DNA of 64,000 nucleotides from Lachnospiraceae bacterium. Lineage in GTDB: Bacteria > Bacillota > Clostridia > Lachnospirales > Lachnospiraceae. Both the position numbers and the translations under genes were made by a program. Of this stretch, positions 1-64,000 are shown one piece after another; within the stretch, counting starts at the first letter, position 1; each line of letters starts with the position of its first letter. A model generated the notes under the pieces. It searched no databases. It saw only the letters and a program-made list of their open reading frames with translations, and was not told the origin of the DNA. The stretch is from positions 1-64,000 of the forward strand of contig JAFPWO010000010.1 in the NCBI GenBank assembly GCA_017394885.1. The letters are read 5' to 3'.

Positions 1-91
1 CCTGCGCGCCTCCATCTACAACGCCATGCCGAAGGAAGGCGTGGAAGCGCTGGTCGCGTTCCTGAAGGACTACGAAGAAAAGCATCTGTAA
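1..91 (+). CDS. serC: Phosphoserine aminotransferase, C-terminal end (partial)
   Basis: Only the last 29 codons are present; the gene enters from the left edge and stops with TAA at 89-91. The visible tail contains SIYNAMPKEGVEALV and ends KDYEEKHL, which matches the conserved C-terminus of SerC, the PLP enzyme that converts 3-phosphohydroxypyruvate to phosphoserine. The next gene, 46 bases on, is serA, which supplies that substrate, so the two form the usual serine-biosynthesis pair. The catalytic part lies outside the window. Confidence 0.85.
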   Translation, partial: LRASIYNAMPKEGVEALVAFLKDYEEKHL

Positions 92-137
92 TGACTTGCC
101 GCTTTCGGATACGGGAGACGGCAGAAAAGGAGTAAAT

Positions 138-1055
138 ATGGCAGTTCGTATTTTAGTGACCGACGGCATGGATGCCTCGGCAGTCGAAACATTGCGGAAC
201 GACGGTTACGAAATCGTCGAGAAATATTATGAGCCCGATGAGCTCGGCGCGGCCCTGCGCGATTTTGACTGTGTCATTATCCGCTCCGCCACCAAGATCA
301 AGGAGCCGCAGATCGACGCGGCCCTCGGCGGGAAGTTAAAGCTCATCATCCGCGCCGGCGTCGGCGTGGACAACATCGCGGTCGCCTATGCGGAGAGCAA
401 GGGCATTACCGTAAAGAATACCCCCAACTCCTCTTCCAACGCGGTCGCGGAGCTGGCCATCGCGCTGCTCTTCTCCTGCGCCCGGAACATCTCCGTCGCG
501 GGTTCCACCATGCGTCAGCAGAAGTGGGAAAAGAAGGCCTATTCCAAGGGCTTTGAACTGAGCGGCAAGACCGTGGGCGTGATCGGCTACGGCCGCATCG
601 GCCGCCTGGTCGGCGCGAAGGCGCAGGCACTGGGCATGAACGTCCTGTCCATGGTCCACCGCAACAAGCCGGAAGGCGTGGAATGCGAGACCATGCATTT
701 CGTGAGCATGGACGAGCTGCTGGCACAGTCGGATGTGATCGTCCTGTGCGCACCGGGCGGGGAAGCCCCGTTCGTCTCGGCCGAAACCCTGCCGAAGATG
801 AAGGACGGCGTGGTCATCATCAACGTCTCCCGCGGCAAAAACGTGGTTGAAGCGGACCTGCTCGAGGCCTTAAATTCCGGGAAGGTCAAAGCCGCCGGGC
901 TGGACGTCTGGATGGATGAAAAGAACCCCAACTGGGAACTGGCCTCGCACCCTGCCGTTTCCGCCACGCCGCACATCGGCGCCGGCACGAAGGAGGCGCA
1001 GAAAAAGATCGGCAAGGAACTGATCCAGGTCGTCGAAGGCTTCTTCGGCGCCTGA
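138..1055 (+). CDS. serA: D-3-phosphoglycerate dehydrogenase, short form
   Basis: This enzyme oxidises 3-phosphoglycerate to 3-phosphohydroxypyruvate with NAD, the first step of serine synthesis. The 305-residue protein has the D-isomer 2-hydroxyacid dehydrogenase fold: an N-terminal catalytic half, the nucleotide-binding GYGRIG at about 150-155, and the Arg-Glu-His active-site set at about R232, E261 and H279. It ends right after the catalytic domain, so it lacks the C-terminal ACT/ASB regulatory domains of longer SerA proteins, and serine feedback through an ACT domain is therefore not expected. The ATG at 138 was chosen because AAAGGAG lies 6-12 bases upstream; the frame is open further upstream but without a better site. 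It follows serC and precedes a DUF1015 gene. Confidence 0.92.
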   Translation: MAVRILVTDGMDASAVETLRNDGYEIVEKYYEPDELGAALRDFDCVIIRSATKIKEPQIDAALGGKLKLIIRAGVGVDNIAVAYAESKGITVKNTPNSSSNAVAELAIALLFSCARNISVAGSTMRQQKWEKKAYSKGFELSGKTVGVIGYGRIGRLVGAKAQALGMNVLSMVHRNKPEGVECETMHFVSMDELLAQSDVIVLCAPGGEAPFVSAETLPKMKDGVVIINVSRGKNVVEADLLEALNSGKVKAAGLDVWMDEKNPNWELASHPAVSATPHIGAGTKEAQKKIGKELIQVVEGFFGA

Positions 1056-1100
1056 TCCCCCGCCGTTTTACCCGCATCGCTGTCACACAAGGAGCCTCTT

Positions 1101-2381
1101 ATGAATATCAACTTTGAAGGAATGGGATTTGCCCCGGCGGATATCCTCCTGCCGAAGGACGTCGATATGACCAAATGGTCGGTCGTCGCCTGCGATCAGT
1201 ACACCTCCGAGCCCGAATACTGGGAGGAAGTGGAAAACATCGTCGGAGACGCGCCGTCCGCGCTGCGGCTGATCCTGCCGGAAGCCAGACTCGGCAAGCC
1301 CGGTGTGGAAGATGATATCGCGGCGATCAACGCCACGATGACCGAATACCTGGAAAAAGATCTGTTTACGCTTTATCCGAACGCGCTGATCTACATTGAG
1401 CGCGGCCAGTCCAACGGCCGGATCCGCCACGGCCTGATCGGCAAGCTGGATCTGGAATCCTACGATTTCACCCCCGGCAGCGGCGCGCTCACCCGCGCGA
1501 CCGAGGGCACGGTGCTGGAACGCATCCCGCCGCGCGTTAAGGTCCGCCGGGACGCCCCGATCGAGCTGCCGCACATCATGGTCCTGATCGACGATGACGA
1601 AAAGCTCATGATCGAGCCGCTCGCAAAAGAGACCGACCGGATGCAGTGCGTCTACGATTTCGAGCTGATGCAGGGCGGCGGGCATCTTAAGGGCTGGCTC
1701 CTGAATACGGGCCAGGTCGAGCGCATGGCCGTCGGCCTGCGGCATCTCGCTTCCGCACCCGTGCAGGAAAGAAAATACGGGCTGAAGGACGCCGCGCCTC
1801 TGCTTTTCGCCATGGGCGACGGCAATCACTCGCTGGCCACCGCCAAGCAGTGCTACGAGGATCTCAAGGCCGCGCATCCGGGCGAGGATCTTTCGGACCA
1901 TCCGGCCCGTTTCGCCCTGGTCGAGCTCGTGAACAACCACGACGACGCGCTCGAGTTCGAGCCGATCCACCGCGTGCTCTTCGGCGTGGATCCGGAAGAG
2001 ATCCTGGCCGCGCTCAAGGCGTATTATCCCGGTGCTTATGAAGGCGAAGGCGAGGGCCATGTGCTCCGCTACGTCTATGCCGGGAAAGAAGGGGCCGTGA
2101 CCGTCCCGCATCCGGCCATGCAGCTGGAAGTCGGCACGCTCCAGAGCTTCCTGGACGCCTATAAGAAGGACCATCCCTTCGAGATCGACTATATCCACGG
2201 GGATGACACCACAAAGCGCCTCGGTTGCGGAGAGAATGCCATGGGATTCCTCCTTCCCGCCATGGGCAAGGAGCAGCTGTTCAAGACCGTGATGGCCGAC
2301 GGCGTGCTGCCGCGCAAGACCTTCTCCATGGGCCACGCGCAGGATAAACGTTTCTACACCGAAGCCAGAAAGATTAAATAA
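1101..2381 (+). CDS. DUF1015 family protein of the serine cluster
   Basis: This 426-residue soluble protein resembles the DUF1015 family (PF06245). It starts with the typical region that includes FAPADILLPKDVDM and has a conserved central stretch around GDGNHSLATAK (about residues 239-249). No signal peptide or membrane segment is visible. The family has no established biochemical role that I know of. It often sits beside serA and serC in clostridia, as here, 45 bases after serA and with a clear AAGGAGCC ribosome site, so a link to serine or one-carbon metabolism is an inference from position. The length is normal for the family. Confidence 0.8.
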   Translation: MNINFEGMGFAPADILLPKDVDMTKWSVVACDQYTSEPEYWEEVENIVGDAPSALRLILPEARLGKPGVEDDIAAINATMTEYLEKDLFTLYPNALIYIERGQSNGRIRHGLIGKLDLESYDFTPGSGALTRATEGTVLERIPPRVKVRRDAPIELPHIMVLIDDDEKLMIEPLAKETDRMQCVYDFELMQGGGHLKGWLLNTGQVERMAVGLRHLASAPVQERKYGLKDAAPLLFAMGDGNHSLATAKQCYEDLKAAHPGEDLSDHPARFALVELVNNHDDALEFEPIHRVLFGVDPEEILAALKAYYPGAYEGEGEGHVLRYVYAGKEGAVTVPHPAMQLEVGTLQSFLDAYKKDHPFEIDYIHGDDTTKRLGCGENAMGFLLPAMGKEQLFKTVMADGVLPRKTFSMGHAQDKRFYTEARKIK

Positions 2382-2394
2382 CAGGAAACAGGAT

Positions 2395-2437
2395 GGCGGG
2401 CGTGTCAGCGGGGAGCATCCCTGCCGGCACACCTGCC
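2395..2437 (+). other. Long imperfect hairpin between DUF1015 gene and membrane protein gene
   Basis: The arm at 2395-2414 pairs with 2418-2437 around a 3-base loop. Eighteen of 20 positions pair, three of them G-T, with mismatches at 2401/2431 and 2407/2425. It starts 13 bases after the DUF1015 stop and ends 23 bases before the next GTG start. No good T-tract follows, so it may be a weak terminator, an mRNA-stabilising 3' end or an attenuator. Confidence 0.55.
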
Positions 2438-2460
2438 GTTCCGTTTCCGAGGGGAACAAC

Positions 2461-3639
2461 GTGGAACCTGAAGAACTGAAACCTGCTGTAAAATACAAAA
2501 AAGAAATCGGACCCGAAAACTTTATCTTTCCGGTCATTTTTTTCGGGTTTTTTGCCATCTTTGCCGCGAAGATGGGACTGGCCAATACGCTGAACACCAT
2601 GATGAACACGGCCTACCGGCTGCTCATCGATACCGTGCTCTACATTACCGCGGTCTGCGTGATCATGGGCGCGATCTCCGCCCTGTTCTCGGAATTCGGC
2701 TTCGTCTCGCTGATGGACCGCCTGCTGCAGCCGCTCATGAAACCGGTATACGGCCTGCCCGGGGCCGCCTCGCTCGGCGTCGTGACCACCTTCCTGTCCG
2801 ATAACCCCGCGATCCTTTCCCTGACCGAAGACGCGCACTTCCGCCATTATTTCAAGGCCTACCAGTTCCCGGCGCTGACCAATCTGGGCACCGCCTTCGG
2901 CATGGGGCTGATCGTCTGCACCTATATGTACAGCCTCTCTCCCGCCATGGGCCAGCCTCTTGGCTTTGCCGTCCTTATCGGCCTGGTCGGGGCCATCATC
3001 GGCAGCATCGTCAGCACGCGCATCATGCTGGTCTTTACGAAAAAGCGTTTCGGGAAAGACGCGCCGATGCCGGCCTTCTCCGCCGACGAACCCGCCGCGC
3101 CGGAAAACATGCGTCCGATCCGCCTCGGGAATCTTGCCAGCCGCGTCATGAACGCACTGCTGGAAGGCGGGCACAGCGGCGTGAAAATGGGCGTCAGCAT
3201 CGTCCCCGGCGTCCTGATCATCTGCACCTTGGTCATGATGCTGATCAACGGTCCTTCGGAGAGCGGCGCCTACACCGGCAGCGCGTATGAAGGCATCCGC
3301 CTCCTGCCGACCCTCGCGGAAAAGATCGATTTTATCATCAAGCCGCTCTTCGGCTTTACGTCGCCGGAAGCGATCGGCGTCCCCGTAACGGCCCTCGGCG
3401 CAGCCGGAGCCGCCTTAAGCCTGACCGCGAACCTCACGAACCGCGGCCTGATCGGCCCCGGCGACATCGCGGTCTTCACCTCCATGTGCATGTGCTGGAG
3501 CGGGTATCTGAGCACCCACGCCTCCATGATGGACAGCCTGCACTGCAAAGACCTGATCGGCAAGGCGATCATCAGCCATACGATCGGCGGGCTCTGCGCC
3601 GGCATGGCCGCCCATTGGTTCTTCCTCTTGCTGACATAA
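2461..3639 (+). CDS. Multi-spanning membrane protein, CD0519/CD1768-like (nucleoside-recognition/Gate type)
   Basis: This 392-residue integral membrane protein has about eight to ten hydrophobic segments, beginning near residues 20-40. The segment after GAISALFSEFGFVSLMDRLL and the region around TFLSDNPAILSLTEDAHF recall the uncharacterised clostridial family called CD0519/CD1768, which carries a Gate (nucleoside-recognition) fold. The transported substrate is unknown. The GTG start at 2461 is supported by GAGGGGAA about five bases upstream. A strong inverted-repeat terminator follows the gene. It lies just after the serine genes but is separated from them by a large hairpin, so it may not be fully co-transcribed. 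Confidence 0.65.
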   Translation: MEPEELKPAVKYKKEIGPENFIFPVIFFGFFAIFAAKMGLANTLNTMMNTAYRLLIDTVLYITAVCVIMGAISALFSEFGFVSLMDRLLQPLMKPVYGLPGAASLGVVTTFLSDNPAILSLTEDAHFRHYFKAYQFPALTNLGTAFGMGLIVCTYMYSLSPAMGQPLGFAVLIGLVGAIIGSIVSTRIMLVFTKKRFGKDAPMPAFSADEPAAPENMRPIRLGNLASRVMNALLEGGHSGVKMGVSIVPGVLIICTLVMMLINGPSESGAYTGSAYEGIRLLPTLAEKIDFIIKPLFGFTSPEAIGVPVTALGAAGAALSLTANLTNRGLIGPGDIAVFTSMCMCWSGYLSTHASMMDSLHCKDLIGKAIISHTIGGLCAGMAAHWFFLLLT

Positions 3640-3662
3640 GAAAAGGCAGTGCACCGCTTAAC

Positions 3663-3701
3663 AATATCGCCGCGGCAGTTTTCATCTGCCGCGGCGATAT
3701 T
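3663..3701. terminator. Bidirectional intrinsic terminator
   Basis: A perfect 16-base-pair stem (3663-3678 with 3686-3701) encloses a 7-base loop and is bordered by A and T bases. It sits between two convergent genes, the membrane protein on + and the dehydrogenase on -, and can serve both. Confidence 0.85.
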
Positions 3702-3723
3702 TATGGTTATATTCTTTTATCCG

Positions 3724-4620
3724 TTACGTTTCCTTTTTTCTGAATTCCACGCCGAGGAGTTCCTCAAAGACTTTGATCATAGCGCCTTTGTTTTCCTTCC
3801 CGAAGCCGCGCAGCATCGCCGTCTGATAAGTGGCGGTCGCCGCGGCCAGGACCGGCAGCGGGATTCCTTCCCGCACGCCTAATTCCGCGGCGCTCACGAG
3901 ATCCTTATACGCGTTTTCAAGAGAATATCCCTCGTCGAAGCGCCTCTCCAGATCCCGCGGGATAAAAAACTCGGACGCATAGCTCCGGCCGGTCCCGCTG
4001 TTGATCACTTCCCCGATCTTCTGGCTGTCCAGGCCCATCTTCACCGAGAGCGGAAGGATCTCGGCCAGCGCCGCCGCATTGATATCATACAGGAGCTGAT
4101 TGACCAGCTTGGTCAGCTGCCCGCTGCCGTGATCCCCCATATAAAGGACCTTGGTTCCCATGCAGTCCAGATAGGGCCTGACCCGGCGGAAGGTCTCTTC
4201 CCGGCCACCGCACATGATGGTCAGCGTGCCGTCGATGGCTCTCTTTTCCATACCGGAGACCGGCGCGTCCAGAAAGTCTATCTTCTGCTCTTCCAGCGCC
4301 TTTGCGATCTGTACGGTGGAAGCGTACGTGATCGTGGACAGGTCGACCACGGCCTGGCCCTCGTGCATCTGCCGGATCAGGCCGTCCTCCCCGCAGAGGA
4401 CCTCTTCCACCACGGCGCTGTTCGGCAGGCACAGAAAGATAAGGTCCCGCCCGGCAAGCTCCCGGATCTGCTTCGCCGTTTCCGCGCCGGCCTTCTCAAA
4501 AGCTGGATAGGAAGCGCCGCTGGGGCTGTAAACCATCAGCGCTGCCCCGCTTTTCAGCAGGTTCATGGCCATGGGCTTTCCCATGACGCCCAATCCGATA
4601 AAACCGATCGTTCTGTCCAT
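3724..4620 (-). CDS. NAD(P)-dependent beta-hydroxyacid dehydrogenase (3-hydroxyisobutyrate / tartronate semialdehyde reductase family)
   Basis: The 298-residue protein has the family's N-terminal Rossmann motif GLGVMG (about 9-14), the substrate-binding DAPVSG (118-123) and the catalytic lysine in GSGQLTKLVNQ (K171). These enzymes interconvert a beta-hydroxyacid and its semialdehyde, for example 3-hydroxyisobutyrate, tartronate semialdehyde or succinic semialdehyde. The exact substrate cannot be read from the sequence. In the usual DAPVSGG motif the second Gly is Met here, and NN after the lysine is NQ, so the substrate may be atypical. It follows an iron alcohol dehydrogenase by 60 bases, which suggests a shared aldehyde or hydroxyacid pathway. 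Confidence 0.82.
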   Translation of the reverse strand: MDRTIGFIGLGVMGKPMAMNLLKSGAALMVYSPSGASYPAFEKAGAETAKQIRELAGRDLIFLCLPNSAVVEEVLCGEDGLIRQMHEGQAVVDLSTITYASTVQIAKALEEQKIDFLDAPVSGMEKRAIDGTLTIMCGGREETFRRVRPYLDCMGTKVLYMGDHGSGQLTKLVNQLLYDINAAALAEILPLSVKMGLDSQKIGEVINSGTGRSYASEFFIPRDLERRFDEGYSLENAYKDLVSAAELGVREGIPLPVLAAATATYQTAMLRGFGKENKGAMIKVFEELLGVEFRKKET

Positions 4621-4680
4621 CCGCCTCTCCTTTCCTGATCCGTCCCCCGCCGGGGCGTTCCCTGATCTGCCGCGCAGTTT

Positions 4681-5781
4681 TTACGGTACGAACTTCCGGA
4701 CCAGTATGCCGCGGATATCCGCCAGCGTCAGATTTCCGGCTGTGTTGAGGCGCTGCGCATTATTGTCCCAGCGGGGCAGCGCGGCGTCGATCTGCTCCTC
4801 GCTCATCACGACGTCCAGTCCGGGCAGGAGTCCTTCCACCCAGGCGGTAAAGGCTTCTTTTTCCGCCCCGATGTGCGCATAGAAAGCCTCCGCCAGCTGC
4901 GGATCGCCGGCCGCGGTAAAGTCCAGCAGGTCCGGCATGAAACAGGCGCTCGCGATCCCGTGCGGGACGTGGTACTCCTCGGTCAGCAGATAGCCCACGC
5001 TGTGCGGGAAGATCGTTCCGCTGGTATTGATCGCCAGGCCGCCCAGGATAGAGGCGTGATAGAGCTGCTCCCGCTGAGAAAGGCTGAGCACGTCTCCCGC
5101 TTTCACCGCCGGCAGCTCCTTCATCAGGATCCGTATCCCGGCGGCGGCAAAGCCACGGGAGATATCATCGCCCATCTTGCTGAAATAGCTCTCCACACAG
5201 TGCGCCAGCGCGTCCAGCCCGGTGGACAGGGTAAAGCGCGGCGGCAGCGTCATGGTATAGCGCGGATCGCCGAAGGCAAGGCTGGCGTACATGGTATCCG
5301 CCTTGATACTGTGTTTCTTCCCCGAAGAATCCGTCAGCACGGAAATCTTGGTCACTTCGCTGCCTGTCCCGGCCGTCGTCCCTACCAGGACGATCGGAAG
5401 CGGATTCTCCTTCCATTCATAGGCGTAAAGCTTTTCTTCGGTCAGCTCCGGATTGGCCGTCACGACCGCGATCGTCTTGGAGGCGTCCATCGGAGATCCT
5501 CCGCCGATGCCGAGGATAAACTGCGCGCCGAAGGCGGCGGCCATGCGGCCGGCTCTCAGGCAGCTGGCAACGGAAGGGTTCTGCTCGATCCCGTCGAACA
5601 GTTCAAAAGCAATTCCCTGCTCCTTGAGCGCTTCGGTCACGTCCGCCAGCGCGCCGCTTTTTTTCGCACTGCTGCCGCCGGTCACGATCAGGCAGCGCAA
5701 GCCGTATGTTTTCAGCAGCGCCGCGTTCGTACGGACCGCATTTTCACCGACGATCAGCCGACCGGGCATATAAAATCTCAT
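4681..5781 (-). CDS. Iron-containing alcohol dehydrogenase (group III type)
   Basis: The protein is 366 residues long and soluble. An N-terminal dinucleotide domain carries GIGGGSPMDASK, and the C-terminal helical domain carries the metal ligands: the Asp and His of GLDALAHCVE, the His of FPHSVGY and the His of YHVPHG. Such enzymes reduce aldehydes or oxidise alcohols with NAD(P). The substrate is unknown. A GAGAGGA ribosome site precedes the ATG at 5781. The gene lies between a GH13 enzyme and a beta-hydroxyacid dehydrogenase. No encapsulation-type amphipathic helix is visible at either end, so I see no direct evidence that it serves the ethanolamine compartment located 27 kb away. Confidence 0.88.
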   Translation of the reverse strand: MRFYMPGRLIVGENAVRTNAALLKTYGLRCLIVTGGSSAKKSGALADVTEALKEQGIAFELFDGIEQNPSVASCLRAGRMAAAFGAQFILGIGGGSPMDASKTIAVVTANPELTEEKLYAYEWKENPLPIVLVGTTAGTGSEVTKISVLTDSSGKKHSIKADTMYASLAFGDPRYTMTLPPRFTLSTGLDALAHCVESYFSKMGDDISRGFAAAGIRILMKELPAVKAGDVLSLSQREQLYHASILGGLAINTSGTIFPHSVGYLLTEEYHVPHGIASACFMPDLLDFTAAGDPQLAEAFYAHIGAEKEAFTAWVEGLLPGLDVVMSEEQIDAALPRWDNNAQRLNTAGNLTLADIRGILVRKFVP

Positions 5782-5826
5782 CGTATTCTCCTCTCTGCTG
5801 CCGCGGGCAGCCTTCCGTTTCCTTTC

Positions 5827-7812
5827 TTACCAGATAAATACCGAGGCCTCGTGCGGCTCCATGCGCAGATACAGCACGCCGCCCCAGGTCTCCTGCTTCA
5901 TGTTGCCGCAGTTATATCCGTCCTCATGTGTCTGCAGCACCCGGATCAGGGTATCGGCAGGCAGCCCGTCCAGCCCGGACGTATCCAGCCGCAGATTCTG
6001 ATGGGTTTCCTTCTGATTGATGCAGACCAGAAGATGATCGTCCTTCAGGAACCGCCCATAGACCAGCAGCCCCTCTTCCGCCTGCAGGATGCGGAGCGAG
6101 CCGCTGTAAATCGCCGGATATTTCCGGTGCAGGCGGATCGCATTCTGATAAAAATCAAAGATCTCCGCGTCGCCGATGCCCCAGGGGAAGGGCCGCCGGT
6201 TGTCCGGATCCGTGAAGCCGCACAGCCCCACCTCGTCTCCGTAATAGATCCCCGGCGCACCGGGCCAGGTCATCTGCATGACGATCGCTTCCCGGAAAAG
6301 GCTGACGGATATCCCTTCCTCCGCCTGCTCCGGCGTGCAGCTGCCCAGCCGTCCGGCCAGCCGGTTCGTACGCGTCAGGAAGCGGGAATGATCATGGTTG
6401 TCCAGTTCGTTCAGGGCACACTCCAGAGAAGCCTGCGGGAAGCGGGCCATGGCCCGCAGCATGGCATCCCGGAAAATCTCCCCGTTCCCGTCCATGCCGG
6501 CCTCATAGCGGTCGCTGTGCTTATCCATGCCGGTCAGGAACCAGGTGACGGGATCCATGAAGGCGTCGTAGTTCATGACGCTGTCCCATTCTTCTCCCTG
6601 CAGCCAGGGGGCCGGATCGCCGTAGTGCTCCGCAAGCAGGACCGCCTCCGGATTGGCCGCCCGGACCGTCTCGCGGAATTCTTTCCAGAATTCGTGATTG
6701 GCCTCCGGCGTATGCGCGACGTCTGCCGCCACATCCAGGCGCCATCCGTCCGCGCCGTACGGAGCCGAAACCCACTTCCGGGCAACGCTCAGCAGCTCCT
6801 GCCGCAGCGCGCCGGAACCGTCCACATTCAGCTTCAGGAGGTTCTTATTGCCCCACCAGCATTCATGGCCGAATTCCTTATCCCGGCGGAAATATCCGGC
6901 ATATTCGGAGCATTCGTCCCACTTAGCTCCCACCGGAACCCCATTTTCCTCGTATAATCGGGCAATATTCATCCACTTGTGGAATGAACTGCAATGATTG
7001 AACACCCCGTCCAGCACCACTTTCATCCCGCAGGCATGGGCCTTTTCGATGAGCTCCGCCAGCAGGGCGTCGGACGCGGCCAGATTCTCCGGATCCGTCG
7101 TCCGCAGGCGGTAGCGGTCCGGTCCCGCGGTGTCATTGACGATCTTTCCGAGGTGCGGATCCACGTGCAGATAATCCTGCGTATTGTATTTGTGGTTGGA
7201 CGGCGCGACGAAGACCGGGTTCAGGTACAGGACCTCCACGCCCAGGCTGGACAGATAGTCCAGCCGTTTGATGATCCCCTGCAGATCTCCGCCGTAATAA
7301 TGATTGACCTCCATCGGCTCCACGGGAGTATACCATTCCCGGTGCCGGCTGATCAGGTCCACGTCGTCATGGATCTCGCCGTCCGTAACGTCGTTCTCCG
7401 GGTCCCCGTTGCAGAAACGGTCAGGATAGATCTGATACCAGACGGCGCCGCGGGCCCACCCCGGTACATGAAACTCCGGCAGGACGGTAAAGGGCACCAC
7501 GTCTTTTACGTCCTCCGCCAGGCCGCCGCGTCCGTAAAACAGGAACTGTCCTTCTCCTTCCAGCAGGAAATAATAAGCCGCCCTGTGCTGAACGCCGGGG
7601 ACCTTCGTCTCATAGACGGCATACGCCCCGCGCTCCCCGCAGCGCTCCAGCGGGAGGCTGAGCGTTTCCGTTTCGCTTTTAATAACCAAAGAAACAGAGA
7701 GCTGCGCGTTCCTGTCAGCCCAGAGCCGAAGGAGAAAAGGCTCTCCTGCCTTCGGCTCCGCCGGAATGCGGAAGTTCTCTGTTTCATCACTGAAAACAAG
7801 ATGAGTATTCAC
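5827..7812 (-). CDS. GH13 alpha-amylase family enzyme (neopullulanase / cyclomaltodextrinase-like)
   Basis: This 661-residue enzyme has an N-terminal beta-sandwich domain (about 1-120) followed by a catalytic barrel beginning near WYQIYPDRF. The four GH13 regions are visible: DGVFNH, GWRLDVA with the nucleophile Asp, LAEHYGD with the acid/base Glu, and LDNHD. No signal peptide is present, so it probably acts in the cytoplasm on imported maltodextrins. The start is GTG at 7812 with only a modest purine-rich site upstream. It lies 22 bases downstream of ftsH on the same strand, but the functions are unrelated. Confidence 0.9.
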   Translation of the reverse strand: MNTHLVFSDETENFRIPAEPKAGEPFLLRLWADRNAQLSVSLVIKSETETLSLPLERCGERGAYAVYETKVPGVQHRAAYYFLLEGEGQFLFYGRGGLAEDVKDVVPFTVLPEFHVPGWARGAVWYQIYPDRFCNGDPENDVTDGEIHDDVDLISRHREWYTPVEPMEVNHYYGGDLQGIIKRLDYLSSLGVEVLYLNPVFVAPSNHKYNTQDYLHVDPHLGKIVNDTAGPDRYRLRTTDPENLAASDALLAELIEKAHACGMKVVLDGVFNHCSSFHKWMNIARLYEENGVPVGAKWDECSEYAGYFRRDKEFGHECWWGNKNLLKLNVDGSGALRQELLSVARKWVSAPYGADGWRLDVAADVAHTPEANHEFWKEFRETVRAANPEAVLLAEHYGDPAPWLQGEEWDSVMNYDAFMDPVTWFLTGMDKHSDRYEAGMDGNGEIFRDAMLRAMARFPQASLECALNELDNHDHSRFLTRTNRLAGRLGSCTPEQAEEGISVSLFREAIVMQMTWPGAPGIYYGDEVGLCGFTDPDNRRPFPWGIGDAEIFDFYQNAIRLHRKYPAIYSGSLRILQAEEGLLVYGRFLKDDHLLVCINQKETHQNLRLDTSGLDGLPADTLIRVLQTHEDGYNCGNMKQETWGGVLYLRMEPHEASVFIW

Positions 7813-7834
7813 TCTCTGTCACGTCTCTTCCCGA

Positions 7835-9706
7835 TTAATGTGCCGGAGCCGGCGCGCTTTCTTCGATTACGCCCACGGACCACTTGTTAAAGAGCTCCTC
7901 AAAGCCGGCCTGATCGATCTTCTCTTCGCGGAGCAGAGTTTCCGCTACGGCGTCCAGCACCGCGCGGTATTTGACGATCAGGGCTTTCGCCTTCTCGTAG
8001 CATTCCCGGACGATCCGGCGGACCTCTTCATCGATCAGCGAGGCCGTCTCTTCGCCGTACTCCCGCGTATGGCCAAAATCCCGGCCGATGAAGACCTCGT
8101 CCTCGCCGCCGTAATTGATCATGCCGACCTGGTCGGACATGCCGAATTTCATGACCATGGATTTGGCCAGTTCCGTCGCCTGCTTGATATCCTGGCTGGC
8201 GCCGGTGGTCACGTCGCCGAAGACCAGTTCTTCCGCGATCCGTCCGCCCAGGTCCACCATGATATCCTGCAGCAGCTGGCCCTTGGTCCGGAACATCTCG
8301 TCCTTCTCCGGGAGCGGCATGGTATAGCCGGCCGCGCCCATCCCGGTCGGGATCACGGAGATCGTATGGACCGGGCCGACGTCCGGCAGCACATGGAATA
8401 AAATGGCATGGCCGCCTTCGTGATAGGCCGTGATGCGTTTTTCTTTTTCGGAGATGATACGGCTGCGCTTTTCGCCGCCGATCCCGACCTTGACGAACGC
8501 TTTCTCCAGATCCTTCTGGGTCAGATACTCGCGGTTGTCCTTGGCCGCCTGGATCGCCGCCTCATTCAGGAGGTTCTCCAGATCCGCCCCGGCAAAGCCG
8601 GCCGTGGTCTGGGCGATCCGCTTCAGATCCACGTCGTCCCCCAGCGGCTTGTTCCGCGCGTGCACCTTCAGGATGGCTTCCCGGCCCTTGACGTCGGGAC
8701 GGGAGACGCCGATCTTCCGGTCAAAGCGGCCCGGGCGCAGGATCGCCGGGTCCAGGATATCCGCCCGGTTGGTCGCCGCCAGCACGATGATCCCGGAGTT
8801 CACGCCGAAGCCGTCCATCTCCACGAGCAGCTGGTTCTGGGTCTGCTCGCGCTCATCGTGGCCGCCGCCCAGTCCCGAACCGCGCCGGCGCGCTACCGCG
8901 TCGATCTCATCGATAAATACGATGCAGGGCGCGTTCTTCTTGGCTTCCTGGAACAGATCGCGGACGCGGCTCGCGCCGACGCCGACGAACATCTCCACAA
9001 AGTCCGAACCGGAGATACTGTAGAACGGCACGCCCGCCTCTCCCGCGATCGCTTTCGCGAGCAGCGTCTTGCCAGTGCCGGGCGGGCCCACCAGAAGGAT
9101 CCCCTTCGGGATCCGGGCGCCCAGCGTCGTATATTTCTTCGGATCCTTCAGGAAATCCACGATCTCCTCCAGATCTTCCTTCTCTTCCTTCAGGCCGGCC
9201 ACGTCGCTGAACGTGATATTGTTTCCGCGCACCATAACCGCCCGGCTCTTGCCGAAATCCAGCATTCTGGCATTGGCGCCGGTACTGTTGTTGCGCACGA
9301 TCATGAGGATGATGAAAACGCCCATGCCGGCCAGCAGGATGATGGAGATCACCGTCAGGACATCCACCTTGTGCTCCACGTCGGTCATCTTCCAGCTGAA
9401 ATCCGTGTTCTTCTGCTGATACTTCACCAGCTCGGTCTGGATCTCATTCACGTCAGACGTATAGAAGAAATATACTATGGTATCGTCTTTCAGCAGATAC
9501 CGCACGGTCCCGCTGGGGATGTTTTCGCTCTGGGCAATGACCGCCTCCGTCACCTTGCCAGCCTCCATCTCCTTCTGGAATTCGGCATAGCTCGTTTCCT
9601 TGCGGTTCGACTGGCTGGCGCTTTTGAGTATCGAAGTGGCCAGCAGCACAAAGATGCCCGCCATGAGCAGGTACAGTCCGATATTCGGTCGTCTTATCTG
9701 ATTCAA
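7835..9706 (-). CDS. ftsH: ATP-dependent zinc metalloprotease FtsH
   Basis: FtsH is a membrane-anchored AAA+ protease that degrades membrane proteins and short-lived regulators. The 623-residue protein has two transmembrane segments (about 9-27 and 115-137) flanking an extracytoplasmic domain. It then has an AAA module with Walker A GPPGTGKT (207-214), Walker B IVFIDEID and the second region of homology near 312-330, and a peptidase domain with the zinc motif HEGGH (429-433; HEAGH is commoner). The start codon is TTG at 9706, with AGGAG six bases upstream; no competing ATG exists nearby. It follows hpt, the widely conserved Bacillota order tilS-hpt-ftsH. Confidence 0.97.
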
Positions 9707-9746
9707 TGATTTCTCCTATCTGATTGCGGCAGCGGCAGATCGAACC

Positions 9747-10289
9747 TTACTCTTCTGCGCCGGTAAACTCCACATAGCCGATGTACGGCAGATTGCGGTA
9801 CTGCTGATCATAATCCAGGCCGAAGCCGACCACGAATTCGTCCGGGATCACAAAGCCGCAGTAATCCACTTTGACTTCCGGGTGCACCCGGCGGGACGGC
9901 TTGTCCAGAAGGGCCGCCAGCTTCAGGGAAGCGGCCCGGCGGCGGCGCATCATATCCAGCAGGTAGGACATGGTATTGCCGGAGTCGATGATGTCCTCCA
10001 CGATGATCACGTGCTTTCCTTCCACCGCTTCATCCAGGTCCTTATTCAGGCGGACCACCCCGGTCGAGCGGGTCCCGCTCCCGTAGCTGGAGCAGCTCAT
10101 AAAGTCCATGGTCACCGGCACGGTAAGGTGCTTTGCCAGTTCCCACAGGAAAGGAACGCTTCCCTTCAGAATGCCTACCAGATGAAGGGTCTTGCCTTCA
10201 TAATCGCGGTTGATCTCTTTCGCCAGTTCACGGATCCTTTCCGTTACCTGGTCTTCACTGAACATGGTCTTGACTACATGCTGCTTCAT
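9747..10289 (-). CDS. hpt: Hypoxanthine phosphoribosyltransferase
   Basis: This purine-salvage enzyme joins hypoxanthine or guanine to PRPP. The 180-residue length is normal. The PRPP-binding loop VEDIIDSGNT lies at about 97-106, and the C-terminal FVVGFGLDY is typical. The ATG at 10289 has GGAGGAAGGG upstream, which favours it even though the first 35 bases overlap the end of tilS in another frame. An internal Met at codon 9 would reduce the overlap, but the N-terminus from 10289 fits the family better. Translation is probably coupled to tilS. Confidence 0.95.
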   Translation of the reverse strand: MKQHVVKTMFSEDQVTERIRELAKEINRDYEGKTLHLVGILKGSVPFLWELAKHLTVPVTMDFMSCSSYGSGTRSTGVVRLNKDLDEAVEGKHVIIVEDIIDSGNTMSYLLDMMRRRRAASLKLAALLDKPSRRVHPEVKVDYCGFVIPDEFVVGFGLDYDQQYRNLPYIGYVEFTGAEE

Positions 10290-11634
10290 GGGTCCCTTCC
10301 TCCCTGCTGACTGTGATCTCCAAAACCGTCCGGGTGTTCTCCGTCACATAAACTGCATGGCTCAGGCGATAACCGACAATCCAAAGGACATGACTGCCGT
10401 CTGCGAAAAGCCAGAGGCCATCCCGCAGACCGACCGGAATTTTTTCGTCAATGAAATAACGATGCAGGCTTTTTGTCTTTCCGTCGGGAAGGAAGAAATA
10501 ATCACCCTCTCTGCGGTGACGAAGGCATACATCTTGGGATATTTTATCATAATCCATCCATTTCGTATAGTCTTTTTGCGGGGTTTTACTTCCCTTTTCA
10601 TAAGGAAATACCTGCATTTTCCAGACCGGCGCCTGATTTGCGGCGGCTTCTCTTTCCGTGGTCAGCCGGACCCCGCCCTGCTCCCGCAGAAGCGTCCGGC
10701 CTCCCGGCAGGTTCAGAAGCGTCCCGCTCTCCTGTTCCGGGAGCGCGGCCATCGCCTGATACTGCGGCCTCGTGATGTCTTTGAGGCCGCCCTCTGCCAG
10801 AAACAGCCGGAAGAGGCGCTGCCGCAGCAGCGGATGGAGCGGGGAAAGAAGGGAGAGCGGCAGCACTTCGCAGGGGAGGGATACCCCTGCCTTTTGCAGC
10901 GCGGCCCGGGCTTCTTCTTCCAGATACCCGTCGATCTCCTCCAGATCGGCGGCCGCCGCCGCGATATGCTCCCGCGCAGCAGGAAAGCGCTTCTCCGCGG
11001 CGGGAAGGAGCTCATTCCGCAGGAAATTGCGAGCATGCGTGCTGTCGGCATTGCTGGCGTCCTCCCGCCACGGGATTCCCTGCTCACGCAGCCAGGCCTT
11101 CAGTTCTTCTTTTCCGAAGGTCAGAAGCGGGCGCACCAGGGCGAGGGAATCGGTCAGCAGGATGCGGCCCCGCAGGCTGCTGAGACCCCGGATCCCGCTG
11201 CCCCGCAGAAGGTTCAGCAGCACCGTTTCCGCCTTATCGTCCCGGTGATGCGCGGTCACGATAACGCCGGCGCCTTCCTGTTCGGCCGCCTCTTTCAAGG
11301 CGCGGTAGCGCAGCAGGCGGCCGGCTTCTTCCAGCGTGACTTTTTCTTCCGCGGCGAAGGCCGGAACGTCTTCCCGGGCAAGGATAAACGGGATGTTTCT
11401 CTCTTCACAGAAGCGGCGGCAGAAGGCTTCGTCGCCGTCCGCGTCCTCTCCGCGGATCCCGTGATTCATATGAAAGGCCGTGATCCTCCAGTTCCATTTT
11501 TCCCGCAGCGCGCACAGAAGGGACAGGAGGCAGACCGAGTCGCTCCCGCCGCTCAAGGCAGCAAGAAGCGCATCCCCCTTGCGGAGCAGCGCTTCCTGTT
11601 CGATATGCTTTTCAAAAGCTTCTTTCAGTTCCAT
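10255..11634 (-). CDS. tilS: tRNA(Ile)-lysidine synthase
   Basis: TilS modifies C34 of the tRNA-Ile CAU anticodon with lysine so that it reads AUA. The 459-residue protein has the N-type ATP pyrophosphatase P-loop SGGSDS (about 28-33) and then the substrate-binding and C-terminal TilS domains. The ATG at 11634 is preferred because it follows the divIC stop by 16 bases and begins at the family-typical MELKEAFEKH. The frame is open 15 codons further upstream, which would overlap divIC. Its end overlaps hpt by 35 bases. spoIIE, which often lies between divIC and tilS in spore-formers, is absent. Confidence 0.93.
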   Translation of the reverse strand: MELKEAFEKHIEQEALLRKGDALLAALSGGSDSVCLLSLLCALREKWNWRITAFHMNHGIRGEDADGDEAFCRRFCEERNIPFILAREDVPAFAAEEKVTLEEAGRLLRYRALKEAAEQEGAGVIVTAHHRDDKAETVLLNLLRGSGIRGLSSLRGRILLTDSLALVRPLLTFGKEELKAWLREQGIPWREDASNADSTHARNFLRNELLPAAEKRFPAAREHIAAAAADLEEIDGYLEEEARAALQKAGVSLPCEVLPLSLLSPLHPLLRQRLFRLFLAEGGLKDITRPQYQAMAALPEQESGTLLNLPGGRTLLREQGGVRLTTEREAAANQAPVWKMQVFPYEKGSKTPQKDYTKWMDYDKISQDVCLRHRREGDYFFLPDGKTKSLHRYFIDEKIPVGLRDGLWLFADGSHVLWIVGYRLSHAVYVTENTRTVLEITVSREEGTHEAACSQDHVQ

Positions 11635-11650
11635 TTTCCGTCCCGGCCGG

Positions 11651-11965
11651 CTAATCATCCGGCTTGAGAATGACTTCATCCGGATAGACCAGCCCCAGCT
11701 TCTCTCTGGCGATCATTTCAATATACTTTAAGGTCTGCTGCCATTTGCTCTGTTCTTTCAGTTCATAGGCGCGGCCTTCTTCCTCCGCGATCATGGACTC
11801 CAGCTCCGCTTCCCGGGAGGCGTATTCCGCCGCCTTGTCGCTGACCCTTTTGATCTCATAGCCCATTCCGACCAGCAAAAGGATCGCGACCACCAGAAGC
11901 CATATCCAGGCCCGGCGGCTGCGCTTTTCCTTTCTTTCCCGCTTGGTTTTATTGTTGGCACGCAT
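11651..11965 (-). CDS. divIC: Septum formation initiator DivIC/FtsB
   Basis: This short bitopic division protein has 104 residues: a basic cytoplasmic N-terminus, one transmembrane segment (about 19-36) and an extracytoplasmic coiled coil (about 40-75) followed by a conserved tail with REKLGLVYPDE. It works in the FtsL-DivIC-DivIB complex that triggers septal peptidoglycan synthesis. It sits between rqcP and tilS, as in many Bacillota, which supports the DivIC assignment. The low sequence conservation of the family means the call rests on length, topology and position. Confidence 0.9.
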   Translation of the reverse strand: MRANNKTKRERKEKRSRRAWIWLLVVAILLLVGMGYEIKRVSDKAAEYASREAELESMIAEEEGRAYELKEQSKWQQTLKYIEMIAREKLGLVYPDEVILKPDD

Positions 11966-11994
11966 GAAGTGACCTCACTTTTTCTTCCGGAACT

Positions 11995-12234
11995 TTACAG
12001 GTATTCAAACATCCCGCCGGCTTCTTCCTTCCGCACGACGTCCTTCACGTCCAGGACCCGCACCTTGACGGCCCGGTTCCCGAATCCGATCTCAATCACA
12101 TCGCCTTCCTTGACTTCATAGGAAGCCTTGACGACCTTCCCGTTCACGCTGACCCGGCCCGCGTCACAGGCTTCGTTGGCCACGGTGCGGCGCTTGATCA
12201 GGCGGGACAGCTTCAGATACTTATCGATCCTCAT
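11995..12234 (-). CDS. rqcP: S4-domain RNA-binding protein RqcP
   Basis: The 79 residues form almost entirely one S4 RNA-binding domain, with MRIDKYLKLSRLIKRR at the start and VSVNGKVVKASYEVKEGD in the middle. In Bacillota this protein (also called YabO) works with RqcH in adding alanine tails on stalled 50S-nascent chain complexes during ribosome quality control. Position next to divIC and mazG supports RqcP rather than the related heat-shock protein Hsp15. Its ATG follows the mazG stop with one base between, so the two are translationally coupled. yabP and yabQ, which commonly follow in spore-formers, are missing. Confidence 0.87.
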   Translation of the reverse strand: MRIDKYLKLSRLIKRRTVANEACDAGRVSVNGKVVKASYEVKEGDVIEIGFGNRAVKVRVLDVKDVVRKEEAGGMFEYL

Positions 12235-12235
12235 T

Positions 12236-12646
12236 TTATAATTCTCCGAATTTTCCGGCTTTTTCTTCGGCCTTGACCTTTCTCCAGAGGTTCAGCGCCT
12301 CTTCCGGAGATTCCACCTTCAGATCCCCGAACACATGCGGGTGGCGGCGGATCAGCTTGCGCCCCAGGCCGCTCATCACGTCATCGATGGTAAACTGCCC
12401 TTTTTCGCGGGCGATATCCGCGTAGAAGATCACCTGCAGCAGCACGTCGCCCAGCTCCTCCTGCAGATTGGGAATATCCTGCCGATCCACCGCGTCCAGG
12501 ACCTCCTGCGCTTCATCGCTCAGGCATTTCTTTAAGCTTTCGTAGGTCTGCACCCGGTCCCAGGGACAGCCGTCCTCGGAGCGGAGCTCGGCCACGATAT
12601 CCAGCAGCTCCTGAAAGCTGTAGCGTTCTTTTAACTCTCTCTTCAT
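12236..12646 (-). CDS. mazG: MazG nucleotide pyrophosphohydrolase, single domain
   Basis: MazG hydrolyses nucleoside triphosphates to the monophosphate and pyrophosphate, helping to clear abnormal nucleotides or to adjust (p)ppGpp. The protein is 136 residues, one all-alpha MazG domain, shorter than the E. coli two-domain form and without the methylase domain found fused in YabN. CPWDRVQTYESLKKCLSDEA, the Mg-binding EEL.D pattern (QEELGDVLLQV) and RRHPHVFGD are the diagnostic pieces. The start codon overlaps the clpX stop by four bases (ATGA), so it should be translated with clpX. Confidence 0.92.
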   Translation of the reverse strand: MKRELKERYSFQELLDIVAELRSEDGCPWDRVQTYESLKKCLSDEAQEVLDAVDRQDIPNLQEELGDVLLQVIFYADIAREKGQFTIDDVMSGLGRKLIRRHPHVFGDLKVESPEEALNLWRKVKAEEKAGKFGEL

Positions 12647-14118
12647 TCCTTTGCCTCACCTGGGGCCGGCAGCGACGGCTGCGCGCCGCGCAGCTCGATC
12701 TTCGGCCCGCCCTTATGCTCCAGATAATCCCGGGTGATGATCACGCGTCCGATCGCGTCGTCCTTCGGGATCTCATACATGATATCCAGCATATACTCTT
12801 CCAGGATCGCCCTGAGCGCGCGGGCCCCGGTCGATCGCTTCAGCGCCTGCTCCGCGATCAGGGCGAGCGCCTCATCTTCAAACTCCAGCCTGACTTCATC
12901 CATGGCCAGCAGCTTCTGATACTGCTTCAGGATCGCGTTCTTCGGCTCTTTGAGGATCCGGACCAGATAGTCCACGCTTAAGGTCTCCAGCGTGGCCACC
13001 ACCGGCAGACGCCCCAGAAATTCCGGGATCATCCCGAACTTTCGCAGGTCCTCCATCGTGACCTTCGTCAGGATATCCTTATCCGCATCCGTCCCCTTGA
13101 CCAGATCCGCGGAGAAGCCGATCGCGCCTTTCCCCCTGAGCCGTTCCCGGATGATCTCTTCCAGATCCGGGAAGGCGCCGCCGCAGATAAAGAGGATGTT
13201 GCGGGTGTCGATGGTCGTGGTCGGGACCATGGGGTTCTTGCTGGTCGCGCCGACCGGCACTTCGATCCGGCTGCCTTCCAGCATTTTTAAGAGCTCCTGC
13301 TGCACCGATTCCCCGCTCACGTCGCGGCTTGTCGTATTCTGCTTCTTGGCGATCTTATCGATCTCGTCGATAAAGACGATGCCGTGCTCCGCGCGGTCCA
13401 CGTCGTTGTCCGCCGCCATCAGCAGCTTGGAGAGGACACTCTCGATATCGTCGCCGATATAGCCGGCCTCGGTGAGCGAGGTCGCATCCGCCATCGCCAG
13501 CGGCACCTTTAAAAGCCGGGCCAGCGTCCGGACCAGATAGGTCTTGCCGCTGCCGGTCGGGCCGATCAGGAGGATATTGGACTTTTCGATCTCGATCCCG
13601 TCCTTGCTGTCGGAGAAGATCCGCTTATAGTGGTTATAGACCGCCACGGACATGACCTTCTTGGCCTTCTCCTGCCCCACCACATACTCGTCCAGCATGG
13701 TCTTGATGACATGCGGCCGCGGGATATCCTTCAGCGAGAGCTTCTCCGCGCTCTTCTGCGCATCCGGCTTCTTTTTGCGGACCGTCTGGGGCTGTCCCAT
13801 GCCCAGCTGGGACAGATCGATCTTCCCCAGCTGGATCCGTCCGAGCGGGATCTTCGGCAGGCTGTTAATATCCAGGCCGGACTGATTAAACGTATCAAAG
13901 GATTTTTGCATGCAGTCCGGACAGATATTCAGCCCGCCGGGCAGCTTCATCACTTTTCCGCACTGGCTCTCCGGCCGGTGGCACATGCTGCAGTACTGCT
14001 CGTAATCCCCACTTTTATCGTTATTCTTTCCGGAATCCGGATGATTATCCCCACTTTTTGGCTCCAGATCGGAGTCTCCCGGTTCATTCGTGTGATTGTT
14101 GTCAAATTCGTCTGTCAT
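12643..14118 (-). CDS. clpX: ATP-dependent Clp protease ATP-binding subunit ClpX
   Basis: ClpX unfolds tagged proteins and feeds them to ClpP. The N-terminal zinc finger is present (Cys 43, 46, 66, 69). Walker A GPTGSGKT is at 186-193 and Walker B at IVFIDEID; a pore-loop region and the small AAA domain follow. At 491 residues it is longer than usual (about 420) because of an acidic, Asn/Asp-rich 40-residue extension before the zinc finger and a longer linker after it. It overlaps uvrA upstream and mazG downstream by four bases each. clpP and tig, its common partners, are not in the window. Confidence 0.95.
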
Positions 14119-16955
14119 GTTTCTCCTCTGCTCAAGTACTTCTTCAGAAACTGCCCGGTGTAGGACTGCGGCTGCTTTGCCACCTCTTCAGGGGTGCCCT
14201 CGGCAATGAGCCTTCCGCCGCCGTCGCCGCCCTCGGGGCCCAGATCCAGCAGATAATCCGCGGTCTTGATCACATCCAGATTGTGCTCGATGACGATCAC
14301 CGTATTGCCGCCTTCGGTCAGGCGCTGCAGGATCTCCGTCAGCTTGTGAACGTCCGCAAAATGCAGGCCGGTCGTCGGTTCGTCCAGAATGTAGAGCGTG
14401 CGGCCGGTCTCCGCCCGGCTCAGCTCCGTGGCCAGCTTGACCCGCTGGGCCTCGCCGCCGGAGAGGGTGGTCGAGGGCTGCCCCAGCCGGATATATCCCA
14501 GGCCCACATAGTTCAGCCAGGATAACTTCCTGGCGATCGCGGGCACATGCTCGAACAGGGCCAGGGCTTCCTCCACGGTCATGTTCAGCACATCCGCGAT
14601 GTTCTTATCCTTATAGCGGACTTCCAGCGTCTCCCGGTTGTAGCGTTTGCCGCCGCAGACCTCGCAGGGGACGTAAACATCCGCCAGAAAATGCATTTCG
14701 ATTTTTAAGATCCCGTCGCCGCGGCAGGCTTCGCAGCGCCCGCCCTTGACGTTGAAGCTGAAGCGCCCCTTTTTGTAGCCGCGGGCTTTGGCGTCCGGCG
14801 TTTCCGCAAACAGGTCCCGGATCAGGTCGAAAACACCGGTATAGGTGGCCGGGTTGGAGCGGGGCGTGCGGCCGATGGGCGACTGATCGATCGCGATGAC
14901 CTTATCGATCTGCTCCAGACCCTCGATGCCGTCCGATTTCCCCGGCTCATCCTTGGCATGATACAGCTGCCTGGCCGCCGTCTTATACAGGATCTCGTTG
15001 ATCAGGCTGCTCTTTCCCGAGCCGCTGACCCCGGTCACACAGGTGAAAACGCCCAGCGGCACCCTCACGTCAATATGCTGCAGATTATTCTCCCGCGCGC
15101 CGCGGATGGTCAGAAACCCCTTCGGGCTGCGGCGCAGTGCCGGGACCGGCACCTTCTTCCGGCCGCTTAGGTAATCTCCGGTCACGGAGCCCGGCGTATT
15201 CATGATATCCTGCGCCGTCCCGACCGCCACGACCTCGCCGCCGTGCTCTCCGGGCCCCGGGCCGATATCAACGATCGTATCCGCCGCCAGCATGGTGTCC
15301 TCGTCGTGCTCCACCACGATGACGCTGTTGCCCAGATCCCGAAGGTGCTTTAAGCTCGCCAGCAGCTTTTCATTGTCCCGCTGATGCAGGCCGATGCTGG
15401 GCTCGTCCAGGATATAGGAGACGCCCACGAGGCCCGAGCCCACCTGGGTGGCCAGCCGGATCCGCTGGGATTCTCCGCCGGATAAGCTGGCGGCCGCCCG
15501 GCTTAAAGAAAGATACCCCAGGCCGACATCGTCCAGAAAGCCGAGCCGGGCCCGGATCTCCTTCAGGATCGGGGCGGCAATGATGGCTTCCTGCGCACTG
15601 AACTGCCACGACGCGATCTTTTTTCTCAGCTCGCCGACCGGATAATCCGTCAGATCAATGATATTGATCCCGCCGACGGTCACCGCCAGCGAAGTCTTCT
15701 TTAAGCGCCTGCCGCCGCACGCGGCGCAGGGGGCAAAGCGCATATACTTTTCATATTCCGCGCGGAACGTGGCCGGCGTCTCTTCGTAGCGCTGCTCCAG
15801 ATTTTTCAGCAGCCCCGGAAATTTGACGTCATAGACTCCGCGTCCCCGCTGGCTTTTATAATGCACCGCGATCGTATCCGGAAAGCCGTCGTACAGGAAA
15901 GCCTGCTTGAAATCCTCCGGATAGTCCTTAAACGGAATCGTCAGATCGATATGATAGAAAGCTGCCAATTCCCGCAGAAAGCTCCCGCTGAAGCTGTCCG
16001 GGGACTTGGAGCTGACCCAGCCCGGCCCGTTGATGCAGCCTTCCGCGAAGCTTTTCTCTTCGTCCACCACCAGGCCGACGTCGAATTTCATGGTATAGCC
16101 CAGGCCCGCGCAGGCCGGACAGGCGCCGAAGGGGTTGTTGAAGGAAAAGCTGCGCGGTTCGATCTCCTCCAGCGAGATCCCGCAGTCCGGGCAGGAAAAG
16201 TGCTGGCTGAAGCTGAGCAGCTCCTCCCCGTCCACGTCGACCTGTGCCAGGCCGTCCGTCAGGCCGAGCGCGGTCTCCAGCGAATCGGTCAGGCGCGTCT
16301 CGATCCCTTCCCGCACGCTGATGCGGTCGACCACGATCTCGATATTGTGTTTATTATTCTTTTCCAGTTCGATCTCTTCCCCGAGATCCCGGATCTCGCC
16401 GTCCACGCGGGCCCGTACGAAGCCGCGCCGGGCCGCGTCCGCCAGCACCTTTTCGTGCCGGCCCTTTTTGCCGCGCACGACGGGAGCCAGGATCTGCATC
16501 CGGGTCCGCCCGGGATAGCTCATCAGCTGATCGACCATCTGATCGATGGTCTGCCTGCGGATCTCCCGGCCGCATTCCGGGCAGTGCGGGATCCCGACCC
16601 TCGCGTACAGAAGGCGCAGATAATCGTAGATCTCCGTCACCGTGCCCACCGTGGAACGGGGGTTGTGATTCGTGGACTTCTGATCGATGGAGATCGCCGG
16701 GCTCAGGCCCTCGATGCTTTCCACATCCGGCTTGTCCATCTGTCCCAGGAACTGTCTGGCATAGGATGACAGCGATTCCATATAGCGGCGCTGCCCTTCA
16801 GCATAGATCGTATCAAAGGCCAGTGAAGACTTTCCGGAGCCGGACAGGCCGGTGATCACCACCAGCTCATTCCGGGGGATATCCACATTGATATGCTTCA
16901 GATTGTGCTCCGCCGCGCCCCGGATCCGGATCATCGGCTTTTCCAGTCTTTCCAT
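14115..16955 (-). CDS. uvrA: Excinuclease ABC subunit A
   Basis: UvrA recognises bulky DNA lesions in nucleotide excision repair and loads UvrB. The 946-residue protein has the two ABC ATPase halves: the first P-loop GLSGSGKSS near residue 36, the second GVSGSGKSS near 643, and signature sequences LSGGESQR and LSGGEAQR. Zinc-binding CxxC pairs occur in CPECGRE, CPDCG and CEVCGGKR. A ribosome site AGGAGAGG precedes the ATG at 16955, and a promoter-like sequence lies about 75 bases upstream. uvrB and uvrC are not adjacent; instead uvrA leads directly into clpX with a four-base overlap. Confidence 0.97.
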
Positions 16956-17027
16956 TTCCTCTCCTGCCTGTGGGAACCCGAGCGGTTCCGCCGTGCCCTG
17001 TATTTACCCCATGCACACAGATAAGAT

Positions 17028-17056
17028 AGTATATCACAGTTTTTTTATCGCGTCCA
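17028..17056 (-). promoter_or_regulatory. Probable sigma-A promoter of the uvrA-clpX series
   Basis: On the minus strand TGGACG (17056-17051) is followed after 17 bases by TATACT (17033-17028), with TGA immediately before it giving an extended -10. It lies about 70 bases before the uvrA start and is the only strong candidate in this gap. Confidence 0.55.
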
Positions 17057-17157
17057 GTACCGTGACTTTTCCACTCCTTTTCTCGTCTATATAAACAGAA
17101 AGGGTTCTTTTTTCACCGCTGTTTCGCGCCGAAGGGCCGCGCCGGGCAAGATTGCGC

Positions 17158-17186
17158 TTGCCTGCCGGGCGTTCCTGATGTAAAAT
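17158..17186 (+). promoter_or_regulatory. Probable promoter of the membrane glycosyltransferase gene
   Basis: TTGCCT at 17158 and TAAAAT at 17181 are separated by 17 bases and lie 35 bases before the ATG at 17221. The sequence between 17057 and 17157 holds no gene that I can support. Confidence 0.5.
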
Positions 17187-17220
17187 AGCCTTGCTGAATG
17201 AGAACACAGTCAGGTGAAGC

Positions 17221-18756
17221 ATGCTGAATTCCGATAAAAAACAAAAAGCGTTTCTGCCCCTGCTGATGGCGGCCTCTCTTTTTTGTGCGGCCGTCCTGCT
17301 TCTCATCGGCTCCAAAAGCTCCCCGCTTTATCCGCTCAACGACTGGGTCGACGTCAACTGCTTCATGACGATGGGCCGCGGGATCCTGGCCGGCAAGGTC
17401 CCCTACCGGGATCTGTACGAGCAGAAGGGCCCCGTCCTGTACTTTCTTTTTGCACTTTCCGCGCTTCCCGTCAAAACGGGGTACCTCGGCGTCTGGATCA
17501 CCGAGGTCATAAGCTTTGCCCTCTTTCTCTTCTACAGCGGGCGGATCGCCGCCCTGTATCTGAAGCACAGGGGCTTTGTCTGGCTGATCCTCCCCGTTCT
17601 CGGCTTTCTCGTCTGCCTCGCCCCGGCCTTCGATATGGGCGGCGGCGTGGAAGAGCTGCACCTTTGCTGCTTTGTGCTCAGCCTTTTCTATATTCTCCGC
17701 GCGCTGCAGGAAAAGCGGCTGATGAAAGCCTGGGAGAGCCTCCTGATCGGCGCCTGCACCGCCGCCGCCTTCTGGAGCAAGTATACGTTCTGCGGCTTTT
17801 ACGCGGGCCTTGTCGTCCTGGTCCTCATCTGGTATCTGAGCCGGAAAGAGCTGAAGCGCCTGGGGCTGACTGTGCTGCATTATCTGGGCGGCTTTGCCGC
17901 GGTCACGCTGCCGGTCCTTCTTTATTTCTGGATGAATCACGCGCTGGACGATCTGATCCAGGCTTATTTTATCAACAATATCACCCTCTATGCCCGGACC
18001 GAAAAGAGCGCCTTTGAATATGCCTATACCAGCCTGGGGCTGACCTTTAAACGGAACTTCCTCTACTCCGTGCTCTGGATCCCCGGCGGGCTTCTGGTCC
18101 TGATCGGCTTTATCCGCCACTGGAAAGAGTCGCTGGCCGTGCTGCTTTCTTTCGCGGGCCTTGTCCTTACCACCTATATGCGCAGTCCCGGCTATATTTA
18201 TTACGGTCTGGTCCTGGCGCCGTATGCCCTGGCCGGGATGATCATGATCCTCCTGATCCCGGACCGCCTGCTGGCCCGTTTTACCGGGAAAAAGGCTGCT
18301 TCCCGGGTCTGGGTCGGCTGGAAGGCAGGCTACGCCGCCCTCCTGATCCTGATGCTTACGGTTCTTTCTCTCCTTCTGGAACAGCATTCCTCCAACACCT
18401 ACGCCATGAGCGGACGCTACAGAGAGACGCCGCAGGCCAGATTTGCGGCTATCATCCGGGAAGTCCCGGACGCGGCCGTCTATAATTACCGTTTTCTGGA
18501 CGGGGGCTTTTACTATGCCGCCGGCGTCCTTCCGGTCAACCGCTTCTTCTGCCATTTCAACATCGATCTGGAGGAGCAGGATACCGAGGCCCGCTCGCTG
18601 GTGGAAAGCGGGCGCTTCGATTTCATCGTGACCCGCACCAATAAGCTGCCGTCCTCCCTGGTCGAAAAAGGCGGCTACGAACTGGTCTGCGAGGCCTCCC
18701 GGCCATACAGCAGCCCGGATAAAGACTATAATTATTATCTGTACCGCAGGAAATAA
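17221..18756 (+). CDS. Integral-membrane glycosyltransferase, GT39/ArnT-like
   Basis: This 511-residue protein has about ten to twelve hydrophobic segments and an early extracytoplasmic loop with acidic residues (DWVDVNCF, near residues 41-48), followed by GRGILAGKVPYRDLYEQKGP. This is the usual look of the GT-C transferases of the ArnT/PMT/GT39 group, which move a sugar from a polyprenyl-phosphate carrier to an acceptor on the outer face. The C-terminal 120 residues are a soluble domain. The acceptor is unknown. A family 2 glycosyltransferase resembling polyprenyl-phosphate sugar synthases lies 1 kb downstream and could supply the lipid-linked donor. Confidence 0.72.
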   Translation: MLNSDKKQKAFLPLLMAASLFCAAVLLLIGSKSSPLYPLNDWVDVNCFMTMGRGILAGKVPYRDLYEQKGPVLYFLFALSALPVKTGYLGVWITEVISFALFLFYSGRIAALYLKHRGFVWLILPVLGFLVCLAPAFDMGGGVEELHLCCFVLSLFYILRALQEKRLMKAWESLLIGACTAAAFWSKYTFCGFYAGLVVLVLIWYLSRKELKRLGLTVLHYLGGFAAVTLPVLLYFWMNHALDDLIQAYFINNITLYARTEKSAFEYAYTSLGLTFKRNFLYSVLWIPGGLLVLIGFIRHWKESLAVLLSFAGLVLTTYMRSPGYIYYGLVLAPYALAGMIMILLIPDRLLARFTGKKAASRVWVGWKAGYAALLILMLTVLSLLLEQHSSNTYAMSGRYRETPQARFAAIIREVPDAAVYNYRFLDGGFYYAAGVLPVNRFFCHFNIDLEEQDTEARSLVESGRFDFIVTRTNKLPSSLVEKGGYELVCEASRPYSSPDKDYNYYLYRRK

Positions 18757-18788
18757 AAACACGGGGCCGGCAGCCGGGATTTCGCCTC

Positions 18789-18817
18789 TTTCCCGGAAGC
18801 AGCTTCTGTGTTATAAT
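18789..18817 (+). promoter_or_regulatory. Probable extended -10 promoter of degV
   Basis: TATAAT at 18812-18817 is preceded by TGT, making an extended -10 element. The -35 (TTTCCC at 18789) is weak. It lies 48 bases before the degV ATG. Confidence 0.6.
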
Positions 18818-18864
18818 AAAAAACTGAGTATTCTCAAAAACCTGAGAGAAAGAGAGCCCCCAGT

Positions 18865-19722
18865 ATGAGAGACTATGTCATCATGAATGACGTCAACGCC
18901 GATACCGATCCGGAGCTGATCAAAAAGGAAAACATCAGCATTATGCCGCAGTACTATCACTTCAACGACGGCGTGATCTACGGCGACGGGCATGTCATGG
19001 ATATCAACGATTTCTTTGCCCGCCTGAAGACCGAGCGGGCCTATTCCATGGGCTGCAATCCGGACCGCGTACACGGCATTATGGAGCAGGCAGTGCTGGA
19101 CGGCCACGATATTATCGTTTTTATGGCTTCCTCCGACTGCAGCGGCAGTTATAATACCGTGCGCGTCGAGGCGGAAGAGCTGATGAAGGAATATAAAGAC
19201 GCCCGCATCCATGTGGTGGATTCCCGGCTGGAATGTGCGCCGATCGCGCTGATCTCCCACGTCGCCTGCGAAATGCGCCGCAAAGGCAAAAGCTTCGATG
19301 AAGTGGTGGAGACCGTCGAACGGATCAAGGCCGACGCGAACGTCTTCTTTCTGGTCGATCACCTCGATTATCTGGTCCGCGGCGGGCGCTTAAACCCCAT
19401 CAGCGGCGCGATCGGCACCATGCTCAACATCAAGCCGATCCTGCACTTTGAGGAAGGCAAGATCGTTGCCTTCACCAAAGTCCGGGGCCGCAACGCCGGG
19501 AAAAAGGCCATCATCGACAATCTGCGCAAGCTGGACCCGGACAAATATCTGTTTTCCGTCGGGCATACCATTGCCGAGGAAGAAGCCCGGGAGTTTGCCG
19601 GCCAGCTTGAAAAAGAACTGGGTGTTCATGTCCTCTATGTCGACGAAGTCAATCCGACGATCGGCGCACATACCGGTGACAACGCCATCGGCGTCGCCTG
19701 GTGTCCGATGCCCGAAATCTGA
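18865..19722 (+). CDS. DegV family fatty-acid-binding protein
   Basis: The protein is 285 residues. DegV proteins bind a fatty acid between two domains and, as FakB, present it to the kinase FakA for phosphorylation. Family features visible are SSDCSGSYNT (about residues 92-101), VDSRLECAP, and the C-terminal region VFFLVDHLDYLVRGGRLNPI with the GGRL motif that lines the lipid pocket. The first strand reads NDVNADTDPELI, a variant of the usual D-S-x-x-D beginning. No fakA is in the window, and DegV proteins are normally encoded away from it. The gene follows an extended -10 promoter of its own. Confidence 0.9.
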   Translation: MRDYVIMNDVNADTDPELIKKENISIMPQYYHFNDGVIYGDGHVMDINDFFARLKTERAYSMGCNPDRVHGIMEQAVLDGHDIIVFMASSDCSGSYNTVRVEAEELMKEYKDARIHVVDSRLECAPIALISHVACEMRRKGKSFDEVVETVERIKADANVFFLVDHLDYLVRGGRLNPISGAIGTMLNIKPILHFEEGKIVAFTKVRGRNAGKKAIIDNLRKLDPDKYLFSVGHTIAEEEAREFAGQLEKELGVHVLYVDEVNPTIGAHTGDNAIGVAWCPMPEI

Positions 19723-19746
19723 CAGCCGGCGGATAAAGGAGGTTCC

Positions 19747-20508
19747 GTGGAAAACGCAAAGACCTTATATATCATCGTTCCCTGCTATAACGAAGAGGAG
19801 TGCCTGCCCGAGACCGCACCCGTCTTCGTCCGTAAGTTAAAGGAGCTTGAGGAAGCCGGGCTGGCCGGTCCCGGCAGCCGCGTCCTTTTCGTGGACGACG
19901 GCTCCAAAGACGCGACCTGGACGCTGATCCGGCAGTATCATGAAGAATTTGCGCCGTACTGCGCGGGCCTTCGGCTGATCCCCAACGGCGGCCATCAGAA
20001 GGCGGTCATGGCCGGGATCCAGGAAGCCCTGGAAAAGGCCGACGTCAGCATTTCCATCGACGTGGACCTGCAGGACGACATCGGCGCCATGAATGAGATG
20101 ATGACAAAATATCTGGCCGGCGCGGAGCTGGTCTGCGGCGTTAGGGCGGCCCGGGCGACGGATACCTTCCTGAAGCGCTTTACCGCGGAAGCGTACTATA
20201 AGCTCATGAACCTCTTCGGCGCCAGACTGATCTACAATCACGCCGACTACCGCCTGATGAGCCGGGAAGCGATGCGGCGGCTTTGCCTCTATCACGACGA
20301 AAACCTCTTCCTGCGCGGGATGATCACCCGGCTGGGGCTGCCCGCGGAGACCGTCAGCTACGACCGTACGGAGCGTGTGGCCGGCGAAAGCAAGTATACG
20401 CTCAAAAAGATGCTGAAGCTGGCGAAGGACGGTTTCACCTGCGGGAAGATGAAGCCGAAAGCCGAGCCCCGGCCGTTGGATAAGCGGATCGCGGAAATAC
20501 TGGAATAA
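19747..20508 (+). CDS. Family 2 glycosyltransferase (polyprenyl-phosphate sugar synthase-like)
   Basis: The 253-residue protein carries a GT-A fold: IIVPCYNEEECLPETAP at the start, VDDGSKDATW, and the DxD-type metal site SIDVDLQD (about residues 100-107). It resembles DPM1/GtrB enzymes that charge undecaprenyl phosphate with a sugar, but it ends at about 250 residues and has no C-terminal membrane helices, unlike GtrB. The GTG start at 19747 has AAAGGAGG upstream. It probably works with the membrane glycosyltransferase at 17.2 kb, an inference from position. The stop codon lies inside the terminator stem. Confidence 0.85.
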   Translation: MENAKTLYIIVPCYNEEECLPETAPVFVRKLKELEEAGLAGPGSRVLFVDDGSKDATWTLIRQYHEEFAPYCAGLRLIPNGGHQKAVMAGIQEALEKADVSISIDVDLQDDIGAMNEMMTKYLAGAELVCGVRAARATDTFLKRFTAEAYYKLMNLFGARLIYNHADYRLMSREAMRRLCLYHDENLFLRGMITRLGLPAETVSYDRTERVAGESKYTLKKMLKLAKDGFTCGKMKPKAEPRPLDKRIAEILE

Positions 20509-20533
20509 AAAAGAGGCCTGAGGCCTCTTTTTT
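20507..20533. terminator. Bidirectional intrinsic terminator
   Basis: A 12-base-pair stem with A6 and T6 ends and a 3-base TGA loop lies exactly between two convergent genes and overlaps both stop codons. It would end the glycosyltransferase transcript on + and the FGGY kinase transcript on -. Confidence 0.9.
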
Positions 20534-22019
20534 ATTCCTTCGCCCATCCCCGGCTGCGCTCGACCGCCGCCAGCCAGCGCGCAAGCCGCTCTTCTCTTTC
20601 CGCTTCCGGAATCATCGGCTCGTAGACCCGGGCCACCCGGACGAGATTTCGCACTTCTTCCGGACCGGAAAGGATGCCGCAGCTGATGCCGGCCAGGCAG
20701 GCGCTGCCGAAGGCCGCCGTTTCCTTTTCCGCGGGGACCTCCACCGGCACGCCCAGCATATCCGCCTGCTGCTGCATAATAAAGCTGTTTTCCGACATGC
20801 CGCCGTCCGCCCGCATCACGCGGCAGGCGACGCCGCTGTCCCTCACCATTGTTCGGTAACATTCCGCGACCTGATAGGTCAGCGCATCCACGACGGCCCG
20901 CACGATATGTTCCCGGGTGGTGCCGCCGGTGATCCCGATAAAGAGCCCCCGGGCGTACTGGTCCCAGAAAGGCGCCGCCAGGCCCACGAAGGCCGGCACG
21001 AAGAACACGTCCCCGCTGTCCTTCACCAGACGGCAGAGAGCTTCCGTATCCTGCGGCTTTTCGATCAGCCCGACGCCCCGCCGCAGCCACTCGATCGCCG
21101 CGCCGGCCGTATAGCAGGCCCCGCGCAGCGCATACCAGGGCTTTCCGCCAAGGCGCCACATGCAGTCCCCGGTCAGCGTATCGCTGAAGGCAGCCTCCTC
21201 CCCGGTCTGGAAAAGCATGAAGCTTCCGGTCCCGTACGAGGTTTTCAGCACGCCTTTCCCCGCGCAGCCGCCGCCCAGAAGGGAAGCCGGATTATCCGTC
21301 AGAAAGCCGGCCAGCTTCACGCGGGCGCCGAAAAAGCAGTCCGGATCGGTCTCTCCCATGATCTCCCCGGAATCCGCGATCCGCGGCATGTTTTTGATCT
21401 CAACACCGATCAGAGAAATCAGCGCCGGGTCCCATTCCGTTTTTTTAAGGTCCATCAGCATCATGCAGCATGCACTGCTGGGCTCCGTCAGATAGCAGGT
21501 CCCGCCGCTCAGCCGCTCATAAAACCAGGTATTGAAGGTCCCCAGCTCCAGTTCGCCCTTCGCCATCCGCTCGCGGGCCCCGTCCACATGGTCCAGGATC
21601 CACTTCAGCTTGGTCGCGCTGTAATAGGCGTCCGGACGCATGCCGCTGACGCGCAGGATCTCATCGCCCCGCTCTTCGTTCAGGCGGTCCGCATCCCGGG
21701 CCGTGCGCCGGTCCTGCCAGATGATCATGGGATAGATCGGCCGGCCGCTTTCCTTTTCCCAGACCAGGCAGCTTTCTCCCTGATGATCCAGGCCCATGGC
21801 TTCAAGGTCGGACGGTCTGATCCCGGCTTTCTCGCAGACTTCCTGCACCGCCGCCAGGCAGTTCGCGTACAGTTCCTCCGGGTCCTGCTCGACCCAGCCC
21901 GGCTTCGGATAAAAAGTCGCATGCGGCCGGGACGCCTTGGCCAGGATGCGAAATTCTCCGTCTGTTACGACGGCTGTCGTTAAGGTCGTCCCCTGATCGA
22001 TTCCCAGAAAATAACTCAT
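20532..22019 (-). CDS. FGGY-family carbohydrate kinase (glycerol kinase-like)
   Basis: This 495-residue sugar or polyol kinase has an actin-like ATPase fold. Diagnostic parts are the first phosphate loop GIDQGTT (about residues 5-11), MGLDHQGESCLVW, IIWQDRRT, the signature RGLFIGITGGTTREHI and the C-terminal ADGGMSENSFIMQQQADML. The sequence is closest in style to glycerol kinases, but the classical GlpK motif around the glycerol site (usually NQRET) reads DHQGES here, so the substrate may be another polyol. The ATG at 22019 was chosen over the one at 22028 because AGAGG is nine bases from the former and touches the latter. No glpF or glpD is adjacent. Confidence 0.85.
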   Translation of the reverse strand: MSYFLGIDQGTTLTTAVVTDGEFRILAKASRPHATFYPKPGWVEQDPEELYANCLAAVQEVCEKAGIRPSDLEAMGLDHQGESCLVWEKESGRPIYPMIIWQDRRTARDADRLNEERGDEILRVSGMRPDAYYSATKLKWILDHVDGARERMAKGELELGTFNTWFYERLSGGTCYLTEPSSACCMMLMDLKKTEWDPALISLIGVEIKNMPRIADSGEIMGETDPDCFFGARVKLAGFLTDNPASLLGGGCAGKGVLKTSYGTGSFMLFQTGEEAAFSDTLTGDCMWRLGGKPWYALRGACYTAGAAIEWLRRGVGLIEKPQDTEALCRLVKDSGDVFFVPAFVGLAAPFWDQYARGLFIGITGGTTREHIVRAVVDALTYQVAECYRTMVRDSGVACRVMRADGGMSENSFIMQQQADMLGVPVEVPAEKETAAFGSACLAGISCGILSGPEEVRNLVRVARVYEPMIPEAEREERLARWLAAVERSRGWAKE

Positions 22020-22041
22020 ATTTTTCATCCTCTGACTGCAG

Positions 22042-22073
22042 AAAAGCAGCTGCGATGCTCTGCTTCGCAGCTG
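22042..22073 (-). terminator. Intrinsic terminator of gap
   Basis: A 9-base-pair stem (22047-22055 with 22065-22073, 9-base loop) is followed on the minus strand by a short CTTTTC tail. It lies 50 bases downstream of the gap stop. Confidence 0.6.
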
Positions 22074-22125
22074 TTTTTCCGGTGATGCGGCGCAGCGCCG
22101 CGGCTCGGGCAGCCGTAATGACGGC

Positions 22126-23151
22126 TTACCCTTCGTTATCTACCTTGTACATATGCGTGACCAGGTCGATCAGCTTGTTCGTGTAGCCCCACTCATTGTC
22201 ATACCAGGCGATCAGCTTGACGAAGGATTCGTTCAGCATGACGCCGGCGGTCTCATCAAAGATGCAGGTCTCGCTGAAGCCGGTCAGGTCCGTGGAAACG
22301 ATCTGGTCGCGGGTGCAGATGATGATGCCGCGCATATCGCCGCGGGCGGCTTCGCGCATGGCCCGGCAGATGTCCTCATAGGTGGCCGGACGCTTGAGCT
22401 GCACCGTCAGGTCGACCACGGATACGTCGTTGGTCGGTACGCGGAAGCTCATACCGGTCAGTTTCCCCTTTAATTCGGGAAGCACTTCGCCGACGGCCTT
22501 GGCGGCACCGGTCGAAGAAGGAATGATATTGCCCAGCACGCTCCGGCCGGTTCGCCAGTCGCGGCCCGCACGGGAGTCGACTGCCTTCTGCTTGGCCGTG
22601 GCCGCGTGGATCGTGGACATCAGGCCCTGCTCGATCCCGAAGTTGTCGTTGATGACTTTCGTCATCGGCGCCAGGCAGTTGGTCGTACAGGAAGCGTTGG
22701 ACACTACCATCATATCCGGGGTGTAGGTCTGGTGATTGACGCCCATGACGAAGGTCGGCGTCGTGTGATCCTTGGCCGGCGCGGAAAGCGCGACCTTCTT
22801 GGCGCCGTTCTGCATATGGGCCATGGCCGCTTCCGTGGTGTTGAACGCGCCGGTCGTTTCCAGAATATACTCCGCCCCGCAGGCGTCCCAGCGGATCTTG
22901 GACGGGTCGCTTTCGCTGAAGACACGGATCTTTCTGCCGTTGAGGATCAGGTGCTGGTCATCTCGATCGATCCCGCCCCGGAAGGTATGGAAGATCGTGT
23001 CGTATCTGGCCTGATATACCATGTAGTCCAGATCCGCATTCCGCAGATTGATCCCGCAGATCTCATAATTGTCACAACCTCTCTCTTCCAGGACACGCAG
23101 TGCCACACGGCCGATTCGGCCGAACCCGTTGATACCGATTTTAATTGCCAT
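22126..23151 (-). CDS. gap: Type I glyceraldehyde-3-phosphate dehydrogenase
   Basis: The 341-residue enzyme oxidises glyceraldehyde 3-phosphate to 1,3-bisphosphoglycerate. It has NGFGRIGR at 8-15, the catalytic Cys155 in SNASCTTNCLAP, the partner His182 and the C-terminal WYDNEWGYT. The usual Asp that follows the second beta strand and holds the NAD adenosine ribose (in a IND context) is replaced: the stretch reads INLRN with Leu36. The same position is changed in the NADP-using GapB of Bacillus subtilis, so NADP use is possible. A terminator lies downstream, and the rubrerythrin terminator lies just upstream of its leader. No other glycolytic gene is adjacent. Confidence 0.95.
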   Translation of the reverse strand: MAIKIGINGFGRIGRVALRVLEERGCDNYEICGINLRNADLDYMVYQARYDTIFHTFRGGIDRDDQHLILNGRKIRVFSESDPSKIRWDACGAEYILETTGAFNTTEAAMAHMQNGAKKVALSAPAKDHTTPTFVMGVNHQTYTPDMMVVSNASCTTNCLAPMTKVINDNFGIEQGLMSTIHAATAKQKAVDSRAGRDWRTGRSVLGNIIPSSTGAAKAVGEVLPELKGKLTGMSFRVPTNDVSVVDLTVQLKRPATYEDICRAMREAARGDMRGIIICTRDQIVSTDLTGFSETCIFDETAGVMLNESFVKLIAWYDNEWGYTNKLIDLVTHMYKVDNEG

Positions 23152-23210
23152 TCTTCTATCAGCCTCCTGATTTTATTTGACAGCGACAGCTTTCCGAACG
23201 TTTTGCTTAC

Positions 23211-23241
23211 AAAAAGATCCGTCGGGCCAGCCCGCCGGATC
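23211..23241 (-). terminator. Intrinsic terminator of the rubrerythrin gene
   Basis: GATCCG and CGGATC plus an inner CGGG/CCCG stem (23216-23241, one mismatch, 4-base loop) are followed on the minus strand by TTTTT at 23215-23211. It starts nine bases after the stop codon. Confidence 0.85.
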
Positions 23242-23249
23242 GTAAAGCC

Positions 23250-23789
23250 TCAGTAATTTTCTTCCCGCAGCTCAAAGTAAGCCTGCGGATGCTGGCAGAC
23301 CGGACAGATCTCCGGCGCCTTGGTCCCCACGACGATATGGCCGCAGTTGCGGCACTCCCAGACCTTGACCTCGCTCTTTTCAAAGACCGCCTGCGTTTCC
23401 ACATTCTTCAGCAGCTGGCGGTAGCGCTCCTCATGCGCTTTTTCGATGGCCGCCACGCCGCGGAAGCGCTCGGCCAGTTCCGAAAAGCCTTCCTCTTCCG
23501 CCGTTTTGGCGAAACCTTCATACATATCGGTCCATTCGTAATTTTCCCCTTCGGCGGCAGCGGCCAGATTCTCCGCGGTCGAACCGATGCCCTCCAGTTC
23601 CTTGAACCAGAGCTTCGCATGTTCTTTCTCATTATCCGCCGTCTTCAGGAAAAGCGCAGCGATCTGCTCATAGCCTTCTTTTTTCGCTTTGGACGCAAAA
23701 TAGGTGTACTTGTTGCGCGCCTGGGATTCTCCGGCAAACGCGGCCTGCAGGTTCTTTTCGGTCTGCGTTCCCGCATATTTGTTGCTCAT
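23250..23789 (-). CDS. rbr: Rubrerythrin
   Basis: Rubrerythrin is an NAD(P)H-linked peroxidase that protects anaerobes. The 179-residue protein has an N-terminal four-helix diiron domain with the ExxR and ExxH ligand pattern (GESQARNKY near 20, ADNEKEHAK near 51-59, [11 protein letters not shown] near 113-123) and a C-terminal rubredoxin-like domain with CRNC at 146-149 and CPVC at 162-165. Length and domain order are standard. A good AAAGGAGGCGG ribosome site precedes the ATG. A PerR-like sequence lies 135 bases upstream, so peroxide regulation is possible but unproven. Confidence 0.96.
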
Positions 23790-23923
23790 AAACCGTCCGC
23801 CTCCTTTATTTTCTTAAGCGTTTTGAGTACAATACGGAATTATCATGTTTATCATAGCATATTCATTTTCGGAAGTACAGAAGCCGGCGGCGAAACGGCT
23901 TATATTTTATAGCAAAGAGGTCA

Positions 23924-23938
23924 TTATAATAATTAATA
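23924..23938. promoter_or_regulatory. PerR-box-like inverted repeat
   Basis: TTATAATAATTAATA matches the PerR consensus TTATAATNATTATAA at 12 of 14 defined positions. It lies in the divergent gap between rubrerythrin and tadA, next to an AT-rich stretch (23901-23911) that could hold the rubrerythrin promoter. No perR gene is in the window. Confidence 0.35.
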
Positions 23939-23948
23939 AGACACGTGC

Positions 23949-23977
23949 TTGACAAAACCTTTGTCCGTGAAGATAAT
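23949..23977 (+). promoter_or_regulatory. Promoter of tadA
   Basis: TTGACA at 23949 is a perfect -35 and GATAAT at 23972 follows after 17 bases. Transcription would begin near 23984, only about 15 bases before the ATG at 23999, which rules out any start further upstream in the same frame. Confidence 0.8.
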
Positions 23978-23998
23978 CGAGGGCAGGGAGAACATGCC

Positions 23999-24493
23999 AT
24001 GACCACAGATGAACGATTCATGAAGAAGGCGCTCCATCAGGCCCGCCGGGCCGCCGCCATCGGGGAGATCCCGATCGGCTGCGTGATCGTCCATGAGGGG
24101 AAGATCATTGCCCGGGGCTTTAACGAGCGCAGAAGGAAGCACTCCACGCTGGCCCACGCCGAGATCACGGCCATCGACAGGGCCAGCCGGAAGCTGGGCG
24201 ACTGGCGGCTCGAGGGCTGCACGATGTATGTGACGCTGGAGCCCTGCCAGATGTGTTCCGGCGCGCTGGTCCAGTCGCGGATCGACCGGGTCGTCATCGG
24301 CACCATGAACCCGAAGGCCGGCTGCGCGGGTTCTATCATGAACCTGCTCCGGGTCCCGCAGTTCAATCATCAGGTCGAGATCACCGCAGGCGTTCTGCAG
24401 CAGGAATGTTCCGAACTTCTCTCCTCCTTTTTCACGGATCTGCGCCAGCGGCTGCGGGAAGAAAAAGAAGCCCGCTCGGAGGAAGATTTTTAA
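23999..24493 (+). CDS. tadA: tRNA-specific adenosine deaminase
   Basis: TadA converts A34 to inosine in the anticodon of tRNA-Arg(ACG). The 164-residue protein has the cytidine-deaminase zinc motifs HAE (53-55) and PCQMC (82-86). GCVIVHEGKIIARGFNERR is the usual N-terminal substrate-loop context. The frame is open 18 codons further upstream, but those codons contain the promoter, and GGGAG lies eight bases before the chosen ATG. A tRNA gene follows 48 bases later with its own promoter. Confidence 0.93.
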   Translation: MTTDERFMKKALHQARRAAAIGEIPIGCVIVHEGKIIARGFNERRRKHSTLAHAEITAIDRASRKLGDWRLEGCTMYVTLEPCQMCSGALVQSRIDRVVIGTMNPKAGCAGSIMNLLRVPQFNHQVEITAGVLQQECSELLSSFFTDLRQRLREEKEARSEEDF

Positions 24494-24501
24494 AAAAAGG
24501 C

Positions 24502-24529
24502 TTGCTTTTTCTGTCAGGTATGATACAAT
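24502..24529 (+). promoter_or_regulatory. Promoter of the tRNA-Ala gene
   Basis: TTGCTT at 24502 and TACAAT at 24524 are 16 bases apart, with TGA just before the -10. The tRNA begins 12 bases after the -10. Confidence 0.75.
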
Positions 24530-24541
24530 AAGCGTTGCTTT

Positions 24542-24614
24542 GGGGCATTGGCGCAGCTGGGAGCGCGCCACACTGGCAGTGTGGAGGTCAGGGGTTCGAA
24601 TCCCCTATGCTCCA
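24542..24614 (+). tRNA. tRNA-Ala (GGC)
   Basis: A full cloverleaf is visible. The acceptor stem GGGGCAT pairs with ATGCTCC (one G-T). The D arm lies in GCGCAGCTGGGAGCGC, the anticodon stem CCACA/TGTGG carries the loop CTGGCAG (anticodon GGC, reading GCC/GCU Ala codons), and the T arm AGGGG/CCCCT encloses TTCGAAT. The discriminator base is A, and CCA is not encoded. A single isolated tRNA gene with its own promoter and terminator. Confidence 0.96.
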
Positions 24615-24627
24615 TTTTTCATTGCTT

Positions 24628-24666
24628 AAAACAAAACGGCGATGCAGCGCATCGCCGTTTTGTTTT
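24628..24666. terminator. Bidirectional intrinsic terminator after the tRNA
   Basis: A perfect 18-base-pair stem (24628-24645 with 24649-24666) with an AGC loop is bordered by A- and T-rich ends. It separates the tRNA on + from pgsA on -. Confidence 0.92.
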
Positions 24667-24678
24667 GATGACCGATCT

Positions 24679-25257
24679 TTATTTCTCCGGTTCCGCCGGT
24701 TCGTGCAGATGCGATAGGTTCTGCTTCGCGTACAGTGCGCAGGATAAAAGCTGCAGCCCCGCGCAGAGCAGGATCAGCGCCGTGGCCAGCTTGTCCGGGA
24801 TATCGACCCAGAGGATCAGGAGCCCGACCACGACATACATGACCACCGTCGTCACTTTCCCGTGCCAGCTGGAGCCGTAAACCCGACCGGTTCTTTTAAT
24901 GACCATCAGCCCGAGGATCCCGTCCGAGAACTCTTTGATCACCAGCGCCCCGAAAGCGACCCACATCACCGGGTATTTCACGATCAGGCAGATCAGGAGC
25001 GCGGCCGCGGTAAGCTTGTCCGCCACCGGATCCAGCATCTTGCCCAGGTCGCTGATCATATGGAAGCGCCGGGCTATCAATCCGTCAAAAAGATCAGTGA
25101 TCCCGGATACGATCAAAATGATCAGTGACCAGGTCATATCCTTCCGGAAGACATAACACCAAACAAAAACCGGTATCAAAAGCAGCCGGAAAAATGACAT
25201 GATATTCGGAATGGTAAAAATCTGATGCTGCGTATCCCGCGGTTCTTTCTGGTCCAT
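24679..25257 (-). CDS. pgsA: CDP-diacylglycerol-glycerol-3-phosphate 3-phosphatidyltransferase
   Basis: PgsA makes phosphatidylglycerol phosphate from CDP-diacylglycerol and glycerol 3-phosphate in the membrane. The 192-residue protein has several transmembrane segments and the exact CDP-alcohol phosphotransferase signature D-G-x2-A-R-x8-G-x3-D-x3-D at residues 58-80. The family includes cardiolipin and other head-group synthases, so the substrate call rests on general similarity. The ATG at 25257 has GGAGG six bases upstream. A strong promoter at 25277-25305 makes the longer open frame untranslatable from its far start. Confidence 0.85.
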   Translation of the reverse strand: MDQKEPRDTQHQIFTIPNIMSFFRLLLIPVFVWCYVFRKDMTWSLIILIVSGITDLFDGLIARRFHMISDLGKMLDPVADKLTAAALLICLIVKYPVMWVAFGALVIKEFSDGILGLMVIKRTGRVYGSSWHGKVTTVVMYVVVGLLILWVDIPDKLATALILLCAGLQLLSCALYAKQNLSHLHEPAEPEK

Positions 25258-25276
25258 AACAAGCCTCCAACCGAAT

Positions 25277-25305
25277 ATTATAACCGATCCGGCCAGATAA
25301 CGCAA
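25277..25305 (-). promoter_or_regulatory. Promoter of pgsA
   Basis: On the minus strand TTGCGT (25305-25300) and a perfect TATAAT (25282-25277) are 17 bases apart, about 20 bases before the pgsA start. Confidence 0.8.
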
Positions 25306-25316
25306 GTTTTCCTTGT

Positions 25317-26033
25317 TTACAGCGCGATGGCGGTCTCCAGTGCCAGCTTCATCATATCCGTCATGGATGTCTGGCGCGCTTCAGCCGAGATCTCCTGCTT
25401 CGTCACAAAGGAATCCGAGATCGTGAGCAGGCAGGCCGCTTTTTTCCCCAGCATATTCGCATTGTGGAACAGGGCGAAGCTTTCCATCTCCACGCAGTCG
25501 GAACCGGTGCGGGCCCGCAGTTCCTGCCAGGTCTCTACCTTGGCATCGGTATAGAAAACGTCGCTGGAGTGGACCCGGCAGGTCTTGCAGGGGATCCCCA
25601 TCTCCTTCGCCTTTTCCTGAATGACGCGGTTGATCTCCGGGCTCGGATATAAGATATGGTCGTCCACCCCGCCCTGGATCTTCGCGAAGCTGGAATCGCT
25701 GAAAGCGGAATCCGCCGCGCAGACGTCCAGCACGTTGAGGTCCGGGCTGTAGGAGCCGGCCGAGCCGATACGGATGATATTCTCCACACCGTAGAAGCTG
25801 TAGAGCTCATAGGAATAGATCCCGATGCTAGGGATGCCCATGCCGGACGCCATCACGGATACCGGCACGTCCTTATAGGTCCCGGTATAGCCGTATACGT
25901 TGCGGACCGAGGTCACCAGCCGGGGGTTTTTCAGGAAATTCAGCGCCACAAACTGCGCGCGCAGCGGATCGCCGGGCATTAAAACGGTCTTCGCGAAATC
26001 GCCGGGGGCCGCACTGTTATGAGGAGTAGACAT
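25317..26033 (-). CDS. deoD: Purine nucleoside phosphorylase, DeoD type
   Basis: This enzyme splits purine nucleosides with phosphate to the base and (deoxy)ribose 1-phosphate. The 238-residue protein has the family N-terminus with TVLMPGDPLRAQFVA, the phosphate-binding IIRIGSAGSYS and the substrate site CVEMESFALF followed by TISDSFV, typical of hexameric DeoD. The ATG at 26033 has AAAGGAG eight bases upstream; the promoter lies 30 bases before it. Salvage of purines links it loosely to hpt at 9.7 kb. Confidence 0.95.
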   Translation of the reverse strand: MSTPHNSAAPGDFAKTVLMPGDPLRAQFVALNFLKNPRLVTSVRNVYGYTGTYKDVPVSVMASGMGIPSIGIYSYELYSFYGVENIIRIGSAGSYSPDLNVLDVCAADSAFSDSSFAKIQGGVDDHILYPSPEINRVIQEKAKEMGIPCKTCRVHSSDVFYTDAKVETWQELRARTGSDCVEMESFALFHNANMLGKKAACLLTISDSFVTKQEISAEARQTSMTDMMKLALETAIAL

Positions 26034-26064
26034 AGAGGTCTCCTTTCGGTCGTGATTTACCTGT

Positions 26065-26093
26065 ATTATAAATGATTCCTTTTCAAAAGGCAA
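26065..26093 (-). promoter_or_regulatory. Promoter of deoD
   Basis: TTGCCT (26093-26088) and a perfect TATAAT (26070-26065) are 17 bases apart on the minus strand, upstream of the deoD start. Confidence 0.8.
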
Positions 26094-26096
26094 AGA

Positions 26097-26120
26097 GAAA
26101 ACGCCGCCGCGCCGGGCGGC
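26097..26120 (-). terminator. Probable intrinsic terminator of the dipeptidase gene
   Basis: GCCGCC and GGCGGC (26103-26120) with a 6-base loop are followed on the minus strand by GTTTTC. It starts seven bases after the dipeptidase stop. The stem is short but fully GC. Confidence 0.6.
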
Positions 26121-26126
26121 CGGGCC

Positions 26127-27587
26127 TTACTGATCCGCGCGGTTGTAGCCGTTTTTCATCCGCTCACTGGCCGTGGCCAGGATCTTTCCGAGCGCTTCCC
26201 CGGTTTCTTTTTCCGCCATCGCGCAAAGCTTCTGATTGGCTTCCTTGATCAGACTGAAGTCGCCGCTTTCCGTCATGCGGCGGTCATACTCGAGCAGGAG
26301 CTGCCGGCCCTTTACGGCGACCGCGTTATGATAGCGCTCGATATTCTGGATGCAGGCGCCGAAGTGCGGGTCCGCCAGCGCGCCGATCAGCCGGCTCGCC
26401 CAGTAGAAATTCTCCGTGGAAGGCGTCAGGCTCACGCGCTGCAGATAGGCCGGAATGCTGTCCGTGTTGGCATACAGCGGAAGCATGGCGCTGAAGGTGG
26501 TGGAACCGAAGCAGATCCATTCGATCCCCTTTATGGCCTCCGGCACGTCGCAGCGGATCTGGCAGAGCACGGTGACCCCGGTCCGGTTGATCCCGATGGG
26601 CCGGTATGCGCCTCGCCGGCCGCTGTCATGGCGGATGTACGGATCGTATTCCGTCCCCTGATAATGCGAGGAAAGCAGATATTTAACGTCCTCCGGCGTC
26701 ACCTTGCGGTCGGGAACCAGGGACCAGGGGATATTGTCGCTTTCCGGCCCGAAATCGGCCTTCCGGCCTTCCCAGCGATAGGAATACGGCGCGAGATAGC
26801 GGCCCATGAACCAGGCGCGGGGCGTATTGTAGATATGGTCCATATCCGTCCGGGAACCGAAGACGTCCCGCGGGTTAAAGCGCTTCTTCTGATTCAGATC
26901 CAGATGATTCTCCCGGATAAAGTCCTTGAGGTCCGCGGAGCAAAGGTTTTCTTTCTGTTCTCCGAACGCATCTTTCAGATCAAATTTATCCATTCCGAAC
27001 TGATTCGGCGCGATCACGCACTCCTCATCCGGGACTTTCCTCGCGATCCAGTGATGGCCACCGATGGTCTCCAGCCACCAGACCTCCTGCTCATCGTTAA
27101 ACGCGATGCCGTTGGATTCATAGGTCCCGTACTGCTCCAGCAGCGCGCCCAGCCGCAGAACGCCTTCCCGCGCGGAGCGGATATACGGCAGCACCAGAAC
27201 GACCATGTCCTCTTCTCCGATGCCGCCGGGCACTTCCTTTTTATTCCCGGCCGCCTTCTGCAGCACAACGAGCGGATCGGCCGACAGCACGCGCGGGTTG
27301 GAGGTGATGGTCTCCGTGGCCGACATGCCGACGTTGGCCGCATTGATCCCGCTCGCGGCCCAGATCCCGTGTTTCGGATCCACGCTCGGGCAGGCGGTAT
27401 AGCGGAGCGGCTCCTTCGGCAGATCGACCTTCACATGGGAGATCTTGCTCACGTAACTTCGGGGCTGGTCCTTCGGCAGAACGACGGTCAGCTTTTTCAC
27501 ATCAAAAAAGCCGTCATCCGTCCGCGCGATCATGGTGGACCCGTCATGGCTGGCTTTCTTTCCGACAAGAATCGTGGTACACGGCAT
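26127..27587 (-). CDS. pepD: C69 family dipeptidase
   Basis: The 486-residue protein resembles PepD of lactobacilli, an N-terminal-nucleophile cysteine dipeptidase. MPCTTILVGKKAS starts the protein, and the Cys at position 3 is the expected nucleophile after trimming. Further family features are DGSTMIARTDDG, AASGINAANVGMSATET and the arginine-containing region around the middle. There is no signal peptide, so it should act in the cytoplasm on imported peptides. The ATG at 27587 was preferred to the one six bases upstream because AGG is seven bases away from it and only one base from the other. Confidence 0.88.
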   Translation of the reverse strand: MPCTTILVGKKASHDGSTMIARTDDGFFDVKKLTVVLPKDQPRSYVSKISHVKVDLPKEPLRYTACPSVDPKHGIWAASGINAANVGMSATETITSNPRVLSADPLVVLQKAAGNKKEVPGGIGEEDMVVLVLPYIRSAREGVLRLGALLEQYGTYESNGIAFNDEQEVWWLETIGGHHWIARKVPDEECVIAPNQFGMDKFDLKDAFGEQKENLCSADLKDFIRENHLDLNQKKRFNPRDVFGSRTDMDHIYNTPRAWFMGRYLAPYSYRWEGRKADFGPESDNIPWSLVPDRKVTPEDVKYLLSSHYQGTEYDPYIRHDSGRRGAYRPIGINRTGVTVLCQIRCDVPEAIKGIEWICFGSTTFSAMLPLYANTDSIPAYLQRVSLTPSTENFYWASRLIGALADPHFGACIQNIERYHNAVAVKGRQLLLEYDRRMTESGDFSLIKEANQKLCAMAEKETGEALGKILATASERMKNGYNRADQ

Positions 27588-27628
27588 AATCATTCCTCAC
27601 TTCACTGTTTTTTCAGATCTTACGTTTC

Positions 27629-27657
27629 AGTGTATCACGCCGCGGCGGCCGCTTCAA
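27629..27657 (-). promoter_or_regulatory. Probable promoter of the dipeptidase gene
   Basis: TTGAAG (27657-27652) and TACACT (27634-27629) are 17 bases apart on the minus strand, with TGA before the -10. It lies 42 bases before the ATG. Confidence 0.6.
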
Positions 27658-27720
27658 TCCTTTTATGCCGCTGCATGGGCCGCGTTTATCCCTCCCGTTC
27701 CGTTATAAACAGTTTGAAAC

Positions 27721-27749
27721 TTGATTCCCCGCGCCGGGCGGGCTATAAT
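27721..27749 (+). promoter_or_regulatory. Promoter of murI
   Basis: TTGATT at 27721 and a perfect TATAAT at 27744 are 17 bases apart, 28 bases before the murI ATG and just ahead of a GGAGG site. Confidence 0.85.
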
Positions 27750-27776
27750 AGGGGCAGTAATGGAGGTATTCGTATT

Positions 27777-28550
27777 ATGAAAGCATCTGATCCGATCGTG
27801 GTCTTCGACTCCGGTCTCGGCGGCATCAGCGTACTCAAGAAGCTGGTTGCCGTCATGCCCAATGAGAATTATTTATATTTCGGCGACTCCGCCAACGCTC
27901 CCTACGGTCCCCGCACGACCGAAAGGATCCAGAAACTGACGGTGGAAGCCATCCGCTCGCTGCTGCCGGATCATCCGAAGGCAGTCGTGATCGCCTGCAA
28001 TACGGCAACGGCGGCGGCGCTCGGCAACGTGGAAGCGCTCTGTCCGGATATTCCCGTGATCGGGATCCGTCCCGCCGTTCTGCGCGCGGAAGCCGCCGGC
28101 TGCCGGCGCATTCTGTCTCTGGCGACCGCCAGCACGCTGGCCTCGGCGTCCTATCAGGCGCAGCTGAAAGATCTTAAGCCTGAGACGGAAGTGGTGTCCG
28201 TGGCCTGCCCCGGCATCGTCTCCTATGTGGAGAGCCTGAAAAAGGATCCGACCCATTTCCTGCATTATCTGAGAGAGCTGCTCCTGCCGGTCTTTGAAAA
28301 GCCCGTCGACGGCGTGGTGCTGGGCTGCACCCATTTTCCTTTTGCCAAGCAGGAACTCTGTGAGGCCCTGGACCGGGAACTGACCTTCTTTGACGCCAGC
28401 ATCGAAGTCGCGCAGAAGGTCAAAGAGATCCTGACCGTCAAAGACTGGCGCAATCTGGACCAGCGAAGCGGCAGCATTACCTTTATCAACAGCCTTTGCA
28501 GCCAGGATATGCTGGCCTTCTCCTGGTCGCTTCTGGCGCTGGACTGCTGA
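27777..28550 (+). CDS. murI: Glutamate racemase
   Basis: MurI makes D-glutamate for peptidoglycan. The 257-residue protein shows the two catalytic cysteines in ACNTAT (Cys73) and LGCTHF (Cys183), with VVFDSGLGG at the start and YFGDSANAPYG. The frame stays open for 1.4 kb upstream, antisense to the dipeptidase gene, but the ATG at 27777 follows a clear promoter and GGAGG, so the upstream part is not coding. The C-terminal part is a little shorter than in many homologues. A strong terminator follows. Confidence 0.94.
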   Translation: MKASDPIVVFDSGLGGISVLKKLVAVMPNENYLYFGDSANAPYGPRTTERIQKLTVEAIRSLLPDHPKAVVIACNTATAAALGNVEALCPDIPVIGIRPAVLRAEAAGCRRILSLATASTLASASYQAQLKDLKPETEVVSVACPGIVSYVESLKKDPTHFLHYLRELLLPVFEKPVDGVVLGCTHFPFAKQELCEALDRELTFFDASIEVAQKVKEILTVKDWRNLDQRSGSITFINSLCSQDMLAFSWSLLALDC

Positions 28551-28570
28551 GAGGACCGCATCCCCATACA

Positions 28571-28616
28571 GAGAAGCCCCGGCGACACAGAATCTGTGTC
28601 ACCGGGGCCTCTTTTT
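28571..28616 (+). terminator. Intrinsic terminator of murI
   Basis: GCCCCGG pairs with CCGGGGC and GACACAG with CTGTGTC, with one mismatch between them and a 3-base loop; CTCTTTTT follows. It may also serve the convergent minus-strand gene that ends at 28635. Confidence 0.88.
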
Positions 28617-28634
28617 CATTCTTTTTCTGAAAAA

Positions 28635-29876
28635 TTAACGATTGTAGGTCCCGTCGTTCAGGTACGCCAGCAGCTCTTCCTTCGACATGTTGTCGATGCC
28701 GAGATAGGCCAGATTGTAGCGGCTCTCCTCGAAGAAGTTCTTCTGATGCATCGCGCCGGCCAGAACGATCATGGAATCGATGATCGGGGTCGGTACGCCG
28801 TAGGCCACGCCGAGATCGTGATAGACCTTGCAGCCGATCGGGACGTCTTCCGTCATGTAGCGGTGATGGATGCTGTTCGGGCCGGTATTGCCTTCGTCGG
28901 AGGGCTGATCCAGCGGGAACACCACGTTGTCGTCACCGTTCTCATCCAGGCCCATGTATTCCTGGGTCAGCACGCTGCGGCGGGAGAAGAACATCTGCTT
29001 CTTATACTTGGGCACGCCCACGCCGATGGCTTCCGCCAACGCGATCTCTTCATTGTAGAACTGATACTGCACTTCGCAGATCGAAGGGCACAGGCCGTGG
29101 GAATACATGGAATAGGTGTTGTGATCGTAGCCGCCGAAAATGACGCCCCAGTTTTCCATGGTGGAAACGCCCAGGACCGTGGCCGGTACGTGGATGACCG
29201 GGTTCACGTTCGCGAAGTCGATATCCAGCACGGTATTGCCGACGGTAGGGCCGTCGCCCTGGGTCACGGCGTCCATGCAGGGAAGGTACTTCGAGGCTTC
29301 GATGAAATCTTCCGTATCGGTCATGGGAAGGGCGGCGCCGCGCAGGGTGATCGCACGGTATTTCGCGGCCACGTGCGGGAAGAGGCACTTGCCGATGCTC
29401 TCGATCCGGGTTCCGTACGGGGCGGAGGACCAGCCGCCGACGATGACCTTCTTCGTGCAGCCCGCTTCGCGCATCAGCTTTCTGAGCAGCAGGCAGCCGA
29501 AGTTGTCCGCGAAAATATTGACGACCTGGCCGTCTTCCAGATACGGGATCATGGCCCGGAACATCGCTTCATGGCCCCAGGAGCCGCAGGCAACGATGAT
29601 ATGGCCGGCGCCTTTCACTACCTTTTCAATATCGGTGGAGATCACGTCCAGGAAAGCACGGCCCGAACGCTCGAAGCAGTACTTATTGCGCTGGATCCCG
29701 TCAAAGAGGATCCCCGTCTTGTCCAGATCCTTTAACGACTTTTCCGCGAAAGGCATAACGTCAAAGAGACGCACTTCCCGCCCCGCCAGCTTGATATCCG
29801 CCGCGCAGGTCTTGCCGACCGCACCGCCGCCGAGTACCGCGACGGGCATTTCCTTCAAATACTCCATTTTGCTCAT
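28635..29876 (-). CDS. Octopine/nopaline (opine) dehydrogenase family protein
   Basis: The 413-residue protein has an N-terminal Rossmann domain with VAVLGGGAVGKTCAADI (about residues 12-28) and a helical C-terminal domain of the opine dehydrogenase type, with GPTVGNTVLDIDFANVNPVIHVP in the middle. Opine dehydrogenases reductively couple an amino acid and an oxoacid, or run in reverse. The substrates here are unknown, and the family is broad. It is divergent from a LysR regulator 144 bases away and is followed, on the other side of that regulator, by an MmgE/PrpD gene, so the three probably form one regulated unit. A promoter and an AGGAGAG site precede it. Confidence 0.78.
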   Translation of the reverse strand: MSKMEYLKEMPVAVLGGGAVGKTCAADIKLAGREVRLFDVMPFAEKSLKDLDKTGILFDGIQRNKYCFERSGRAFLDVISTDIEKVVKGAGHIIVACGSWGHEAMFRAMIPYLEDGQVVNIFADNFGCLLLRKLMREAGCTKKVIVGGWSSAPYGTRIESIGKCLFPHVAAKYRAITLRGAALPMTDTEDFIEASKYLPCMDAVTQGDGPTVGNTVLDIDFANVNPVIHVPATVLGVSTMENWGVIFGGYDHNTYSMYSHGLCPSICEVQYQFYNEEIALAEAIGVGVPKYKKQMFFSRRSVLTQEYMGLDENGDDNVVFPLDQPSDEGNTGPNSIHHRYMTEDVPIGCKVYHDLGVAYGVPTPIIDSMIVLAGAMHQKNFFEESRYNLAYLGIDNMSKEELLAYLNDGTYNR

Positions 29877-29941
29877 GCTGCATTCTCTCCTTTTGATTGA
29901 TTATTTTTTACGTTCCTATTAATTTCCCCTATGCAAAATTC

Positions 29942-29970
29942 ATGATACATGATATAAATTGATTTGTAAA
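29942..29970 (-). promoter_or_regulatory. Probable promoter of the opine dehydrogenase gene in an AT-rich divergent region
   Basis: TTTACA (29970-29965) and TATCAT (29947-29942) are 17 bases apart on the minus strand. The whole stretch 29930-30000 is much richer in A and T than its surroundings and is the likely place for the LysR protein to bind, but I could not define a single convincing T-N11-A operator. Confidence 0.6.
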
Positions 29971-30020
29971 ATAAATGATAATAATCCCAACCATCATTAT
30001 TCTTGAAGGATCGTGTTTCT

Positions 30021-30920
30021 ATGGATATTCAAAGTCTGGAGACTTTTCTGCAGGTCGCCCATCTTGAAAACTTTACCAAAACCGCGGAGGTCATGAACTA
30101 CGCGCAGTCTACCGTTACCATGCAGATCAAGCGCCTGGAACAGGAGCTCGGCTTCCCGCTGTTCGAGCGGATCGGCCGGAAAAACCATCTGACCGCGGCC
30201 GGCGAGGCTTTCCTGCCGCAGGCCGCCGAGATCCTGCGTATTCTCCAGAAGGTACGCGCCCTGAATATCAACTCCGCCGAGATCCAGGGCACGCTGCGCA
30301 TCGGCGTACTGGAATCCATCATGTTCACCGCGATCCTGGCCGTGCTGCCGCAGTTTTCCGTGCAGTTTCCCAATATCGACGTCATGCTGAAGATCGGGCA
30401 GTCGACCGAGCTGCTCACGCTCCTCAAGCAGAATCAGCTGGATTTTATTTACATCTCCAATTCGATGAATACCGATAAAATGCTGCACTGCTGCTACCGC
30501 CGGGCCGAGGAGATCATTTTCACCGCCTGGTCCGGGCATCCGCTGGCGCGGCGGAAAAAGATCCCGATCGCGGAGCTGCTGCACTATCCCTTTATCGTGG
30601 CGGAGCCGAGCGGCCGCTGCTACAGCCGTCTCCAGGAGATCGCCGGGGAGCAGAACATCACGCTGCGTCATTCGGTGATCGTGGACAATATTCATGCGAT
30701 CGCCACGCTCCAGCTCAATACCGACAAGATCTCCTTCCTTCCCGCGTATTCTCTGGAAAAGCAGCTGAACCGCGGCGAGCTGGTCCGGCTCGACGTGGAT
30801 CTGCCCCCTCAGATCTATTACAGCCAGATCCTCTATCACAACAACAAGTGGATCCCGCCGTACATGGAAGCCTTTATCGATCTGGTACGGATCGCAAGGC
30901 CCGAAAAAGCGGAGATCTGA
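30021..30920 (+). CDS. LysR family transcriptional regulator
   Basis: The 299-residue regulator starts with a winged helix-turn-helix (about residues 1-60, with FTKTAEVMNYAQSTVTMQIKRL cut by family consensus positions A-x-x-x-x-x-Q-S-x-x-S/T). A co-inducer-binding domain begins near GTLRIGV and runs to the end. The ATG at 30021 has AAGGA ten bases upstream; a TTG six codons earlier has none. It is divergent from the opine dehydrogenase gene and convergent with the MmgE/PrpD gene, with only five bases between the stops. By the habit of the family it should control the divergent gene and perhaps itself. Confidence 0.92.
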   Translation: MDIQSLETFLQVAHLENFTKTAEVMNYAQSTVTMQIKRLEQELGFPLFERIGRKNHLTAAGEAFLPQAAEILRILQKVRALNINSAEIQGTLRIGVLESIMFTAILAVLPQFSVQFPNIDVMLKIGQSTELLTLLKQNQLDFIYISNSMNTDKMLHCCYRRAEEIIFTAWSGHPLARRKKIPIAELLHYPFIVAEPSGRCYSRLQEIAGEQNITLRHSVIVDNIHAIATLQLNTDKISFLPAYSLEKQLNRGELVRLDVDLPPQIYYSQILYHNNKWIPPYMEAFIDLVRIARPEKAEI

Positions 30921-30925
30921 TGTGC

Positions 30926-32266
30926 TCAGATATCCTGTTTTAACAGTTCGTTGATCCGGGCCACCAGCGCGCGCACCGGCGTATCCGGCGCTTCCGTCAT
31001 GGTCTTCAGCAGTTCTTCCTGCGCTTCAGGCTCCAGCATCGGGGCCGTGATCCGCTTGAACTTTTCAAGGATCCAGTCCAGGTTCAGTTCCGGATCATCC
31101 GGTTCCCCGGCGGCTTCGTAGACTTTGGACAGGAAGGTCCTGCCGTCCTTCAGGAAGATCTCCACCTTCGCCAGCCGTTTGCCCGGGAAGAGCTTATCCA
31201 GCTCGGGATCCACTTCGAATTCCAGCCGCTTCATCATGTCCAGCACGTCCTCGTTGGTCAGTGCTTCTTCGCGGATCTGGTTGAAGCCGACGTCGCCGTG
31301 GATCAGCGCGCTCGCGATCGGGAAGGCGATATTGTACTGCGCCTCATCCGTCTCATGCGGCACGATCTTGCTTAAAAGCGCCGCGGACTGGAAGGTCTTG
31401 ATCTTGACGTGCTCCACATCCTTGCCGGTAAACCCGTTGTCCCGCATCAGATCCTGGCAGGCGCGGATCGGCTGATGCGCCCAGCGGCAGCAGGTATAGG
31501 GTTTGTAGTACAGATCCGTCACATAGAAGACCTTGCCCAGGCTGTCCAGATATTCATGATATTTCGGATCTTCCAGCAGATGGGTCTTTCCGGAGGTTCC
31601 GTTTAGGGTCTCCAGCACCGCCATCGTCCCGACCAGCGCACCGAACGGAGTGCCGTCCTTATTCATGGACGGATATTCCACCGCGCGCATGACCGGGGTC
31701 ATCGGGGCGTGGAAATCGGCTACGGACAACGCATTGTTGAGCTGCTTCTCATCCAGGCCCAGGATCCGTCCGATGCCGGCCGCCGTGCCGAATGCGCCGT
31801 ACGCGCCGGTGCTGTGCAGGAAGCCGTAATGATCCTGCATGGCCAGGGCCCAGCGGATCGCGGTCTCGTAGCAGACCGCCAGGGCAGTCAGATAATCCCG
31901 CCAGCTCAGGTCCTTCTGCAGCGCCGCCGCCAGCGTGCCGGCCACGAAAGAAGTCCCCGGGTGGCCGCAGATCGGCTTGAAACCGTCGTCGATATCAAAG
32001 GAATTGCTGGCGTGGCCCATCGCGATGGCAGCGCCTAAAAGGTTGTAGCGGTTCGGGCTGCCCACGACCGGGATATCCCCGCTCATGCCCATGCTCAGCG
32101 CAAGCTTCTCCCCGGCTTCAAACTGTTTGCCGTAGCTGCCCAGGATCAGGGCCATCGTCAGATCGATCCCGCTCATGAGGACATGGGTCTTCGCGTCCTC
32201 GGACAGATTTTCCCACTTCGTATCCAGAATGTACCGCTCGGTTCTGTAATCCGTAATAAATTCCAT
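30926..32266 (-). CDS. MmgE/PrpD family protein
   Basis: The 446-residue soluble protein belongs to the family of 2-methylcitrate dehydratase, cis-aconitate decarboxylase and iminodisuccinate epimerase. Features are the N-terminal helical domain with GSPNRYNLLGAAIAMGHASN, followed by DIDDGFKPICGHPGTSFVAG, and the mixed lid domain with YKPYTCCRWAHQPIRA. No methylcitrate synthase or lyase is nearby, so the 2-methylcitrate cycle is unlikely and the substrate is open. A strong promoter precedes it. It lies end to end with a LysR gene that is divergent from an opine-dehydrogenase-like gene, which suggests metabolism of an amino-acid-derived di- or tricarboxylate. Confidence 0.85.
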   Translation of the reverse strand: MEFITDYRTERYILDTKWENLSEDAKTHVLMSGIDLTMALILGSYGKQFEAGEKLALSMGMSGDIPVVGSPNRYNLLGAAIAMGHASNSFDIDDGFKPICGHPGTSFVAGTLAAALQKDLSWRDYLTALAVCYETAIRWALAMQDHYGFLHSTGAYGAFGTAAGIGRILGLDEKQLNNALSVADFHAPMTPVMRAVEYPSMNKDGTPFGALVGTMAVLETLNGTSGKTHLLEDPKYHEYLDSLGKVFYVTDLYYKPYTCCRWAHQPIRACQDLMRDNGFTGKDVEHVKIKTFQSAALLSKIVPHETDEAQYNIAFPIASALIHGDVGFNQIREEALTNEDVLDMMKRLEFEVDPELDKLFPGKRLAKVEIFLKDGRTFLSKVYEAAGEPDDPELNLDWILEKFKRITAPMLEPEAQEELLKTMTEAPDTPVRALVARINELLKQDI

Positions 32267-32315
32267 GGCATCTCCTTTTTTTAGTAATTGAATTTACGTA
32301 TACTCTGTTGTTTTC

Positions 32316-32345
32316 ATCATAGTATACGGAAAAAAAGAATGTCAA
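32316..32345 (-). promoter_or_regulatory. Promoter of the MmgE/PrpD gene
   Basis: A perfect TTGACA (32345-32340) and TATGAT (32321-32316) are 18 bases apart on the minus strand, about 50 bases before the ATG. The upstream flank is A- and T-rich. Confidence 0.7.
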
Positions 32346-32382
32346 ATTTAGAATAATGATGGAAAAAATCACGGAAAATGAT

Positions 32383-32408
32383 AATAAGGCCGCCGCAGCG
32401 GCCTTATT
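32383..32408 (-). terminator. Intrinsic terminator of the eut operon
   Basis: A perfect 11-base-pair stem (32383-32393 with 32398-32408) with a 4-base loop overlaps the eutP stop codon and is followed on the minus strand by an AT-rich tail. It ends the 13-kb BMC gene series. Confidence 0.72.
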
Positions 32409-32838
32409 CTGTCTCCGAAAGGAATTCGATGAGCGGCTCCATGCCTGTCCCCGAGATGGAATCGATCACAAAGATCGGATGCGCGCCGGCCAGCTCCAGC
32501 AGCTCTTTCGCCTGCCGGATCTGCTTTTCCGTGGCGAGGTCGGCTTTGGTCACCACCCCGGCTACCGGCAGCATGAACGAGGAGGCCTGGCCCGGCGAAT
32601 ACATAAAGCGTTCCAACAGCGGATCGATCAGGAACAGCACCAGCTCCGTCCCGGTCGCCGTCACCATAAGGCTGCGCAGGAAGGAGCGGTGTTCCAGATA
32701 TTCCCCCGGGGTATCGACCGTATGATTGACGACCTCCAGTGCCTGGGTCTTTTTATAGATCTGCTTTAGTCCGTTGAGGCGCTGGCACAGCGTCGTTTTC
32801 CCGCAGGAAACGGTCCCGATCAGAATAATCTTTTTCAT
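32404..32838 (-). CDS. eutP: EutP/PduV family small GTPase-like protein
   Basis: The 144-residue protein has a P-loop GTVSCGKTT (about 8-16), the G3 motif DTPGEY (42-47) and the G4-type TKAD (97-100). EutP and PduV proteins occur in ethanolamine and propanediol BMC operons, and Salmonella EutP has been reported to have acetate kinase activity, which would let acetyl phosphate from PduL yield ATP. It is the last gene of the operon, and its start overlaps the eutS stop by four bases. Whether it acts as GTPase, acetate kinase or in organelle placement cannot be told from sequence. Confidence 0.9.
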   Translation of the reverse strand: MKKIILIGTVSCGKTTLCQRLNGLKQIYKKTQALEVVNHTVDTPGEYLEHRSFLRSLMVTATGTELVLFLIDPLLERFMYSPGQASSFMLPVAGVVTKADLATEKQIRQAKELLELAGAHPIFVIDSISGTGMEPLIEFLSETE

Positions 32839-33188
32839 GAGCGCGTGATCTCCGCCGGCGCGAAGTGCAGGGTCTCCGTCAGAACGCGGAGCACCCCTTT
32901 CAGCCCGGCTTCCACCGCGGCCGTCTCCCCGCTGATGACCAGGGAGCCGTTAAAGCGGTCGACGAACACGACCTCCACGTCCGCCGCCTTGGTGGCGGCG
33001 TCGGCCCCGATGATCGCGCCTTCGCTCGGCGTGATGGTCATGATGCCGAGCGCGCCTTCCACCTCGCCGATCAGTCCCAGCTTCTTATACAGGGAAGTAT
33101 CCGGATTCGCGATCAGATGCGCCAGCGTGACCTGCTTGCCCGGAACAAATTCCTGAATTATTCGTTTTTTCTCATCCAGTTCGATCAT
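32835..33188 (-). CDS. eutS: BMC shell protein EutS (circularly permuted hexamer type)
   Basis: EutS and PduU are single-domain BMC-H shell proteins whose fold is circularly permuted. The 117-residue protein begins with the extended N-terminal strand region IIQEFVPGKQVTLAHLIANP, then GIMTITPSEGAIIGADAATKAADVEVVFVDRF and SLVISGETAAVEAGL, the usual EutS/PduU order. It would form bent hexamers in the shell, perhaps at edges. It lies between the PduT-like gene and eutP with short spacing and a shared ATGA junction. Confidence 0.93.
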   Translation of the reverse strand: MIELDEKKRIIQEFVPGKQVTLAHLIANPDTSLYKKLGLIGEVEGALGIMTITPSEGAIIGADAATKAADVEVVFVDRFNGSLVISGETAAVEAGLKGVLRVLTETLHFAPAEITRS

Positions 33189-33200
33189 GGAAGTTCCTCC

Positions 33201-33746
33201 TTACATCAGTGTCTCCAGAAGCTCCGGATGCGGGCTGGGTATCACCACGGAGGATAACACCATGCCTTCCGCGTTCGGGGTATGGATGCCGCAGGCGATC
33301 GCTTCCCGCACGGCGGCGACCTCGCCGGTGAGCACCACGAAGGATTTTCCGCCGATCCCGGTCCCCAGGCGTACGTCCACCAGTTCCACGTCGGCTGCCT
33401 TCACCGCGGCGTCCGCGCCGTACACCGAAGCCGTCACCGAGTAGAACTCCATGACGCCGACCGCGCTCATCCGCTCCGGAAAGCCGGTCATGTTGATCGC
33501 CTTCACGACCTGTGGGTCGATATTTGGGATCACGCAGTGGTCCACGACCGTCCCGCCGCCCAGCGCGCATCCGGCGTCCACCGAGGACTGCACCGCGGCC
33601 ACCTCCCCGGTGAACAGCATATAGTATTTTCCCGGGCATCCGGCTTTTGCGAAGAGCATATGGACGTCGGCCGTCTTCAGCACGATATCCGCAGTCTCCA
33701 CGCCTTTCGCGATGCTGTTTAATTCCAGAAAACCAATGCTTTCCAT
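33201..33746 (-). CDS. pduT: Tandem-domain BMC shell protein, PduT-like with iron-sulfur cysteine
   Basis: Two BMC domains lie in tandem (about 1-90 and 95-181). The first carries CPGKY with Cys37 at the place where PduT of Salmonella and Citrobacter holds a [4Fe-4S] cluster at the trimer's three-fold pore. Such proteins may move electrons through the shell. The upstream gene encodes a PduS-like iron-sulfur flavoprotein, its known partner, which supports the call. The gene lies 13 bases before eutS. Salmonella eut operons have no equivalent; this pair is borrowed from pdu-type compartments. Confidence 0.87.
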   Translation of the reverse strand: MESIGFLELNSIAKGVETADIVLKTADVHMLFAKAGCPGKYYMLFTGEVAAVQSSVDAGCALGGGTVVDHCVIPNIDPQVVKAINMTGFPERMSAVGVMEFYSVTASVYGADAAVKAADVELVDVRLGTGIGGKSFVVLTGEVAAVREAIACGIHTPNAEGMVLSSVVIPSPHPELLETLM

Positions 33747-33752
33747 GCTTGT

Positions 33753-35096
33753 CTACTCCTTCTCTATCACGATCCGGTCGGACACTTCCGTCACGGTCCC
33801 GCGGATGCTCGCGTGGATATTTGAGCCGAGCTTTCCTTCCGGGATCGCCGCGATGAGGTCTCCTTCCTTTACCTTTGTCCCGGCCGTGACCGTCGGGACA
33901 GACGGCGCGCCGGCGCTCATCTTGAGCGGGATCATCACCCGGGAAGGATTCCCGTATACCAGTTCGTCGATCTCAATATCATAATAGGCATGTACGCCCG
34001 CGCGGGCCGCGACCCGCTCCGAAGGCGCCTTCCGTTCTTCTCTTTCTTCATGCGGAATCCACACGCTCTCCCGCCGCTCATAGCGGATGCCGGCCGCGGC
34101 CAGCTCTTTTTTGAGTTCCGCATTGATGCGGCGCGGCTGCAGGCCCATCGGGCAGGCATAGGCCTCGCAGATCCCGCACTCGCAGCAGATCTGCGCATTG
34201 CGGATATCCGGGTCATTCAGCAGCTCTTTGATATCCGCGCCGCCGGCCATCTTCCGCATGATGCGGTGCGGCCGGAGCGGATGCCCCAGCAGATGCCGCG
34301 GGCAAAGCTGCGTACAGGTCGTGCACTGAATGCAGGCCGAGCGGGCTCTGCGCAGCATGGTCCGGATATCGGCCGCGCTCGTGGCGGCATAGGCGGCGCC
34401 GGCCGGAAGGACGAGGATCCCCGAGGTGGTCTTGGTGACCGGGGTATTCCCGGCCGCGGACTGCGCAAGCGGCCGGCCCATCATCGGTCCGCCGAGGACG
34501 ATGGTGTAGGTATCCCGCTTTGCGCCGCCGGCCAGTTCGATGCAGGAAGCGATATCCGTTCCGACGGGAACGCAGAGGATGGCAGGATGCCGCACCTCTC
34601 CCGTGACCGTCAGATATTTATAAATAAACGGATAGCCTTTTACGGCCAGCCCGACGGAATACATCGTGGCCACGTTGCAGACGACCGCCCCCACTTCGGA
34701 GGGAAGGCCGCCCGGCGGGACCACCCGCCCCGTTACCTCATAGACCAGGGTCTGTTCATCGCCGGCCGGATAAAAGCTCTCCAGCGTATGGATCTCCACC
34801 GGGGACGCGGCTTTCCGGATGGCCTCCTTCAGCGCTTCGATTTCTTCTTCGTAATGCGCTTTCAGGGCGATCACCGCTCTGGGGATCGCCAGCTCCGAGA
34901 TGACGGCGTCCATCGCGGCTATGATCTTCTCCGCCTTGTGGCGCATCATCCAGCGGTCGTTGCGCAGAAGCGGTTCACACTCCGCCCCGTTGACGATCAG
35001 GACCTCAAAGCGGCCCTTCAGCTTTATGTGAGTCGGGAAACCCGCGCCGCCGCAGCCGATGACGCCGGCCGCCGCAATCTGTTCCAGCAAACTCAT
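33753..35096 (-). CDS. pduS: PduS-like BMC electron-transfer flavoprotein (RnfC/Nqo1-like fold with SLBB domain)
   Basis: The 447-residue protein has an N-terminal nucleotide/FMN region GVIGCGGAGFPTHIKL, an SLBB-type middle (about 160-240) and two ferredoxin-like clusters at Cys255, 258, 261, 265 and Cys304-315. A C-terminal lipoyl-like beta domain follows. PduS is a cob(III)alamin/cob(II)alamin reductase and can pair with PduT for electron movement in or out of the compartment. Here it could reduce cobalamin for EutT or recycle the NADH made by EutE. No separate eut alcohol dehydrogenase is present, which makes the second role attractive. Confidence 0.88.
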   Translation of the reverse strand: MSLLEQIAAAGVIGCGGAGFPTHIKLKGRFEVLIVNGAECEPLLRNDRWMMRHKAEKIIAAMDAVISELAIPRAVIALKAHYEEEIEALKEAIRKAASPVEIHTLESFYPAGDEQTLVYEVTGRVVPPGGLPSEVGAVVCNVATMYSVGLAVKGYPFIYKYLTVTGEVRHPAILCVPVGTDIASCIELAGGAKRDTYTIVLGGPMMGRPLAQSAAGNTPVTKTTSGILVLPAGAAYAATSAADIRTMLRRARSACIQCTTCTQLCPRHLLGHPLRPHRIMRKMAGGADIKELLNDPDIRNAQICCECGICEAYACPMGLQPRRINAELKKELAAAGIRYERRESVWIPHEEREERKAPSERVAARAGVHAYYDIEIDELVYGNPSRVMIPLKMSAGAPSVPTVTAGTKVKEGDLIAAIPEGKLGSNIHASIRGTVTEVSDRIVIEKE

Positions 35097-35115
35097 GACT
35101 CACTGCTCCTTATTC

Positions 35116-35406
35116 TTATGCCTGTACTTTCTTTCTTGCCTTTTCCCGCTCGACCTCGACGGTATCGATGATCGCGACGATCGCCATGTCTGCGGGAATA
35201 TTATCGTTGCCGAAGGCCTTGCGGGCCGTGCTGCCGGAAACGACCAGCACCTGCTCTCCCACCCCGGCGCCGACGATATCCGCCGCCACGTAGGTGTGTT
35301 CAGGGCCTTCCGTATCTTCTTCTTTGACCAGCATCAGCTTCAGGCCTTCCAGATTCGGCTCTTTCTTGGTGGCCCAGATATGACCGACTACTCTGCAAAT
35401 AATCAT
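35116..35406 (-). CDS. eutN: BMC vertex protein EutN/CcmL family
   Basis: The 96-residue protein is the pentameric cap of BMC shells. It begins MIICRVVGHIWATKKEPNL and contains VAADIVGAGVGEQVLVVSGS and DMAIVAIIDTVEVE, which are the standard blocks of the EutN/PduN/CcmL family. One vertex gene per operon is usual. It is followed by the PduS-like gene after 19 bases. Confidence 0.95.
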   Translation of the reverse strand: MIICRVVGHIWATKKEPNLEGLKLMLVKEEDTEGPEHTYVAADIVGAGVGEQVLVVSGSTARKAFGNDNIPADMAIVAIIDTVEVEREKARKKVQA

Positions 35407-35419
35407 AGCAATTCTCCGT

Positions 35420-36109
35420 TCAATCCTCGTATTTGAGTGTTACCTTCCGCCTTATGAAAACATCCCGTGCCGAGGGAGTCAGGATCGCGTCCCGCGGAAG
35501 GATGAGCTCCTCCGGCGCATCCGCCGTCATCTTCAGCGCCGCATCTTCGGTGATCAGGCGGCTCCGGTTCGGTCTCGCGCTGCCGGTCACGGCCGCCGCG
35601 GGCGGCGCCGCAAACTTAGCCGGCTTCGCGGGGATCTCTTCCCAGGTATTGAGCCGCTGCGGCGTCATCAGCTTCACGCCGAAGCCTTCCAGGGTGCGAA
35701 CATACCCTTCCAGCTTCCCGTACAGGCCGGGGCTCGCCTTGCCGGCGAACCGGCGGTGCGGCAGCGCGCTTTCCAGAAGCGCCGCTTCTTTCCCTTCCAG
35801 CAGCGCGGAGATCACCGCGCAGCAGGCCGCATCCGACGGTCTCCCGAGGGCGATATCCGCCAGCTGCAGCAGGGTCAGTTCGGTTATGATCAGCGTATCG
35901 TACCCGCTGATATCCCGGCAGCCCTCATACTCCGAGAGCGGACACAGTTCCGTCCCCGCCTTAAGCTTCGCCGGGACTTTTCCGATGTCGCCGACGATCA
36001 GCGCCTTCTTTTTCCCGCCGCACGCTGCGGCCGGGCAGGGCGCCGGCGCGGCGTTTACGATCTCTTCGACAACCTGCCGGATGATCTTCTCCAGTTCTTT
36101 CTGTTCCAT
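35420..36109 (-). CDS. Uncharacterised BMC-operon protein with N-terminal encapsulation-like helix
   Basis: This 229-residue protein has no assigned activity that I can defend. Residues 2-19 (KELEKIIRQVVEEIV) form an amphipathic helix like those that target cargo to BMCs. A Cys/Ala/Pro linker (21-31) and an alpha/beta core (35-150) with ALIVGDIGKVPAKL and YDTLIITELTLLQLADIALG follow, then a Pro/Ala linker (160-180) and a C-terminal segment with TPSARD (211-216). The core recalls the family annotated only as ethanolamine utilization protein in Firmicute eut operons. It lies between pduL and eutN. The C-terminal segment resembles the N-terminus of the EutT encoded two genes upstream. Confidence 0.7.
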   Translation of the reverse strand: MEQKELEKIIRQVVEEIVNAAPAPCPAAACGGKKKALIVGDIGKVPAKLKAGTELCPLSEYEGCRDISGYDTLIITELTLLQLADIALGRPSDAACCAVISALLEGKEAALLESALPHRRFAGKASPGLYGKLEGYVRTLEGFGVKLMTPQRLNTWEEIPAKPAKFAAPPAAAVTGSARPNRSRLITEDAALKMTADAPEELILPRDAILTPSARDVFIRRKVTLKYED

Positions 36110-36113
36110 TTCT

Positions 36114-36782
36114 TTATCCCCGCTTAACGATCGTGCCGACCGTATCCGGCTTCACCATCGCCGCATTGGCCTCATCCACATCGATATGAACCGCGAGCCC
36201 CGCATCGTCACTGACCCGGACGATGATCCCGTCCAGCGTAAGCGGCCGCTCCGTCTCCATCCGGACCGAAAGCTGCTGCCCGTTGTGCACGCGGTACTTT
36301 TCAGCCTGCTCCGGCGTCATATGGACATGGGCCCGCGCGATGATCGTACTGGACCGGGCCTCATAAATTCCGGCCGGGCCCATGAGCAGCACGTCCTCTG
36401 CTCCTTCCAGCTCTCCGCTCAGGCGAACCGGCGGTTTTATGCCCAGCGCGCGGGCATCCGTGGCGGAGAGCTCCACCTGCACATAGTTCCGCACCGGTCC
36501 CAGGACCGATACCCGCGCCAGTTCGCCTTTCCGTGTCACCAGCTTGACCTGTTCCTCCGAGAGGAACTGCCCCTTCTGACTTAGGTCTTTTTTCGGGGTC
36601 AGCCGGTAGCCTTTTCCGAACAGAATATCCAGGGCCTCCCGCGTCAGATGCACATGGCGCGCCGACATCTCCACCGGGATCGGCGGCTCATCCTTCTCCG
36701 CCTCCCCGGCGCAGGAACGGCCGTACTGTGCGATCACGCCGGCGACGATATCCCGGATATCCTTTTCGCTGTAATAATTCAT
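36114..36782 (-). CDS. pduL: BMC phosphotransacylase PduL
   Basis: PduL converts acetyl-CoA and phosphate to acetyl phosphate and frees CoA inside the compartment; it is unrelated to Pta. The 222-residue protein has an N-terminal encapsulation-type helix (about 5-20), then two PduL domains with the zinc-ligand motifs HVHL (43-46) and HVHM (152-155). In Firmicute eut loci PduL often takes the place of eutD, as here. It starts within the eutT stop codon (four-base overlap). Confidence 0.93.
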   Translation of the reverse strand: MNYYSEKDIRDIVAGVIAQYGRSCAGEAEKDEPPIPVEMSARHVHLTREALDILFGKGYRLTPKKDLSQKGQFLSEEQVKLVTRKGELARVSVLGPVRNYVQVELSATDARALGIKPPVRLSGELEGAEDVLLMGPAGIYEARSSTIIARAHVHMTPEQAEKYRVHNGQQLSVRMETERPLTLDGIIVRVSDDAGLAVHIDVDEANAAMVKPDTVGTIVKRG

Positions 36783-37558
36783 CGTTTCGTCTCCCGATCA
36801 TAGAAGTGCGCCGCCTCCCGGCAGAACAGGATATAGACGCAGCTGGAAAGCCGGTTCATGCCTTCTATGATATCCATGCGCGTTCCCGATCCGTCTTCGG
36901 AAAGGAACGCCCTTGCCGCCGCCAGTTCCGCTTCCCGGACCGCGGTCCTCAGTTCGTTGAGGGCCGCGCAGATGCGCCCCATCCGATAATCCGGAATGGG
37001 ATGATCGATCCCCAGCGTTTCTTTCACCTGATGGGAGGCTCTGCGGATCCCGCGGCTGTCCAGTCCCAGCAGATGCATCTCCGGCAGCGTCTCGTCCTTG
37101 ACCTCGCCGGCCAGAATGATGCGTACATAGTCCAGCAGTTCGCCGAGATCCCGGCAAAGCGCATCCTTCCCCGCTTCCGACGCCAGGACCTGCGCCCCGA
37201 TGAACCGGGCCATCAGGCTGTCCAGCTTCCCGCGGAATTCGATGCGGGGATGCGTTTTCGGCACCAGCAGGTTGGCCCGCAGATGCGTCATGCCTTCCCC
37301 CTTCTGTGCGGTCATCTCCCCGGTCCGGGCGTCCTGAAAGATCACTTTCCCGTCCTTCACGGGGATCGGCGTGACCGTCATGGACCGGTAGGGGCCTGCC
37401 GCCCCGCGGAAGCGGAGCGTCATGCCGTGCTCACGGAGGAAATCCTGCGCGGCCGGCGTGACCACCGTGCCTTCTTCCACGCAGTATTCCGCCAGCCCCG
37501 CGCGCCAGTGCGTGCGCAGCTCGCCGTCGGTGAGCACCGTTTTTCCGCTTTTTCCCAT
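36779..37558 (-). CDS. eutT: Ethanolamine-type cobalamin adenosyltransferase EutT
   Basis: EutT adenosylates cobalamin to make the cofactor for EutBC. The 259-residue protein has an N-terminal segment with VVTPAAQDFLREHG and the conserved stretch MTHLRANLLVPKTHPRIEFR, followed by a helical ATR domain. The HX11CCxxC metal motif of Salmonella EutT is not visible; no cysteine lies near the matching region, as I recall also for the metal-independent Listeria enzyme. It follows the two eutM copies and overlaps pduL. Confidence 0.87.
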   Translation of the reverse strand: MGKSGKTVLTDGELRTHWRAGLAEYCVEEGTVVTPAAQDFLREHGMTLRFRGAAGPYRSMTVTPIPVKDGKVIFQDARTGEMTAQKGEGMTHLRANLLVPKTHPRIEFRGKLDSLMARFIGAQVLASEAGKDALCRDLGELLDYVRIILAGEVKDETLPEMHLLGLDSRGIRRASHQVKETLGIDHPIPDYRMGRICAALNELRTAVREAELAAARAFLSEDGSGTRMDIIEGMNRLSSCVYILFCREAAHFYDRETKR

Positions 37559-37584
37559 GGCTGTCTGCTCCCGGTTCCCGCTTC

Positions 37585-37878
37585 TTACTTATCGCTGGTG
37601 TCCAGCGTCGGCAGGATGTGCTCCACATCTTCATGCGGACGCGGGATCACATGGACCGAGAGCAGCTCGCCCACGCGGGACGCCGCCGCCGCGCCGGCAT
37701 CCGTCGCCGCCTTTACCGCGCCGACGTCGCCGCGGACCATGACCGTGACCAGACCACCGCCCACATGGACCTTGCCGATCAGCTTCACATTCGCTGCTTT
37801 GACCATCGCATCGGCCGCCTCGATCGAGCCGACCAGCCCCTTGGTTTCCACCATTCCCAGTGCCATTAATGTAGCCAT
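37585..37878 (-). CDS. eutM: BMC-H shell protein EutM, downstream copy
   Basis: EutM is the main hexagonal shell-tile protein. The 97-residue protein is a single BMC domain with [40 protein letters not shown] and the C-terminal [15 protein letters not shown]. It differs from the neighbouring copy at only three residues (5, 83, 93). The ATG at 37878 follows a GGAGGAAG site; the frame is open further upstream into the spacer, which does not look coding. Both copies lie between eutE and eutT. Confidence 0.95.
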
Positions 37879-37921
37879 TTTTCTTCCTCCGTTCTTTTCC
37901 GGCTTATTCTTTGCCGCTTTG

Positions 37922-38215
37922 TTACTTATCGCTGGTCTCCAGCGTCGGCAGGATGTGCTCCACGTCATCGTGCGGACGCGGGATCACATGGACCGAGAGC
38001 AGCTCGCCCACGCGGGACGCCGCCGCTGCGCCGGCATCCGTCGCCGCCTTTACCGCGCCGACGTCGCCGCGGACCATGACCGTGACCAGGCCGCCGCCCA
38101 CATGGACCTTGCCGATCAGCTTCACATTCGCCGCTTTCACCATGGCGTCGGCCGCTTCGATCGAACCGACCAGACCTTTTGTTTCCACCATACCCAGTGC
38201 CTGCAGGGTTGCCAT
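37922..38215 (-). CDS. eutM: BMC-H shell protein EutM, upstream copy
   Basis: This 97-residue BMC-H protein is nearly identical to the copy just downstream. It has Gln5, Asp83 and Glu93 where the other has Met5, Glu83 and Asp93; none of these lies in the pore-lining loop around KVHVGGG, so both should build the same hexamer with the same pore. It follows eutE after 51 bases and has its own AGGAGG ribosome site. Two copies may simply raise the dose of the most abundant shell tile. Confidence 0.95.
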
Positions 38216-38266
38216 TTCTTTTTCCTCCTGATTGTTGAAGTTTTTATGTGATTGTGATTACCAGAC

Positions 38267-39748
38267 TTATTTTCCGAGCCGGGCCAGCACCGCCCGGGTG
38301 ATCGCTTCGATATCCTCGCGGCCGAGCATGGACGCCGCCTGCGCGGAAGCGTGTGAAGGGCTGCTTTGCGCAGGACCGTTGCCCCGGAGATCGCTTAATT
38401 CCTTTAATCCGTACGCCACACGGCGGATATTGATCAGATGCATCGGCCCGATATTGTCCGAGGTCGCGCTGCCGCCGACCGCGCCGCATCCAAGGGTGAG
38501 CGCCGGGGCCAGGCCCGTGACCGCGCCGACCCCGCCGAGCGAGCCGGACGTATTGACCAGCAGGCGGGATACCGGTTTCTGCAGGGCAAACTCCCGGATC
38601 ACTTCCTCGTTCCGGCTGTGGATGGTCATGGTGTGGCCCTTGCCTTCCACGAAGAGGATCTCGATGCAGCGCTCGCAGGCTTTCTCCCAGTTCTCCTCCA
38701 CATAGAAGGCCAGCACCGGGCAGAGCTTCTCCCGCGAGTAAGGGTTCTCTTTCCCGGCCGTCGTCTGCGGGGAGATCAGCACCCGGGTGCCGGCCGGGAC
38801 CGAGATTCCGGCCATGTCCGCGATCGTCTGCGCGCTGCGGCCCACGATTTTCGGATTCATGGTCCCGTTCGCCCGCATCAGGAAGCCGCCGAGCTTTTTG
38901 CTCTCCTCTTCGGAGAGGAAGTATCCGCCCTGTCTTTTAGCCTCCTCCATGACCTGCTGCGCGATGGCGCGTTCCGTGATGATGCTCTGCTCCGAAGCGC
39001 AGATCGTCCCGTTGTCAAAGGTCTTGCTTTCGAAGATATGCCGGATCGCCTCGGGGATATCCGCGGAGCGCTCGATATAGGAAGGGCCGTTCCCCGGGCC
39101 CACGCCGAGAGCAGGGTTGCCGGAGCTGTAGGCGGCTCGTACCATCGCCTCCCCGCCGGTCGCGAGGATGATCCCGATATCCGGGTGCCTGAGCAGCGCG
39201 GAAGTCCCTTCTATGGTCGGCATGGTCAGACACTGCACCAGCCCGTCCGGCGCGCCGGCCCCGCGGGCCGCCTTCTCCACGATGCGGAAGGTTTCCAGAA
39301 TGCAGTTTCTGGCCCCGGGATGCGGGCTGATGATGATCGCGTTCCCGGATTTTAAGCAGATCAGGCTTTTGTACATGACCGTGGACGTCGGATTCGTGGA
39401 AGGGATCAGCGCGGCCACGACGCCCATCGGGACGCCGATCTCCGTGATCTTCTTTTCTTTATCCTCCCGCAGGATCCCGACCGTCTTCAGGTCTTTGATG
39501 GCTTCGTAGGTCATCGTACTGCCGAGCTTATTCTTCAGGACCTTATCCTGCCAGATCCCGAAGCCGGTCTCCTCGCAGGCCATCTTGGCGAGCTTTTCCG
39601 CCTCCGCCTCGCAGGCGCGCGCGACGGCACGGACCACGGCGTCGATCTTTTCCTGTCCGAACTTCGCGTATTCCTTCTGCGCCGCTTTGGCTCTCGCAAC
39701 ACAGTTGCGGACTTCCTGAATAGCAAATAAATCTCTGTCAAGTTCCAC
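38267..39748 (-). CDS. eutE: CoA-acylating acetaldehyde dehydrogenase EutE
   Basis: EutE oxidises acetaldehyde to acetyl-CoA with NAD and CoA. The 493-residue protein has an aldehyde dehydrogenase fold with the catalytic Cys250 in NGTICASEQS and the nucleotide region GVGPGNGPSYIERSADI. The last 20 residues (LGREDIEAITRAVLARLGK) form an amphipathic helix joined by a Ser/Ala/Gln linker, a C-terminal encapsulation peptide. The start is GTG at 39748 with AAGGAGGA six bases upstream. The open frame extends 98 codons further across eutL, but that part has no family similarity. Confidence 0.94.
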   Translation of the reverse strand: MELDRDLFAIQEVRNCVARAKAAQKEYAKFGQEKIDAVVRAVARACEAEAEKLAKMACEETGFGIWQDKVLKNKLGSTMTYEAIKDLKTVGILREDKEKKITEIGVPMGVVAALIPSTNPTSTVMYKSLICLKSGNAIIISPHPGARNCILETFRIVEKAARGAGAPDGLVQCLTMPTIEGTSALLRHPDIGIILATGGEAMVRAAYSSGNPALGVGPGNGPSYIERSADIPEAIRHIFESKTFDNGTICASEQSIITERAIAQQVMEEAKRQGGYFLSEEESKKLGGFLMRANGTMNPKIVGRSAQTIADMAGISVPAGTRVLISPQTTAGKENPYSREKLCPVLAFYVEENWEKACERCIEILFVEGKGHTMTIHSRNEEVIREFALQKPVSRLLVNTSGSLGGVGAVTGLAPALTLGCGAVGGSATSDNIGPMHLINIRRVAYGLKELSDLRGNGPAQSSPSHASAQAASMLGREDIEAITRAVLARLGK

Positions 39749-39759
39749 GATCTTCCTCC

Positions 39760-40419
39760 TTATGACTGATACCGGACCGGCGAGGACGCCACCCGGCAGA
39801 CCTGGTCGGCAAATGCCCGGCAGGCGGCCTCGCAGGCGGCCTGTTCTCCGGTCAGCAGGCCTCCGGCGAAGTTGGTCTCCGTCGGCGGCCCGTAGAACAG
39901 CTTCATCTCCACGTCCGCGCTCTTTAAGGCGGCGTCCAGCCCCATCACGGCTTCGGACGGCGGCGCGATCAGATACGCCATGGCCGTGCCCTCCGGCACG
40001 CCGGCTTCCGCGGAAAGATAGCTGCCGGTCCTCGAAATACACTGGGCGTAATACACAACGGAATCATCGTCGTTGGCGCTGTAAAAGCTGGCTTCTTCCT
40101 CGATAAAGTGCGCCGCCGCTTCCAGGCCGCTCCGCACTTCGGCCGGATCCGGCCCGGCCAGGATCCCGATGAACTCCCCGGCCAGTTTCGTGCTCGCGTT
40201 GGAGGATCCGGCGTACATGCTGCGCGCATAAACGACCGTGACGACCGCCTTTTTGGTCGCCTCGTCCAGCGCCGTATAAGCCACGTCGTCGCAATCTGCC
40301 GTAAGGATCCCGACCGATCGGTATCCTTCGGGCAGCTTCAGGGCTTCGCAAAGCGCTTCATCCGCTTTCGGAAGCATCTGAATGCTCAGTACCTGAGCCG
40401 GGACTCTGTCTCCCCGCAT
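39760..40419 (-). CDS. eutL: BMC trimeric shell protein EutL
   Basis: EutL is a tandem, circularly permuted BMC protein that forms trimers with a gated central pore. The 219-residue length is normal. Visible blocks are GYRSVGILTADCDDVAYTAL near the start, YARSMYAGSSNASTKLAGEFIGILAGPDP and, in the second half, PPSEAVMGLDAALKSADVE followed by GGLLTGEQAACEAACRAF. In E. coli EutL binds ethanolamine at the pore, so it may admit substrate. It lies between eutC and eutE, as in most Firmicute eut operons. Confidence 0.95.
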   Translation of the reverse strand: MRGDRVPAQVLSIQMLPKADEALCEALKLPEGYRSVGILTADCDDVAYTALDEATKKAVVTVVYARSMYAGSSNASTKLAGEFIGILAGPDPAEVRSGLEAAAHFIEEEASFYSANDDDSVVYYAQCISRTGSYLSAEAGVPEGTAMAYLIAPPSEAVMGLDAALKSADVEMKLFYGPPTETNFAGGLLTGEQAACEAACRAFADQVCRVASSPVRYQS

Positions 40420-40431
40420 CCTCTTCCTCCT

Positions 40432-41304
40432 CTATTTCACCAGATCCACGCCGCTTTTCTTCTGCTGCAGGATCTTTTCAATCACTTCCGTAATATAGGC
40501 CCCGGCCTCCACCGCCGTCAGCCCGTCCTTATGAATATTGGAAACCACGGTGCGCTTCGCCTCCGGGATGCCGATATGCGCGTCATACACGATATAGGCG
40601 CTCATGCTTTCGGCCGTGGCCAGCCCCGGCCTTTCCCCGATCAGCACGCAGACCACCTTCGCCTTCAGAACTTCCGCGACGTGATCCTCGGCGCCGACAC
40701 GCCCGAAGCGGACAAAGAACGGCGTGCCGAGCTTTAAACCCTTCGCCTGAAGGCCTTCGGTCAGCGCCGGCAGGATCCGCTCCAGATTGGCTTCGATGGC
40801 CGTGGAGCTTAAGCCGTCCGAGGCAAAGATCTGCACATCCGGCTCCGAAATGCATTTTTCCCGGAGCTGCCTCACCGCGTCGTCGCTCAGCTTCCGGCCC
40901 AGATCCGGCCGGGTCAGGTAGGTATCTTTATTGTCGCACTGCGTCTGCACCGTAAACAGCCCCATCCGGCTGATCAGCGTCGGGTCCACGTCCGCAAAGA
41001 CCGCGTCCCGCGCCTTGGCATGGTCCGCGCGCAGGGTGAGCATCGTTTTGGTATTGAGGCGCGGACCGCTCCGGCCGACCCCGATGCGGGCCGTCGTGCG
41101 CTTCTTCATGCGCAGCAGCGCTTCCGGGTCGGCGGCATTTTCAAGCAGCGGAATGGCTTTCTGCTCCGGAGAGGCAAGGTCAGCCCCTTCCGCCGCGGGA
41201 GGCGGTTCCTTCGCCGCGGGGGCCGCATCCGGAAAGGCGCCGCTTTCTTTCAGGCGCCGTACGACTTCTTCTGCGATCCGTTCGATCGTTCTTTCATCCA
41301 GCAC
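40432..41304 (-). CDS. eutC: Ethanolamine ammonia-lyase small subunit
   Basis: EutC is the light chain of the adenosylcobalamin-dependent lyase that splits ethanolamine to acetaldehyde and ammonia. The 290-residue protein begins with an amphipathic helix (residues 3-19, ERTIERIAEEVVRRLKE) and a Pro/Ala linker (24-45), an encapsulation peptide. The conserved subunit follows, with ARIGVGRSGPRLNTKTMLTLRADHA, IFASDGLSSTAIE and VVCVLIGERPGLATAESMSAY. It lies six bases after eutB. Confidence 0.96.
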   Translation of the reverse strand: MLDERTIERIAEEVVRRLKESGAFPDAAPAAKEPPPAAEGADLASPEQKAIPLLENAADPEALLRMKKRTTARIGVGRSGPRLNTKTMLTLRADHAKARDAVFADVDPTLISRMGLFTVQTQCDNKDTYLTRPDLGRKLSDDAVRQLREKCISEPDVQIFASDGLSSTAIEANLERILPALTEGLQAKGLKLGTPFFVRFGRVGAEDHVAEVLKAKVVCVLIGERPGLATAESMSAYIVYDAHIGIPEAKRTVVSNIHKDGLTAVEAGAYITEVIEKILQQKKSGVDLVK

Positions 41305-41310
41305 GGATCC

Positions 41311-42681
41311 TCACCTCCCTGCCGTAAAAATCGTCGGGTCTCCGGCCCGCGGTGTAAGCTTCCCGTTCTCCATGATCCCCATCTTCTCCAGCCATTTTTC
41401 GAACTCCGTGATCGGGCGAAGGCCGAGGATCTCCCGGATCGTCGCCGCGTCATGGTAGGCATTGGTCTGATAGTTTAACATGACGTCGTCACTGGTCGGC
41501 ACGCCGATCAGGTAATTCACGCCGCAGCTGGCCAGCAGCATGCTCAAGTTGTCCACGTCGTTCTGGTCCGCCATCATATGGTTGGTATAGCAGGCGTCGC
41601 ACCCCATGGGAATGCCGGAGAGCTTCCCCATAAAGTGATCCTCCAGCCCGGCCCGGATGACCTGGCGGCTGTCATATAAATACTCGGGGCCGATAAATCC
41701 GACCACCGTATTGACCATAAAGGGAGAAAACTCCCGGGCAAAGGCGTAGCAGCGGGCCTCCATCGTGACCTGATCCGCGCCATAATGTGCCTCCGAGGAC
41801 AGCTCGCTCCCCTGGCCGGTCTCAAAATACAGGACGTTCGGGCCCTTTGCCGTGCCCTTTTCTTTCAGCAGCGCCTTGGCTTCCCGGACCGTATCCGAAG
41901 TAAAGCCGAAGGCCCGGTTGCCCTTTTCGCTGCCCGCGATCGACTGGAAGATCATATCGCAGGGCGCACCGCGCTTTACCGCCTCGATCTGGGTGGTGAT
42001 ATGCCCCAGCACGCAGATCTGGGTCGGGATCTCAAAACGGTTCTTGATCTCATCGAAGCGCTTTAAGACTTCCGTCAGGCTGGCCACCGTATCATTGACC
42101 GGATTCAGGCCGAAAAGAGCGTCTCCGCAGCCGTAGCTTAAGCCTTCGAAGACCGAAGCGGTGATGCCTTCCACATTGTCCGTGGAATGGTTCGGCTGCA
42201 GCCGCGTGGAAAAATGCCCCCGCAGGCCGATCGTCGTATTGCAGGTCGCCGGGATCCGGATCTTGTTCGCCGCATAGATCAGGTCCAGGTTGCTCATCAG
42301 CTTGCAGACCCCGGCCACGACCTCGGCCGTCAGGCCTTTTCCGAGCCGGCGCAGCTCTTCTTCCCCGGCTTCAAAGCTCAGGATATATTCCCGCAGCTGG
42401 GCCATGCTCCAGCCTTTGACGCGCTCATAGACAGCCGCGTCCAGCGAGTCCTGGTTCATCCGCGTGACTTCATCTTCCTCATACGGGACCACGGGGTTTT
42501 CCCGAAGATCGCGCACGCTCAGGCGGCTCAGCACTTCCTTGGCCGCAATGCGTTCCAGCACGGATTCCGCGGCAACGCCGGCCAGCTTGTCGCCGGACTT
42601 TTCTTCATTGGCCTTGGCCAGTACTTCTTTGATGGAACGGAAGGTAAAACGCCTGCCTCCCAGTGTGGTGCCCAAATCCAT
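41311..42681 (-). CDS. eutB: Ethanolamine ammonia-lyase large subunit
   Basis: EutB is the heavy, TIM-barrel chain that holds substrate and the cofactor. The 456-residue length is normal. MDLGTTLGGRRFTFRSIKEVLAKANEEKSGD cut at family blocks marks the N-terminus; FEGLSYGCGDALFGLNPVND, HITTQIEAVKRGAPCDM and NHMMADQNDVDNLS follow, including the substrate and B12 contact regions of the family. The ATG at 42681 has GGAGGA upstream; the open frame before it overlaps eutA and has no similarity. It is translated together with eutC. Confidence 0.97.
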   Translation of the reverse strand: MDLGTTLGGRRFTFRSIKEVLAKANEEKSGDKLAGVAAESVLERIAAKEVLSRLSVRDLRENPVVPYEEDEVTRMNQDSLDAAVYERVKGWSMAQLREYILSFEAGEEELRRLGKGLTAEVVAGVCKLMSNLDLIYAANKIRIPATCNTTIGLRGHFSTRLQPNHSTDNVEGITASVFEGLSYGCGDALFGLNPVNDTVASLTEVLKRFDEIKNRFEIPTQICVLGHITTQIEAVKRGAPCDMIFQSIAGSEKGNRAFGFTSDTVREAKALLKEKGTAKGPNVLYFETGQGSELSSEAHYGADQVTMEARCYAFAREFSPFMVNTVVGFIGPEYLYDSRQVIRAGLEDHFMGKLSGIPMGCDACYTNHMMADQNDVDNLSMLLASCGVNYLIGVPTSDDVMLNYQTNAYHDAATIREILGLRPITEFEKWLEKMGIMENGKLTPRAGDPTIFTAGR

Positions 42682-42695
42682 CTTTCTTCCTCCGT

Positions 42696-44132
42696 CTATC
42701 CGAACAAGAGTGTTTTTACAACGACAGGGACGACCAGCCCGTCCATCAGCGGCCGGCCGATGTCCACAAAATCTCCCGCCTCGACCCGGATGCTGTCGAT
42801 CGCCGCCACCGGGCGGCGGCCGGCGGCCTCCTGCTTCATGGCGTTGCCGAGAGCCTTCGCGATATCCTGCTCCACGACCACGACGACCGGTTCTTTCTCC
42901 GGCAGCGCCCGCGAAAGCGCCTGATAGATGCCGTGGGCCATCTGCCGGATCTCCTGCCAGGTCGGATCCAGCCGCCCGGGGATCGCCAGCAGCATCCGGT
43001 CGGTATCGCTTTGCTCCAGGAACCAGCGGCATTTCTCATACAGGCCCTCGCTACTCCCGTCCAGAAAGCTTTGCTGCTCCTGGTAGCTCAGCTTCAGGGC
43101 CGGCACGTTTTTCAGCGGGAAGATCCCGTCAGAATAGGAAATCGTGCTGCCCGAGAGGGTCGTGGTATAGGTGCCGGCGCCGACCACGGTCGCACGGATC
43201 GTTTCGTTTGCCGGGACCCGGCGCACCGCGGAAAGCGCGGCGTCCTCGCGGATCGAGCGTCCCAGCAGCATGCCGATGTCCCCGAAGCGGAACTCATCGG
43301 CCGTACCGGCCCGGCTGTTCTCCATACAGTCCGCCACCCCGCCGGAAAAGCAGAGGCGGCTGATCCGTTCCGTCCTTTCGGGAAGGGAACTGCCCGGCGT
43401 CCGGACGGCGGAAAGCAGCGGCGTTTCGGGCTTTAGGCCGACGGCTTCTGCCAGAAGGGAAGCCATCCGCCCCGTGATTTTCCTCAAGATGTCCACATCC
43501 GCGCGCTCGCCCGTACGAAGAGAAAGCCCGATCTCCTGCGCGACTTTCTGCGCCGCGGGACTGATATACTGAATCACTTTGTCCCGATCCAGGCGGATCA
43601 GGCGGCCGCCGATATCGTAGCAGCTCTTCGCCGCGGTCTCCCCGCTGCGGAAAACCACGATATTCGTGGTCCCGCCGCCGACGTCCAGATTGGCGACGCT
43701 GCAGTCGTTTTCGATACTGTACTGCCAGGCGCCGCTGCCTTTTCCCGCAATGATGGACTCCAGATCGGGCCCGGCGGTGGAGACGACGAATTCTCCGGCA
43801 AAATCACTGAGCTTACGCAGGACTTCGGCCGCGTTTTCCTTGCGGGCCGACTCCCCGGTGATGATGACGGCGCCGGTGTCGACCGCCTGCGGGGAGAGCC
43901 CCGCCAGCCGGTATTCCCGCGCCACGATCTCCCGCACCGCGTCGCCGTCGATCAGCTGCGGCGTGCGCAGCGGCGTAAAACAGACCTCGCTGCGGTAGAA
44001 AACTTCCTTGGCCACGATAGAGATCCGCGGCGCGCTGAAATAGCCCGCCGTGTTGTCCAGCGTGATCCGGCTGAAGATCACCTGCGTAGTGGATGTTCCG
44101 ATGTCAATGCCGACACTGACGATCGTTGACAT
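42696..44132 (-). CDS. eutA: Ethanolamine ammonia-lyase reactivating factor EutA
   Basis: EutA swaps damaged cobalamin out of EutBC using ATP. The 478-residue protein has an actin/Hsp70-type ATPase fold: the first phosphate loop GIDIGTSTTQ (about residues 8-17) and the second NLDVGGGTTNIVVF. The ATG at 44132 has GGGAGG about eight bases upstream; a start 18 codons earlier would lie inside the terminator hairpin of the leader. It is the first structural gene of the operon and lies directly behind the putative EutV-controlled leader, so the whole shell and enzyme series may depend on readthrough there. Confidence 0.94.
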   Translation of the reverse strand: MSTIVSVGIDIGTSTTQVIFSRITLDNTAGYFSAPRISIVAKEVFYRSEVCFTPLRTPQLIDGDAVREIVAREYRLAGLSPQAVDTGAVIITGESARKENAAEVLRKLSDFAGEFVVSTAGPDLESIIAGKGSGAWQYSIENDCSVANLDVGGGTTNIVVFRSGETAAKSCYDIGGRLIRLDRDKVIQYISPAAQKVAQEIGLSLRTGERADVDILRKITGRMASLLAEAVGLKPETPLLSAVRTPGSSLPERTERISRLCFSGGVADCMENSRAGTADEFRFGDIGMLLGRSIREDAALSAVRRVPANETIRATVVGAGTYTTTLSGSTISYSDGIFPLKNVPALKLSYQEQQSFLDGSSEGLYEKCRWFLEQSDTDRMLLAIPGRLDPTWQEIRQMAHGIYQALSRALPEKEPVVVVVEQDIAKALGNAMKQEAAGRRPVAAIDSIRVEAGDFVDIGRPLMDGLVVPVVVKTLLFG

Positions 44133-44154
44133 GCTGCCTGCCTCCCGAAAGCTG

Positions 44155-44205
44155 AAAAAACAAAAACAGAGCCGAAGCGGCTTCATTTGCCGCCCTGACT
44201 CTGTT
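44155..44205 (-). terminator. Conditional intrinsic terminator in the eutA leader
   Basis: On the minus strand AACAGAG (44205-44199) pairs with CTCTGTT (44171-44165). The helix continues through G-T pairs to GCGGC/GCCGC around a 7-base loop, and TTTTTGTTTTTT follows (to 44155). Its 5' arm uses bases that also form the loop and 3' arm of the second hairpin at 44195-44210, so the two structures exclude each other. Confidence 0.8.
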
Positions 44206-44232
44206 GTCAGCTGCCGTACGCTGTTGTACGGC
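44195..44232 (-). promoter_or_regulatory. Putative EutV (ANTAR) dual-hairpin RNA target before eutA
   Basis: Transcribed in the minus direction, the first hairpin (44232-44213) has a perfect 7-base-pair stem and the hexaloop AACAGC. Two bases later, the second (44210-44195) has a perfect 5-base-pair stem and the hexaloop AACAGA. Paired hexaloop hairpins, the second overlapping a terminator, are the known target of ANTAR regulators such as EutV. The first loop base A fits the known pattern; the G expected at loop position 4 is A here, with G at position 5 in both loops. eutV and eutW lie just upstream. Confidence 0.72.
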
Positions 44233-44236
44233 TTAT

Positions 44237-45313
44237 TTACTTGTTCTGAAAATCGAAGGACACCTTCGTCCCCCGGTCCCCGGAGCTGATATGCAGCTTT
44301 CCGCCCAGCTTGTCCCTCACCAGGGAACGGACGATGCTCAGTCCCAGCCCCTCCGCTTCCGCATCCTCAAAGCCGATCCCGTCATCCGCGACGGTGACGG
44401 CGTGAAACAGCGTCCCTTTGCGGACGGTCAGAAGGACCGTGCCGGCACTGCCCGGCGGAAACGCATGGATCAGCGCGTTGGTCACGAGTTCCGTCACCGC
44501 CATGGAAACGGTCGTCGCCGTATCCGGATCCAGTTCGATATCATCCCCCTCGCTCAGGAGGCGGATCTCACGGTCCGGCGGGATCAGTGCCGAAAGTGAC
44601 TCGCAAAGCTTTTCCATTATCGCGCGGCTTCTGACAGCCGCCGCAGCACCCGGGTTATAGGTCAATATATCATGGATCGCCGCGATTGACAAGACTCTTC
44701 CGACAGATTCCTCCAAAGTCTCCCTGATTTCTGAATATTCCGCTTTTCTTGCCTGAAGCCGCAGAATACTCGCCACCAGCTGGAGGTCGTTCTTGACCCG
44801 GTGATGCATTTCCCGCAGTTCGTTGATGCCCGCGCCGCCGGCCCGGGCCGATTCGATCGGATCGTGCTGCTCCTCATAGCTGCGGGCCAGTTCTTCGTAT
44901 TTGCGCTGCTGCTTCAGATCGGTACTGATATCCTTCTCCCGGATCAGGACGGCGATGACCCTGCCCTCTTCCCCGAAGACAGGCGCCACGTTCTGGCGCA
45001 CGGCGCGGCCTTCCTGGGTGACCGCCTTCAGATCACAGACCGGGACGGCCGCGCGGAAAGCATGAAAAACCGCCGGTTCGTTCTCCGGCAGGGCGTAGGC
45101 GCCCAGTACCGAGCTTCGGTACAGGCCGGTTCCCTGCGCCGGGCAGCTCTCCGCGATGACAAGCGCTTTTTCTTCATCCAGCAGGATATCAAGAAAAACG
45201 TCCGCGTTGGTCACCTCGGCGATCAGCGGCATCTGGTCCATGATCTCCTGCAGTCTGCCGCGGTCGGCCTCCGAAAAAGGCAGATTTTCGATCCGTTCCT
45301 TTCCATCCGTCAT
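44237..45313 (-). CDS. eutW: Ethanolamine sensor histidine kinase EutW
   Basis: EutW senses ethanolamine and phosphorylates EutV. The 358-residue protein has no membrane segment. Residues 25-130 form a PAS/GAF-like sensory domain (related to PocR/EutW N-termini), then HisKA_2 with the phosphoacceptor His in REMHHRVKNDLQLVAS (about 168-183). An HATPase domain follows with TELVTNALIHAFPPG, DDGIGF and GLGLSIVRSLV. In Enterococcus and Listeria the homologue is cytoplasmic. It starts four bases after eutV, and its stop lies five bases before the leader hairpins. Confidence 0.92.
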   Translation of the reverse strand: MTDGKERIENLPFSEADRGRLQEIMDQMPLIAEVTNADVFLDILLDEEKALVIAESCPAQGTGLYRSSVLGAYALPENEPAVFHAFRAAVPVCDLKAVTQEGRAVRQNVAPVFGEEGRVIAVLIREKDISTDLKQQRKYEELARSYEEQHDPIESARAGGAGINELREMHHRVKNDLQLVASILRLQARKAEYSEIRETLEESVGRVLSIAAIHDILTYNPGAAAAVRSRAIMEKLCESLSALIPPDREIRLLSEGDDIELDPDTATTVSMAVTELVTNALIHAFPPGSAGTVLLTVRKGTLFHAVTVADDGIGFEDAEAEGLGLSIVRSLVRDKLGGKLHISSGDRGTKVSFDFQNK

Positions 45314-45317
45314 CAGG

Positions 45318-45929
45318 TCATTCTCCGCTCTTTGCGCCGGGCTTTTTCCGGCGCCCGGCCGTATCCTCCGTCTCCGTCAGCACCTGCGCCAGCTCCGCCA
45401 TGGAGGTGCGCTTATTCATGGACAGGCGCCGCAGCAGCTGATAGGCTTCCGCCTCGGTAATATTCTCCCGCTTTGCCAGGACCCCCTGGGCCCGGGCGAT
45501 CAGTCTGGACTCTTCGAGCTTTCGCTTTGCCTCCTCGGTCTCCCGGCGGCTCTCCTTAAGCCGCCTGCTCTGAGCCAGCGCGACCTCGATGGTGGGCTTC
45601 AGCAGGCGCTGCTCGATGGGCTTGACCAGATAGGCTGCGACGCCGATCCCGGCGGCCCTCTCGATCAGTTCCCCGTCGTTGAAGGCCGTCAGCAGGATCA
45701 CGCAGCGGCACAGATCCGCGGAGAGGATCCTCTCCGCCGCGGACAGGCCGTCAAAGACCGGCATCTTGATATCCATCAGGACAATATCCGGGCGCAGAGC
45801 TCGGCACAGCTCGAGCGCGTCAAAGCCGTCATCGGCTTCCCCGATGACGTCGTACCCCAGTTCCTTCAGCATCAGGGAAAGATCCATCCGGACAATCGGT
45901 TCATCGTCGGCAATCAGTATTCTGTACAT
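45318..45929 (-). CDS. eutV: Ethanolamine response regulator EutV (receiver plus ANTAR RNA-binding domain)
   Basis: The 203-residue protein has a CheY-like receiver (phosphoacceptor Asp53 in VLMDIKMP, Lys103-type site in YLVKPIEQ), a coiled linker and a C-terminal ANTAR domain (about 135-190) with RLIARAQGVLAKRENITEAEAYQLLRR cut at A-Q-G-x-L and Y-x-L-L/R positions. Phosphorylated EutV dimerises and binds paired RNA hairpins to stop terminators forming. Its expected target lies before eutA. It follows the M28 peptidase gene by ten bases, so it may be expressed constitutively from an upstream housekeeping promoter. Confidence 0.94.
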   Translation of the reverse strand: MYRILIADDEPIVRMDLSLMLKELGYDVIGEADDGFDALELCRALRPDIVLMDIKMPVFDGLSAAERILSADLCRCVILLTAFNDGELIERAAGIGVAAYLVKPIEQRLLKPTIEVALAQSRRLKESRRETEEAKRKLEESRLIARAQGVLAKRENITEAEAYQLLRRLSMNKRTSMAELAQVLTETEDTAGRRKKPGAKSGE

Positions 45930-45939
45930 CCTGGCTCTC

Positions 45940-47181
45940 TCAGTTCTCTTTGCGCTTCCGGTTCAGGTATTCGTCCAGCTCCTTGCGGACCTTTTCCGGG
46001 ATCTCCCGCTTCACCGGGCATTTGGCGGCGTCCGCCATCTGCGCGGTAAAGTCGGCGATGAAGGCGCCGTCCTCCAGGAGCTGCCTGTCCGAAAGGACCG
46101 CCGGCGTATCGTAGCGGTTGTGGATCGGGGCCATGTTCCCTCCGGCGAGGCGGGCAAAGGACAGCGCCGGCACCCCTTTATCCGCAAAGGGGGTGGAATC
46201 GCTCGAATACACGCCGCTGCCCGCCTTTATGCCGAAGCCCCGGATGGCGGCAAAGTAGCGGACGTACTGCACCAGCGCTTCCTCGGCGCTGACCCGCGCG
46301 ATAAAATGCCCCATATAGCTGCCGATCATATCCAGGTTGATGTTGAGCGCGATCTTCTCCAGCTCCGCTTCATGCGCCGCGGTATACGCCTTGGAGCCCA
46401 AAAGCCCCCTCTCCTCGCTGCCGCAGAAAATAAAGCGCAGGCCGTAGCGGTGCGTCTTTCCGCGCAGAGCGTCCAGCACCGCAAGCAAACCGATGCAGCC
46501 GGTCATGTTGTCGTAGGAGCCGCGGGAGAGCGGCGTCGTATCATAGTGGGCGGTCAGGGCGATCCATTCATCGGTGCTGCCGGGCAGCTCCGCGATCACA
46601 TTGCGGGATTCTCCGGCATACTCTTCCTGTTCCACCCGGATCCGGGCCCGCTGCACGCCGCTTTTGATCAGTTCAAAGGCGTCCTTGGCATGGATGCTGA
46701 CCGCCAGCGTCTTCTTTCCTTCGGAAACATACGGCCGCAGCTCTTTATGATCGATATCCCGGTCCGGGAAATTCAGGTTCCCGTCATAGGTGACGATCCC
46801 CTTCACCCCGTTCGCCAGCAGATCCTGATAGGTAAAATAACCGATCCCGGTATCCAGCATCACGATGCTGCCGGCCGCCTTTGTGAGCGAAGCCGGATCC
46901 GTATCCGGCAGATAGACGAACGGCGCTTCGGCCTCGCCGCTTCCGCAGAGCTTATAGCCTTTGCAGGGGATCTCCCGTTCTTTTCCGTCCGGCCCGGCCA
47001 CGGTCAGCGAGGCTTCCTTCACCTGAGCCATCTCCACCGGGAAGGTCTCCAGATAGGCCGTCGCGCCGAGCTTTTCGCAATAATCCTTTAAGTACTCCGC
47101 AACTTTCAGTTCCTCCGCGGTCCCGCTGGTATGGATGAAATCCGTATCCTTCAAGATCTGCCGCACCTGCTTTTTATTCAT
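45940..47181 (-). CDS. M28 family zinc aminopeptidase
   Basis: The 413-residue protein has the M28 metal-ligand series: LTAHYDTTP (His, with Asp in SYDNMTG), CGSEERGLLGS (Glu), NLDMIG (Asp) and the late His in PIHNRYDTP. Between residues 100 and 180 lies an insert resembling a PA (protease-associated) domain. There is no signal peptide. It is probably an intracellular amino- or carboxypeptidase. The ATG at 47181 has AGGAG eight bases upstream; an earlier start would overlap the preceding gene. It is directly followed by eutV, which may share its transcript. Confidence 0.85.
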   Translation of the reverse strand: MNKKQVRQILKDTDFIHTSGTAEELKVAEYLKDYCEKLGATAYLETFPVEMAQVKEASLTVAGPDGKEREIPCKGYKLCGSGEAEAPFVYLPDTDPASLTKAAGSIVMLDTGIGYFTYQDLLANGVKGIVTYDGNLNFPDRDIDHKELRPYVSEGKKTLAVSIHAKDAFELIKSGVQRARIRVEQEEYAGESRNVIAELPGSTDEWIALTAHYDTTPLSRGSYDNMTGCIGLLAVLDALRGKTHRYGLRFIFCGSEERGLLGSKAYTAAHEAELEKIALNINLDMIGSYMGHFIARVSAEEALVQYVRYFAAIRGFGIKAGSGVYSSDSTPFADKGVPALSFARLAGGNMAPIHNRYDTPAVLSDRQLLEDGAFIADFTAQMADAAKCPVKREIPEKVRKELDEYLNRKRKEN

Positions 47182-47201
47182 CGATCGTCTCCTCTTTTCT
47201 G

Positions 47202-47789
47202 TCATGATTCTCCGCTGTGCTCCGGGATGGGGGTAAACGCCGGCGCGTCGTCCGCGATCTCAAAGCGGATCGGCTGCGCGTTCGGCGTAAAAAGCGATTT
47301 TAAGGGTCTCCCTTCCGGGAAGCCGTTGAAATAGACGTGGACCGCCCGCGCCGCGCCGCCGTGCATCGCCAGCATGATGCACTGCCCGGGGCGCTCCCGG
47401 CGGATATCGTCCAGGCAGCGGTAGATCCGCTCAAAGACCTCCCGGACCGTCTCCATCTTTTCAAATCTCAGATTCCGGTCATAGTCCCAGCAGTCCACGC
47501 CCGGGTATTCGGAATACGGCACCGCTTCGAAGATCCCGTAGTTGCGCTCCCGGAGGCGCGGTTCCGTAATAAGGGGGACATGGTGGTACTCATTGATGAT
47601 CTCCGCGGTCCGGTGTGCCCGCACCAGCGGAGAAGAATAGATCACATCGATCGGGGCCTCTTTCATCAGGTCCCGCGCCTGGGCGGCCTGGGCCAGCCCG
47701 GTCTCATTTAAGGGAATATCGCTGTCGCCCTGCACGATCTCGCGGGCATTCCAGTCCGTTTCGCCGTGGCGCACCAGATAAAAGATCAT
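47202..47789 (-). CDS. Histidine phosphatase family protein
   Basis: The 195-residue protein starts MIFYLVRHGETDWN, with the catalytic RHG motif (residues 7-9), and contains the second catalytic His in AMHGGAARAV. It belongs to the phosphoglycerate-mutase-like phosphatases (cobC/gpmB group). The cobC enzyme, alpha-ribazole phosphatase, acts in cobalamin synthesis, which would suit a B12-using neighbour, but nothing in the sequence proves this. The ATG at 47789 follows GGAGGAAT; the open frame before it overlaps the asparaginase gene. Confidence 0.85.
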   Translation of the reverse strand: MIFYLVRHGETDWNAREIVQGDSDIPLNETGLAQAAQARDLMKEAPIDVIYSSPLVRAHRTAEIINEYHHVPLITEPRLRERNYGIFEAVPYSEYPGVDCWDYDRNLRFEKMETVREVFERIYRCLDDIRRERPGQCIMLAMHGGAARAVHVYFNGFPEGRPLKSLFTPNAQPIRFEIADDAPAFTPIPEHSGES

Positions 47790-47815
47790 GGGATTCCTCC
47801 TGCCGGATGCTTCCG

Positions 47816-48829
47816 TTATTCGGTCAGTTCGCCGCGAAGGCACCGCGGGATGCTTTTTTTGACTTCCTCCGGTTCCAGGCCTTTGCTGAAAAGATAATAC
47901 AGCTTGGCCAGCGCGGCTTCCGTCGTCATGTCCGCGCCGTCCGCCGCCCCGATCTCCTTTAGGCCCTGGCTGGCCGCGTAGGTCCCGAGATTGACCCGTC
48001 CCTCCGCGCACTGCGAGCAGACAACGACTACGGTCCCGTGGGCATAGGCTTTGGACAGCAGCGGCAGCAGGCCCGTCCGCGCGCTCGGGACATTGCCGGT
48101 CCCGAAGCTCTCCAGTACCACGCCCTTCAGCTTATCCGTCATGATCGATTCAAACAGCTCGAACTGGATGCCCGGAAAGACTTTCAGGACCCCGAGCGGG
48201 ATCTTATCGAACAGCTGCAGGCGGAAGGGTTCCCGGGGCAGGGGCAGCGCCCCGGCCGCCGGCGTGTACTGGAGGGAGATCCCCGCCGTGGCCAGCGGGA
48301 CCATATTGGGAGAAGTAAAGGCCAGAAGCTGGTCGGAAGAGGCCTTGGTGCTGCGGTTTCCCCGCAGAAGCTGGCCGCCGAAATAGATGCAGACCTCCCG
48401 GATCCGTTCCGAAGCCGCGAACATCATGGCGGTGATCAGATTATCGCGGCCGTCGCTCCTCGGCTCGTACAGCGGGATCTGCGCGCCGGTAAAGATCACG
48501 GGCTTATCCAGGTTCTCGAGCATAAAGGACAGCGCGGAGGCCGAATAGGCCATCGTATCCGTCCCGTGCAGCACCACAAAGCCGTCGCAGGCATGATAGC
48601 GCGCCGCGATCGTCCGGCCGATCTTGTTCCATTCGTCCACGGCAATATCGCTGGAGTCCAGCAGCGGATCAAATACGATCACCTCATAGTCCGGGAAGTC
48701 CGGAAAGTAAAGCTCGGGCAGCTGCTCCAGAACATTCAGAAAGGCCTGCCCGGCCGGAACATAGCCGGCTTCGCTTTTCACCATGCCGATGGTTCCGCCC
48801 GTATAGATCAGACAGATCTTCTTTTTCAT
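47816..48829 (-). CDS. ansA: Type I (cytoplasmic) L-asparaginase
   Basis: The enzyme hydrolyses asparagine to aspartate and ammonia. The 337-residue protein has both catalytic threonine motifs: YTGGTIGM (about residues 9-16) and VLHGTDTMAYSASALSFM (about 86-103). There is no signal peptide, and the length suits AnsA rather than periplasmic AnsB. It lies upstream of the phosphatase and peptidase genes on the same strand, giving a small nitrogen-salvage group ahead of the eut regulators. Confidence 0.93.
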   Translation of the reverse strand: MKKKICLIYTGGTIGMVKSEAGYVPAGQAFLNVLEQLPELYFPDFPDYEVIVFDPLLDSSDIAVDEWNKIGRTIAARYHACDGFVVLHGTDTMAYSASALSFMLENLDKPVIFTGAQIPLYEPRSDGRDNLITAMMFAASERIREVCIYFGGQLLRGNRSTKASSDQLLAFTSPNMVPLATAGISLQYTPAAGALPLPREPFRLQLFDKIPLGVLKVFPGIQFELFESIMTDKLKGVVLESFGTGNVPSARTGLLPLLSKAYAHGTVVVVCSQCAEGRVNLGTYAASQGLKEIGAADGADMTTEAALAKLYYLFSKGLEPEEVKKSIPRCLRGELTE

Positions 48830-48844
48830 CGTTTATCCTCACAA

Positions 48845-48871
48845 AAAAGAAGCTGCCGAAGCAGCTTTTTT
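48845..48871 (-). terminator. Intrinsic terminator of the XpaC-like gene
   Basis: AGCTGC and GCAGCT (48851-48866) with a CGAA loop are extended by A-T pairs, and a T-run follows on the minus strand. It begins three bases after the gene's stop codon. Confidence 0.8.
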
Positions 48872-48873
48872 CT

Positions 48874-49491
48874 TTACAGCAGTCCGTCCTCTTTGCAGGA
48901 CGTATTCATCAGCTCCATCTCCGCGGAAATATCGAACATGTCGTCTTCGTAGAGATTTTCCAGCTGCTTTTCCGTGGCGGTGCGGATATCCGTCAGATGC
49001 GTCAGGACCTTGCGGGAAAGCTCCTTTACATTGAGACCGCTCTCTTCGATCTGCTCGTACTTTTTCAGGATATTTTTCTGCGTCGGCAGATAGTACTGCA
49101 GGAACATCTGCGCGTTCGAGATCCGGGACGGCTCTTCCCGCAGCGCGGTCAGAACCTTTTCCATGATCGCGCAGATCTCGTTGCTTTTATTCCGTATGGC
49201 CAGATTATCGATGCGGGCGTTCAGGATCCGCAGTTCCGTCAGCTCATGCCTGGCTTCGGAAAGCGTCTGGGCCTGCTCGTCGGTCAGCGGCGTTTTATTC
49301 TTGCCGGAAGACGTCTCGCCGTTGTCTTTAAACGCGAAGACCACCGCGATAACGACCATGGCCAGAAGCGCGGCCAGCACCACGCCGCCCGTTACCAGAA
49401 GGGCGCCGGCTCCGCCCAGCAAAGAAGCTATTAAAAGCGCTGCGCCGATCCCGATCAGCCAGCCAAAACCCGATCCGTTATTTCCACTCAT
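48874..49491 (-). CDS. XpaC-like membrane protein (5-bromo-4-chloroindolyl phosphate hydrolysis family)
   Basis: The 205-residue protein has a Gly-rich N-terminus with two hydrophobic segments (about 10-30 and 33-54). A charged linker and a helical C-terminal domain with LRILNARIDNLAIRN and FLQYYLPTQKNILKKYEQIEE cut at the family's L-P-T block follow. This pattern matches XpaC, a poorly understood family often found beside TelA proteins. No telA gene is here. It has its own promoter and terminator, so it is a single-gene unit. Confidence 0.75.
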   Translation of the reverse strand: MSGNNGSGFGWLIGIGAALLIASLLGGAGALLVTGGVVLAALLAMVVIAVVFAFKDNGETSSGKNKTPLTDEQAQTLSEARHELTELRILNARIDNLAIRNKSNEICAIMEKVLTALREEPSRISNAQMFLQYYLPTQKNILKKYEQIEESGLNVKELSRKVLTHLTDIRTATEKQLENLYEDDMFDISAEMELMNTSCKEDGLL

Positions 49492-49523
49492 ACCGCCTCC
49501 TCCGGATTTCTCCGTTCACAAAA

Positions 49524-49552
49524 ATATTACCATACCGCTCCGGTCTTGTCGA
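49524..49552 (-). promoter_or_regulatory. Promoter of the XpaC-like gene
   Basis: TCGACA (49552-49547) and TAATAT (49529-49524) are 17 bases apart on the minus strand, between the deacetylase stop and the XpaC-like start. Confidence 0.65.
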
Positions 49553-49562
49553 GCGATGATTT

Positions 49563-51035
49563 TCAGTATTTCGGCACCGGCAGCGGCCGTGATTTGTCAA
49601 ACACGGTCTCCACGTCGAAAAAGACCTCCAGCTTATCCGCCCGGTAGTACATCTCGTATCCGTCCAGATTGACGCGTCCCTGCCGCAGGTACCCCTGCGT
49701 GCTGTTAAACTGCACCCACGGGATATTGTAGGCGTCCACATTGCAGAAATACGTAAAGCCCAGCGATTTCAGATAAACGAACTTTTCGTTTTCTTCTGTG
49801 TAATTCCGCCAGCTTCCGATATCCGCCCCGAAGGCGAAGATCATGATATCGGTCCCGCCGCCGAGCAGCGGATCCACCTGTTCCATCCACTTGCGCATGT
49901 CGGTGCTGATCCAGTCCAGGTCGGCGTTGGTCATATTGACGTGCCCCCAGCTGTGGGAGGCAAATTCCCAGCCCAGTTCTTTGAGGCGCGCGGCCACTTT
50001 CGCGGCGCCGGCCTTCTCCTCCTCCCAGTTCAGGGAGGCGTACTCCGGCTTGTATTCGGAATTCGAAGGATCTCCGTATTTCGGCGCGGTCCGGTAGCCC
50101 ATGATCCCCTCGTAGCCGGTCAGGGCCAGGCAGCCCTTTGCACCTTTATAGGAAAAATCCGGATGCTGTTCCACGAATTTTTCCAGGATCGGGACGACGT
50201 CGAAATCACCGGTCGTGACCGAGCCGTCCCGCTGCACCATCTCGCAGGTAGGAAAGTTATTTTCATCCAGGACGATCTTCGAGGCGAAGCCGTCTCCGGT
50301 CATGTACGCATAATAGGACACATCGTCCACAGACAGCACAAAGGGCTTTTTGCCCTCCGGCAGCATGATGCTGCCCTTTACCAGTTTGCCGTCCGCGTCT
50401 TTATAAGCCATGTCGTGGAGCTTTACCAGGACAAAGCCGCGGTCGTACATCTGCTGCAGCATCGCGTTAAACTCGTCCACCGTGGTCATCACCTGGTTGT
50501 AGCCGTCGATCTCGCTCTGCGGCGCTTTATAAAAAGCCAGTTCGGTATCCACGACCAGCGAGTGGAAAAACACATGGTAGACCTGCGTGATGTCCGCCTT
50601 GACCAGGGTCGTCTTCAGGTTCAGATAGTCCTGTATGGCCTGCATGAGCGCCGGCTCGTCCGCATAGCCCGGGAGCGACTGAATATAGGCCACGGCGCCG
50701 TCATAGTCGTAAGAAGCCGCTAGGCGCGACGCTTCAGCCAGCTCGGCCTCGTGCATTTTCGCGTTATTCTCGGTTTCTTCCGGCGCAGTCTCCTGCGTTC
50801 CGGCTTCCGCGCTCTGTCCGGGCTGCGTGTTCTCCTGGGTTTCGGTCTCTCCCATCACGGAGTTTACCCAGCCGCGGATGCCCCGGTAAGCGGTCCGCAC
50901 GCCGAAGAAGAGCCCGACGACCATCGCCAGTCCCGCCAAAGCGGCCAGGATCCGGTTCCGCCAGACCTTCCTTCTTTTCTTTTTCTGATTCAGCGACCGG
51001 GAACGGTCCTCCGAATATCGGTAATACTGCGGCAT
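49563..51035 (-). CDS. Membrane-anchored polysaccharide deacetylase family protein
   Basis: The 490-residue protein has a basic N-terminus, a single transmembrane anchor (about 29-48), an acidic Glu/Thr/Gln-rich linker (62-92), a helical region, and a C-terminal NodB-like domain. The metal triad is visible as LSVDD (Asp) and SHSWGHVN (two His). It should face the outside and act on peptidoglycan or another glycan. About 140 residues separate the two motifs, more than in most NodB proteins, because of an insert around NNFPTCEMVQRDG. It follows truA by 11 bases but has a strong AAAGGAGG site. Confidence 0.82.
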   Translation of the reverse strand: MPQYYRYSEDRSRSLNQKKKRRKVWRNRILAALAGLAMVVGLFFGVRTAYRGIRGWVNSVMGETETQENTQPGQSAEAGTQETAPEETENNAKMHEAELAEASRLAASYDYDGAVAYIQSLPGYADEPALMQAIQDYLNLKTTLVKADITQVYHVFFHSLVVDTELAFYKAPQSEIDGYNQVMTTVDEFNAMLQQMYDRGFVLVKLHDMAYKDADGKLVKGSIMLPEGKKPFVLSVDDVSYYAYMTGDGFASKIVLDENNFPTCEMVQRDGSVTTGDFDVVPILEKFVEQHPDFSYKGAKGCLALTGYEGIMGYRTAPKYGDPSNSEYKPEYASLNWEEEKAGAAKVAARLKELGWEFASHSWGHVNMTNADLDWISTDMRKWMEQVDPLLGGGTDIMIFAFGADIGSWRNYTEENEKFVYLKSLGFTYFCNVDAYNIPWVQFNSTQGYLRQGRVNLDGYEMYYRADKLEVFFDVETVFDKSRPLPVPKY

Positions 51036-51046
51036 AGCTGCCTCCT

Positions 51047-51811
51047 TTACCAGAGTCCTTCGGGAAAACCCTCCGGATACAGATCGATCTTTTCAAGGCA
51101 GAGGCCTTCCGGCGGCGCGGTCGGCCCGGCCTGGCTTCTGTCGCCCGACGCAAGGATCCGGGGCAGTTCCTCCGGCGGGAGCGCGCCGAGCCCCGCCTGC
51201 ATCAGCGTCCCGCTGATGATCCGGACCATATTGTATAAAAAACCGGTTCCGCTCACGCGGATGCGGATCTCGTCCCCTTCCCGGCGGACCGTCAGCGCGG
51301 TGATCCGCCGGACGGTAGTGAGCGCCTGCGAGCCGGCCGCGCAGAACGCGGCAAAATCATGCTCGCCGATCAGGGCCGCTGCGGCCTCCTGCATCCGCGC
51401 CGCATCCAGCGGCCGCCGGAAATGGGCTACGTAGCGGCAGCGCAGGGGATCCGGCAGCGCACGGTTCAAGATCGTATATTCATAGGTCTTGATGCTGTCG
51501 CAGCGGCGCGGATGAAAGCCCGGCGCGGTCTCTTCCGAGCGGATCACGACAATATCCTTCGGCAGATAGGGGTTCAGGGCCGCGGCGATCTTTTCCGGCG
51601 GGATACGGCTTTCGGTATCCAGCACGCAGAGATTCCCCTTTGCATGGACGCCCGCGTCCGTACGCGAAGCCCCGCTGACCCGGATCTCTTCGCCCAGCAG
51701 GGCGGAAAGCTGCCGGTTCAGGACCTCCTCCACCGTGATCCCGGTCGGCTCCAGCTGCCAGCCGTGATAGGCGGTTCCGTCATAGGCGACGGTCAGCATA
51801 ACCCGTTTCAT
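51047..51811 (-). CDS. truA: tRNA pseudouridine(38-40) synthase
   Basis: TruA makes pseudouridine at positions 38-40 of many tRNAs. The 254-residue protein has the catalytic Asp in RTDAGVHAKGN (about residues 50-60) and the N-terminal VAYDGTAYHGWQ. It starts within the stop of ecfT (ATGA), giving the common Bacillota order ecfA1-ecfA2-ecfT-truA. The ribosomal genes rplM-rpsI that usually follow are replaced by a deacetylase gene. Confidence 0.96.
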   Translation of the reverse strand: MKRVMLTVAYDGTAYHGWQLEPTGITVEEVLNRQLSALLGEEIRVSGASRTDAGVHAKGNLCVLDTESRIPPEKIAAALNPYLPKDIVVIRSEETAPGFHPRRCDSIKTYEYTILNRALPDPLRCRYVAHFRRPLDAARMQEAAAALIGEHDFAAFCAAGSQALTTVRRITALTVRREGDEIRIRVSGTGFLYNMVRIISGTLMQAGLGALPPEELPRILASGDRSQAGPTAPPEGLCLEKIDLYPEGFPEGLW

Positions 51812-52614
51812 GACGCAAGCACCGTCCTTGTCAGTATCATAAGGATCACATACAGCAGCAGCGCCGCGTAATAGATGCGGTCCGCCTTCGCATAGCGCAG
51901 CGGCTTCATCTTCGTGCGGCCCTCCCCGCCGTGATAGCAGCGGGCTTCCATGGCGGTCGCCAGCTCCCCGGCCCGCCGGAACGCGGAGACGAACAGCGGG
52001 ATCAGGACCGGGATCAGCGCTTTGGTGCGGTTGATGAAATTCCCGGACTCAAAGTCCGCGCCGCGGGCCATCTGGGCCTTGCGGATCTTATCCAGCTCTT
52101 CCGTAAGCACCGGCAGAAAACGCAGGGCGATGGACATCATCATCGCGATCTCATGGACCGGCACGCCGAAGAACGTCAGAAAATGCAGGCCCTTTTCCAG
52201 CCCGGCCGTCAGCTCAGTCGGGGTGGTGGTAAAGGTCATGAGCGAGGAGCCCAGCAGGAGAAGCGTGAGCCTCACCGCCATGCGCAGCGCCTGCCGCAGG
52301 CCTTCTCTGGTCACGCGGATGATCCAGAAGGAAAAGACCACGGTGCCCGGTGTAAACAGCATATTGATAAACACGCTGAGCAGCAGCAGGAAGAGGATCC
52401 CGCGCAGGCCGCGCAGCATATATCCCAGGGGGATCTTCGAAAGCGCGATCAGGGTGAAAAGCCAGACCGCCGCCAGCAGATAGCCCCAGAAATTCCCTGC
52501 CACAAACAGGGTGACCAGGTAAACAAAGGTGCTCAGTAGCTTCGTCCGCGGATCCAGCCTGTGAATCGGGGAGTCCACCGGATAATATTGTCCGAGAGTC
52601 AGGTCTTTAAACAT
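51808..52614 (-). CDS. ecfT: ECF transporter transmembrane subunit EcfT
   Basis: EcfT couples the two ATPases to exchangeable substrate-binding S subunits for vitamin uptake. The 268-residue protein has several membrane segments and the two coupling motifs: MARGADFESG and the MEARCYHGGEGRT variant, where Cys stands for the Gly of Ala-Arg-Gly, as in many homologues. No S-component gene is in the window, so this is the shared group II module. A cobalamin-precursor or other vitamin S protein would have to be encoded elsewhere. Confidence 0.95.
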   Translation of the reverse strand: MFKDLTLGQYYPVDSPIHRLDPRTKLLSTFVYLVTLFVAGNFWGYLLAAVWLFTLIALSKIPLGYMLRGLRGILFLLLLSVFINMLFTPGTVVFSFWIIRVTREGLRQALRMAVRLTLLLLGSSLMTFTTTPTELTAGLEKGLHFLTFFGVPVHEIAMMMSIALRFLPVLTEELDKIRKAQMARGADFESGNFINRTKALIPVLIPLFVSAFRRAGELATAMEARCYHGGEGRTKMKPLRYAKADRIYYAALLLYVILMILTRTVLAS

Positions 52615-52623
52615 GCATGCCTC

Positions 52624-53469
52624 TTACTGAAACAGTTTCGCGATTTCTTCTTCGGCTTCTTCCACGGAAAGCGCGGTCCCGTCCACCGGGAGCCCGGCTT
52701 CTTTCAGAAGCGCCATGATCCGGCTGACCTCCGGAATGCTGAGGCCGATCTCCTCCAGCCCCTTCCGGTCGCCGAAGATCTCCTTCGGCGTTCCTTCTTT
52801 CACTTTCTCGCCGTGGCTGAGCACGGCGATCCGGTCTGCCAGTTCCGCCACGTCGTCCATGCTGTGGGAGACGATCACGACGCCGATCCCTTTGGTTTCG
52901 CGCAGCCGCCGTAACATTGAAAGCAGCTCCGCCCGGCCCTGAGGATCCAGCCCGGCCGTCGGTTCATCCAGGATCAGGATCCGCGGCTGCATGGCCAGGA
53001 CACCCGCGATGGCGGCCCGGCGCTTTTCCCCGCCGGAAAGTTCAAACGGCGAGCGGGTATAATACTCTTCGCCCAGGCCGACCGCTTCCAGCGCGGTCTT
53101 TGCCCGCGCGATCCGCTCCTCCTCGGGCAGCCCCTGATTTTTCGGGCCGAAGCAGACGTCCGTCAGCACGTCGGTCTCAAACAGCTGATACTCGGGATAC
53201 TGGAAGACCAGTCCCACCCGGCCGCGCAGGGCGCGCCGGTCATATTTCTCGCCGAAGATATCCTCTCCGTTAAAAAGCACCTGTCCGGAATACGGTTTCA
53301 GCAGGCCGTTCATCAGCTGGATCAGCGTGGATTTCCCGGAGCCGGTATGGCCGATGATCGCCAGGATCTCCTCTTCCCGCACCGTCAGATCGATCTCATT
53401 CAGGCTGCGGACCTCCATGGGCGTCCCGACTTCATAGACATAGGAGACGCCGCGCAGTTCGATACTCAT
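52624..53469 (-). CDS. ecfA2: ECF transporter ATPase EcfA2
   Basis: The 281-residue ABC ATPase has Walker A GHTGSGKST (about 36-44), the Q loop in LVFQYPEYQLFE, the signature FELSGGEKRR and Walker B ILILDEPTAGLD. It is the second of the ATPase pair; its start overlaps the ecfA1 stop by four bases. It energises vitamin uptake together with EcfT. Confidence 0.95.
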   Translation of the reverse strand: MSIELRGVSYVYEVGTPMEVRSLNEIDLTVREEEILAIIGHTGSGKSTLIQLMNGLLKPYSGQVLFNGEDIFGEKYDRRALRGRVGLVFQYPEYQLFETDVLTDVCFGPKNQGLPEEERIARAKTALEAVGLGEEYYTRSPFELSGGEKRRAAIAGVLAMQPRILILDEPTAGLDPQGRAELLSMLRRLRETKGIGVVIVSHSMDDVAELADRIAVLSHGEKVKEGTPKEIFGDRKGLEEIGLSIPEVSRIMALLKEAGLPVDGTALSVEEAEEEIAKLFQ

Positions 53470-54338
53470 GCTTTTGTCTCCTTCCCGCGGTACAGGGCGA
53501 TGACCGCCTCCGCCAGTTCTTCCCCGGTCAGCAGGCCTTCCGGAAGATCCAGGCCCCGCCTGCGCAGCGCCTGCGCCAGCCGGGCGGTCTTCGGGAGCGT
53601 AAGGCCCAGCGCCTCCAGCTCTTCCGCGCGCGCAAAAACGGCATGCGGCACATCATCCATCATGATCTCGCCCCGTTTCATGACGATCACCCGGTCCGCA
53701 AAAACGGTTTCTTCCATATAATGCGTGATCAGCAGCACGGTGATATGCTCGGCCTGATTGAGCTCCCGGATCGTCTTTAAGACTTCCCGGCGCCCCTGCG
53801 GATCCAGCATGGCCGTGGATTCATCCAGTACGATGCACTTCGGCTTCATGGCCAGCACGCCCGCGATCGCCACGCGCTGCTTCTGGCCGCCGGACAAACG
53901 GCCCGGGGAGGCCTGCGCATAAGCGCTCATCCCGACTTCCGAAAGGCACCGCCCGACCCGTTCCCAGATCTCTTCGGTGGGGACGCCGATATTCTCCGGG
54001 CCGAAGCCGACGTCTTCCTCCACGATCGTGGCCACGATCTGGTTGTCCGGATTCTGAAAGACCATGCCGGCCGCCGCGCGGATATCCCAGAGATGCGTTT
54101 CATCCCGGGTATCCATGGCTTCGATCCACACCGTCCCTTCCGTCGGGACCAGCAGCGCGTTGAAATGCTTGGCGAGGGTGGATTTGCCCGAGCCGTTCCG
54201 TCCTACGACAGCGACAAAATCGCCTGCTTTCACCGACAGATTCACCGATCGCAGCGCGCGGTTCTTTTCTTCCACGGCCCCGGTCTCGTCCCGGATGACA
54301 TATTCATAAACCAGATCCTGCGTTCTGATGATACTCAT
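53466..54338 (-). CDS. ecfA1: ECF transporter ATPase EcfA1
   Basis: The 290-residue ABC ATPase has Walker A GRNGSGKST (about 48-56), the Q loop MVFQNPDNQIVATIV, the signature GRLSGGQKQR and Walker B CIVLDESTAMLD. In Walker B, Ser replaces the usual Pro after Glu, as is common in EcfA1. The ATG at 54338 follows GGGGAGCA; the open frame further upstream lies in the leader. It heads the ecfA1-ecfA2-ecfT-truA series behind a strong promoter. Confidence 0.94.
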   Translation of the reverse strand: MSIIRTQDLVYEYVIRDETGAVEEKNRALRSVNLSVKAGDFVAVVGRNGSGKSTLAKHFNALLVPTEGTVWIEAMDTRDETHLWDIRAAAGMVFQNPDNQIVATIVEEDVGFGPENIGVPTEEIWERVGRCLSEVGMSAYAQASPGRLSGGQKQRVAIAGVLAMKPKCIVLDESTAMLDPQGRREVLKTIRELNQAEHITVLLITHYMEETVFADRVIVMKRGEIMMDDVPHAVFARAEELEALGLTLPKTARLAQALRRRGLDLPEGLLTGEELAEAVIALYRGKETKA

Positions 54339-54416
54339 GCCTGCTCCCCGGCGCGCCGCTTTGATCGTTTCCGGTATCTCGACCGTAACAAAACAAAGCG
54401 CTTGCACGCCCGCTTC

Positions 54417-54445
54417 ATTATAAAAAAGAGCCCTGAGAAAGTCAA
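54417..54445 (-). promoter_or_regulatory. Promoter of the ecf-truA series
   Basis: TTGACT (54445-54440) and a perfect TATAAT (54422-54417) are 17 bases apart on the minus strand, 79 bases before the ecfA1 ATG. Confidence 0.85.
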
Positions 54446-54496
54446 GGCCGGGAAAGGGATCCCGCTTTCTCCCTGACGGGGAGAGCGCGGGGCGTC

Positions 54497-54525
54497 AAAA
54501 AACCTCCCCCTCACGGGGGAGGTTT
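54497..54525 (-). terminator. Intrinsic terminator of the SPFH gene
   Basis: A perfect 11-base-pair stem (54500-54510 with 54515-54525) with a 4-base loop has T bases running on to 54497 on the minus strand. It starts 19 bases after the stop. Confidence 0.88.
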
Positions 54526-54543
54526 CCGCATAGGGCGGAGGGT

Positions 54544-55212
54544 TTAGTCCGGCAGGGACGCGCCTTCGATCAGCACGCCGGTGATCTCCACGCCCAGCGG
54601 CGCGGCGGCTTGGTTCGCCTTCATCAGGACCAGATCCGACAGCGACGCATAATGGTTGATGATCTCCGTCACCGGAAGGTTCTGCTCTCCGGCCACCGCA
54701 GCAAAAGCGCCGGCCGTCAGCGTCGCCAGATAATCGTTCAGCTCGAAGCTTGTCTGCAGCTTGCGGTTCAGGAAGGCTTCCAGGATGAAGCCGATCCCGT
54801 CCTGGATCCGGTAAGCCATCTTTCCGAAAGCCCGGATCGCATACAGCTTGCCGTTCTCATTCCGGAGCACGGGCGTGCGGGTCGCCCACTTCCGGTCGGT
54901 GATCCGCGTCAGATTCAGGAAATAGAGCTCGGCAGGCACCGGGCGGTCGGCGCGGGTAAAGGCGCCGCGCTCCGCCAGCCCCGGGAACATGGTCGCGCCG
55001 AGGACATAGCTTCCTTCATCCCAGGTGTCGACCAGCTCTCCGTTCTGCACAAAAGCGATCATCTGATCGCTTGCCACCTCGATCCGCAGGCCGGGCAGAA
55101 GCGGAAGATCCCCGCTCTCCGAGCCGTAGCGGTAAACCGCAAGTCCGCGACCCGCATCATGGAAGCGGATCGCGGCGTTATTGTTTTTCTGAAAGAGTTT
55201 CCGAAGGCACAT
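54544..55212 (-). CDS. SPFH-domain protein, YdjI-like
   Basis: The 222-residue soluble protein resembles YdjI of Bacillus subtilis, a short SPFH-domain protein (also called virion core protein family). Blocks include DQMIAFVQNGELVDTWDEGSYVL, PAELYFLNLTRITDRKWATR and AIRAFGKMAYRIQD. YdjI-type proteins help place PspA-like or YdjG-type envelope stress partners at the membrane. The start is the ATG at 55212 with AGGTGAAG upstream. It follows a TM2-domain gene by 13 bases; in Bacillus the neighbour YdjG also carries zinc-ribbon modules. Confidence 0.72.
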   Translation of the reverse strand: MCLRKLFQKNNNAAIRFHDAGRGLAVYRYGSESGDLPLLPGLRIEVASDQMIAFVQNGELVDTWDEGSYVLGATMFPGLAERGAFTRADRPVPAELYFLNLTRITDRKWATRTPVLRNENGKLYAIRAFGKMAYRIQDGIGFILEAFLNRKLQTSFELNDYLATLTAGAFAAVAGEQNLPVTEIINHYASLSDLVLMKANQAAAPLGVEITGVLIEGASLPD

Positions 55213-55225
55213 CTTACTTCACCTC

Positions 55226-55618
55226 TCATGCTGAATTCAGCGGCAGCCCGTCTGCGTCCTCGAAACGTCCCATCAGGATCAGGATCAGATCCACGATCCA
55301 CCCGATTCCGTAGAGGCCGCGGGTAAAGGCATACAGGAAACCGGTCCCGATCTTCCCGACGTAGAACCGATGGACCCCCAGCCACCCGAGCAGGAGGCAA
55401 AGCACAAAGGCGATCCATCTGCTCTTCCGGCTTACCAGCGGGGTGTCCGCGGCAAAGGCGTCGGTGCGGGGAGCTTTCTCCGTGTTCCATGAGGTCTGCG
55501 CCGAATCGCTGCGGGTCCTTCCGTAAGCGGTGCGGGCATTCCCTGCGTGAACCGTTCCGCAGTAGCTGCATACGGTTCCGGTAAGCGGAGCTCCGCAAAT
55601 GCTGCATCTTGTCATCAT
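55226..55618 (-). CDS. Zinc-ribbon and TM2-domain membrane protein
   Basis: The 130-residue protein starts with a zinc ribbon (CSICG and CSYCG, Cys at about 5, 8, 17, 20), then a flexible linker and a TM2 domain. The TM2 domain has two membrane helices joined by the short LGVHRFYVGK loop (about 78-118) and ends with GIGWIVDLILILMGRF. The role of TM2 proteins is not known. It probably forms a two-gene unit with the SPFH gene, which suggests membrane or envelope stress, but that is inference. Confidence 0.8.
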   Translation of the reverse strand: MMTRCSICGAPLTGTVCSYCGTVHAGNARTAYGRTRSDSAQTSWNTEKAPRTDAFAADTPLVSRKSRWIAFVLCLLLGWLGVHRFYVGKIGTGFLYAFTRGLYGIGWIVDLILILMGRFEDADGLPLNSA

Positions 55619-55755
55619 GTCTTTCTCCTCCTTTCTGCGGATTTGGTTTTTATCTGAACCAATCGTAGCGCAGAAGGGAGGAGGAATAAAGGGTTCCCGC
55701 AGAGAAATAAATACAGATAATCCGTTCCCCGCGGAGAATTACCGTGAAAATGTAA

Positions 55756-55790
55756 AAGGCACAGCCGGACAAAATCTCAGACTGTGCCTT
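55756..55790 (-). terminator. Probable intrinsic terminator of rpoBC
   Basis: AAGGCACAG and CTGTGCCTT (9 base pairs, 17-base loop) lie 15 bases after the rpoC stop and are followed on the minus strand by TTTTAC. The large loop makes it weaker than the others. The rest of the gap 55619-55804 shows nothing else that I can name. Confidence 0.6.
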
Positions 55791-55804
55791 ATAAAAAGCT
55801 GCGA

Positions 55805-59395
<3,591 letters not shown>

Positions 59396-59413
59396 AGTCA
59401 ATCTCCCCCTTTA

Positions 59414-63259
<3,846 letters not shown>

Positions 63260-63340
63260 AGACGCTTCTCCCCTGAAAGATATGTTAGCGCCATAAAAAA
63301 GGGCATAGAAGGGACAGTTGCCCACAATAGCGCATCCTTC

Positions 63341-63369
63341 ATACTACCAAAGCGATCTATCTCTGTCAA
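63341..63369 (-). promoter_or_regulatory. Promoter of rpoBC
   Basis: A perfect TTGACA (63369-63364) and TAGTAT (63346-63341) are 17 bases apart on the minus strand, about 80 bases before the rpoB start. In the leader, GGGCA and TGCCC with a 13-base loop precede TTTTTT (about 63312-63291), a possible weak attenuator. Confidence 0.8.
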
Positions 63370-63399
63370 GCGGAAATTTGACGTTTTTTTGAAGTTTTT

Positions 63400-63822
63400 T
63401 CAGGTAAATTTGAACAGATTGAGGCCGATCTCTTCGCTGAAAGCCCGGTCCACGGTCCCGTCGATCACGCGGATCACCAGTTCGCAGGTGGCGCTGATGA
63501 CGGCACGGGCAAGATGGCCGCCGAAGACCTCGCCCTTCTCGTTGCCCGCGCTCATGTGCAGGTGGGCATAGTAAGCCCCGTTCATCGTGGAAATCGTCCC
63601 GTGCAGGGAAACGATTTCGAACAGGCCCTGAAAATGATTGGGGCGGAAGACCTTCTTTTCCGTATCGAAAACGCCGGCCGTAAACTCTTTAACGGCGCCC
63701 AGGGCATTGATCTCGGCCAGCTTGATATTCTCCTTTTCGGCTACTGTCTGCAGCTGCGCAAGGATCTCTTCGTCTTTGTCCATGCGGACGATGATCGTAT
63801 TGCCAAATCTTCTGTAGTCCAT
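63400..63822 (-). CDS. PPC/DUF296 domain protein
   Basis: The 140-residue protein is a single PPC (DUF296) domain with VAEKENIKLAEINALGAV, LHGTISTMNGAYYAHLHMS and GEVFGGHLARAVISATCELVI. The His residues in AHLHMS and GGHL could bind metal, as seen in bacterial family members. In plants the domain is fused to AT-hooks; the free bacterial proteins have no settled role. It lies upstream of rpoB on the same strand, with a GGAGG site, and no terminator separates it from the rpoB promoter. Confidence 0.88.
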   Translation of the reverse strand: MDYRRFGNTIIVRMDKDEEILAQLQTVAEKENIKLAEINALGAVKEFTAGVFDTEKKVFRPNHFQGLFEIVSLHGTISTMNGAYYAHLHMSAGNEKGEVFGGHLARAVISATCELVIRVIDGTVDRAFSEEIGLNLFKFT

Positions 63823-63882
63823 ATATAACCTCCGTCAGAAATATCGTTTTTATAAATCCCGCCTTTTTCTGCCGAAACCTTC

Positions 63883-64000
63883 TCAGTATTCCGCGATGGT
63901 CCGGCAGGCTTTCTGCATACAGCGTTCAAAATCAAGGATGTGCTTCGGCGTCCGCTGGCTTTTTCTCCTCACGAAATAGACCGCCGTCGTATGCGGGGCA
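63883..64000 (-). CDS. C-terminal end of a possible LysR-type regulator (partial)
   Basis: A reading frame enters from the right edge and ends with TGA at 63885-63883. About 38 residues are visible: AVYFVRRKSQRTPKHILDF, then CMQKACRTIAEY. The pattern of an aromatic strand followed by R-K and a final helix resembles the end of LysR substrate-binding domains, but the piece is too short for a firm call. Confidence 0.4.
   Translation of the reverse strand, partial: APHTTAVYFVRRKSQRTPKHILDFERCMQKACRTIAEY

Follow-up and report, generated by a model that had tools for sequence, protein, structure and literature searches.

The window, by which we mean the whole 64,000-nucleotide stretch of Lachnospiraceae bacterium DNA that was analysed, appears to carry a standard EutVW antitermination switch that lies intercistronically between eutW and eutA and whose loop code would have been rewritten so that an adenine is read; judging from the DNA and protein sequences, we give this reading a probability of about 0.7. 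The change of loop position 4 from G to A (hereafter G4 and A4, the other loop positions being named likewise) belongs to a whole clade of EutV proteins and not to this genome alone. EutVW antitermination is a known type of mechanism, and what is new here is the A4 loop code together with the changed residues predicted to contact it.

On the minus strand, the eutW-eutA interval consists of two perfect hairpins, P1 and P2, followed by a terminator (Table 1), and all the elements noted in an earlier sequence-only reading of this DNA are present, including the two adjacent perfect stems with hexaloops AACAGC and AACAGA spaced by two bases. P1 starts four nucleotides beyond the eutW stop codon (TAA, 44239..44237) and the eutA start is at 44132. 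The 5' arm of the terminator is made of the P2 loop and the P2 3' arm, and the proposed incompatibility of P2 with the terminator was confirmed both by these common bases and by fold energies. When growing transcripts were folded, P1 with P2 was the optimal structure up to about 64 nt of leader and P1 with the terminator thereafter, and forcing P1 and P2 on the full leader cost 13 kcal/mol (-29.8 vs -42.8). The whole leader had a folding z-score of -5.2 and folded better than all of 200 shuffles. A hairpin register that places G at loop position 4 was rejected, as most stem pairs are lost in it. The window therefore displays the tandem hexaloop hairpins, the stems of at least 3 bp, the A1 in both loops and the mutually exclusive P2 and intrinsic terminator by which ANTAR targets are recognized, but has A4 in both loops where the described targets have G4; the element would work like an ANTAR target and is a variant, not a standard member, of that class.

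Table 1. Features of the switch, its regulator genes and the putatively gated operon (window coordinates).
Feature	Coordinates	Strand	Description
eutV	45318..45929	(-)	REC + single ANTAR response regulator, 203 aa; Ser141/Gln148 at the Arg142/Lys149 sites
eutW	44237..45313	(-)	sensor histidine kinase: GAF_PdtaS, HisKA_2, HATPase
P1 hairpin	44232..44213	(-)	GCCGTAC-AACAGC-GTACGGC; 7 bp, hexaloop AACAGC; from folding and covariation
P2 hairpin (antiterminator)	44210..44195	(-)	CTGAC-AACAGA-GTCAG; 5 bp, hexaloop AACAGA; from folding and covariation
Intrinsic terminator stem-loop	44205..44165	(-)	AACAGAGTCAGGGCGGC...GCCGCTTCGGCTCTGTT; starts at the P2 loop, ends CTCTGTT at 44165
Terminator T-tract	44164..44155	(-)	TTTGTTTTTT; from sequence
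eutA	42696..44132	(-)	first gene behind the switch
eutB, eutC, eutL, eutE, two eutM-type shell genes, eutT, eutD, hypothetical eut protein, eutN, RnfC-like, BMC, eutS-type BMC, eutP	32404..42695	(-)	rest of the gated operon
Strong terminator-like hairpin	32408..32383	(-)	operon end

In a generic scan of the 64 kb window for two hexaloops with an overlapping terminator and a T-tract, the site ranked first (54.75 vs 46.4 for the next), and when the 64 kb was dinucleotide-shuffled 100 times, no shuffle reached its score (best shuffle 47.05). The element was recognized by no Rfam model, only chance-level matches being returned, and a covariance model of canonical G4 leaders did not report the site at E <= 10. 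A covariance model built on the A4 leaders of the clade scores the site at 39.8 bits, the window being among its training sequences, and reports canonical loci at E 0.13 or worse. A covariance-model search for the two-hairpin motif was one of the checks that had been proposed, and in this genome the clade model returned a single match, the eutW-eutA site; a second switch inside the operon, sought by covariance model and terminator scan, was not found. A class-wide search with the A4 model under stricter filters found only the window and one other genome, G420.

Searching the genome collection with EutV recovered a dozen relatives with 51-71% identity, mostly from Oscillospiraceae-type gut bacteria plus one Synergistaceae MAG. 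Most have the gene order eutV-eutW-eutA-eutB-eutC-eutL, and the same double hairpin is present in their eutW-eutA regions. When the A4 set was extended across the orders to which G420, G103 and the window's genome belong, no additional close members of the clade turned up. At loop position 4, 25 of 28 clade loops have A (P1 14/14, P2 11/14), and canonical EutV leaders have G in 48/48 loops (P1 24/24); these leaders are a sample and not a census, drawn from a scan that also required a terminator. G4 occurs in P2 of three clade members whose EutV has Lys149 (L033, L039 and L040). A1 is found in 27/28 clade loops, and the terminal C:G closing pair, a criterion from SELEX on NasR, in all P1 (14/14) and all P2 (14/14) hairpins. 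The consensus of A1 and G4 that the sequence-only reading had given agrees with the literature (PMC3369931, PMC8934654); for actinobacterial predictions, conservation of A1 and G4 is put at only 'more than 50%' (PMC8164766), and no A4 ANTAR loop is described in the open PMC literature that we searched.

The same reading had pointed to both A4 and G5 in the two loops, which is true of the window; A4 extends to the clade, but G5 is not constant across the relatives (19/28 loops). This bears on the possibility, which we hold to be unlikely, that the clade protein reads G5 and not A4, the flipped base having moved by one position. Such a shift would fit the presence of G5 in both window loops and in 12/14 clade P1 loops, compared to 5/24 canonical P1 loops. 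However, G5 is found in only 7/14 clade P2 loops, with A4 in 14/14 P1, it is missing from P1 of the nearest relative (AGCATC, which has A4 without G5) and of L037 (AGCACG), and Tyr164, Glu160 and Met172, which set the geometry of the pocket, are unchanged. From the aligned loops, the change is best described as G4 to A4 and not as a G shifted to position 5.

In the structure of E. faecalis EutV bound to RNA, G4 is flipped out and stacked on Tyr164, and Arg142, Lys149 and Glu160 form hydrogen bonds with it (PMC8934654). When aligned to 6wsh, the window protein carries Ser141, Gln148, Glu159 and Tyr163 at the Arg142, Lys149, Glu160 and Tyr164 sites, so that two of these four residues, a set that defines the G4-reading type and not EutV as such, are changed. 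These changes, which affect two of the three residues hydrogen-bonded to G4, bear out in sequence the suggestion that EutV may have co-varied with its loops. Glu160, Tyr164 and Met172 are kept in the clade pocket. Residue 142 is Arg in 1/15 clade EutVs vs 27/29 canonical EutVs, and this column is the second most discriminating of all between the two groups. L113 retains Arg142; targets of its regulator, sought by pattern and model in G370, were not found. Lys149 is present in 29/29 canonical EutVs and is replaced by Gln in 6/15 clade EutVs (the window, L032 and L034-L037). All six Gln149 members have A4 in both loops, but A4 in P1 is also seen with eight clade EutVs that have Lys149; within the clade, the association of Gln149 with A4 in P2 (6/6 vs 5/8) carries too little weight when taken by itself. 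That Gln149 might read adenine where Lys or Arg reads guanine would be chemically natural. Arg142, Lys149 and Glu160 are invariant in 70/70 other ANTAR domains of the phylum, in a sample that favours high-scoring domains. Among published EutV mutants, R142A costs 8-fold, E160A 60-fold and Y164A 55-fold. In NasR, R340K and K347R, aligned with sites 142 and 149, cost about 10-fold each (PMC7496416).

A loss of reading altogether might also be envisaged: with a tandem ANTAR or other changes, base 4 would no longer be read, and A4 and the loss of Arg142 and Lys149 would be neutral drift. That all changes fall on one branch, that P2 position 4 is A or G in Lys149 members and that site 142 takes many residues in the clade (S, Q, N, K, T, E) are consistent with such a relaxation, but we consider it distinctly unlikely, since the base at position 4 does not vary at random (25/28 loops have A, and none has C or U), P1 has retained A4 although the clade is deeply diverged, and site 149 is substituted only to Gln.

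Aligning the leaders of relatives, another check proposed earlier, showed that the paired hairpins are kept with compensatory changes. Over the 14 aligned clade motifs, 93.7% of stem cells are paired, both-sided changes occur in 7 of the 9 stem pairs, and the covariation score is 0.493, whereas shuffles give 0.210 (sd 0.034) and sliding the partners gives no more than 0.118, from which we conclude that the hairpins are maintained as structures. An ordinary eutW-eutA terminator, or a switch run by a non-EutV factor, with incidental hairpins, is therefore very improbable: the terminator is strong by itself, but compensatory changes affect both hairpins over the 14 motifs, the genome holds one ANTAR gene and one motif side by side, and the placement is the same in relatives.

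The sole ANTAR gene found in this genome is eutV, whose product associates a REC domain carrying the phosphoacceptor Asp (Asp53, aligned with Asp54) with ANTAR and is encoded beside a PdtaS-type kinase gene. EutV-type antitermination with eutVW directly upstream, as first proposed, is supported by the anatomy of the switch, by gene placement and by the covarying leaders of relatives. The further proposal that this is the only switch in the locus and gates 15 genes finds support in the single model match, the single ANTAR gene, the tight packing of the 15 eut/BMC genes, which run from eutA to eutP with no gap longer than 51 nt, and the hairpin at the operon end. Since only four bases separate the eutW stop from P1, the switch would have to act on transcripts from further upstream; it would attenuate upstream read-through, with no promoter of its own directly before it. 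A promoter-like match inside eutW (44692-44664, minus strand; TTGTCA-17-TATATT with TG, a consensus match only) could feed the switch independently of the upstream genes. In two relatives, a small cysteine-rich ferredoxin-like ORF lies between eutW and the switch (L039 ~2060-2260, L040 ~9825-10010).

In the described system, EutV that has been phosphorylated by EutW forms a dimer and stabilises the hexaloops, and termination is prevented (PMC3369931, PMC8934654). If the window switch operates in this way, upstream transcription would produce eutV and eutW and normally halt at the terminator before eutA. EutW, on sensing ethanolamine, would phosphorylate EutV, which would dimerise and hold the P1 and P2 hexaloops; with P2 persisting, the terminator could not form and RNA polymerase would continue through the 15 eut genes. 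At loop position 4, the EutVs of this clade would read A where canonical ones read G, and their binding pocket would have been altered accordingly, in the window from Arg142 to Ser and from Lys149 to Gln (E. faecalis numbering). We infer that the window EutV binds this RNA, that it prefers A4 and that ethanolamine is the signal. A broader scenario, for and against which we see the balance as even, is that of a natural switch in ANTAR-RNA specificity: clade EutVs would read A4 via Gln149 or a remodelled 142/149/150 pocket, would be orthogonal to G4-reading ANTARs, both being able to coexist in one genome, and the new code would have arisen together with the REC-ANTAR-ANTAR arrangement, from which the window lineage would later have reverted.

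The window-type EutVs form one supported clade (100/99), and the EutV tree shows a single change of P1 position 4, which falls on the branch with this support. One long branch accounts for A4, for the missing Arg142 and for the second ANTAR domain, which therefore represent one co-occurrence, not independent covariation. Most clade EutVs have a second ANTAR domain, which is absent in the window EutV. In L033-L042, L046, L112 and L113, EutV is a REC-ANTAR-ANTAR protein of about 245-260 aa, in which, by eye, the second domain keeps the equivalents of Lys149 and often of Arg142, with the Met172 'plug' seemingly missing; no description of a tandem-ANTAR EutV was found in the open PMC literature searched. 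The early-branching termite sequences have the second domain as well, which makes an early gain probable, followed by a loss in the window/L032 lineage.

Some clade switches are placed before genes other than eutA. In the termite-gut locus L041 (9865-12606), eutVW-like genes are followed by an A4-type switch, behind which come a gene for a glycyl radical enzyme (PFL2-like) and that for its activase. In L112, two A4-type dual hairpins (8130-8165 and 55-90 on the minus strand) lie near a tandem-ANTAR regulator, and one of them leads a dapA-like gene followed by an FAD oxidoreductase, a TRAP transporter and two Fe-ADH genes; the ANTAR targets of this set would not be eut genes. G420 holds this tandem-ANTAR regulator with its two A4 motifs as well as a canonical EutV with a G4 leader (L117), which suggests orthogonal codes in one genome, the two-code genome being uncertain given a contamination of 6%. 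A second ANTAR protein of the L032 genome is encoded on contig G831:C35 (L154), where a possible dual hairpin at ~10304 on the reverse strand of the same stretch has the P2 loop AATGAC (G4), making this a candidate two-code genome.

No EutA match was found among the 15 congeners searched, the M28 peptidase gene directly beside the eut block (window 32404-45929) is present in 14 of these 15, and the gene order from eutV to eutP is the same as in L032. Horizontal acquisition of eutVW, the switch and the 15 genes as a unit is therefore probable, although there is a small chance that the placement of the block is a misassembly of the draft genome. An ANTAR switch has thus seemingly moved between bacteria along with its regulator and operon.

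A1/G4 has been treated as a general ANTAR recognition rule, and the published genome search started from a seed alignment in which it was fixed; that search would probably miss switches of the A4 type, as the G4 model built here misses the window site. The clade constitutes a natural experiment in which one RNA base and two nearly invariant contacting residues have changed together, and the base code can be tested by swaps.

The closest known system is EutVW of E. faecalis with its switches in the eutA, eutP, eutG and eutS leaders (PMC3369931; PMC8934654), which likewise comprise two hexaloop hairpins with A1 loops, the second overlapping an intrinsic terminator, and which likewise depend on a cognate REC-ANTAR regulator and a PdtaS-type kinase, with one switch placed before eutA. 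The window differs from it by A instead of G at loop position 4, by Ser and Gln at the Arg142 and Lys149 sites, by one switch found in the genome instead of four, and through its relatives, which carry a second ANTAR domain. The nasF leader recognized by NasR of Klebsiella oxytoca (PMC7496416) also has two hexaloop hairpins, for which SELEX defined the terminal C:G pair and A1, but NasR prefers G4, needs Arg340 and Lys347 (aligned with 142 and 149) and has a NIT sensor domain in place of REC. AmiR of Pseudomonas aeruginosa, acting on the amiE leader, is likewise an ANTAR antiterminator and, like nearly all clade members, lacks Arg142, with Gln at this site (1qo0); unlike the window protein, it still has Lys at the Lys149 site, and A1/G4 loops are reported for its target (PMC3369931), so that Arg142 is not strictly a G4 determinant.
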